Shown: in pieces, positions 1 to 35,719 of the stretch
Numbering within the stretch: position 1 is the first letter of the stretch
Layout: the number at the start of each line of letters is the position of its first letter
NCBI GenBank assembly: GCA_031273325.1
Contig: JAISSB010000040.1
Span: forward strand, 1-35,719
Direction of reading: 5' to 3'
Origin: Treponema sp.
GTDB taxonomy: Bacteria; Spirochaetota; Spirochaetia; Treponematales; Breznakiellaceae
Length of the DNA stretch: 35,719 nt
Translations under genes and position numbers: made by a program
The notes under the pieces: generated by a model
Databases searched by the model: none
What the model saw: the letters and a program-made list of their open reading frames with translations, nothing else
What the model was told of the DNA's origin: nothing

Positions 1-690
1 GTGTTCGCCCACAAAGACCCGGAGTTCTGGCATCTGATTATCGAAACCTGCGAAAAATGCGGCTTCGAATATATCGCCGCCGTTCCGCAAAAAAACGGTC
101 ATCCGAGTTTTAAGAAAAGTCAGCACCCTTTGACAGTTTTGTCGGGGCAGTTAATAATCAATTTCCGCAAAGCACGCAATCCGCGGTCGGTGCTGAAGGC
201 GAACCTCGGTATGGACATAGGCGAAATTGTCGTCCAGACAATAGAAGGAATTATTGCGAAAAACGATGGGGCGACTCTGGAGCAAATCAACGACGAGCTT
301 ATCATAAAAGGTCTGGAACTCGGCTTTCTTGATTTACTGAAAAAAGAATATTCCGACCTCGCGCCCTTACTGCTCGACCGGTTCGATTACGACAGGAAGA
401 CTGAGAAATACAGCATCAAAAAAGACACGAAATTCCAGACGCAAATTGATGTGCGGCTCCGCATAAGATATTATATGATAAGTTTTTTGCGAAGGATGGA
501 ACGCGAAAATAAATTTCCCAACTTTAACGATATTGTTTTCGCCATAATGCCCCTATTGAAAAACGGCTTAACGCCGGAACATCAAACTATTTTAAGTGTT
601 TTATCTGACATAGGCAAACCTGTTGAGACTGATAGTTGGAGATTAAAACAAGTAGGAATGGAATTATATGATGGGGTGCGGCACCCATAA
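1..690 (+). CDS. C-terminal part of a large DNA methyltransferase (partial)
   Basis: The frame is open from the first base, so the gene very probably starts upstream; the GTG at base 1 is not taken as a true start. The visible 229 residues open with a segment (FAHKDPEFWHLIIETCEKCG) followed by an LSGQLIINFRKARNP block. This resembles the last catalytic-domain strand and tail of large adenine-specific DNA methylases that also carry a zinc-ribbon/DUF1156-like region. The remaining part is a charged helical tail with no motif I recognise. The catalytic NPPY/DPPY motif would lie upstream of the window. It ends before a hairpin with a T-run and faces another methylase gene convergently, so this edge is a DNA-modification cluster. 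Family assignment is from recalled sequence pattern; a different nucleic-acid enzyme cannot be excluded. Confidence 0.6.
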   Translation: MFAHKDPEFWHLIIETCEKCGFEYIAAVPQKNGHPSFKKSQHPLTVLSGQLIINFRKARNPRSVLKANLGMDIGEIVVQTIEGIIAKNDGATLEQINDELIIKGLELGFLDLLKKEYSDLAPLLLDRFDYDRKTEKYSIKKDTKFQTQIDVRLRIRYYMISFLRRMERENKFPNFNDIVFAIMPLLKNGLTPEHQTILSVLSDIGKPVETDSWRLKQVGMELYDGVRHP

Positions 691-749
691 GCGCTTCGTA
701 CGGAAGGCTTAAATGAATGGGCGCAGCTCATAGCTCTTTACAGAAAGAA

Positions 750-788
750 GAAAACCCTCAAGTTCAGTATGGGGGTTTTCTTTTTTTT
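750..788 (+). terminator. Intrinsic terminator after the partial methylase
   Basis: GAAAACCC (750-757) pairs with GGGTTTTC (773-780) and is followed by eight T. It sits between two convergent genes. The reverse strand reads a less T-rich tail (CTTCTTTCT), so it should work best on the plus strand. Confidence 0.75.
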
Positions 789-793
789 AAATG

Positions 794-1909
794 CTATACT
801 TCTCTGTATGAATAACCAGCGTCAGACAATAGACCGTTCGATATATTTTTCAGCTTTTCTCTTGTTACCTTGATTGCTTTTTCAGATTTATCAATCCCTA
901 TCCAGTTTCTATGCAACTCTTGAGCCGCTACTAAGGTTGTTCCTGAACCGCAGAAAAAATCCAACACAACACTGCCTTCATGTGAAGATGCCGCTATAAT
1001 AGTTTTGATTAACTTCAAATTCTTCTCGGTTGGATATACCGGATAGGGAGAATCCTTAAATTCCCAAATATCCTGCAGCTTCTTTCCGTCTCTTTCATCG
1101 GCATAGATAATTTTCCGGGGATTTCCATGGGGAGACCACTCTATGAGTCCCGCACCGTCCAATGCTTCGAGTTCTTGAGGGTCACAGCGCCAATGCCGTC
1201 CCTTCGGCGGCTTCATACCCTTGAATGCCGTTGACGTTAGCCCGTTTTTTGTTTCACCGGGAGCGTGCAGCGGTACTGTTGTATAGGCCCGTCCGTTCTT
1301 GTCGGTTTTTTTAAACAGCCGTTTTTTGTCATTTTCGCTCAAAGCGGTTGTAGGATCATTCCAAATAATCTCTTTTGTTTTTGAGTAAAACAAGAGCATG
1401 TCTTTAATATTGCCGTAAGCTTTCCGGTCAAAGTTCTTCGGATTGCACTTTATCCGTGTTATATCATTGCGGAAATTATCAATGCCGAATACTTCGTCCA
1501 TGATTATTTTAATATAGTGTCCGATTTTATAATCACTCTGTACATATATAGAACCGGTATCGGACAACAGTTCCCGCGCGACTATTAAACGTTCCCGTAT
1601 GAATTCGATAAATTCAAAACACTTTAAGTTGTCACGATAGGCAACCGCGTCAGTGCCGCTCATGCTTACCGTGCGTACCCGTTCTTCACCGATAGTAAAA
1701 ACAGTATTCGTTGCAAACGGCGGATCAATATAGATTAAATCCACGGTGCCGGCGCATTGATGGTTCTTCAGCAATGATTGCAGCACGGTTAAGTTGTCGC
1801 CTTTTATAAGGATATTTTTGCCGTTTAGCTGTCCTTCAAGCGGACACGATACTGTGCCGTTCAGTATTTCCTCGCGCGGTTTTTTCCCCGGATACACTAA
1901 TTCCATCAT
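794..1909 (-). CDS. Site-specific DNA methyltransferase, beta class (type III Mod-like)
   Basis: This 371-aa protein has the order typical of beta-class amino-methyltransferases: the catalytic motif comes first (DLIYIDPPFATN, residues about 78-89) and the SAM-binding motif comes late (VLDFFCGSGTTLVAAQ, about residues 316-331), followed by NWIGIDKS. DPPF instead of DPPY is common in N6-adenine and N4-cytosine enzymes of the COG2189 group. The N-terminal GDNLTVLQSLL segment is also typical of this family. Two ATG codons lie in tandem (1909 and 1906) directly after AAAGGAAGG; the second gives the better ribosome-binding distance. No restriction endonuclease gene lies next to it, so it may be an orphan methylase or the M half of a broken system. 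It follows the DUF3781 gene by about 95 bases on the same strand. Confidence 0.88.
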   Translation of the reverse strand: MMELVYPGKKPREEILNGTVSCPLEGQLNGKNILIKGDNLTVLQSLLKNHQCAGTVDLIYIDPPFATNTVFTIGEERVRTVSMSGTDAVAYRDNLKCFEFIEFIRERLIVARELLSDTGSIYVQSDYKIGHYIKIIMDEVFGIDNFRNDITRIKCNPKNFDRKAYGNIKDMLLFYSKTKEIIWNDPTTALSENDKKRLFKKTDKNGRAYTTVPLHAPGETKNGLTSTAFKGMKPPKGRHWRCDPQELEALDGAGLIEWSPHGNPRKIIYADERDGKKLQDIWEFKDSPYPVYPTEKNLKLIKTIIAASSHEGSVVLDFFCGSGTTLVAAQELHRNWIGIDKSEKAIKVTREKLKNISNGLLSDAGYSYREV

Positions 1910-2004
1910 CCTTCCTTTCGATTAAATATTCCCCTAAGAGCAGGCATATACAGACCGGTATGTGCCATTTGTCTGTACTCCATTATTATTTAATCGTATA
2001 TTTT

Positions 2005-2232
2005 TCATTTCTCTCTCTGAGCTGTAATTATTGTACTGCTGTGGACATTAACCGTTATCATACAACCGTCTATATACCAGTTTTTCCCTTTTTTAAGGGT
2101 ATGACTGTTTGGATTTCCAATCTTTTGTTTACACCATCTAACGACATCATCAGCATCTAAACAAAGGTTTCTCCTTATCCGTTCTGCACCCAATGCTGTT
2201 GGGTGTAGTTTTTCTACACATATTTTATTCAT
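2005..2232 (-). CDS. DUF3781 family small protein
   Basis: This is a 75-aa protein beginning MNKICVEKLHPTALG. The pattern LHPTALGAERIRRNL, then DADDVVRWCKQKI, then KGKNWYIDGCMITVNVHSSTIITA matches the DUF3781 family as I remember it; its function is unknown. A longer reading from 2283 is possible, but the ATG at 2232 is preceded at six bases by GGGGAG, so I chose it. It lies between two methylase genes on the same strand, with TnpB debris just upstream, and could be cargo of the same accessory island. Confidence 0.72.
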   Translation of the reverse strand: MNKICVEKLHPTALGAERIRRNLCLDADDVVRWCKQKIGNPNSHTLKKGKNWYIDGCMITVNVHSSTIITAQREK

Positions 2233-2249
2233 AGTAATCTCCCCATTAT

Positions 2250-2399
2250 TGTTTATTGGTATATTTGTGTGCATTGTAGACATAGAGATTGTACAGATAT
2301 AAATGCGGCACAGAATATCTGCAGCACATCTGCCATTCTAAGCAATCGACAAGTTGTATTGTTAATTGAGCAGCGAAAACCACTATTTCAACCGTGTAA
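2250..2399 (+). pseudogene. TnpB (IS200/IS605 family) C-terminal relic
   Basis: The plus strand reads YICVHCRHRDCTDINAAQNI, which aligns with the zinc ribbon and last RuvC motif of the TnpB gene at the far end of this window (YICVHCGHTDHADINAAKNI). The residues after it lead into QPC in place of the terminal QPV-stop, because one base is missing near the stop codon. Only about 45 codons remain; everything upstream is gone and there is no start. The relic runs into an IS right end at 2394-2439. The DNA around it codes on the other strand for DUF3781 and the MT-A70 methylase, so the element landed between or inside these genes and decayed. Confidence 0.8.
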
Positions 2400-2439
2400 C
2401 TATTTAAAATCCTCTGGGCTTGTCTCAGCGGGAGTTGAA
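2394..2439 (+). mobile_element. IS605-type right end, copy RE1
   Basis: After the lost tnpB stop comes GTGTAACTATTTAAAATCC, a short hairpin (CTGGGCTTGTCTCAG) and a terminal GGGAGTTGAA. The same arrangement follows the intact tnpB at 35281-35325. The terminus (2439) lies inside the MT-A70 reading frame, so the last twelve codons and the stop of that gene come from this element. Confidence 0.72.
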
Positions 2440-3014
2440 ATATCTTCGTCCTGTTGCAGGAGTAATGCAATTTTTTCTTGCAACCGTATACCATCAATGC
2501 TGAAACCTGCAACATCCCAGCCTTTTGTTCTTTGTCTGCCGAAAAGCTCTATTCTCTTTAAGTCGCCAAACAACTGTACTATCCGGTCCCTTACAATGGG
2601 CGGCTTTACCGAATGACCCATGCGCGGGTGCATAACAATTTGAGGAACAGTTTTATCAACTGACTTTATATGACCGCGCATTCCAAGTAAGCAAATTTCA
2701 ATATTTGACTTTGTATAACTCCCCATTCCGCGCAAAGGCTCACCATTTGCTTTCGTTTTTACCCATGAAAAAGCACAAGTCTTATAGTTAAATCCCCATG
2801 CTTCAATGACCTTGAAAGCATCTGGGAGCGCCGGCATGGTAGCCCACAAAAAAAGCGCACAATGAGGCGTTCTCAATGCCCGTACATTCAACGTACATAT
2901 TTCCTCTGTTGTCATTGTTTCATAATGTTTTTCTGGAGCAAAATGACCGCCATCCTTTCCATTGCCCCAAAGATATTTCCACGGTGGATCAGCATAAATA
3001 ATCTGATATTTCAT
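2400..3014 (-). CDS. MT-A70 family DNA N6-adenine methyltransferase
   Basis: This is a 204-aa protein starting MKYQIIYADPPWKY. The DPPW catalytic motif is at residues 9-12, as in phage- and plasmid-borne MT-A70 enzymes (Ime4-like). HCALFLWATMPALPDAFKVI, WVKTKANGE and the SNIEICLLGMRG to GHSVKPPIVRDRI blocks follow in the family order, and RIELFGRQRTKGWDVAG is near the C-terminus. It transfers a methyl group from S-adenosylmethionine to adenine in DNA. The final dozen residues (STPAETSPEDFK) and the stop codon are encoded by an IS605 right end, so the native tail has probably been replaced. The conserved core looks complete, so activity is plausible. A consensus promoter sits so close to the ATG that the message may be leaderless. 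Confidence 0.88.
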   Translation of the reverse strand: MKYQIIYADPPWKYLWGNGKDGGHFAPEKHYETMTTEEICTLNVRALRTPHCALFLWATMPALPDAFKVIEAWGFNYKTCAFSWVKTKANGEPLRGMGSYTKSNIEICLLGMRGHIKSVDKTVPQIVMHPRMGHSVKPPIVRDRIVQLFGDLKRIELFGRQRTKGWDVAGFSIDGIRLQEKIALLLQQDEDISTPAETSPEDFK

Positions 3015-3021
3015 GGTATTG

Positions 3022-3049
3022 AGTATAGAATCCTTTATATTTATGTCAA
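3022..3049 (-). promoter_or_regulatory. Sigma-70-type promoter of the MT-A70 gene
   Basis: On the minus strand TTGACA (3049-3044), a 16-base spacer and TATACT (3027-3022) form a near-perfect promoter. The -10 box ends only seven bases before the ATG at 3014, so the transcription start should fall at or within a base or two of the start codon. No Shine-Dalgarno sequence is present. Confidence 0.65.
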
Positions 3050-3239
3050 TATAGCTTTTCTTTTAAATCTATATGCTCCCATTTATATACTCACGACAAC
3101 TTGTTCTTTTAGTGTACATTTGATAATACTTTGTCTCAAGAATGTACTGGGAATATCTCTCTCATAATTCACCTATCACATTATCCATATCTCTATAATT
3201 AACCGTAATTATCGTATATTTTTTCATATATATTATCGT

Positions 3240-3848
3240 TTTTTTTCTGGCTCTGAGCTAGGATTTTCTCCTTCTGAGCTAGGATGTTCTGGTTCTGAGC
3301 TAGGATTTTCTCCTTCTGAGCTAGGATTTTCTGGCTCTGAGCTAGGAATTCCTGGTTCTGAGCTAGGATGTTCTGGTTCTGAGCTAGGATTTTCTGGTTC
3401 CGAGCTAGGATTTTCTGGTTCCGAGCTAGGAATTCCTGGTTCTGAGCTAGGATTTTCTGGCTCTGAGCTAGGAATTCCTGGTTCTGAGCTAGGATTTTCT
3501 GGTTCTGAGCTAGGATTTTCTGGTTCCGAGCTAGGATTTTCTGGTTCTGAGCTAGGATTTTCTGGCTCTGAGCTAGGATTTTCTGGCTCTGAGCTAGGAT
3601 TTCCTGGCTCTGAGCTAGGATTTCCTCCTTCTGAGCTAGGATTTCCTGGTTCCGAGCTAGGATTTTCTGGTTCTGAGCTAGGATTTTCTGGCTCTGAGCT
3701 AGGAATTCCTGGTTCTGAGCTAGGAATTCCTGGCTCTGAGCTAGGATTTTCTCCTTCTGAGCTAGGATTTCCTGGTTCTGAGCTAGGATTTCCTGGTTCC
3801 GAGCTAGGATTTTCTGGTTCTGAGCTAGGATTTTCTGGTTCTGAGAGC
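3240..3848. repeat. 21-bp tandem array, about 29 units (open frame SEPENPS on the minus strand)
   Basis: The unit is GAGCTAGGATTTTCTGGTTCT with a few variable positions. Because 21 is a multiple of three, the minus strand stays open and reads a heptapeptide (SEPENPS, SEPGIPS, SEGENPS and similar) 28 times plus a last partial unit, ending in KKR and a stop at 3233. The only available start is a TTG at 3877 with a poor ribosome-binding site, and there is no signal peptide, so I treat it as a minisatellite rather than a gene. Some differences between units are synonymous in that frame, so a repetitive acidic, proline-rich protein cannot be ruled out. About 60 bases to the right lies an IS605-type right end. 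The stretch 3050-3232 is AT-rich and I see no gene in it. Confidence 0.85.
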
Positions 3849-3908
3849 AAAAATTGATACTCTAAACACCGAAGCAAGGCGCCCTATACTCCAAAGCCAT
3901 CTCACACT

Positions 3909-3948
3909 TAGCCCTAGGTACAATTCTCTGAGCTTGTCCAGAGCTTAA
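3909..3948 (+). mobile_element. Solitary IS605-type right end, copy RE2
   Basis: CCCTAGGTACAATTCTCTG, then AGCTTGTCCAGAG, then CTTAA matches the tail of the tnpB element at 35054-35099 (TAGGTACAAGCAT, GAGCTTGTCTCAG, then TTTAA). No tnpB code is left beside it. Its last bases contain the TAA stop codon of the neopullulanase gene on the opposite strand. Confidence 0.55.
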
Positions 3949-5747
3949 ATTATGCTGCGTTCTTTAATATTCATTAAAACAGCTACACTGCCGGCTGCTA
4001 TATGTTCAGCCGTATCAGAACCGGTAGTTAATATCACTGTTCCATACTCTGCTTCCACTATTTCCTTTTTTAGATCTTCTTTTCCTATATGTACGAATGA
4101 CAGTACCGTTTCGTTATAGCTAAAGGTCCAACAACCGTTTAATGCGCTGTCTTTGTGGGGAATATACCGTATCACTGCATTATTAATAACGTTAATATAT
4201 TTAAGTCTTAACTGAATTAATCTTTTAAAAAAACTATACAGTGCTTTATCTTGTTTTTGTTCGTCCCATATCATAGGTTTTCTGCACTTGGGATCATGTC
4301 CGCCGTTTATGCCTACTTCTGTTCCGTAAAAGATACAGGGAGCGCCGGGAAGGAGAAAAAGCAGAGTAAAAGCATTTTTTAATGCGCATTTATCGTTATG
4401 GGCTTTCGTTAAAGCACGGCTGGTATCGTGGGAATCAAGCAGATTAAAAGAAATTCTATTATGAAGATCACTGTAATAGCTCAAGGTTTTCACTAATTTT
4501 TCCGTGAATTGATCGGGGGATAAGCTCTGTTCTAAAAAATATTCGGCAAGAGCAAAACCAAGCGGATAATGCATAACCGCATCAAAATACCCGTGATTTA
4601 TCCATGGCGACGCATCATACCATACTTCTCCAAGGATATAAAAATCCTCTTTGACTGCAGCGACCTGCTGCGAAAATTCCCGCCAAAAATCAAACGATAC
4701 TTCGTTTGCAACATCTAACCGCAACGCATCAATGTCATAGATTTTGATCCAATACAGTGCCGCATCTATTAAATACTGACGGACGTGGGGATTATCCGTA
4801 TTCCATTTCGGCATTCGGGAATAAAATCCAAAACATTCATAATTCATACTCTGTGCGTCGGTATACTGCTCGTATACGGGAAAACTGTGGATGTGAAAAT
4901 AATCTTTATAGGGCGATTGTTCCTGATTTTTCAAAACATCTTGCCAAAACGGGTGGCTTTTCCCCGCATGGTTAAACACTGCGTCAAGCATTATCCGTAT
5001 GCCGGCAGCATGGGCGTCTGAAACCAGTTGCTTCAAATCTTCAGCCGTGCCGAAATGCTCGTCAATGCTCAGATAATCTTCTGTATCATACTTATGGTTT
5101 GACGGAGATTTAAAGATAGGTGTAAGGTATATCCCATTGATGCCCAAATCTTTTAAATACGGAAGTTTTTTTTGTATTCCCCGTAGATCGCCGCCGAAAA
5201 AATTATGCGGTGTCGGCTCACCATGTTCCCAATTTTCTAATTTTTCTAATTTTTCCAATTTTTCCAGATCTGCACCGGTTAACGCGCTATTCCCTCGACA
5301 GAACCGTTCCGGAAAAATCTGATACCACACGGTTTTTTGAACCCATTGCGGTGCGCGGGGAGCATCAACCGCGTGAATATAGGGATAGAAAAAATGATTA
5401 TAATAGTAATCCATCGAAGCTGCGGTATAGGGCATTAACTCGCCCGCGTAATAGTATTCATGGTCAGCAGTTTTTATATGAAATCCATACATCATACGGT
5501 TCCATGGGGGAGGCACGCATGCAATGCGCCACACATTCGTTGAAACCCCTTTAAAATACTGTTCCAACGGCTTTGTCTCATACTGCCACAGCTCGGCGCC
5601 GTTTTCCTTTCTATAGTTATACGGGTCACCGTACAGAATATCCACGGATAACACGTCGCATGGAGCAATGAGACGGATCACGACGGTTTTCGTATTAACA
5701 TCATAATACCGATAGGGTAATGCTGCCCTATGTTCGGGTGTGTCCAT
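3945..5747 (-). CDS. GH13 alpha-glycosidase, neopullulanase/cyclomaltodextrinase type
   Basis: This 600-aa protein has an N-terminal beta-sandwich (about residues 1-125) and a GH13 barrel starting at WYQIFPERF. The conserved regions are visible in order: DAVFNHAG; DALRLDVANEVS with the nucleophile Asp; ILGEVWYDA with the acid/base Glu; and LLDSHDTSR with the stabilising Asp. The NFFGGDLRGI segment and the N-terminal domain point to subfamily GH13_20, which cleaves cyclodextrins, pullulan or maltooligosaccharides. There is no signal peptide, so it is probably cytoplasmic. Residues about 161-175 carry four LEK-like units made from a 9-bp DNA repeat. GAGGAGG lies 19 bases before the ATG, separated by an A8 run. 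The stop codon lies in a solitary IS right end, so the extreme C-terminus may not be native. Confidence 0.9.
   Translation of the reverse strand: MDTPEHRAALPYRYYDVNTKTVVIRLIAPCDVLSVDILYGDPYNYRKENGAELWQYETKPLEQYFKGVSTNVWRIACVPPPWNRMMYGFHIKTADHEYYYAGELMPYTAASMDYYYNHFFYPYIHAVDAPRAPQWVQKTVWYQIFPERFCRGNSALTGADLEKLEKLEKLENWEHGEPTPHNFFGGDLRGIQKKLPYLKDLGINGIYLTPIFKSPSNHKYDTEDYLSIDEHFGTAEDLKQLVSDAHAAGIRIMLDAVFNHAGKSHPFWQDVLKNQEQSPYKDYFHIHSFPVYEQYTDAQSMNYECFGFYSRMPKWNTDNPHVRQYLIDAALYWIKIYDIDALRLDVANEVSFDFWREFSQQVAAVKEDFYILGEVWYDASPWINHGYFDAVMHYPLGFALAEYFLEQSLSPDQFTEKLVKTLSYYSDLHNRISFNLLDSHDTSRALTKAHNDKCALKNAFTLLFLLPGAPCIFYGTEVGINGGHDPKCRKPMIWDEQKQDKALYSFFKRLIQLRLKYINVINNAVIRYIPHKDSALNGCWTFSYNETVLSFVHIGKEDLKKEIVEAEYGTVILTTGSDTAEHIAAGSVAVLMNIKERSII
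5220..5268 (-). repeat. 9-bp in-frame microsatellite inside the GH13 gene
   Basis: Four consecutive 9-base units (AATTTTTCT/AATTTTTCC on the plus strand) encode LEKLEKLEKLEN. They sit in the loop just before the conserved NFFGGDL segment. Unit gain or loss would keep the frame and only change loop length. Confidence 0.75.
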
Positions 5748-6060
5748 ACTTTACTTTTTTTTAAAACCTCCTCGTTCTATCCCAGTGTAACCGCTATCAA
5801 GCATACTGATCTATGGACATACGCAGCATGAAGGGCATGCATGCGCCGGCGGTTACTGCGTACCGTTATACTGAGTGAAGCCGGTTGCTCAGTGGAGCGG
5901 GTACCTCCTCTAAGGTAGAGAAAGTACCCTGATTCAACGAGGATCGGGTAAAACCAGCTAAAAAAGGGAAGACTTCTCTGGGGACAAACCTCTGAATCAG
6001 AAAGGCGGATTCTGAACAATGGGGACAGACCCCTGAATCAGAACGACAGATTTCTGAACA
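5748..6060. other. Non-coding region with REP-like repeats
   Basis: I find no convincing gene here. It contains several GGGGACAGACC-type elements (about 5977, 6018, 6062) alternating with TCTGAATCAGA-like segments, plus GCGGGTACCTCCTC, a motif that recurs near 9235. This is the left border of the 23-bp array. Confidence 0.6.
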
Positions 6061-6395
6061 ATGGGGACAGACCTTTATGGAACGGGTACCGGTTACTCAT
6101 TGGAACCGAAACCGGTTACTCATTGGAACCGAAACCGGTTACTCATTGGAACCGAAACCGGTTGCTCATTGGAACCGGAACCGGTTACTCATTGGAACCG
6201 AAACCGGTTACTCATTGGAACCGAAACCGGTTGCTCATTGGAACCGAAACCGGTTACTAATTGGAACCGAAACCGGTTACTCACTGAAGCGGGTACCGGT
6301 TGCTAATTGGAACCGGAACCGGTTACTCATTGAAGCGGGTACCGGTTACTCATTGAAGCGGATACCGGTTACTAATTGGAACCGAAACTAGTGTG
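6061..6395. repeat. 23-bp tandem array with an internal AACCGGTT palindrome
   Basis: The unit is GGAACCGAAACCGGTTACTCATT, about 13-14 copies, decaying to the right where GAAGCGGGTACC replaces GGAACCGAAACC. Each unit carries AACCGGTT or ACCGGT. Open frames across it (LEPKPVTHWNRNR and similar) exist only because the array lacks stops. It is not a CRISPR, since there are no spacers. REP-like GGGGACAGACC elements flank it on both sides (6062 and 6430-6450). Confidence 0.85.
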
Positions 6396-6456
6396 GGAAC
6401 AGACATCAAGGGGCAGACCCCAAATCAAACGGGGACAGACCTACGGGGACAGTCTT

Positions 6457-8652
6457 CTATGAAGAAACCTTAAAGCGGGAAACTTCTTGCATCAGGGTGT
6501 CTATCTGCCGCTTCGTTTCTCCGCTTATCTCGGTAACCCGATAGACTGCTCCGTTGATCTCCTCTGCTCCTACCGCCATCTCTTCCATTCCGTCCCCTAT
6601 CTCTTCTGTTATCTGTTCGAGTCCCCTACTTACCTCAAACACGCTGTGGCTTGCTGTCCGCATGGTCTGCGCGCCGTTCTGTACTTGAGCAGATAGTTCA
6701 TACAACCGGTTTATTGATTCGAGAATCTGGGTGCTTCCTTTCCGCTGTTCTTCCATGGCGGTGCGGACATTGCTTTCCTGTTCTGTTACCGTCCGCACGC
6801 CTTCCCCTATCACGGTGAATCCCTGCAATACCATATCTGTTGAACTCGTAATCTTTTCTATGGAGCTTTTTATGTTTTTCAGGACACCGCTGATCGTCTT
6901 CGACTGTTCACTGGAAGATTCTGCAAGTTTTCGGATTTCATCTGCAACGACGGCAAAACCTTTCCCGCTCTCTCCTGCGTGTGCTGCTTCAATGGCAGCA
7001 TTCATAGACAGCAAGTTCGTTTGGCTGGCGATGCTTTCCATAACGGCGTTTATCTCCAAAAGACCTGTAGATTCCCGGGCAATCGTTTGAATGTCAGCGG
7101 ATACTGTTTCCAAACCGGTGCGTCCTTTTTCTGAAGATTCCGCAAGCCGAATTACGTTCTCACTGTTCTTTATCAGGGTTTGCGTTACACTGTTGATATT
7201 CGCAAGCATCTGCTCTATTGCTGAAGAAGATTGGCTTACACAATCGCTCTGCTCGTGAATCTGAGCATTTAAAGTATCAATCCCCTCGACAACGTTGCTC
7301 ATAATTGAACCTGCTTCTTTGACGTTTTTCCGTTGATTGCCGACTTGGGTCTTGATGTTCTGGATCGTTGCAGTGATCTCGGTGATGGAACTGGCAGTTT
7401 GGGTCATGTTTGAAGCAAGCACAGTGCCGGTATGGGAAAGTCCATCTGCTTCCTTTTTGATAGCAAGGACGAGTTTTTTTATTTTAGTTATCGTAAGGTT
7501 GAAATAATGAGCGAGGTCACCGATTTCGTCTCGCATGATAAGCGTGATGGTTTTAGTCAGATCGCCTTCACCTTCAGAAATGTTTTTAAGCAGTGATGAG
7601 AGGGTAGTTATGGGACGGCTGATAGAATAGGTGATAATAAGAATAATACCAGCGGACATCAGCAGGACGGTGAGGATTCCAATGATAATACTGAAATGAA
7701 GCATGCGATAGACGGGTGCCATAATCGTGTTCCTTGAGACGCCGACAACGCGCGACCATGGTTTAAGTTTCTGACCAATGGTAAAGGGAACAGCATAGTA
7801 AAGAATAATTCCCCCCCCCCCCCCATTCACGGAAGGCACAGAAAAACTCACAGACTTTCCGGTGGTAACAGCGTCGACGATGGTATTGAGGGACTCGCCG
7901 AATGTGTCACGTTCAGATTCCCGCATATCCTTTCCAAGCCGCTCCGAATCAGGGTGGGCGGCAACACTTCCACCACTACTGAAGACAAATGCGTAACCGT
8001 CGCCGAAGGGTTTAATCTCATTGGCAATGGCTTGTATTCTGGATAATTCAAAAGCTATGCCGGTGATTCCCACCATTGTGCCATTATCTTTTACGGGAGT
8101 ACACATATTTACTGCTAAAAAGATATTATTTTCTATGACTCGCACTTCAGGTTCAAATACGAATTCTTCTCCTCCGGTTACGTGCATAACCGCTTCAAAG
8201 GGGAAACCAATAATAGGCACTAAAAGAGGTCCATCAGGGGTATTTACCCAGCCCGGTATATACCGCCCGGTCTCATCGGTTCCTGGGGTATTGGCGTATT
8301 CTGCATCCATACCGTCCAGAGCATTTGGCGCCCAGTTCGCATAGACGCTTGCTATTTCGGGATGTGCAATAGCCGTCTGTTTCATCATAAAATTGAATTG
8401 CTCTCGCCGTTCCTCAGTCGGTATATCCTTATAACCTTCTATAATATCTGCGAGAGTTCGTGCCGTTTCTCTATAGGTACCAAACCAGTTTTTCATTTCT
8501 TCAGTACCTTTCTGAGCAAGACTGTAAGCTTGTTCTTCCGCAAGCCTGCTGATTTCTCTGCGCGCCAAACTCACGGTAACTCCGGCGAGAATGCCAATGC
8601 CGATTATATTGAAGATACTGATAAGACTAACAAGCTTAACCCCGATTTTCAT
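6457..8652 (-). CDS. Methyl-accepting chemotaxis protein with periplasmic Cache sensor
   Basis: This is a 731-aa receptor. The start at 8652 is preceded by GAAGGAGAGGAACT, so I prefer it to a longer reading from 8685. TM1 is at residues 8-30, followed by a large periplasmic double-Cache-like domain (about 35-315, with [14 protein letters not shown] and [17 protein letters not shown]). TM2 is [13 protein letters not shown] at about 325-350, then a HAMP segment ([24 protein letters not shown]). The signalling hairpin tip is conserved ([20 protein letters not shown], with [16 protein letters not shown]). It should signal through CheA/CheW. The codons for five glycines in the sensor (SVNGGGGGI, about residues 277-281) are a run of 14 G, in frame in this assembly. 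Slippage would truncate the protein before TM2, so the receptor is probably phase variable. Confidence 0.95.
7811..7824 (-). repeat. G14 homopolymer inside the chemotaxis receptor gene
   Basis: There are fourteen C on the plus strand (G on the coding strand) in the Cache domain codons. Runs of this length are prone to slipped-strand mispairing, and the gene is in frame only at 14 or at lengths differing by three. Confidence 0.9.
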
Positions 8653-8734
8653 AGTTCCTCTCCTTCTTTTCTGACCTACTGCCATACTAATGGATAAGAA
8701 GAAGGTTGTCTATTTCTGACCTTTGGTAGGTCTA

Positions 8735-9185
8735 GGGGGATAGTCCCCAAGGAGGTCTGTCCCCGTTGTCAGGAATCTGTAATTACAGAGGTCTGTCCCT
8801 ATTCGTCGGAAATCTGTAATTACAGAGGTCTGTCCCCGTTGTCAGAAATCTATAATTACAGAGGTCTGTCCGTTGTCAGAAATCTGTATTACAGAGGTCT
8901 GCCCATTGTCAGAAATCTGTAGTTCAGAGGTCTGTCCCTATCCGTCGGAAATCTGTAATTACAGAGGTCTGTCCCCATTGTGAAATCTGAGTTTAGAGGT
9001 CTGCTCGTTAGTCGGAATCTGTGGTTCGTAGGTCTGTCCCCGTTGTCAGGAATATGTAGTTCAGAGGTCTGCCCATTATGAAATCTGAGTTTAGAGGTCT
9101 GTCCATTATGAAATCTGAGTTTAGAGGTCTGTCCCCATTAGTCAGAAACCTGTAGTTCAGAGGTCTGTCCCCATTCGTAGAAATC
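8735..9185. repeat. REP-like tandem field, 13 degenerate 30-38 bp units
   Basis: Thirteen units run AGGTCTGTCCCCGTTGTCAG then AAATCTGTAATTACAG, with deletions in some. Each carries GGTCTGTCCCC and, in the better copies, the palindrome CTGTAATTACAG. The same core occurs in the opposite orientation at 10857-11024 and elsewhere in the window. I see no gene between the receptor start and 9270. Confidence 0.85.
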
Positions 9186-9202
9186 TGTCTTTCGGGTATC
9201 AC

Positions 9203-9250
9203 TTTTAAGCTGGATCGGGTACACTTTCAAGGTGGATCGGGTACCTCGCC
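9203..9250. repeat. Two direct repeats just upstream of the vWA gene
   Basis: AAGCTGGATCGGGTACACTTTC and AAGGTGGATCGGGTACCTCGCC stand in tandem about 20 bases before the start of the vWA lipoprotein gene. They could be an operator or part of the neighbouring repeat field. Confidence 0.5.
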
Positions 9251-9269
9251 TGATAAAAAGGAGATAATT

Positions 9270-10856
9270 ATGTATCGAGTGGTAGTGCTGTTTATGATTG
9301 TGGTATTGAGTGCGTGTTCTCAGAAGAGAGGTCCTCAAAATCAATATGCTGCGTATGAGTCTAGTAACAGGATGGGGCTTAATAGAACGGCGGAAGTTGC
9401 GGATTCCAGTGGAGCGTTTTTCTTTGAAAAAAATGAAAAGAATGGGGACGGTGTCGTATTCAACACGGACGAGTTTGACCATATTGAAGATAATCCGTTT
9501 GCACGGACAGCGCAGAGTCCGCTTTCAACCTATTCAATAGATGTTGATACTGCCGGCTATGCGATTGCCCGCTCGTTTATTGAGCAAGGCATGTTGCCGC
9601 CGCCGTCTGCTGTCCGTATCGAAGAATTGATTAACTATTTTGATTATGACTACCCGCTGCCCGCCGACGGTCAACCGTTCAGCGTCAACACCGAACTCGC
9701 ACCGTGTCCATGGAATCCCGCACATCTTTTGGCACGGATTGGTATTCGGGCGATAACGTTTCCGGTCAATCACCGTCCTGCGGTTAATCTCGTGTTCCTC
9801 ATTGACGTATCTGGTTCTATGGATAATCCCAATCGCTTGCCGCTCGTGCAGCGTTCTCTGACGATGCTCGTTGATGCATTGCAGCCGACCGACCGGATCG
9901 GCATTGTGGTATATGCGGGAGACTCGGACGTTGTATTGTCTCCAACGGCAGTAGACAATAAAAAAGTCATCCTCAACGCTATTAAAAAACTGAAAGCTAA
10001 TGGCTCTACTGCTGGCGGAGCAGGGATTCAACATGCCTACGATTTGGCTGAGCAATATTTTGATCCTCAAGGTGTCAATCGGGTCATACTGTGTACGGAC
10101 GGCGATTTTAATGTGGGAATAACGAACCGAAGCGACTTAATCGATCTAATCAAACAAAAAGCAGAATCAGGCGTGTATCTGACGATACTTGGCTTTGGTA
10201 TAGGGAATTTCCGTGACGGGACGCTCAAGCAGCTTGCAACGAAAGGGAACGGTAATTACGGGTACATTGACACCTTCAACGAGGCACGGAAGATACTCAT
10301 TGAGCAATTGGAAGGAACGTTGGTTACTGTGGCAAAAGACGTGAAGATTCAAATAGAATTCAACCCTGCTGCCGTTGAAGCGTATCGATTGATTGGCTAT
10401 GAAAACCGTGTTCTGTCTACCGAAGCATTCAATGACGATACGGTGGACGCCGGCGACATCGGTGCGGGACACACTGTTACAACCTTTTATGAACTGATAC
10501 TGCCCGGAGAGTTAGCGCCGGTTGACCCGCTCAAGTATTCGACCACAACGAATAACGCGGACTATGGCGACGAGCTTTTCACCGTGCAGATCCGTTACAA
10601 AGAGCCGCAACTCCTCAGCAGCAACCTCATCACTGTTCCCGTTAAGGCGCAGACTGTTCAAATATCTCCGTCCATTGATTTTAATTTTGCAGCGGGAGTA
10701 ACCGCCTTTGGTATGCTGTTGCGGGACAGCCCTTACAAAGGAACGGCAAGTTTTGCTATGGTTCAAACTATGGCAGAGCAATCACTCGGAACCGATCCCT
10801 ATAGGTATAGAGCGGAGTTTATACGCCTTGTCAATCGGGCGCGCACCATTAAGTAA
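9270..10856 (+). CDS. von Willebrand factor A domain lipoprotein (YfbK-like)
   Basis: This 528-aa protein has a lipoprotein signal peptide (VVLSACSQ, Cys at residue 16). The start has AAGGAG at a good distance. A YfbK-type N-terminal domain follows (PLSTYSIDVDTAGYAIAR, then VRIEELINYFDYDYP), then a vWA domain at about 170-350. The vWA domain has a full MIDAS: DVSGSM (DxSxS), the Thr/Ser loop STAGGAGI and CTDGDFN. The C-terminal region (YGDELFTVQIRYKEP, then NFAAGVTAFGMLLRDS) matches the DUF3520-like tail of the family. It is probably membrane anchored; the function of this family is not settled. It is isolated between two repeat fields and converges on the next lipoprotein gene. Confidence 0.92.
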   Translation: MYRVVVLFMIVVLSACSQKRGPQNQYAAYESSNRMGLNRTAEVADSSGAFFFEKNEKNGDGVVFNTDEFDHIEDNPFARTAQSPLSTYSIDVDTAGYAIARSFIEQGMLPPPSAVRIEELINYFDYDYPLPADGQPFSVNTELAPCPWNPAHLLARIGIRAITFPVNHRPAVNLVFLIDVSGSMDNPNRLPLVQRSLTMLVDALQPTDRIGIVVYAGDSDVVLSPTAVDNKKVILNAIKKLKANGSTAGGAGIQHAYDLAEQYFDPQGVNRVILCTDGDFNVGITNRSDLIDLIKQKAESGVYLTILGFGIGNFRDGTLKQLATKGNGNYGYIDTFNEARKILIEQLEGTLVTVAKDVKIQIEFNPAAVEAYRLIGYENRVLSTEAFNDDTVDAGDIGAGHTVTTFYELILPGELAPVDPLKYSTTTNNADYGDELFTVQIRYKEPQLLSSNLITVPVKAQTVQISPSIDFNFAAGVTAFGMLLRDSPYKGTASFAMVQTMAEQSLGTDPYRYRAEFIRLVNRARTIK

Positions 10857-11027
10857 AAAGGGACAGACCTCCGAGTAAAAAGGGACAGACCTCCGAGTAA
10901 AAGGGGACAGACCTCCGAGTAAAAGGAGACAGACCTCCGAGTAAAAAGGGACAGATCTCTAAGTAAAAAAGGGACAGACCTCTAAGTGAAAAGAGACAGA
11001 CTCCTGAAGAAAAGGGACAGACCTCAA
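10853..11027. repeat. 22-bp REP-like tandem array, 8 units
   Basis: The unit AAAAAGGGACAGACCTCCGAGT begins within the last codon and stop of the vWA gene and repeats eight times with increasing decay. The orientation is opposite to that of the 8735-9185 field, so the vWA gene is bracketed by inverted repeat fields. Confidence 0.88.
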
Positions 11028-11030
11028 TAA

Positions 11031-11060
11031 AAAAAGCCTGCCGTAAACGGCAGGCTTTTT
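11031..11060. terminator. Bidirectional intrinsic terminator
   Basis: A perfect 13-base stem with a four-base loop (AAAAAGCCTGCCG, TAAA, CGGCAGGCTTTTT) lies between the convergent vWA and lipoprotein genes. Confidence 0.93.
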
Positions 11061-11077
11061 CAGTTATAAAACTGTAA

Positions 11078-11758
11078 TTATGGAGTAGCTGGTTTTTTGA
11101 TGTCTACTGCACTGTAATCAATCTTGTAGGTTACGGTGTCACCGCTTTTCGGCTGGGTTACATAAAGGGTAATCACTTTGGACTTAGCGCCGCCCCAGAG
11201 GACAATGTCAAAACCGCCAAGTGAAGCAGGTGCATAGGTATTTGCATCATAGTCCTTTTCCCGGTAGACATCGTCTGAGCCGTAGTCAAATGTGACGCTT
11301 GTAATGGGCGTCTTCCAGGCATTAAGGCCTTGATTGTACTGCTTGATGTGACCTTCTTTTGTAAGATCTACCACACCGGTGATAACAAAGGCCGAAAAGC
11401 CTTGTGCTATCGCGTCTGTCTTAAGGAGATCAGTCGCTGATTCCGCATCTTTGTCGTCGAACATATCATAGTACACATCAGAGTTGGCAGGAATAGCAAT
11501 TTTGGTGGCACTGTCCACAGCAACAGTGCTTCCCGCCAACTTGATCGTAATGATGCCGGTCTTGTTGCTCTTTTGTGCAGAGTCAATGCTCAAGTTTGCA
11601 TTAACTTTAGCTGCTTCAGTAGTACTTGGAAGGCTGTAGCTTGCCTTAACATCGGTAAAGGTTTCCTCGTCCGACTTTTCATCATCATCTTTGCAGGCGA
11701 AGAACACGACACTCATTGCCATAACAAGGGCAAATCCAAGATAAAGACTCTTTTTCAT
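11078..11758 (-). CDS. Unrecognised surface-type lipoprotein
   Basis: This is a 226-aa protein with a signal peptide ending VVFFACKDDDE, a spirochaetal type of lipobox with the lipidated Cys at residue 22. An acidic tether (DDDEKSDEE) follows. The rest is rich in Ser, Thr, Asp and Lys and looks like a beta-strand-rich domain, with no motif I can name. The start is clear: GAGGAGG eight bases before the ATG. The gene ends at a bidirectional terminator. A long inverted repeat lies about 65-125 bases upstream of the start and could take part in its control. Confidence 0.8.
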   Translation of the reverse strand: MKKSLYLGFALVMAMSVVFFACKDDDEKSDEETFTDVKASYSLPSTTEAAKVNANLSIDSAQKSNKTGIITIKLAGSTVAVDSATKIAIPANSDVYYDMFDDKDAESATDLLKTDAIAQGFSAFVITGVVDLTKEGHIKQYNQGLNAWKTPITSVTFDYGSDDVYREKDYDANTYAPASLGGFDIVLWGGAKSKVITLYVTQPKSGDTVTYKIDYSAVDIKKPATP

Positions 11759-11822
11759 AAAGGAGTCCTCCTCATAAAATACTACCCACCCTAAAAAGGT
11801 GGATTCTATAAAAAAGAGGAGA

Positions 11823-11882
11823 ACACGCAGTACATTGACATATTAGGGATTTTTACTCTATGTTTATCAATGTACTACGTGT
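11823..11882. promoter_or_regulatory. Long inverted repeat upstream of the lipoprotein gene
   Basis: The arms ACACGCAGTACATTGA (11823-11838) and TCAATGTACTACGTGT (11867-11882) are complementary at 15 of 16 positions, with a 28-base centre. No T-run follows on either strand, so it is unlikely to be a terminator. It is a candidate operator, attenuator or mobile-element end. Confidence 0.6.
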
Positions 11883-11901
11883 ACAAAACTCCGTAGTCAG
11901 G

Positions 11902-12120
11902 TTAAGTTTGGACTCTTTTGCTGGCTACGGTCCTCTTTAAAAGACACATAAAAAAGCAGATTATAATTCTGCTGTCTGTATATACAGTACTATACCGTGT
12001 AATTTCTGTTTTACCACTATTATTTTTAATCTTTTCAAAAGCTTGCTCCTTTATAATACTGCACCGTGAAAACTTCTCCATAGAAATGCATACAATTACC
12101 GCTCCGTTTTCTGTAGTCAT
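11902..12120 (-). CDS. Doubtful small ORF downstream of a poly-C tract
   Basis: This is a 72-aa frame beginning MTTENGAVIVCISMEKFSR, with no recognised domain and only a weak ribosome-binding site (GGAT nine bases upstream). It is listed because a 14-base homopolymer lies about 50 bases before its start, a position where length changes could alter a promoter. It may equally be non-coding. Confidence 0.2.
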   Translation of the reverse strand: MTTENGAVIVCISMEKFSRCSIIKEQAFEKIKNNSGKTEITRYSTVYTDSRIIICFFMCLLKRTVASKRVQT

Positions 12121-12169
12121 GAGAATATTATCCGAATGTAAAAAGAGAGGAGTTCTTATAAAATCGCTT

Positions 12170-12183
12170 GGGGGGGGGGGGGG
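12170..12183 (+). repeat. G14 homopolymer in an intergenic region
   Basis: There are fourteen G in a region without a convincing gene (11883-12300). A 122-aa plus-strand frame (11918-12286, IKSLGGGGGLFYIF and a hydrophobic C-terminus) crosses it but has no good start signal. The tract has the same length as the one in the chemotaxis receptor. Confidence 0.85.
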
Positions 12184-12359
12184 ATTATTTTATATATTTT
12201 TAAACAGCTCATTATTGTATACCTTCTTGGTTATTGTAGTAATGCTCATTAAGAATGTCAAGCCTTTTTTAAATTTTTCTCTGTGAGGGCTGTCTCCTTT
12301 TTAATGTCCTCTCGTAATGAGAAGACGATTTCCCGCGTAGGTGAGAGACGATCTCCCTA

Positions 12360-12545
12360 TCACCTTCAATTTTTGCCAATGATTTGGGGTCTGTCCCCCT
12401 CGAGAGATGCTTCTTGAGGTCGTCCCTTGTGAAGTCTATCCCTATTGAGGTCTGCCCTTGAGGTCTGTCCCCCTTGAGGTCGTCCCCTTTGGTGTCTGTT
12501 CCCTTTAAGGTCTATCCCCCTTGGAATCTGTCCCTAAAAAGTCCC
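12360..12545. repeat. Degenerate REP-like field upstream of the RAYT relic
   Basis: About eight decayed units of GGTCTGTCCCCCTTGA run up to the RAYT reading frame. It is the same core as the fields at 8735-9185 and 10853-11027. REP sequences beside the transposase that moves them is the known REP/RAYT arrangement. Confidence 0.75.
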
Positions 12546-12588
12546 TTCGCCTGAATCAAAATCAACGAGGCACCCTGTTAACTCGTAT

Positions 12589-13102
12589 ATGGCACGCAAA
12601 AACAGAGGAGATACTTCTCATAGTGACACTTATCACGTTACCTCAGAGATAAATCGACGGGCAATGGAACTCCAGAGTCTGCATACCAAAACCATTTTTA
12701 TGCAAGTTATCACTGAAGCGCATCAAAAATATGCGTTTAAAAAACTATGGAACTTCTGTATTATGGATAACCATATTCATTTCCTTATAACACCGGGAAA
12801 GACGTTAGTCTTTCCATAATTATGAAATGGATAAAGATGGTCTTTGCTATCCGGTGGAATAAGCTGCACAAGACGACCGGACATTTGCAGGGAGATAGGT
12901 TTCATGCACGGATGATTGAAAACAAAGAAGATTTCCTGAGAGTATTTCGGTATATTAATCAGAACCCGGTGAAAGCCGGCTGGTGAACCACGCGAAAGAA
13001 TGGGTATTCGGCGGTTTGTATCATTATCTTCACAATATTGTTCATGTCGTAACAACGTTCTCAGACTTCCTCGCTAAGGTTTTCACAGAAGCGGCTGGCT
13101 AA
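12589..13102 (+). pseudogene. REP-associated tyrosine transposase (RAYT, Y1/IS200-like), two frameshifts
   Basis: Frame one (ATG at 12589) gives SDTYHVTSEINRRAMELQ and the HUH motif MDNHIHFLI. Near 12800 one base is missing and the protein continues in the next frame with KDVSLSIIMKWIKMVFAIRW, GHLQGDRFHARMIEN and FRVFRYINQNPVKAG, which includes the catalytic-type Tyr. Near 12985 another base is missing and LVNHAKEWVFGGLYHYL leads to a stop at about 13100. Joined, it is about 170 residues, the usual size for a RAYT. All blocks are well conserved, so inactivation is recent. It is the likely source of the GGGGACAGACC repeat family in this window; that link is by analogy with known REP/RAYT pairs. 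Confidence 0.85.
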
Positions 13103-13124
13103 GTGGAGGTCTGTCCCCAAAGTC

Positions 13125-13345
13125 CCGAATGGTTTTAAGGTCTTCCGTAGAGGTCTTAAGGTATTCCGTAGAGGTCTTAAGGTATTCCGTAAGGGTCTTA
13201 AGGCATTCCGTAGAGGTCTTAAGGTATTCCGTAAGGGTCTTAAGGTATTCCGTAAGGGTCTTAAGGTATTCCGTAAGGGTCTTATGACATTCCGTAAGGG
13301 TCTTATGACATTCCCGAAAGGTCTTAAGGTATTCACCAAACAGCT
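13125..13345. repeat. 21-bp tandem array after the RAYT relic
   Basis: The unit is GGTATTCCGTAGAGGTCTTAA, about ten copies. Both available minus-strand frames stay open (LRPLRNT and EYLKTLT heptads), simply because 21 is divisible by three. It ends about 35 bases before the AraC gene stop. Confidence 0.85.
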
Positions 13346-13378
13346 TAAGCAAGACGAAAACGCTTGAATATCAAGCTT

Positions 13379-14173
13379 TTACTGCTGCTGCGAACAATGT
13401 GAAGGGACAACGCCGACAATATCTCTAAAATGTTTATAAAAATGAGAAAGATCGGTATAGCCGCACCGTTCAGCAACGTCTGTTACCTTATACATTCCGC
13501 TCCGAAGCATAGTTTCTGCATTTCTTATCCGTACGCGGGTAATATAGCGATTAACGGTAAAACCAGTTTCCTTTTTAAATAACGAACCGAAATATACTGT
13601 GTTTAAGTTGACCAGCGAAGCCATCTTTTTTACTGTGAGCTTTTCTTGGTAATGCTGGCTAATATACCGGCTTATTTTTTTTACCCGGTAATCCCCTATC
13701 TCCGAGTCAATCCCATACACAGTTAATTCATACAAACGGTGCAAAATTAAGGTAAATAATCCGCACATCTTGATGCTGTATCCCGGAGTACGGCTCATCA
13801 AGGTATCCGTTAATTCACGGAAAAAACGGACAATATCAGTTCTATAACCGATGTGCTTCACCGGAGGGAACGGCACAGCTATCGGTGCGCCGTCCGCACT
13901 ATTAAGCCGAAAATTCACCGAAAAACAATGCATCAAGGTATCCGGATAACTGATTGCTTCTTTTTTGTCTCCCTCAGAAAAGCACAACAAATCACCGGCT
14001 GATACTTCATAGACATTATCGTTCATACTGTAGCGCGCTCTTCCTTTTATGATATAGGTTAAGTCGTTGTTCGAAACGATATGCACATTGAGACGCCAAC
14101 TCGGCGTACATTTGCGGAAGACAAAATACCGAATATCAGGTATTAATATATCGTGTATATAACTGTCATACAT
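13379..14173 (-). CDS. AraC family transcriptional regulator
   Basis: This 264-aa protein has an N-terminal cupin-type sensor (about residues 10-95; NNDLTYIIKGRARYS, VSAGDLLCFSEGDKKEA) and a C-terminal double helix-turn-helix (about 165-262). Recognisable parts are ISQHYQEKLTVKKMASLVNL, FGSLFKKETGFTVNRYI, RIRNAETMLRSG and the hallmark DVAERCGYTDLSHFYKHF. It is divergent from the sugar-binding protein gene with about 110 bases between them, so it most likely controls that gene and the beta-galactosidase in response to a sugar. The effector is not evident. Confidence 0.92.
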   Translation of the reverse strand: MYDSYIHDILIPDIRYFVFRKCTPSWRLNVHIVSNNDLTYIIKGRARYSMNDNVYEVSAGDLLCFSEGDKKEAISYPDTLMHCFSVNFRLNSADGAPIAVPFPPVKHIGYRTDIVRFFRELTDTLMSRTPGYSIKMCGLFTLILHRLYELTVYGIDSEIGDYRVKKISRYISQHYQEKLTVKKMASLVNLNTVYFGSLFKKETGFTVNRYITRVRIRNAETMLRSGMYKVTDVAERCGYTDLSHFYKHFRDIVGVVPSHCSQQQ

Positions 14174-14284
14174 ACTGCACCACTATTCTCTTTATTTCAG
14201 CCTATTTTCTTTAGTTTAACTCTTGGATAACCGCTCTGCAAGCATTATCGTATTTAAAAATATGATTAATGTGTGGAGGAAATC

Positions 14285-15862
14285 ATGAAATGTTCTTTAA
14301 TAACTGTCTGTTTAACGGTGGCAGTGGCGGGCGTTCTCGGTGCAAACGGCGCGCAACAGCGGCCGCAGCCGCCGGCGTCGGGTGAACCGGTGCGTATCAC
14401 TGTCGAGGTATTTGACCGCGGTACGGACGGCGGCAAGACCGATCCTGCAAATAATGCGTGGACGGATTGGATTAAAGCGAAGCTTTTAAAGGACGAGAAT
14501 ATCGCAGTGACCTTTGTCCCGATAAGCCGTTGGAATGAGGAACAAGACATCGTCAACAGAATGGCGGCACAGGATGCCCCCGACCTCTGCTATACCTACA
14601 GTATGGACAATGTGCGGAATTGGGGTCTTCAAGGCGGGGTCTTTGATCTTGCTCAATATGTTGATACCCTCCTCCCTGCTATGAAAGAAATGATGGGAGA
14701 AGACCCCACGATTCCCGGTCAAAACTTGATCTGGAACAGCAGGGACGTCGAGACGGGTGCGCTCTACGGTATCAGCAACCGGTACATGTATACCGCGTCC
14801 CATAATACGTTCATCCGCCAAGACTGGCTCGATAAATTAGGGCTGCCTGCTCCCCGAACCACGCAGCAGTTTTATGATACGATGGTTGCTTTCAAAAATA
14901 ACGCCTCCAAACTGGGAGTAGACCGGGTTATCCCCTTCATTATGAACAATGATGTCCGCTGGCAAGCGTATAATATCTTTCTCTCTTTTATGGACCCGAA
15001 TTTTTCTCTTAAGGATTACTATATAAACACGGTAGCAGAACGGCAGTTATTGATTCCGGGCGTCAAAGAAGCTCTCCGCTTTCTCAATACCATGTATATC
15101 GACGGTCTTATTGATCCGGATTTTCCGCTCTATACGAGTGACGAGCAGCCGAGCAATCTGATGAAAAGCGGACGGGTTGGCGCCTTTCAACACAACTGGG
15201 ACCAACCGTACCGTCAGAATCTACAGATTCAAACAGAACTTGAGAAAAACATTCCCGGTGCAAAATTCGTTCCCATTGACCCCTTTACCGATTCCGCAGG
15301 ACGGACTCCCAAGCGCGGTTCCCTAGCAGCGGGCGGCTTGATTATGTTTGTTCCCAAGTCAAGCAAAAATCCGGAAGCGGCGCTCCGCTATGCCAATTGG
15401 CTCTGCCGCTATGAAAACTATCACTTCCTGCAGTTCGGCACCGAAGGAATTAACCATACACAGCGGAATGGGATTAAAGTACCGATAACCGCTACCGGAG
15501 CTTGGATACAGAATTCCGGCGCCAATGTGGATTACACCTTTAGTATCAACGGGTACGTGGTGCCTCCGGAACAATTCGGGGAAGTACTGTCCGCCAGTTA
15601 TCCGGGTATTCCCCCTGAAGAAGTAACCGTTGCGTACCGGATCGGCTCTACTGACGTAAAAGCTTTACCGTATGTTCCCGCTACGATACTGTCCCTTGCT
15701 CCGGTGCGGCAAGTATTGGTAGACAAAGAAAAAATACTCAGCGTCAACCTGATTTGCGCCAAACCGGGCGAATTTGACCGCGTGTGGGATGTTGGTATAA
15801 AGGATTGGCTTGATTCCGGCGCCCAGGCCGTTATTAACGAGCAGCGGGCAAAATACCGCTAG
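14285..15862 (+). CDS. Extracellular sugar-binding protein of an ABC transporter (LplA-like)
   Basis: This 525-aa protein has a signal peptide (ITVCLTVAVAGVLGANGAQQ). It has no lipobox Cys, unlike most relatives. The start at 14285 follows GGAGGA. The mature part is a family-1-type solute-binding protein of the long LplA/YtcQ sort: ITVEVFDRG near the start, TFIRQDWLDKLGLPAP at about 180-195, then GSLAAGGLIMFVPKSSKNPEAALRYANWLC. Such proteins deliver oligosaccharides to a permease pair. None is encoded nearby, so it must rely on a distant transporter or this locus has lost it. The beta-galactosidase gene follows, which suggests a galactoside or galactan oligosaccharide ligand. Confidence 0.9.
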   Translation: MKCSLITVCLTVAVAGVLGANGAQQRPQPPASGEPVRITVEVFDRGTDGGKTDPANNAWTDWIKAKLLKDENIAVTFVPISRWNEEQDIVNRMAAQDAPDLCYTYSMDNVRNWGLQGGVFDLAQYVDTLLPAMKEMMGEDPTIPGQNLIWNSRDVETGALYGISNRYMYTASHNTFIRQDWLDKLGLPAPRTTQQFYDTMVAFKNNASKLGVDRVIPFIMNNDVRWQAYNIFLSFMDPNFSLKDYYINTVAERQLLIPGVKEALRFLNTMYIDGLIDPDFPLYTSDEQPSNLMKSGRVGAFQHNWDQPYRQNLQIQTELEKNIPGAKFVPIDPFTDSAGRTPKRGSLAAGGLIMFVPKSSKNPEAALRYANWLCRYENYHFLQFGTEGINHTQRNGIKVPITATGAWIQNSGANVDYTFSINGYVVPPEQFGEVLSASYPGIPPEEVTVAYRIGSTDVKALPYVPATILSLAPVRQVLVDKEKILSVNLICAKPGEFDRVWDVGIKDWLDSGAQAVINEQRAKYR

Positions 15863-15872
15863 GTGGTGCGCT

Positions 15873-15893
15873 AGCCCATGCAAAGGCATGGGT
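15873..15893 (+). other. Hairpin after the sugar-binding protein gene
   Basis: GCCCATGC, AAAG, GCATGGGT forms an eight-base stem 10 bases after the stop. It has no T-run. It could protect the 3' end of the upstream message or lower read-through into the beta-galactosidase gene. Confidence 0.5.
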
Positions 15894-15950
15894 GTGCGCG
15901 GCGGCATAGCAATATCACAGTAAAACTGCTACAGTATCACTAAATATTTG

Positions 15951-16021
15951 AAGGAGGAACAGCTACCATCTCAAGATTTAATAATTAAATAATTAATTAA
16001 TTATCTGAGTGTAGCTTAATG
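15951..16021 (+). promoter_or_regulatory. Shine-Dalgarno separated from the ATG by a foldable 56-base insert
   Basis: AAGGAGGAA lies at 15951-15959, but the only suitable ATG is at 16019. The stretch between can fold: AGCTA (15961-15965) pairs with TAGCT (16012-16016), CTCA (15970-15973) with TGAG (16006-16009), then GAT with ATC and an AT-rich inner stem. Folded, the Shine-Dalgarno sequence would sit about four or five bases from the ATG. Confidence 0.5.
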
Positions 16022-18019
16022 TTTATGATTATACCGAATTTTCCCCACATGCTGCACGGTGGCGATTATAACCCGGAACAGTGGATTAAATGGAAAGATA
16101 CGATTTGGAAAGAAGATATGCGTCTTGCACAAGCAGCATATATTAATACCGTGTCGGTGGGAATTTTTTCGTGGTCGACCCTTGAGCCGCATGAAGGGGA
16201 ATTCCATTTTGAATGGCTTGATGAAGTGCTTGATATGTGTGCCGAACATGGTATCGTTGCAGTGTTAGCGACACCTTCCGGTGCAAAACCGGCATGGCTT
16301 GCTCAAAAGTATCCGGAAGTACTCCGCGTTAACGAACGGAGAGAACGGAATTATTATGGAGGACGGCATAACCACTGTCTTTCGTCTCCGATCTACCGTG
16401 AAAAAGTGAGCCGAATAAATACCTTGCTTGCTGAACGGTACAAAAAGCATCCGGCCCTTGGCTTATGGCATATTTCTAACGAATACGGCGGTGAATGTCA
16501 CTGCCCCCTCTGTCAAGAGCGTTTCAGACAGTATCTTCAGCACAAATTTCAAACATTAGAGTCCATTAATGAAGCATGGTGGACCGCTTTTTGGAGTCAT
16601 ACGTACACCGATTGGACTCAGATTGAAAGCCCCGGTCCGTTGGGAGAAAACGGTCTGCACGGTTTGAATCTTGAATGGAAGCGCTTTACAACAGAACAAT
16701 TTGTTGATTTTTACCTTTGTGAAACGAAACCATTGAAAGAAATAACCCCCAATGTTCCATGTACAACGAACTTAATGGGAACGTATCCGGGTATTGATTA
16801 TATGCGTTTAGCTGAAGTTCTTGACGTTGCTGCATGGGATTCGTACCCCCGGTGGACAAGCCGGGACGATACAGTACTCGGCGCACGCACAGGATTTCTG
16901 CACGATCTTGCCCGTTCTTTAAAGAAGAAACCATTTTTACTGATAGAGTCATGTCCGTCGGCAACAAGCTGGCAGCAAGTTGCAAAGTTAAGATCTCCCC
17001 GCTTACATGTACTCCAATCGATGCAAGCAGTTGCACACGGTGCCGATAGCGTTCAGTATTTTCAAATCCGGAAATCCCGCGGCGGTCCGGAAAAGTTCCA
17101 CGGTGCGGTTATTGACCACGAAGGGAGTGAACATACGAGAGTTTTTCATGACGTTCAAGATGTCGGCAGACAACTAAGCCAATTAGATTCTCTTGTCGGC
17201 GCTCAAACTCCCGCACAGACAGCCTTAATATACGATTGGCATGTACGGTGGGCGCTTGACGATGCCAATGGATTTTTGCAAGACAAAACTCAGTATGAAC
17301 AGACGGTTATTGACCACCACCGTGCAGTATGGAATCAAACTATTCCCGTTGACGTTATTGATTCTACGAGGGATTTTGGTACGTATCGGGTGCTTATTGC
17401 TCCTATGCTGTATATGATCCGTCCTATTGTGGCAGAACGGATTAAAACCTTTGTTGAACAGGGGGGGATATTTGTTGCAACGTATTTGACCGGTTATGTT
17501 GACGAGCATGATCTTACTTTTTTAGGAGGATTTCCCGGACCTTTAAAAGAACTGTTAGGCTTGTGGTGTGAAGAGCTTGACTCGTTATTTCCGGACATGG
17601 AAAACAGTTTTGAATGGCAGAAAAAGACCTATAAAGTGCATGATTTTTGTGAATTAGTGCATCTTCGCGGGGCAACAAGTTTGGCATTATATGAAAAAGA
17701 TTTTTACGCAGGCCGTCCGGCTCTTACGGTACACCCCTATGGCAAAGGAAAAGCTTACTTTATTGCAAGCCGTACGGGAGATGATTTCCTTGAGTCTTTT
17801 TACCAGTATATTGCTGCAGAAGCTTCGCTGAATAAAGCCCTGCAATCGCCCTTACCAGAAGGAGTGAATGCACAAATCCGGGTCACCGGAACGGATACGT
17901 TTATTTTTGTCATGAATTTTACTCATGAGAAAAAAACCGTTGACGGCGGTTCTGCGGGAATTAAAATACTCGATGCATTTGAAACGTGGATCATAAAAAA
18001 ACCGCACAGTTCTTGTTAA
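16019..18019 (+). CDS. Beta-galactosidase, glycoside hydrolase family 42
   Basis: This is a 666-aa protein of the usual GH42 length. The opening MLHGGDYNPEQW is the family signature. The acid/base Glu is in LGLWHISNEYGGEC (about residue 156), followed by the zinc-site type CHCPLCQERF. The nucleophile Glu is in PFLLIESCPSATSW (about residue 312). A trimerisation/glutaminase-like domain follows (TALIYDWHVRWALDD, then FVEQGGIFVATYLTGYVDE) and a small beta C-terminal domain. There is no signal peptide, so it acts in the cytoplasm on imported beta-galactosides. ATG 16025 is an alternative start. No Shine-Dalgarno sequence is next to either start; a strong one 59 bases upstream may be brought close by a hairpin. 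Confidence 0.95.
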   Translation: MFMIIPNFPHMLHGGDYNPEQWIKWKDTIWKEDMRLAQAAYINTVSVGIFSWSTLEPHEGEFHFEWLDEVLDMCAEHGIVAVLATPSGAKPAWLAQKYPEVLRVNERRERNYYGGRHNHCLSSPIYREKVSRINTLLAERYKKHPALGLWHISNEYGGECHCPLCQERFRQYLQHKFQTLESINEAWWTAFWSHTYTDWTQIESPGPLGENGLHGLNLEWKRFTTEQFVDFYLCETKPLKEITPNVPCTTNLMGTYPGIDYMRLAEVLDVAAWDSYPRWTSRDDTVLGARTGFLHDLARSLKKKPFLLIESCPSATSWQQVAKLRSPRLHVLQSMQAVAHGADSVQYFQIRKSRGGPEKFHGAVIDHEGSEHTRVFHDVQDVGRQLSQLDSLVGAQTPAQTALIYDWHVRWALDDANGFLQDKTQYEQTVIDHHRAVWNQTIPVDVIDSTRDFGTYRVLIAPMLYMIRPIVAERIKTFVEQGGIFVATYLTGYVDEHDLTFLGGFPGPLKELLGLWCEELDSLFPDMENSFEWQKKTYKVHDFCELVHLRGATSLALYEKDFYAGRPALTVHPYGKGKAYFIASRTGDDFLESFYQYIAAEASLNKALQSPLPEGVNAQIRVTGTDTFIFVMNFTHEKKTVDGGSAGIKILDAFETWIIKKPHSSC

Positions 18020-18058
18020 GCTATGTACGCCGCAGAGGAGTATGAAGAAGGGTAGCTC

Positions 18059-18499
18059 TCATTCAGTATTTGTTGTTTGTAGTACTACTTCATTCATACG
18101 CCGCAGCCGGCGGCATACGTCCCGCGCCAAATTCATAATAATCAATGCAAAGACTTTTATATCACGTTTATATAATTCATATATCGCACTGTGTGAAAGC
18201 AACAGGAGTTTTGTATCCGTTTGTGCGTTAACTGTTGCAGCTGACGGCATAGGATCAAGAATTTCTACTTCTCCAAAGATTTCCCCTTCTCCAAAAGTAC
18301 TCAGATTAATATTCTTTTTTCGTACTACAACAGTACCTTCATAGATAAAATACAGTGAGTCACTTGGTTCTCCTTCATTAAGAATAATATCCCCCCGTTG
18401 ATAAGATTTTTCTTGCATAAGTGCATAAACTATACGAATTTGCTCATTATTTAAACCACCGAAAAATGGATATCTATAAAGCATAGCAGACTTAATCAT
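18059..18499 (-). CDS. Cyclic-nucleotide-binding (Crp-type sensor) domain protein
   Basis: This 146-aa protein is almost entirely one cNMP-binding domain: YQRGDIILNEGEPSDSLYFI, YEGTVVVRKK, then GEGEIFGEVEILDPMPSAATVNA, the phosphate-binding cassette region. There is no DNA-binding helix-turn-helix, so it is not a Crp/Fnr regulator by itself. The cassette has GEVEILDPMPSAATV where Crp has GELGL...RSATV, with Ala-Ala replacing the Arg-containing turn; binding of cAMP or another nucleotide is uncertain. It is the last gene of the minus-strand run, about 50 bases after mtaB. Confidence 0.85.
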   Translation of the reverse strand: MIKSAMLYRYPFFGGLNNEQIRIVYALMQEKSYQRGDIILNEGEPSDSLYFIYEGTVVVRKKNINLSTFGEGEIFGEVEILDPMPSAATVNAQTDTKLLLLSHSAIYELYKRDIKVFALIIMNLARDVCRRLRRMNEVVLQTTNTE

Positions 18500-18550
18500 A
18501 GTGATAATACTCCTTAATATAATATAGGATAATTTCTCTCAAACAGTGGA

Positions 18551-19828
18551 TTAAACGTGCAGAACTGTTGCTACAGCGTCACACGTTTGAGAATACCCGG
18601 TTATTCGGCATATCGTTGACGTACCAGGTTTTATTGCTGGTACGAGCGGTTCCAATTGAAGACTTAAATAATTTTCTGAAAGAGCTTTTCCGCCATGTTC
18701 AACAATTGCTTCTACTTCTTTTCCTATCCACCGTTGTATATAAGCTCTTTTCTCAGTTTGTGCAACATGCATTAACGTTTGAATCCTTGAATTCTTTTCA
18801 TAGTCCGGTACCCGGTTAGGCAAATGAAAAGCTTCCGTGCCGGGTCGCCTTGAATAGGGAAAAGCATGAATCCATGCGCAATGCAAGGAAGTACATAATT
18901 GCACTGTCTGCTGAAAATCTTCCCGCGTTTCGCCAGGAAAACCTGCAATAATATCAGAAGCAATAAACGGATCATTTTTACATGAGCGGAGTTTTTGTAC
19001 CGCTTCAATAATACATTCCGGAGTCGCCGTCCGCCGCATTGCATGTAATATAGACGCACTTCCGGATTGAATGGATAGGTGAAAGTGCGGGCGGATTCGA
19101 TGGTCAGAAAGTACCGAAATCAACCGTGCATTAATAGTTTCCGGTTCAAATGAAGAAAGCCGAATACGAATCGTTGTACTGTGCCTAAGAATACGCGTTA
19201 ACAGTTCGGCAAAATCAACAGTATCTGCGTAGTGACCGATATTAATGCCCGTGAGTACTACTTCTCCAAAAGCAGATTCTTCAAATTTTTTAATCCAATG
19301 GAGAATATCGTTGAGCGGGCGACTCACTTGCGGCCCTCTGGCTATTGATACGCGGCAAAACGAACAATGATTATTACAACCGTCTTGAATTTTTAAAAAT
19401 GCCCGTGAATGAAGAGAAAAACAATCAGGGCTGAACGCAAAAGCTTGGCTATTCTTTTGAGGACGAAACGTTTCAAGGGGAAATCCTGATTCAAGGTGGC
19501 GGGGTAAATCAAGGAGACTGTCCTTAGATTCTCCTCGGACAACAAAAACATGCGGATCAAGAGCAGAAAGTTTTTCAGACTCAAGTTGAGCATAGCACCC
19601 CGTCACGATAATCGGGGTGCCGGGACGTTCACGGAGTACTTTATAGATGATATGGCGCGTTTTCTGTTCTGCTTTTCCCGTCACAGTACAACTGTTGATA
19701 AGGTACAGATCGGCTGCTTCATGTATTGAGACAACATTCCATTGAGCTTGTATAAAAGCTGCGCTAATTGCTTCACTTTCTAGTTGGTTGACTTTACACC
19801 CTAACGTATAAACAGCGATTTTTTGCAC
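18551..19828 (-). CDS. mtaB: tRNA t6A37 methylthiotransferase MtaB
   Basis: This is a 425-aa member of the MiaB/MtaB/RimO radical-SAM family. The start MQKIAVYTLGCKVNQLESEAI is characteristic of MtaB. The UPF0004 domain cysteines lie at TLGCKVN, INSCTVTGKA and VTGCYAQ. The radical-SAM triad is CNNHCSFCRV (about residues 151-160). A TRAM-like C-terminus ends the protein. It adds the methylthio group to t6A at position 37 of tRNAs reading ANN codons. It starts four bases after the stop of the TPR gene and is therefore cotranscribed. Confidence 0.94.
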   Translation of the reverse strand: MQKIAVYTLGCKVNQLESEAISAAFIQAQWNVVSIHEAADLYLINSCTVTGKAEQKTRHIIYKVLRERPGTPIIVTGCYAQLESEKLSALDPHVFVVRGESKDSLLDLPRHLESGFPLETFRPQKNSQAFAFSPDCFSLHSRAFLKIQDGCNNHCSFCRVSIARGPQVSRPLNDILHWIKKFEESAFGEVVLTGINIGHYADTVDFAELLTRILRHSTTIRIRLSSFEPETINARLISVLSDHRIRPHFHLSIQSGSASILHAMRRTATPECIIEAVQKLRSCKNDPFIASDIIAGFPGETREDFQQTVQLCTSLHCAWIHAFPYSRRPGTEAFHLPNRVPDYEKNSRIQTLMHVAQTEKRAYIQRWIGKEVEAIVEHGGKALSENYLSLQLEPLVPAIKPGTSTICRITGYSQTCDAVATVLHV

Positions 19829-19832
19829 AAGT

Positions 19833-20450
19833 CTACCGGAAAGCTTGACGACTTCGTTCTAAACCGCGTTGAGCGTCCACAAGTCTTGCATTGAGTTCAA
19901 GCGCCCGATTATAACTTTGAATTGCTTCAGTCAATTCTCCTGCTTTTTCGCGAGCATATCCAAGCCGTGTATGCCAGAGAGCATTTTCTTGCTGCCAATG
20001 TACCGCTAAAGAAAGTGCAATATCAGCATGGCGGAATTTTCCCTGCCGAATATACAGTTCCCCCATAAAGTAATACACAGTATCAATAAGATGTCCTTCC
20101 GGCGCTACATTTACATACTCTTGAAAATGAAGAAGAGCCTCTGCATTACGCCCTTCATAGTAATCAATTTCCCCTTGAATTTCTATAATTCTGGCGTCAT
20201 AACGATTGAGCGCACGCGCACGCTGAGCATAACGCGCAGCTTCCGGATACCGGGCGAGCTGTATCAACGACCAGCATATAACAACATGCGCTTCGATATT
20301 TTGCGGATCTTCCTTTAAAAGAATTTCGCTCAATGCAACGGAACGTTCAAAATTACCGTTTCTGTACTCGTTAAGTGCGTCAATCCGTGTTTGAGCGCCA
20401 CCGAGTATCGGCATCCACATAAAAAAAAGGAATACTACTGTATATTTCAT
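19833..20450 (-). CDS. Secreted tetratricopeptide repeat protein
   Basis: This 205-aa protein has a signal peptide (MKYTVVFLFFMWMPILGGAQ) and about five TPR units, for example PQNIEAHVVICWSLIQLARYPEAARYA and NALWHTRLGYAREKAGELTEAIQSYNRALELNA. It is likely periplasmic and a protein-interaction scaffold. The ATG overlaps the stop of the bactofilin gene by four bases, so the two are translationally coupled, which suggests a joint role in the cell envelope. Confidence 0.9.
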   Translation of the reverse strand: MKYTVVFLFFMWMPILGGAQTRIDALNEYRNGNFERSVALSEILLKEDPQNIEAHVVICWSLIQLARYPEAARYAQRARALNRYDARIIEIQGEIDYYEGRNAEALLHFQEYVNVAPEGHLIDTVYYFMGELYIRQGKFRHADIALSLAVHWQQENALWHTRLGYAREKAGELTEAIQSYNRALELNARLVDAQRGLERSRQAFR

Positions 20451-20836
20451 AATTCATCCGAGTTTAAACTTAAGGTTCCTATCTTCCGTTCAAGCATAGT
20501 ACAATGACCGTTAAAAGAACAACCGGCTTCGAAAGAAATTTCAGCAGTTTCAATATCACCGACAAGGATTCCCGTTTTACTGATAAGCAGTTTTTCGACA
20601 GCATGAACATTGCCACGGACAGTTCCCCGGATAATAACATGCGGAGCGTCAACGGTAGCTTCAACTATTGCCCCCGTATCAATGAGTAAGGTGCTTTTGC
20701 CCCGGATCGTTCCAGTAAGTACCCCACGGATCATAAACAGTTTCTCAAACTCAACGTCACCGGAAAAATCAATATCTGCCGATAAAATAGTATCAAAATC
20801 AGAATCTTCAAGCGTTTCATTCAAAAATTCAGACAT
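20447..20836 (-). CDS. Bactofilin (polymer-forming cytoskeletal protein)
   Basis: This 129-aa protein has the beta-helical bactofilin core: GDVEFEKLFMIRGVLTGTIR, DTGAIVEATVDAPHVIIRGT, VRGNVHAVEKLLISKTGILVGDIE and GCSFNGHC. Each step is marked by Gly and a hydrophobic pair. The ends are short and charged, as usual. Bactofilins form nucleotide-free filaments that position envelope-modifying proteins or shape the cell. It lies between the DUF6941-like gene (two-base gap) and the TPR gene (four-base overlap). Confidence 0.92.
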   Translation of the reverse strand: MSEFLNETLEDSDFDTILSADIDFSGDVEFEKLFMIRGVLTGTIRGKSTLLIDTGAIVEATVDAPHVIIRGTVRGNVHAVEKLLISKTGILVGDIETAEISFEAGCSFNGHCTMLERKIGTLSLNSDEL

Positions 20837-20838
20837 AC

Positions 20839-21228
20839 CTACCCTCTTCTAATATATAAAGGTATAGAACTCACTTCTTTTTCATTAATGTAAAGAATAA
20901 AATTCACCATACCAACAGTGATGAAGCGAAGCCGCGAAATAGTAAATACTAAATGCGACACTGTTGTTGAATTCCCCACTCCTTTTACATTAATATGCCC
21001 CCCAATTGATTCAATATTCCGTATTTCTCCATTTAAACTTCGTACTTCAACTCTAAACGTATGATTTTTAAATTCCCACATATCAAAACGAATCCGAATA
21101 ACGACAGACATTTGCGGATGTTCGCATGGAAATGTACGAGACATAATAGTATCAAAAGTACCAACGATAGTTAATTTTCCGTGACTTTCCTGTGCAAAAT
21201 CTGCAAGGGTAAAAACTTCTATTTTCAC
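20839..21228 (-). CDS. DUF6941-like protein
   Basis: This 129-aa protein opens with KIEVFTLADFAQESHGKLTIVGTFD, which fits the DUF6941 family as I recall it. A likely all-beta fold follows, with FRVEVRSLNGEIRNIES and a final NFILYINEKEVSSIPLYI. The start is GTG, and the GTGA overlaps the TGA stop of a 40-aa ORF upstream. There is no signal peptide. Function is unknown; the operon with bactofilin is the only clue. Confidence 0.6.
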   Translation of the reverse strand: MKIEVFTLADFAQESHGKLTIVGTFDTIMSRTFPCEHPQMSVVIRIRFDMWEFKNHTFRVEVRSLNGEIRNIESIGGHINVKGVGNSTTVSHLVFTISRLRFITVGMVNFILYINEKEVSSIPLYIRRG

Positions 21229-21347
21229 GAGGCTTTTGCAACCACAGTGCGTACTGGAATATACATGCTCAATATCGTACCTTTTTCCATGTCTGTCTGC
21301 ATTTTTATCTCTCCGTACAACTCCTCTATCTCTTCAATACTATCCAT
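21225..21347 (-). CDS. 40-aa coupled small ORF
   Basis: ATG at 21347 overlaps the end of the 78-aa ORF by eight bases (ATGGATAG), and its TGA overlaps the GTG of the DUF6941-like gene by four. The peptide starts MDSIEEIEELYGEIKMQTD, an amphipathic acidic helix, and ends YIPVRTVVAKAS. AGATAGAGGAG-like purine stretches occur inside it. I know no homologue. The double overlap argues that it is translated. Confidence 0.5.
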   Translation of the reverse strand: MDSIEEIEELYGEIKMQTDMEKGTILSMYIPVRTVVAKAS

Positions 21348-21576
21348 TTTGCACGAGTTGCATCAGAATTTCTTTAGCAATCCGCCGCAGGGTTAATATA
21401 TACAGATCAATCGGATCATATTCTGTAACGACTTTATATGCCGTCTTTCTTAACGATTCAATTTTTTGAATAGTTTCTCCACATTTATCTCTATCACGCA
21501 TGATTTTATCAATTTCCACAGTAAGATGAACTATATCGTCAAAATCTATAGGATCTTTTTTTTGATTTAATAGCAT
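21340..21576 (-). CDS. Small unknown protein, start of the bactofilin operon
   Basis: This 78-aa, mainly helical protein begins MLLNQKKDPIDFDDIVHLTV and ends YILTLRRIAKEILMQLVQNG. GGA lies seven bases before the ATG. It is the first gene of the overlapping set 78 aa, 40 aa, DUF6941-like, bactofilin, TPR, mtaB. I recognise no domain; the length and helix pattern would fit a small adaptor or chaperone. Confidence 0.6.
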   Translation of the reverse strand: MLLNQKKDPIDFDDIVHLTVEIDKIMRDRDKCGETIQKIESLRKTAYKVVTEYDPIDLYILTLRRIAKEILMQLVQNG

Positions 21577-21661
21577 ACATATTCCGTATCTATGAGCATA
21601 GATCGCTCTTGACCTACGGTCAAGAGGAAGGTGTATGGTTAAGATTCATCTCACCACTTCT

Positions 21662-22264
21662 TCAATAGGTTGTATCCATTGATTCAAACGTATCGCGGAT
21701 TTTCTCTAATGAGGCTAATTCACGGTTTATCGTATGCTCATAATCAAGGGTTTTATCTTCAATTCGGAACATTTCATCTTGCCAAAACTGTATTTCCTTT
21801 AAATCAATAAAACGAAACCGTCTTTCCCGTGCTTTTTCTGCCCACGTAAGTGCCTCATTCCAATAGTACAGTGCGGTTTTGTAACAAGCTTCAGTCGTTT
21901 TTAAACTTTCTAAATTTTGCTCTTTAAATGGGGCATTATAAAAATATGCATTCCGTTTGTTCCATTTATTTCCTAAAAAAATATACTGTTCAATCATTTT
22001 AAGATTTAAATGCATCATAAATAAGTAGCGGTATTTTTCCCATTCTAATTCATTTTCAATACGTGCAACAGCATAGAGAGGGTTCGCAAAATCAGCTGCT
22101 AAAGCTTTTTCTAACCAGTAAATATTCTCCATAGTATTATCGGGATATTGGATATAATGCATGTGAAATAATCGATAGAATTGCTCTTTGAAATAAACCG
22201 GATAAGCGTGAAGCTGTGCGGCACTCATAAGTATAAATATTCCCGTAACCATGAACCGTTTCAT
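21662..22264 (-). CDS. Secreted protein of unknown function
   Basis: This 200-aa protein starts at MKRFMVTG (22264), preceded by AAGGGA at six bases; an upstream in-frame start at 22288 would overlap tmk and has no ribosome-binding site. The signal peptide ends near SAAQLHAYP. The mature protein is helical and very rich in Tyr, Phe and Trp (FKEQFYRLFHMHYIQYPDN, ACYKTALYYWNEALTWAEKA), reminiscent of degenerate TPR helices. It starts 11 bases after tmk and probably shares its transcript. I do not recognise the family. Confidence 0.78.
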   Translation of the reverse strand: MKRFMVTGIFILMSAAQLHAYPVYFKEQFYRLFHMHYIQYPDNTMENIYWLEKALAADFANPLYAVARIENELEWEKYRYLFMMHLNLKMIEQYIFLGNKWNKRNAYFYNAPFKEQNLESLKTTEACYKTALYYWNEALTWAEKARERRFRFIDLKEIQFWQDEMFRIEDKTLDYEHTINRELASLEKIRDTFESMDTTY

Positions 22265-22274
22265 ATATATCCCT

Positions 22275-22883
22275 TTAAATACTAGCATGGTTAAGCAGTT
22301 TTTGCACTGTTTTTTGTACTTCTTCTACTGTTTCTGCCGCATTAACTGTGGTAATACAACAACCTTTTTTTGCATAGTGCGGCAATAGACGACGGTAGCG
22401 TTCCCGTATTTGTGTTTGAAATGCATACTGTTCGTAGCTGTCTTTTACCAGACGGTTCCCGATACGCGCTAAAGCTTGAGCAGGATCTATATCAAAAAAA
22501 ACGATCAGCGACGGGAGCGGAAAATTTTTATTAAGCGACACCGGTAAAGATTCTCCACATGTTAACCCTTGATATACGAGTGAAGAAAGGATATAACGGT
22601 CGCAAATAACTGTTTCTCCCCGTGAGCAGCGTTCAATAATACCGTTCGGCGCATAGAGATGTTCATGTCTATCGGCAGCGAAAAGCATCGCTAATGTTTC
22701 AGGCTGTACGGTAAGCTCCGAGTGAAGCAGTTCCCGAATAAAACAACCAAGGGGACTGTCTGTTGGTTCTGCAGTAATCCATAGTTTTTTTGTTGTATGG
22801 TATTCAGCGATCAACTGGAGTTGTGTTGTCCGTCCGCTCCCGTCACCGCCTTCAAAAACAATAAAATTTGGCAAAATAGTCAC
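22275..22883 (-). CDS. tmk: Thymidylate kinase
   Basis: This is a 202-aa enzyme that phosphorylates dTMP to dTDP. The P-loop is FEGGDGSGRTTQ (residues 9-20), the substrate-binding DR motif is VICDRYILSSLVYQG (about 92-106), and the lid region RIGNRLVKDSYEQ follows DIDPAQAL. The length is normal. It is divergent from tyrS, with a 68-base shared control region, and is followed at 11 bases by a secreted protein gene. Confidence 0.93.
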   Translation of the reverse strand: MTILPNFIVFEGGDGSGRTTQLQLIAEYHTTKKLWITAEPTDSPLGCFIRELLHSELTVQPETLAMLFAADRHEHLYAPNGIIERCSRGETVICDRYILSSLVYQGLTCGESLPVSLNKNFPLPSLIVFFDIDPAQALARIGNRLVKDSYEQYAFQTQIRERYRRLLPHYAKKGCCITTVNAAETVEEVQKTVQKLLNHASI

Positions 22884-22951
22884 GAGACTAGTTTAAATAT
22901 TTAAAGAATAGGCGTCTAGTCATACGAGGCGCTCCTTTGTAGTATAGAGCT

Positions 22952-24184
22952 ATGAATCCGACATTAGAACAACTGAAGCTGCGCGGGTTTTTCAAACAGT
23001 GCAGCGCTCTTGAGAATCTTTCCCATTTAATGGACGAAGGTCCGATTACTTTTTATGAAGGCTGTGATCCGACCGGAGCAAGTTTGCATATTGGACACAT
23101 GGTTCCCTATTTTGCCTTTAAACATTTATGTTCAACGGGACACACCGGTATTGTCCTTGTCGGCGGCGGAACTGCGCGGATTGGCGACCCTTCAGGAAAG
23201 ACCGAAAGCCGAAAAATGCTCAGTTATGACCAACTTGACCGTAATACTGCAGCGATTACTGTGCAGTTGACCAAGTTTTTCGGTTCAGACACCAATATTA
23301 TCTGGGCAAATAATAAAGCATGGCTGAGTAATCTTAACTATATTGATTTTTTACGGGATATCGGCAGTCATTTTTCTGTTAATCGCATGTTATCGTTTGA
23401 GACCTATAAAATCCGCATGGAAACAGGACTTTCGTTTATTGAATTTAATTATCAATTACTGCAAAGTTACGACTTTTTACAACTTTACAAACAGTACGGT
23501 TGCCGTCTTCAAATCGGCGGCGACGATCAGTGGGGAAATATCGTTGCCGGCAGCGATCTGATTCGGCGGATTGAAGGTACCGAAGTGTTCGGCTTAACGT
23601 TCCCGCTGATCACGACAGCAGAGGGGAAAAAGATGGGAAAAACAGAAAAAGGCGCTATCTTTTTGGATCCGACCCTCACAACACCGTATGATTTTTTTCA
23701 ATATTGGCGCAATATTGCTGATCAAGATATTCAGCGGTTTCTCTTAATGTTTACGTTTTTACCGGTTGAAGAATGTTATGCAATCAGTGCTTTAGATCCA
23801 AACGAAGCAAAAGAACGGTTAGCGTGGGAGCTGACTGCGCTGATACACAGTAAGGACGATGCTGATAAAGCATTAGACGGCGCACGGGCAGCTTTTGGTA
23901 AAGGGGGAACTATTGAATCGATACCGCAGGTGCTGGTACCATTGACCGCCTTTGAACAGGGGTATAATGCGGTCGATCTATTTTTCCATGCCGGTCTTGT
24001 TGCAACAAAAAGTGAAGGGCGCCGGTTAATCGAACAGGGCGGCGCATGTATTGCAAAAACGTCCGGAGCATTTATTCCGATAACGGATCCGAAAACAGTG
24101 ATCGGTACCGCATATTTAGCGGACGATGCGACTCTCCTCTTGCGGGCAGGAAAAAAACAGTATCGCCGTATCTGCACCCGGTAA
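22952..24184 (+). CDS. tyrS: Tyrosyl-tRNA synthetase
   Basis: This 410-aa class I aminoacyl-tRNA synthetase has the HIGH motif within GCDPTGASLHIGHMVP (residues 39-54), the tyrosine pocket around YQLLQSYDFLQLY and GGDDQWGNI, and the KMSKS equivalent KMGKTEKG (about residues 230-237). The C-terminal S4-like RNA-binding domain is also present (LVATKSEGRRLIEQGGACI). Upstream there is only GAG close to the ATG and a possible TATAGA box, so the leader is short. Confidence 0.96.
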   Translation: MNPTLEQLKLRGFFKQCSALENLSHLMDEGPITFYEGCDPTGASLHIGHMVPYFAFKHLCSTGHTGIVLVGGGTARIGDPSGKTESRKMLSYDQLDRNTAAITVQLTKFFGSDTNIIWANNKAWLSNLNYIDFLRDIGSHFSVNRMLSFETYKIRMETGLSFIEFNYQLLQSYDFLQLYKQYGCRLQIGGDDQWGNIVAGSDLIRRIEGTEVFGLTFPLITTAEGKKMGKTEKGAIFLDPTLTTPYDFFQYWRNIADQDIQRFLLMFTFLPVEECYAISALDPNEAKERLAWELTALIHSKDDADKALDGARAAFGKGGTIESIPQVLVPLTAFEQGYNAVDLFFHAGLVATKSEGRRLIEQGGACIAKTSGAFIPITDPKTVIGTAYLADDATLLLRAGKKQYRRICTR

Positions 24185-24197
24185 ACTCTTCTACATT

Positions 24198-24284
24198 TTA
24201 CAAAAGGGATAATGTTACTGCTGTTTTTTCAATTCTTCTTTTTGCAATATCAAAATAATTATCGTCAATTTCAATACCGATGCG
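24198..24284 (-). pseudogene. C-terminal fragment of a DNA adenine methylase
   Basis: The minus strand reads RIGIEIDDNYFDIAKRRIEK and then a stop. This is the classic end of N6-adenine methylases (the strand after the DPF.GSGTT motif and the last helix). Nothing of the catalytic part remains. It is joined almost directly to the 5' end of a restriction endonuclease-like gene. Confidence 0.6.
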
Positions 24285-24387
24285 CGGCATTATCCCAAAT
24301 TTTGCCTTCCAGTTGTTTGAGTACCTTCAAAAAACTGCGTATCCGTTCCGGACTGCGTACTGTTGTTGATATGGACCACAGTCTCAT
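24271..24387 (-). pseudogene. N-terminal fragment of an AlwI-like restriction endonuclease
   Basis: ATG at 24387, preceded by GAGG at a good distance, opens LWSISTTVRSPERIRSFLKV and LKQLEGKIWDNA, which I recall as the beginning of AlwI-family type II endonucleases. After 38 codons the frame stops, at the point where methylase sequence in another frame begins. The endonuclease body and most of the methylase are deleted. Confidence 0.5.
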
Positions 24388-24413
24388 GGTTTCCTCGCTG
24401 TTCTAAAATTTTT

Positions 24414-24490
24414 CGGCTCTTAAAGAGTCGATTTCTCCTCTTTAAGAGCCGATTTCCCCTCTTAAAGACCTGATTTCCCCTCTTTAAGAG
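24414..24490. repeat. Short 21-bp repeat with an inverted core
   Basis: There are three to four units of GATTTCCCCTCTTTAAGAGCC, each with CTCTTTAAGAG as an internal palindrome. It lies between the restriction-modification relic and the 165-aa gene. Confidence 0.75.
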
Positions 24491-24541
24491 TCTAAAATGT
24501 TCTAAAATCCCGTATAAGGGTATTGTTCCGAGAATGTTTTT

Positions 24542-25039
24542 TTAAATCGTTTTGGTGACGGTTTCTGTTTCGCTCTCGCTAGACTTCCTTTTGCCGCCGG
24601 GGAATCGGGTTTTGAGTTCGTCGTATACGGCCTTTGCACCGGGAATATCTTGTGCGGCAGCCATCTTGACCGACTTATAAAAGATGAGGGCTGCTTGATA
24701 CGCCTCGCTTCCGGCGACCATTTCCGTGTCGTCAACGCCCTGTTCCAACTGTTGGATAGTGTTGCACAGTGTCCACAAGCCGTGGGCATCGGAAAAATCT
24801 GCACCAAAAGCCGCTATATCAAGGTAGGGCGGGACAAGATTGGGATTCTGCTGGGCAAAATCGTAGGCTTTCTCCACAAAGCCGATGGTTTTTTCGCCCA
24901 TTTTAGGCAATTCGTGCCGTTCTGCAGGGGTCAAGGCAAGTACATAGGGGGCAAGCAATGTCTGCGCTTCGTCAATTTTGGTTTGCACCTGACTTAATAC
25001 GGTTGAGGGTATGGCCTGCACATGTTGATTGTCTTTCAT
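24542..25039 (-). CDS. Unrecognised 165-aa cytoplasmic protein
   Basis: The start at 25039 follows AAAAGGAGCC. The protein is helical and has no signal or membrane segment. Visible blocks are VQTKIDEAQTLLAPYVLALT, PAERHELPKMGEKTIGFVEKA, NLVPPYLDIAAFGADFSDAH and a linker-like end GGKRKSSESETETVTKTI. I have the impression of a conserved but unnamed family; no function can be given. It stands alone between repeat-rich stretches. Confidence 0.75.
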   Translation of the reverse strand: MKDNQHVQAIPSTVLSQVQTKIDEAQTLLAPYVLALTPAERHELPKMGEKTIGFVEKAYDFAQQNPNLVPPYLDIAAFGADFSDAHGLWTLCNTIQQLEQGVDDTEMVAGSEAYQAALIFYKSVKMAAAQDIPGAKAVYDELKTRFPGGKRKSSESETETVTKTI

Positions 25040-25273
25040 AATGGCTCCTTTTGGATAAGTTTGAAAGTATCATATATGAAAAGCGGGGAATTAACAAGGG
25101 GATGTTGACACAAGATAAGAACGTATTGAAAGAGGTGGGCGGAGGTTTTGCGTGGGAATAAGCGAAGCGAATGCCCGAACCGCACGGAAGCCCGAACCGC
25201 CTACGGCGGCAAGGGCAAGGGGACAGACCCCCACGTTAAACAGGGACTGTCCCTGAATCCCCACGACATTTCT
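25040..25273. other. Non-coding region with palindromes and REP-like cores
   Basis: It holds CCGCCTACGGCGG (25198-25210), the same palindrome found in the cassette-boundary repeats at 26592 and 27736, and a GGGGACAGACCC / GGGACTGTCCC pair at about 25219-25254. There is no convincing gene. Confidence 0.5.
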
Positions 25274-26102
25274 TTACCGCGCCCTGTAGCTCCACCTATT
25301 GCCGTTGTAGGTATACGTTCCCGCCTTTCTGCCGTTGCGGTTGTAATAGGCGGTCAGCTCATGGTCAAATGCAACATCATCAACTTCTACATTCGTTCCA
25401 ATAGTAACACTGGTCAGTTGATTCTCTTCAAACGCCCACTTCCCAATAGTGGTAACTGAATTGGGGATGTTCATGCGGGTCAGTTGATTCTCCGCAAACG
25501 CATGAGACTCAATAGTGGTGACCGAATTGGGGATGTTCACGCTAGTCAGTTGATTATCTGCAAATGCCGCCTTCCCAATAGTAGTAACCGAATTGGGTAT
25601 GTTCATGCGGGTCAGTTGATTATTCATAAACGCCCCTTGCTCAATAGCGGTAACTGAATCGGGTATGTTCACGCGGGTCAGTTGATTATTCATAAACGCC
25701 CCCCTCAATAGTAGTAACCGAATTGGGTATGTTCATGCGGGTCAGTTGATTATTCATAAACGCCCCTTGCTCAATAGCGGTAACTGAATTGGGCATGTTC
25801 ACGCGGGTCAGTCGATTATTATAAAATGCCCCAAACTCAATAGTAGTAACCTTTTTTGGAATACTCACGCTGGTCAGATTTTTACTCTGAAACACTTTAT
25901 CTGCAATAGCGGTAACAGGACTTCCCTGTAACCGCGCGGGGATAACGACATTCCCGCCGTTTCCCCTATACCCAATGAGGACAAGTCGTCCATTCTCTAC
26001 TCTTGATTCAAAGTCGCTCTCATTTTGAGCGTAGACTGTTAAGCATGCAGTAACCGTTAAGCCTACGGCAGCCGCCAATAATACCATAATAACTTTCTTC
26101 AT
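25274..26102 (-). pseudogene. BspA-like leucine-rich repeat (LRR_5) protein, frameshifted or phase variable
   Basis: The start at 26102 follows AGGAG. A signal peptide with a possible lipobox (VGLTVTAC) leads into a TSVSIPKKVTTIEFGAF-type domain and then 22-residue repeats (NQLTRMNIPNSVTTIGKAAF), about eight in all, ending with a YNRNGRKAGTYTYNGNRWSY tail. Near 25695-25700 the repeat has GAGGGGGGCG where sister repeats have GAGCAAGGGGCG. The frame is lost (EGGVYE, stop) and the rest continues in another frame. Loss of one G from the G6 run would restore the protein. Such proteins are surface adhesins in oral treponemes and Bacteroidetes. It may be a true pseudogene or an off-phase gene. Confidence 0.82.
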
Positions 26103-26364
26103 AAGAAACTCCTTTTTTTGTATCTTTACGGAATCAAGTCCCTCCACAAGCCTTTCCTGCCTATAAAATCCCTATTCTATCAACTTTTTGGCGTATGTTG
26201 AGAGAAGAACTTTGTACGTAGAGGGGACAGACTTCTGAATCTATCTCAGTTTGATGGAGACGTAAAGATATGGATTCTGGCAGGAAGACGGTACGAGTGA
26301 AGCATCATAGTAGGACGGTGTTTAATCTGATTCCAGTAAGGAATCAAACTGGTACTCCTTAAGC

Positions 26365-26390
26365 GGCTTCCCTTTGCGGGAGCCTTTTTT
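26365..26390 (+). terminator. Intrinsic terminator with no gene in front of it
   Basis: GGCTTCCC, TTTGC, GGGAGCC with one bulged T, then six T. The preceding 26103-26364 on the plus strand holds no recognisable reading frame, so it may end a small RNA or a decayed gene. REP-like GGGGACAGAC elements lie at 26222 and 26397. Confidence 0.6.
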
Positions 26391-26590
26391 ATTCAAGGGG
26401 ACAGACCTCTTTCGCATACCGTTCCGGCTGCTTACGAGGTTTGCCACCCTTCATTAGCCTAGCTGCGTAAAGCGGTGTTACAGCAACGGTTCTTGCTCGA
26501 TTAAATAATGAAAAAGCATGATTATGGATGGCATCGATATAGTCTGGATTTAGTTGTAAAGCTTTATCATAATCAGTTATACGTAGCCGA
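26389..26590 (-). pseudogene. TPR gene fragment inside the cassette-boundary repeat
   Basis: The minus strand reads DYDKALQLNPDYIDAIHN, a textbook TPR helix pair, then a basic stretch ending MKGGKPRKQPERYAKEV and a stop at 26389. There is no start; the frame meets a stop just upstream at about 26600. The GGKPRKQPERY part recurs at 28372-28410 and, degenerated, at 27650-27680. Confidence 0.6.
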
Positions 26591-26628
26591 GCCGCCTACG
26601 GCGGCTTACGCATACAGACCCGTTAGGC
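26405..26628. repeat. Cassette-boundary repeat, copy A (attC-like)
   Basis: Imperfect palindromic ends are GCCTAGC-T-GCGTAAAGC (26457-26473) and GCTTACGC...GTTAGGC (26604-26628). GTTAGGC fits the integron core GTTRRRY. A further palindrome CCGCCTACGGCGG lies inside. The left part (26415-26497) is nearly identical to copy C, the right part (26584-26625) to copy B. The centre holds a TPR fragment. Confidence 0.5.
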
Positions 26629-26653
26629 GCTGTACAGGCGTATACAATTATGC

Positions 26654-27547
26654 CTATTCTGTTTTTTTATTAAATTTTGATGTTAATACATTTTGAAAAT
26701 CTTTATCCAATAAAAAAATTTCATTCTTTGCATTAATTGCATGATTACCCAATAAAACATCTTTTGTAAATTCGATGCTTAACATAAGATAAAATATAAC
26801 AACAAAAACAAAATCGGGTAATTGTTTCAACTTACCGATCTTCAAAGGGGTTATTGGTATTCCGGCTTTTTCCACTGTATATAAATTATTTTTTAAATCT
26901 GATGCAATATGGCGAAGAATATATTTGCTTTTCGCCGTTTTTATATCCACAATACCATTATCTGTATAAAAATGTTTGTTTGTGATTGTTACCGCAGCGT
27001 GTGTAATATGAAATGCTAAAATATTATTTGCGATTTCAATGGGTATACCGGATAATTCAAATAATTTTAAAAGCCCTTTTATCCGTTCTGTTATTTCTCC
27101 ATTGATTTCGCCAAATATTGTTTTTTGTACGTTTTTTGAACCAATTTGAGCATATAATATATCCTCTTTTATATCACCACCGGCACCGGGAAAACCTGGA
27201 ATCAATTTATCTCCGATAATTTCAACCCAGCGATTATATCCTACAGAATTGCTCATAGTAACAATATTTTTGCTTTTATTTTGTTTTAATATCTTTAAGG
27301 CACTTTCCATTTGATCATATCTTACTGGAACAAATATATAGTCATAAATATCATTATCATCAAGTTTGTCTATTACTTTTATTAATACCTTTTTTATTAT
27401 TCCTTTATCGTTATATAACAACCCCTTTTGTTTCAATGCTTCCAATCTTTTTCCACGAGCATATAACGTAACATCAAGATTTGCCAATGAAAATTTGGTT
27501 GCATATAGGCTGCCGATAACTCCCGCGCCAAAAATCAAAAATCTCAC
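26654..27547 (-). CDS. Ketopantoate reductase-like (ApbA/PanE family) oxidoreductase
   Basis: This 297-aa protein has the Rossmann dinucleotide fold at its start: RFLIFGAGVIGSLYATKFS (GxGxxG) and ARGKRLEALKQKG, which selects NADPH in the family. YIFVPVRYDQMESALKIL and the IVTMSNSVGYNRWVEII segment follow the family order. The catalytic Lys and Asn of true PanE are not clearly conserved, so the substrate is unknown. The gene is much more AT-rich than the surrounding transport and enzyme genes, lies between related repeats, and looks like an acquired cassette. Confidence 0.78.
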   Translation of the reverse strand: MRFLIFGAGVIGSLYATKFSLANLDVTLYARGKRLEALKQKGLLYNDKGIIKKVLIKVIDKLDDNDIYDYIFVPVRYDQMESALKILKQNKSKNIVTMSNSVGYNRWVEIIGDKLIPGFPGAGGDIKEDILYAQIGSKNVQKTIFGEINGEITERIKGLLKLFELSGIPIEIANNILAFHITHAAVTITNKHFYTDNGIVDIKTAKSKYILRHIASDLKNNLYTVEKAGIPITPLKIGKLKQLPDFVFVVIFYLMLSIEFTKDVLLGNHAINAKNEIFLLDKDFQNVLTSKFNKKTE

Positions 27548-27644
27548 ATTTTACCCCTTTTTCCATAATTATTAAAAATTATAATGCTGTATTTTTTATT
27601 TAATGTCCAGTGCTTTGGCAATTTATTCAAACATTTTAGCCCGT

Positions 27645-27772
27645 ATTGTAGATCCGTTTCGGCTGTTTACGAGATTTGCCAAGGCAAATAAGGACTTTGC
27701 GGAGTAAAGACCAAGGCTGACAAAATGTAGCCGAGCCGTCTACGGCGGCTTACGCATACAGACCTGTTAGTC
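27645..27772. repeat. Cassette-boundary repeat, copy B (attC-like)
   Basis: GTAGCCGAGCCGTCTACGGC and GGCTTACGCATACAGACC then TGTTAGTC (27727-27772) match copy A with a few changes. The other arm (GGACTTTGCGGAGTAAAG, 27692-27709) corresponds to GCCTAGCTGCGTAAAG. The end bases co-vary: GACT with AGTC here, GCCT with AGGC in copy A. The palindromic core spans about 80 bases. Confidence 0.5.
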
Positions 27773-27788
27773 GCAGTTTTGGCTGCTT

Positions 27789-28253
27789 TTATTCTAATTG
27801 CTCCCATGTAGTTTTACCATTCTTCCGAATACGTAATACTCCCCACATTACTGCAATACCTATTAAACTCCATAAACTTTGTATAAAATTCAAACCTATT
27901 GCCATATTAAGTATTAATGAAACAATTGAAAGGCCAATGAATACCCAAATCCCAATTTTTTTCCAACATAATAACAGAATACTACCAATGACTGCACCCA
28001 TTGAAACAAGTCCATAAAGCATCATCAATTCATTGGAAATATCATAATATTGAGTAATCATTTGTGGTGTAAACATATAAGATGTCCCTACAATGGCATT
28101 ACATATCAATGTAAATATTAAATAAAAAGAGGTAAATCCGTGTCTTTTTTTTTCATTGGTATTCACAGTTGTTACCGACACAATGCTGACTCCGCATTTG
28201 GGACAAAATTGAGCATCATTTCCAATTTCCATGCCACATTTTTCACAAAACAT
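27789..28253 (-). CDS. Zinc-ribbon protein with four membrane segments
   Basis: This 154-aa protein starts MFCEKCGMEIGNDAQFCPKCG, a double CxxC zinc ribbon of the common membrane-anchored type. Four hydrophobic segments follow: FYLIFTLICNAIVGTSYMF; LYGLVSMGAVIGSILLLC; GIWVFIGLSIVSLILNMAI; and SLWSLIGIAVMWGVL. A short basic tail ends it. Function is unknown. It is AT-rich, in the same orientation as the preceding cassette gene, and bounded by repeat copies B and C. Confidence 0.82.
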   Translation of the reverse strand: MFCEKCGMEIGNDAQFCPKCGVSIVSVTTVNTNEKKRHGFTSFYLIFTLICNAIVGTSYMFTPQMITQYYDISNELMMLYGLVSMGAVIGSILLLCWKKIGIWVFIGLSIVSLILNMAIGLNFIQSLWSLIGIAVMWGVLRIRKNGKTTWEQLE

Positions 28254-28371
28254 TATTTCTCTCCTATCAATTTATTTAATATTACAATATGAAACGTTTA
28301 TATTGTCAAAAATTATATATATTTTGTCAAGTTTATTTTTATAAAATTTCAAAAAATTTCAGCTCAAATTG

Positions 28372-28540
28372 CACATACCGTTCCGGCTGCTTACGAGGTT
28401 TGCCACCCTTCATTATTACGGCATAGCCATACCTAAGCCTAGCTGCGTAAAGCGGTGTTAACAGCAACGGTTCTTGATGCAAGTGCGTTGCTCGACGGTG
28501 TGAGCGTGGCATATACGGCTAAGCAATGCGTTTAACTTGA
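28372..28540. repeat. Cassette-boundary repeat, copy C (partial)
   Basis: CATACCGTTCCGGCTGCTTA through GGTTTGCCACCCTTCATTA and GCCTAGCTGCGTAAAGCGGT repeats the left part of copy A with a 20-odd-base insertion. The right part (GGCTAAGCAATGCG, then TTTAAC) is diverged. It abuts the 3' end of oppF. The stretch 28254-28371 is AT-rich without a gene. Confidence 0.55.
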
Positions 28541-28547
28541 TGAAAAA

Positions 28548-29447
28548 TTATGAAAAATTGCCGTTCTTGTCGCAAGCGGCATAGTGGTCGGGCGAAAAAG
28601 GGCGCAGACTCCATGATGGGTTGCTTTGTTCTGGGATATAAGGGATACGCCGCCGTTCCCGCTCAAATTCCGGGTCCGGCAGGGGTATGGCGGAGATAAG
28701 ACTCCGGGTGTAGGGGTGGATGGGATGGCGGTATACTTCATCGGCGGGTCCTATTTCCACCAGCTTCCCCCGGTACATAACCCCAATCCTGTCAGATATG
28801 TACGTTACCATTGAAATATCGTGGGCAATGAAAAGATAGGTCAGCCCTTGTTTTTCTTGGAGTTCCCGCAAAAGATTCACGATTTGCGCTTGAATAGATA
28901 CGTCTAGCGCGGAGATTGGTTCGTCGCACACAATGAAGCAAGGCTCTGTTGCTAACGCCCGCGCTATACCGATACGCTGACGCTGTCCGCCGGAAAACTC
29001 ATGGGGATACCGGGAAGCGTGATCGGGGCTGAGGCCCACCATGCGGAGCAGGACTGCGACCCGCTCGTCCCGTTCCTTCCGGGAGGCGGCAAGACGGTGA
29101 TTGTCGATCCCTTCAGCGATAATATCTTTAACTTTCATCCGGGGGTTAAGGGAGGCATAAGGATCTTGAAAGATGATCTGTACCTCCCGTCTGAAACGCA
29201 TGAGTTCTTTTCCGCTCCGTATTTCCCGAAGATCCCGTCCATTATAGCGGATAATCCCGGCGCTCGTATCGAGGAGTTTTAGGATCATCCTGCCGGTGGT
29301 GGTCTTACCGCAACCTGATTCCCCCACAAGCCCAAAAGTTTCCCCTTCACGGATGAAAAAACTTATCCCATCTACCGCAGGACTTTTTCCGGAATCATAG
29401 ATGTGTACCAGATTTTCTACCTCCAGAATGATCCTAGATGCCTCCAT
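28548..29447 (-). CDS. oppF: Peptide ABC transporter ATP-binding protein OppF
   Basis: This 299-aa ATPase of the Opp/Dpp type has Walker [15 protein letters not shown] (about residues 38-51), Q-loop [15 protein letters not shown], signature [15 protein letters not shown] and Walker [15 protein letters not shown], then the H-loop FIAHDISMV. The end ([19 protein letters not shown], then HYAACDKNG) is the oligopeptide-specific C-terminus with one Cys of the usual cluster. It overlaps oppD by 14 bases. It is slightly shorter than most OppF proteins, and its stop lies beside a cassette-boundary repeat. Confidence 0.92.
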
Positions 29448-30486
29448 GGTGTTCCAGCCTTCCGAAATATTCCGCCCGGCGTTTTTCCAGAATCTCCGGC
29501 GGCTTGACCCGGGGAGCGCGGGGATCCAACAGCCATGTGGCGGCGTAATGGGTATCGCTTACCGGGAAAAGGGGCGGTTCCCACATGGTGTCCACTTCCA
29601 AGGTATATGGATTACGGGGAGCAAAAGGATCCCCCGGCGGGAGGTCGAGGAGACTGGGAGGAGAACCGGGGATCGGCGTGAGGGCCCGCATCTCCTTTTC
29701 CAGAGTCGGCATAGCACCCAGCAACCCCCATGTATAGGGATGGCGGGGGTCGTAGAAAACCTCGTCCACCCGGCCTATCTCAATGATCCTTCCCGCATAC
29801 ATCACTGCCACTCTGTCCGCCACATTTGCTACCACCCCCAGATCGTGGGTAATAAATACTATGGAAGTATTCGTCTTCCGCTGGAGTTCCTTGAGGAGAT
29901 CGATGATCTGGGCCTGCATGCTAACGTCCAAAGCAGTGGTTGGCTCATCGGCTATCAGCACTTTTGGATCGCAGGCAAGAACTATAGCTATGACAATGCG
30001 CTGCCGCTGTCCGCCGGAGAACTCATGCGGGTATTGGCGGCTCCTCCGCAGTGGGTCTTCGATCCCTACCAATGCCAAAAATTCCAGCATACGCCGGCGG
30101 GTTTCGCGGCGGCTTACCCGGCGGTGCAGGCTAAGTGTCTCCTCGATCTGCCGTCCTATACGCATGGTCGGGTCAAGGGAAGTCATAGGATCTTGGAATA
30201 TCATAGCAATGTCGTTTCCCCGGATGGAACGCATCTGCTTTTCACTGACCGATAAAATATCTGTACCATCAAGCAGTATGCGTCCTGAATCGATACTCAC
30301 ATTCTTTGGTAAGAGCCGCATCATGGCACGGCACGTTACCGTTTTCCCGCTGCCGGACTCCCCCACGATTGCAAGGGTCTCCTGCTCGTATAAGGAAAAA
30401 CTGACATTCCTCACTGCGTGCGCCGTGCCGTCCATCAACGTAAACGAGACGGACAGATTCTGAACTTCAAGTCTGAGTTTAGCCAC
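29434..30486 (-). CDS. oppD: Peptide ABC transporter ATP-binding protein OppD
   Basis: This is a 350-aa partner ATPase. Walker A is [14 protein letters not shown], the Q-loop [14 protein letters not shown], the signature [12 protein letters not shown], Walker [15 protein letters not shown] and the H-loop [10 protein letters not shown]. The C-terminal extension includes [14 protein letters not shown] and a PxNPY-type segment ([15 protein letters not shown]). The start is GTG at 30486 with AGGAGG five bases upstream. It powers uptake with OppF. Confidence 0.94.
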
Positions 30487-30494
30487 CGGTCCTC

Positions 30495-31526
30495 CTACAG
30501 GTCTTTCATTCGGGGATCAAATGCATCCCGAAGCCCATCAGCGAATAGGTTAAAAGACAACATGATCACGCAGAGGATCAGGGCGGGAATCCACATCTGG
30601 TAGGGGTATATCCTGAATACCTTGTAGCCGCCGTTGAGGAGCGTTCCCAATGAAGCGTTGGGAATCTTCATTCCCACTCCGATAAAACTAAGAAATGTTT
30701 CAAAGAAGATCGCAGTGGGGATGGAGAACATCGTTCTGACCGCCACAGTGCCGGAAATATTGGGTATTATGTGGAGCAGAGCTATCCGTATCGGTGAACT
30801 GCCTAATACACGGGCGGCCTGGACGTATTCGAGCGTCCGAATCCGCAACGTCTGGGCGCGGACTATCCGGGCCATGGGTATCCAGGAGGAGAGTGTTAGA
30901 GCAAGGATGATAGAAAGCATCCCCGGCCGGAAGATGAGTATCGTCAGCACTACCAGAACGAGATTCGGCACGCCGTTGATGATTTCCAGTATCCGCTGCA
31001 TCACCGTATCGGTTCTTCCCCCTTTGAGCGCTCCCGCAAGACCGTAAAACACTCCTATGGTCAGATCGAGAATGGCGGCGATAAATGCGATAGTTAAGGA
31101 AATTCGGGTACCGTAGAGGGTACGAGAAAGGAGATCCCGTCCAAATTCGTCGGTACCACAAGGATAATGTACTCCGGCGGGAACGCCTGCGGCGGCGTAG
31201 CGGTCTACCCATGCCCCCCGAAAACGGGCAAATCCGTTAAGGCCATTGACCGAAAAGCCTGGTATGCGGGGAGGGAGGTTTGAGTGGGGAATATTCTGGA
31301 CATTCGGATTATGGGGGGACAGTACGGGAGCAAGAAAAGCCACAGTAATGATAACAAAGAGTATTCCCAGAGCGGTTACGGCTGCCCTGTTTTTCCGGAG
31401 CCGCCGCCAAGCATCCTGAGCAAAAGTAAGGGAGCGTGTCTGGCGTACCGGTTCCTCCACTGTTGGAGACGAAAGTCGGAAACGGAAGAGTTCTTCGGGT
31501 ATATCAGGCGTAAGCGGAGAGTTCAC
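30495..31526 (-). CDS. oppC: Peptide ABC transporter permease OppC
   Basis: This is a 343-aa membrane protein with an N-terminal TM (AVTALGILFVIITVAFLAPVL), the OppC-type periplasmic loop (PCGTDEFGRDLLSRTLYGTR) and the permease domain with its EAA-like loop (EYVQAARVLGSSPIRIALLHI). It ends DGLRDAFDPRMKDL, the typical OppC/DppC end. The GTG start overlaps the oppB stop by four bases (GTGA) and has GGAGG upstream. Confidence 0.93.
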   Translation of the reverse strand: MNSPLTPDIPEELFRFRLSSPTVEEPVRQTRSLTFAQDAWRRLRKNRAAVTALGILFVIITVAFLAPVLSPHNPNVQNIPHSNLPPRIPGFSVNGLNGFARFRGAWVDRYAAAGVPAGVHYPCGTDEFGRDLLSRTLYGTRISLTIAFIAAILDLTIGVFYGLAGALKGGRTDTVMQRILEIINGVPNLVLVVLTILIFRPGMLSIILALTLSSWIPMARIVRAQTLRIRTLEYVQAARVLGSSPIRIALLHIIPNISGTVAVRTMFSIPTAIFFETFLSFIGVGMKIPNASLGTLLNGGYKVFRIYPYQMWIPALILCVIMLSFNLFADGLRDAFDPRMKDL

Positions 31527-32461
31527 TGTCCGCCTCCCACCCGTACCCGCGGATCTATGAGCTGATAGAGCAGATCCATAATAAAGATCACTGTTACCAA
31601 CAGTATTGAAAACAGAATGGTTACCGCCATGATGGTGGCGTAATCATTGGACAGAATGGACTTGGTAAACTGCTCTCCGATACCGGGAACGGCAAAGATA
31701 TTTTCTACTACCAGGGAGCCGGTCATAAGGGAAACGGTCATCGGGCCGATGATGGTCAGAAAGGGGATGAGGGCGTTTCTAAGGCCGTGAGTCAGGACAA
31801 GACGGACTTCCCCCATACCTTTGGCACGGGCCAGCTCGATATAATCACTCCCCAGAACTTCAATGAGTTCCGCACGGATAAACCGTGCCGAGTCTGCCAT
31901 AGGTGAAATAGACAGTGCCAGTGAAGGGAGAATCGTTGATCGAAAACCATCGTTCCACAAGCCGATGGGCAAGAGCCGGAGGCTGATAGCGAAGACGAAT
32001 TGCAGCAAAACAGCTGCCACGAAGTTCGGCACCGAACGGCCCAATATGGCAAATACTGAACAGAAGGTGTCGATCCACGTATTATGTTTCATAGCAGCGA
32101 TAGTTCCAAGGCTTATCCCTACCAACGCTCCGAATATGACCGCCTGCAATCCCAGCTGTATCGAAGGTCCTAGTCGGGTTTTGAGAAGGGTGATCACCTT
32201 TTGGTCGGAAAATTGCAGTGAAATACCAAAATCTCCCCTGACTATATTGGCAAGATAATTCAGATACCGTTCCCCCAGCGGTTTATTAAGGCCGTACTTT
32301 TCGTTCAGCATTTGGATCTGTATTGCCGTGAGTCGGGACTGGTCCTGATAGGGAGTACCGGGGAGGATGTTCATCAGCAAAAAGGTAATGGTGATAATCA
32401 CATAAAGGGTTATCACCATATACCCTATCCGCCGGACAAAAAATCGGAACCAACGGTTCAT
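31523..32461 (-). CDS. oppB: Peptide ABC transporter permease OppB
   Basis: This is a 312-aa permease. The N-terminal TM (RIGYMVITLYVIITITFLLM) is followed by NILPGTP and the LGLNKPLGERYLNYLANIV-like segment (here YGLNKPLGERYLNYL), GDFGISLQF, then five further TMs. The EAA loop is ELIEVLGSDYIELARAKGMG, and the usual end LLYQLIDPRVRV is present. It starts eight bases after oppA with no clear Shine-Dalgarno sequence, so it is probably translated by coupling. Confidence 0.93.
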   Translation of the reverse strand: MNRWFRFFVRRIGYMVITLYVIITITFLLMNILPGTPYQDQSRLTAIQIQMLNEKYGLNKPLGERYLNYLANIVRGDFGISLQFSDQKVITLLKTRLGPSIQLGLQAVIFGALVGISLGTIAAMKHNTWIDTFCSVFAILGRSVPNFVAAVLLQFVFAISLRLLPIGLWNDGFRSTILPSLALSISPMADSARFIRAELIEVLGSDYIELARAKGMGEVRLVLTHGLRNALIPFLTIIGPMTVSLMTGSLVVENIFAVPGIGEQFTKSILSNDYATIMAVTILFSILLVTVIFIMDLLYQLIDPRVRVGGGQ

Positions 32462-32469
32462 ACGGACAT

Positions 32470-34104
32470 CTATTCAAAATAAGCGCGGGTGATGTCAATG
32501 GGAGTACCCAGCACGTGTATCACATAACCCTTGAGTTTCGGGTTGATAAGGTAACTCTTAGCAGCCTGCACCAAGGGCACTGTAACCACGTTATCAATGA
32601 GGTACTTGTTGGCTTCCCGCAGATGTTCCCAGCGCAGGGCAAAGTTGATGCCATCGCTGGTTTCCAACGCGTTGATCAGGGTGGTAATTTCCGGCGATAC
32701 CCAACGGCCGTGGTTATGCTCGTTGCTCGTCTCAAACTGCTTGATATAGGTCGCGGGGTTAAACTCCCCGGTCCATCCTCCAAGTGCTAGATCGAACTTA
32801 TAAGCCATCATCTCCTGGAACCGTACCGAAGCTGGCACGTTGGCAAGATCTATCTTAAGCCCTGGAAGATTAGTCTCGTATACGCTTTGCAAGTACTGTC
32901 CGGTCTTGATACCCTCATCATTATCGGTGGTTACTAGTCGGAGGGTGATACTCGAAACTCCCAGTTCCCGCAAGGCTTGGGCAAAAAACCGTTGCGCTTC
33001 GGAGATGTTGGTAGAAACCAGAACACCGAAATCTTCGGCGATACTCTTACCGCTTCCGGGACTTACAGCAATGCCATTGGGAATTATCCCCACCGCAGGA
33101 ATACCGTCACCGTTCAGGATAGACTGAGCTAATTCGTCCCTGTCAACCGCCAACAACAATGCCTTGCGAAGGTTGATGTTCTTGAGGTATTGGTTGGAAC
33201 TGATCCCCAATTCCAGGTTAGTCATCCTAAGAGTTTTTACCGATACCAGATCTGGAGTACCTCGGTAAGCAGTAAGGTATTCACCTGCTACAGCTGCTGC
33301 ATCCAGCGTTCCTGCCTCGTAGAGTGCCACTCCTGTGGCGGCATCTTTTACAACCTGAATGTTGATTTCGTCAAAATAGACATTTTTCGCGTCCCAATAG
33401 TAAGGATTTTTAACATATTTCCATGATATATTTGCCCCGTTCCAGCCGGTAAGGATGAATGGGCCGGAAGCCAAGAGATTCTCTGCAGAAAGCCCGTAAT
33501 TCACACCCTTCTCGCGGACAAATGCCCTGCTTACTGGTGCCATGAGAGATGAGGAAAGCTCCGTATTGATATAAGGATTGGGGGCTACCAGAGTGATTTC
33601 CAAACTGCTGTCCGAAAGGGCGCGAATTCCTAGATTTTCCGGTGGCTGTTTTCCGGCGATGATGTCTGCTGCGTTTTTCAAATAGGTTATCCGGTTGGCG
33701 CTCTGGGAACCGGTGGCGGGATCCACAATACGCTGGGCTGCGTACACAAAATCATCAGCGGTAATTTTGACACCGTTGGAAAAGGCGATATTGGGCTTTA
33801 AATGTATGGTCAGAGTAAGTCCGTCAGCACTTACAGTAGGCATATCCGCCGCTAAAGCCGGAACGGGTTCATTATTCTCGTTGATTTCATATAGACTTTC
33901 GGTAAAAATCTCGATTTGCTCCCAACTGATGGTATCATAGCCCTTACCAGAATCCATCGTCGTTACCTCTCCGGGTGCTACCCAGTTGAGCACCTTGGAC
34001 AGAGTCTTTTGACTCTGTCCCTGACTTCTTCCTGCTCCATAGGCGGAAAAAGCAAGAACCACCATCAGCACAAACACATTCAGTCCGATCAATAAACGTT
34101 TCAT
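32470..34104 (-). CDS. oppA: Peptide-binding protein OppA
   Basis: This 544-aa protein has a signal peptide (LIGLNVFVLMVVLAFSAYGA). There is no lipobox Cys, so it may be periplasmic rather than lipid-anchored. The SBP family 5 pattern is clear: TLSKVLNWVAPGEVTTMDSG, IFTESLYEINENNEPVPALA, LTIHLKPNIAFSNGVKITADDFVYAAQRI, and the later INLRKALLLAVDRDELAQSI. The start has AGGAG seven bases upstream. It is first of the oppABCDF operon and sets its specificity, probably for oligopeptides; nickel or sugar ligands occur in the family too. Confidence 0.94.
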   Translation of the reverse strand: MKRLLIGLNVFVLMVVLAFSAYGAGRSQGQSQKTLSKVLNWVAPGEVTTMDSGKGYDTISWEQIEIFTESLYEINENNEPVPALAADMPTVSADGLTLTIHLKPNIAFSNGVKITADDFVYAAQRIVDPATGSQSANRITYLKNAADIIAGKQPPENLGIRALSDSSLEITLVAPNPYINTELSSSLMAPVSRAFVREKGVNYGLSAENLLASGPFILTGWNGANISWKYVKNPYYWDAKNVYFDEINIQVVKDAATGVALYEAGTLDAAAVAGEYLTAYRGTPDLVSVKTLRMTNLELGISSNQYLKNINLRKALLLAVDRDELAQSILNGDGIPAVGIIPNGIAVSPGSGKSIAEDFGVLVSTNISEAQRFFAQALRELGVSSITLRLVTTDNDEGIKTGQYLQSVYETNLPGLKIDLANVPASVRFQEMMAYKFDLALGGWTGEFNPATYIKQFETSNEHNHGRWVSPEITTLINALETSDGINFALRWEHLREANKYLIDNVVTVPLVQAAKSYLINPKLKGYVIHVLGTPIDITRAYFE

Positions 34105-34299
34105 ACAAAACTCCTTATGAATTGATTCTTCCTTCTTTTAAATATCAGAAAGTTAAAATATTGTTTAGTTTTATCAAATTATTCATAGTACGTCAATGGG
34201 TTTAGTTTTCAAATTCAAAACTGAAATGCAAAAAAATAAAAAAGGCACCGTCAGATCTAATAGAATGAAACGGCTAAACACATTCAACGGAGGTTTACG
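34105..34299. promoter_or_regulatory. AT-rich upstream region of oppA
   Basis: Non-coding; the oppA promoter should lie here on the minus strand (AT-rich stretch 34140-34195), but I cannot name boxes with confidence. Confidence 0.4.
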
Positions 34300-34673
34300 A
34301 TGCCCTATACTCACTATACTGAAAATGAAAAGACGTGCTACGAGTCATAATGAGCATAGCTTCAGACTAGGAGTGCATCGTGGTCATTTTGGCAAACCAT
34401 CCCAGCAGTGTATACTGGAAAATTAACTGCAATACTAGAGAAGAGATATACTCCGCTCGACGGGGACGCAGAAAAGTGCGGCAGAGCGGTGAGCAGAAAG
34501 TAAGCCAAGCCTGAAATTAAGAAACACCGTTCTGATAGGTATGGTTTTTTCAATGTTCAAACGGGAAAGATCCCACTCTTAAACAGCATTATCGGTATCT
34601 GCAGGGCAGAATGCGTAAAAGAAGAAGTAGCCATGAATGTACAGAGGCGCTCACTGTCCTTATCAACGAGTAA
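34300..34673 (+). pseudogene. Decayed IS30-family transposase
   Basis: ATG 34300 has a good ribosome-binding site (ACGGAGG) and opens MPYTHYTENEK, the IS30 N-terminus (consensus like MSYTHLT..ER). It stops after 15 codons. In shifted frames follow ILANHPSSVYWKINCNTREE with IYSARRGRRKVRQ (the helix-turn-helix and Arg-rich part) and later TLKQHYRYLQGRMRKRR, which resembles the segment before the catalytic DDE domain. There are several frameshifts, stops and deletions. No terminal inverted repeats were identified. Confidence 0.55.
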
Positions 34674-34777
34674 AATAAAAATACCCTTTGAATGAAAACT
34701 GAGAAAATAGCCGTTAGAGCTATTAGGTTGTGGCAGCTAAAAATCGGCGCAAAAACGCCGTTTATTCTGTATAGTTA

Positions 34778-34825
34778 TTCAACAATCCGCTGGGATAAGC
34801 CCAGTGGATTGTACCTAGCTACACG
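34778..34825 (-). mobile_element. Solitary IS605-type right end, copy RE3
   Basis: The minus strand reads GTGTAGCTAGGTACAATCCA, the hairpin CTGGGCTTATCCCAG and CGGATTGTTGAA. It matches the right end of the tnpB element (RE5). No tnpB code lies next to it. Confidence 0.7.
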
Positions 34826-34877
34826 GCTGTTAAGACGTTTTGGCGGCCGAATAAGGGTTTTGCGTGAAATACATACC

Positions 34878-35040
34878 TTAACTTGTAGAACACTTTCTAA
34901 AACTCGGAGAATACATTCTAAAACTTGTAGAATACATTCTAAAACTTGTAGAATACATTCTAAAACTCGGAGAACACTTTCTAAAACTCGGAGAATACAT
35001 TCTAAAACTTGTAGAACACTTTCTAAAACTTACGGAATGT
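34878..35040. repeat. 21-bp tandem array, about 8 units
   Basis: The unit is AACTTGTAGAATACATTCTAA, with TCGG for TTGT and ACACTTT for TACATTC in some copies. The plus frame reads IHSKTCR heptads, but without gene signals. The array sits between IS right ends RE3 and RE4. Confidence 0.85.
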
Positions 35041-35053
35041 ATTTATCTCCGCC

Positions 35054-35165
35054 TTAAACTACTGCTGAGACAAGCTCAGATGCTTGTACCTAGCTACACG
35101 GCTGGAACGATGGTTATCGCTTCTCCAATTGACAGAATGCCTGCCCCAATTACAACGATGGTATG
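35054..35165 (-). pseudogene. IS605 right end RE4 with the last codons of a second tnpB
   Basis: On the minus strand the frame ILSIGEAITIVPAV ends in TAG (35094-35096). This parallels CPSIVEAITIVQPV-stop of the intact gene. It is followed by GCTAGGTACAAGCAT, the hairpin CTGAGCTTGTCTCAG and GTAGTTTAA. Beyond 35165 to 35280 I see no further tnpB match. Confidence 0.7.
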
Positions 35166-35280
35166 ATTAAGGTGCATTCCGCTTCCATTACCATTGTGCT
35201 TGACGTACTGTCAAAAAGAACGGTGCATGACTACGGTTCAGACAAGCTGGTGGGTTTTCATGTTTCCATACATTATTATA

Positions 35281-35325
35281 TTCAACTCCCCCTGGGACAA
35301 GCCCAGTGGATTGTAAATAGCTACA
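35281..35325 (-). mobile_element. IS605-type right end of the tnpB element, copy RE5
   Basis: Directly after the tnpB stop come GCTATTTACAATCCA, the hairpin CTGGGCTTGTCCCAG and GGGGAGTTGAA. This fixes the element's right boundary near 35281. Confidence 0.7.
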
Positions 35326-35450
35326 CCGGCTGAACGATGGTTATCGCTTCTACTATTGACGGGCAAGCCTGTCCCGATTGCTTTGACCGGGCATACTTAT
35401 CACGGATATTCTTTGCAGCGTTTATATCTGCATGATCCGTGTGTCCACAA
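35281..35450 (-). ncRNA. Possible omegaRNA (reRNA) of the TnpB element
   Basis: In studied IS605 elements the TnpB guide RNA overlaps the 3' end of tnpB, ends its scaffold at the right end, and takes its guide from the flanking DNA. By that rule the scaffold would cover this stretch and the guide would be the bases just below 35281. The 5' limit is a guess; only the right-end hairpin is seen. Confidence 0.35.
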
Positions 35451-35719
35451 TGCACACAGATATACCGAGATTTATTACGGGATTTCTTGTCAATGATTCC
35501 GCAGACATTACATGTTTGGGATGTGTATCGAGGACTTATATTCACCACATGAATGGCGTGCAGTTCACACTTGTACTTCAATTGTTGTTCAAATTGTGAG
35601 AATGACCAGTTTGAAAGCCACGAGTTGAACTTTTTTCCTTTGTTTTTCTGTGTTCTGATTCCCGTTAAATCTTCAAGGACATAGGTCTGTACATCGATAT
35701 TCGCAGCTAATCGTTTGGT
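35321..35719 (-). CDS. tnpB: TnpB RNA-guided nuclease, IS200/IS605 family (5' end outside the window)
   Basis: The frame is open to the edge of the window; 132 residues are visible. YVLEDLTGIRT contains the second RuvC acidic residue (Glu). FNSWLSNWSFSQFEQQLKYK and HVVNISPRYTSQTCNVCG follow, the zinc ribbon is CNVCG/CVHCG, and HADINAAKNI holds the last RuvC Asp. It ends EAITIVQPV-stop. All catalytic parts in view are conserved, so it may be active. The first RuvC Asp and the N-terminal RNA-binding part lie outside. No tnpA is visible. The protein is an RNA-guided DNA nuclease that helps the element persist. Confidence 0.93.
   Translation of the reverse strand, partial: TKRLAANIDVQTYVLEDLTGIRTQKNKGKKFNSWLSNWSFSQFEQQLKYKCELHAIHVVNISPRYTSQTCNVCGIIDKKSRNKSRYICVHCGHTDHADINAAKNIRDKYARSKQSGQACPSIVEAITIVQPV

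Follow-up and report, generated by a model that had tools for sequence, protein, structure and literature searches.

A decayed array of three attC-like sites and two gene cassettes was found in the window, by which we mean the whole 35,719-nt stretch of Treponema DNA analysed (contig C81 of a 1.82-Mb genome that is 81% complete). The region is very probably the fossil of an integron-like cassette-capture system that used a different recombinase. Although the system is integron-like in its working, it is not an integron by the criterion of the integron integrase (IntI), which is defined by an additional (I2) domain (PMC2426708), held to be unique and to be needed for the extrahelical bases of attC (PMC4792948). 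No prior description of this cassette system was found in the literature searched, from which preprints and most subscription papers were excluded. A sequence-only reading of the window had proposed a possible integron-type array, and the idea was right in kind and wrong in detail.

The features of the window are collected in the table. The sequence-only reading had located three related repeat blocks (A, B, C) around two AT-rich genes of one strand, and their positions and relatedness are confirmed. Blocks A and C share stretches of 47 nt at 96%, 34 nt at 88% and 16 nt at 100% identity, and blocks A and B have 51 nt in common at 92% at the GTTAG end; both genes lie on the minus strand and match the Pfam families expected of an ApbA/PanE-like and a zinc-ribbon protein. 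A covariance model built from other loci only, without the window, still matches A and B, so the repeats are not due to chance.

Table. Features of the decayed cassette array in the window (positions within the 35,719-nt stretch).
Feature	Position	Strand	Evidence
Element C, degenerate attC-like site	28372..28476	-	profile match 28372-28402; identity to A; ...CAGCCGGAACGGTATGTGCAAT
Cassette 1 (zinc-ribbon gene)	27765..28378	-	sequence read against the cassette-end rule
Zinc-ribbon membrane protein gene, 154 aa	27789..28253	-	PF13240, E 3.1e-6
Element B, shortened attC-like site, ~118 nt	27655..27772	-	covariance model match 27655-27766, E 5.4e-9
Cassette 2 (ApbA/PanE-like gene)	26623..27655	-	sequence
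ApbA/PanE ketopantoate-reductase-like gene, 297 aa	26654..27547	-	PF02558, E 2.8e-15
Element A, attC-like site	26413..26629	-	covariance model match 26413-26628, E 4.4e-6
Element fragment D, model positions 25-99	25138..25210	-	covariance model, E 1.1e-4

All three sites are damaged. Element A is over-long, as the sequence-only reading had supposed, through a foreign TPR-like fragment (about 26497-26582) that interrupts it; B is a shortened copy of the full element and not a core of about 80 bases; and C, rightly described as incomplete, retains mainly one half and forms the upstream (gene-direction) edge of the array. The boxes GTTAGGC and GTTAGTC picked out earlier are real, but their orientation has to be reversed: read on the minus strand, in the gene direction, they are the first boxes (R'') GCCTAAC of A and GACTAAC of B. 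The partner boxes then assigned to them (GCCTAGC and GGACT) lie inside the block, and the pairing of GCCTAGC with GTTAGGC was dropped because relatives show the partner box at the opposite, far left end (the CCGTTCCGGCTG side). The sequence at that end is GCATAACG in the relatives and, in the window, GCATACCG in A, GTAGATCCG in B and CACATACCG in C. The R' box reads GGTATGCG in A, and its GTT is mutated in B (GGATCT). Elements A and B retain the TAAC of the first box, but none of the three sites has kept the GTT triplet, which reads GGT in A and C and GGA in B. The zinc-ribbon cassette is bounded by a decayed terminal inverted repeat, GGTATGTGCAATTTGAGCTG and the reverse-complemented end GTTAGTCGCAGTTTTGGCTG, in which the cassette-end rule described below is still visible, including an A-versus-G at position 11; in the ApbA cassette the repeat is mostly decayed and the rule is hardly visible.

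No recombinase of the new family was found in the genome of the window or in three other genomes of the genus. Together with the loss of GTT from every site, this indicates that the window copy is dead. The sequence-only reading would have counted a lack of intI against itself; neither intI nor any other integrase was found in the window's genome, yet arrays elsewhere adjoin another recombinase. Full-length elements are present on other contigs of this genome, and DNA similar to the repeat blocks recurs on further contigs of it. Among 60 family genomes about half carry such DNA, and a single contig very often has several copies spaced 0.8-1 kb apart. The ApbA/PanE-like gene has no relative in 59 other family genomes, and no ortholog of the ABC operon flanking the array was found in three other genomes of the genus. 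On the simplest reading, the window is a fossil array whose lineage has lost the recombinase, or whose metagenome-assembled genomes (MAGs) miss it.

Several further observations were made around the array. A BspA-type leucine-rich-repeat (LRR) gene at 25274-26147 is split into two overlapping frames, likely by a frameshift; it sits between element A and fragment D and is perhaps a third, dead cassette, and fragment D, after this pseudogene, is a possible further site. A AAGGGGACAGACC-type motif resembling a REP-type repeat occurs at 25216-25229 and 26394-26407 and on about eight other contigs of the genome. No match to the integron-integrase model was obtained in the four genomes of the window's genus (G000-G003) or in G017, although XerC and XerD normally give one as well, as they do in all 14 controls; G017 has no PF00589 match either, and this lineage may lack XerC/XerD.

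In relatives, the intact element is about 175 nt long (range ~161-184 nt among aligned copies) with three hairpins. In the gene direction it reads RYATAAC-AGG(A/T)-CTGTTTACG, then the three hairpins, then CGTAAACAG-CCGGAAC-GTTATGY, and it carries the R'', L'', L' and R' boxes and the AAC and GTT triplets typical of attC, with AAC/GTT ends and with TAAC and GTTA invariant in 42 relative copies. Among these 42 aligned copies, 41 of the 59 base pairs show pair-keeping changes on both sides; this covariation is matched in none of 500 shuffles, and slid versions of the structure drop from 86% to about 40% paired. RNAalifold alone misses the R stem, since its two sides are supplied by neighbouring cassettes. 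Typical copies fold as single-stranded DNA with z of -6.8 and -7.3, and the only asymmetry seen consists of a bulge, a 1x5 internal loop and the position-11 mispair.

The covariation noted by the sequence-only reading does exist, between the two ends of a cassette and not inside the block. Over ~18 nt, each cassette begins with the reverse complement of its own final bases and not of those of its neighbours; the mean complementarity score is 9.77 within a cassette, compared with 2.40+/-0.18 when partners are shuffled and 2.64 when the two sides of a single element are compared. Among 93 cassettes, positions 5-10 and 12-18 are complementary in 81-97%, whereas position 11 agrees in 4%, with A at the cassette start and G on the reverse-complemented end. 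Positions 13-18 are unconserved between cassettes, yet they pair within each. This 18-bp rule with its fixed mispair is absent from three classical arrays: end complementarity stops at position 8 in the T. denticola integron, and at positions 8-11 in Vibrio and Calditrichia arrays with true IntI. When the rule was used as an independent predictor of the start of the first cassette, and hence of the attI-like site, such a site was predicted in 13 of 14 recombinase-linked arrays with 15-17 of 17 matches, the sole miss being L208 (11/17). It lies mostly 127-283 bp after the recombinase stop codon (range 58-498), and in one example its arms are ATTCGCATAA-AAGGAG-TTATGCGAAAT. An attI beside the recombinase is a feature of the relatives and not of the window.

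The extent of the mobile unit is visible in G064, a genome of 4,059,867 bp in one contig that we take to be T. primitia ZAS-2. Its elements separate single genes or overlapping pairs, all in one direction; a PemK/MazF toxin and a Fic/Doc protein are encoded among them, and a small ORF precedes each of these two genes. The two copies of a duplicated cassette are identical through the gene and the downstream element; identity begins at about the upstream G|TTATATG, ends at the downstream G|TTATG and is lost outside both junctions, except for conserved element bases near the upstream one. These limits identify the unit as a gene plus its 3' element, with the junction at G|TTA; G|TT is also the position of cleavage by IntI. 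A lone element at G064:C1:485417-485588, 1.5 Mb from the arrays, represents a single-site insertion outside an array. The 93 cassettes, drawn from many genomes, have a median length of 770 bp, with 35 nt between the stop codon and the end of the cassette, and their longest ORF runs in the array direction in 86 cases and in the opposite direction in 2. The 88 cassette proteins scanned matched 105 Pfam families, with GNAT acetyltransferases the commonest and PemK, Fic and PIN also represented.

Intact arrays in relatives adjoin a gene for a tyrosine recombinase of ~395 aa, located upstream of the array and in the same direction, in which the catalytic R, K, H, R, H and Y are all intact. At one locus (L104, G032:C136) it faces the array from the far end, opposite to every other array seen. 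There is one recombinase per genome as a rule, and elements are present in 46 of 49 recombinase-positive genomes; their co-occurrence over 130 genomes is only suggestive (P = 0.066, Fisher's exact test), because many MAGs have elements without recombinase. In G031, presumably T. azotonutricium ZAS-9, two broken or partial recombinase copies and five elements were observed (L201, G031:C1:1975000-1993000, and G031:C1:3779642-3780245). A published study reports that T. primitia and T. azotonutricium both lack any trace of integrons (PMC3607928).

The stretch corresponding to the IntI additional domain spans 12 residues in 9 of 9 insertion-less proteins, compared with 43-44 in three true IntIs, and TIGR02249 matches the recombinase in two pieces with a score of 204 against a cut-off of 265. 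In the phylogeny, 12 IntIs and 16 Xers form clades with 100/100 support each, and the new recombinases, not resolved as a single clade, fall outside both. Thus the recombinase is neither an IntI nor a Xer. Scores against the Xer models are likewise below their cut-offs (XerC 177 of 335 bits, XerD 178 of 330, XerA 215 of 220). Nevertheless, XerA and the archaeal Xers (5hxy, 4a8e; NF040815) are, with VchIntIA, the best whole-core relatives in fold and sequence, the predicted core fitting XerA (Z 23.4) and the Vibrio integron integrase (Z 20.7, rmsd 4.2), and like the new recombinase they have no I2 insertion. These Xers are chromosome-dimer resolvases acting at dif, and we know of no cassette arrays associated with them. 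The N-terminal ~80 residues are predicted to form a small alpha/beta domain with weak fold matches to mismatch-recognition domains of MutS (Z up to 5.9) and damage-recognition domains of XPB (up to 5.5), and with matches to viral HepA/SMARCAL1-like and MutS-like models (probability 0.87-1.0, E 0.014-0.1); Pfam gave no match to it, and HARP is absent among its solved-structure matches. Domains of the MutS, XPB and HARP kind bind distorted DNA, and from the predicted structure an N-terminal domain with such binding would fit a stem with a fixed mispair.

The covariance model, with no more than 20 candidates scored in any genome, detected the element in 112 of 130 family genomes. Copies of the element follow one another head to tail at intervals of about 0.8 kb, and the intervals hold one or two co-directional genes. 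The earlier suggestion of a small or relict array of a treponeme-specific cassette system was therefore close to the truth, as arrays of one- or two-gene units recur across the family. The model also matches several other Spirochaetota families. It has no match in T. denticola-group genomes, near true intI loci or in the T. denticola arrays L218 and L220, and the element is absent from the family genomes with true IntI (G025, G030). The attC sites of T. denticola, 63-68 bp long (PMC3607928), are simple hairpins of ~65 nt in our analysis, and the analogy drawn by the sequence-only reading to the integron of that species does not hold.

Named genomes were also scanned with the recombinase profile and then searched for repeat arrays. 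An insertion-less recombinase followed by an array was found in Winogradskyella ursingii, Seonamhaeicola aphaedonensis, Algibacter onchidii and Flavobacteriaceae S0862. Their elements are ~134 nt long with covarying stems and number 27-49 per genome, with none in the Vibrio or Aquiflexum controls. Their cassette ends pair at positions 1-9, mismatch at 11 and then pair again, position 11 being mismatched in 20 of 20 cassettes, with A at the start in all 20. The treponeme element model did not find these elements, and the N-terminal domain of their recombinases gave no confident alignment. The same search procedure also recovered classical arrays, in Calditrichia, a betaproteobacterium and Vibrio, and all of these have the IntI insertion. 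At another locus (L111, G056:C12:213000-225000), five ~70-nt repeats 0.8-2.4 kb apart (6523-11948) directly follow an insertion-less recombinase; they are unlike the family element and are possibly a further type of site. Insertion-less IntI-like recombinases were also seen at L117, L119, L126, L141, L143 and L147, with archaea and Firmicutes among the hosts, and in plasmid matches H1-H15, including Sinorhizobium, Klebsiella and Aeromonas plasmids; many repeats are present at L119 and L141 as well.

The system shares with integrons a tyrosine recombinase beside attI, arrays of single-gene cassettes, AAC...GTT sites, the G|TT junction, R-box complementarity between the ends of one cassette, and toxin-antitoxin and GNAT cassettes; in the T. 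denticola integron the integrase also has the direction of the array. It differs in that the recombinase has its own N-terminal domain instead of the IntI additional domain, the sites are ~175 nt with three hairpins rather than the simple stems of 57-141 nt that form classical attC, and the cassette ends are complementary over 18 bp with a fixed mispair at position 11. The sole other reaction named as resembling cassette recombination is the integration of CTXphi by XerCD (PMC4792948). That reaction likewise involves a hairpin single-stranded site and a recombinase without an I2-like domain, but it concerns one phage and host recombinases, with no arrays and no dedicated integrase.

Unit boundaries, end complementarity, covariation, attI position, recombinase adjacency and the lack of the IntI additional domain are computational observations, and they suggest the following picture. 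In intact arrays, a recombinase consisting of the core and the N-terminal domain is encoded upstream of the array, and the attI-like site in most cases lies 130-280 bp past the stop codon of this gene. Each cassette comprises TTAKRYGNAAT, one or two genes and the ~175-nt element, joined at G|TTA. In the excised circle, the cassette ends would come together in an 18-bp stem that has a single fixed mispair, at position 11, and that extends the R stem; farther on, the structure would continue with an asymmetric internal loop, then an L stem bulged by one base, and finally the three hairpins. The insertion-less recombinase presumably performs the cassette exchange, probably acting on the element in the form of folded single-stranded DNA. 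Strand selection, the task of the I2 helix in IntI, may here fall jointly to the mispair, the bulge and the HARP/MutS-I-like N-terminal domain. We regard it as probable that the arrays represent a second kind of integron, independent or ancestral, in which I2-less recombinases read the fixed mispair in the cassette-end stem via an added structure-specific DNA-binding domain. This kind would be widespread, in the sense of most of this spirochaete family, other Spirochaetota families and some Flavobacteriaceae.

Clusters of attC without an integron integrase are known as CALINs (PMC9024848), and the window and many relatives likewise have sites without recombinase, although the sites are not classical attC. 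The arrays could accordingly be the remains of ordinary IntI integrons whose integrase has been lost or lies elsewhere, as the R''/R' boxes, the junction and the cassette content would also allow. This is very unlikely, given that the neighbour is an insertion-less recombinase wherever the start of an array is visible, that family genomes with IntI and true-intI loci lack the element, and that neither the short hairpin of T. denticola attC nor the ends of the three classical arrays resemble what is seen here.

Two other origins appear slightly less credible still. Each unit could be a small transposon that lands beside others of its kind and is mobilised by a transposase in trans, with the recombinase a bystander; 18-bp terminal inverted repeats do exist, and the window also holds REP-like GGGGACAGACC repeats. 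However, the units share one junction and abut head to tail with all genes one way, the repeat differs between units while matching within each, and the first unit begins at a fixed place after the recombinase gene. About equally improbable is that the element is primarily a structured RNA or the transcript end of a cassette, with arrays formed by homologous recombination between repeats. Its strongly covarying three-hairpin structure and its location just after each stop codon would suit such a role, but no Rfam family matched it, and homologous recombination would neither place the junctions at one base pair nor keep cassette ends complementary over the unconserved positions 13-18.

The integron-like system with an insertion-less recombinase occurs commonly in one spirochaete family, probably of the gut, and has a look-alike in marine flavobacteria. 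Searches for integrons rely on the IntI additional domain and on classical attC models, so a system without both is invisible to standard surveys, and a bacterial way of collecting genes appears to have been overlooked. The I2 domain has been held to be the innovation that enabled single-strand cassette recombination, a claim that I2-less arrays make testable, as they offer either a pre-I2 stage or a second solution. Through them, gut spirochaetes and marine flavobacteria also become a source of large cassette collections that are as yet unread.
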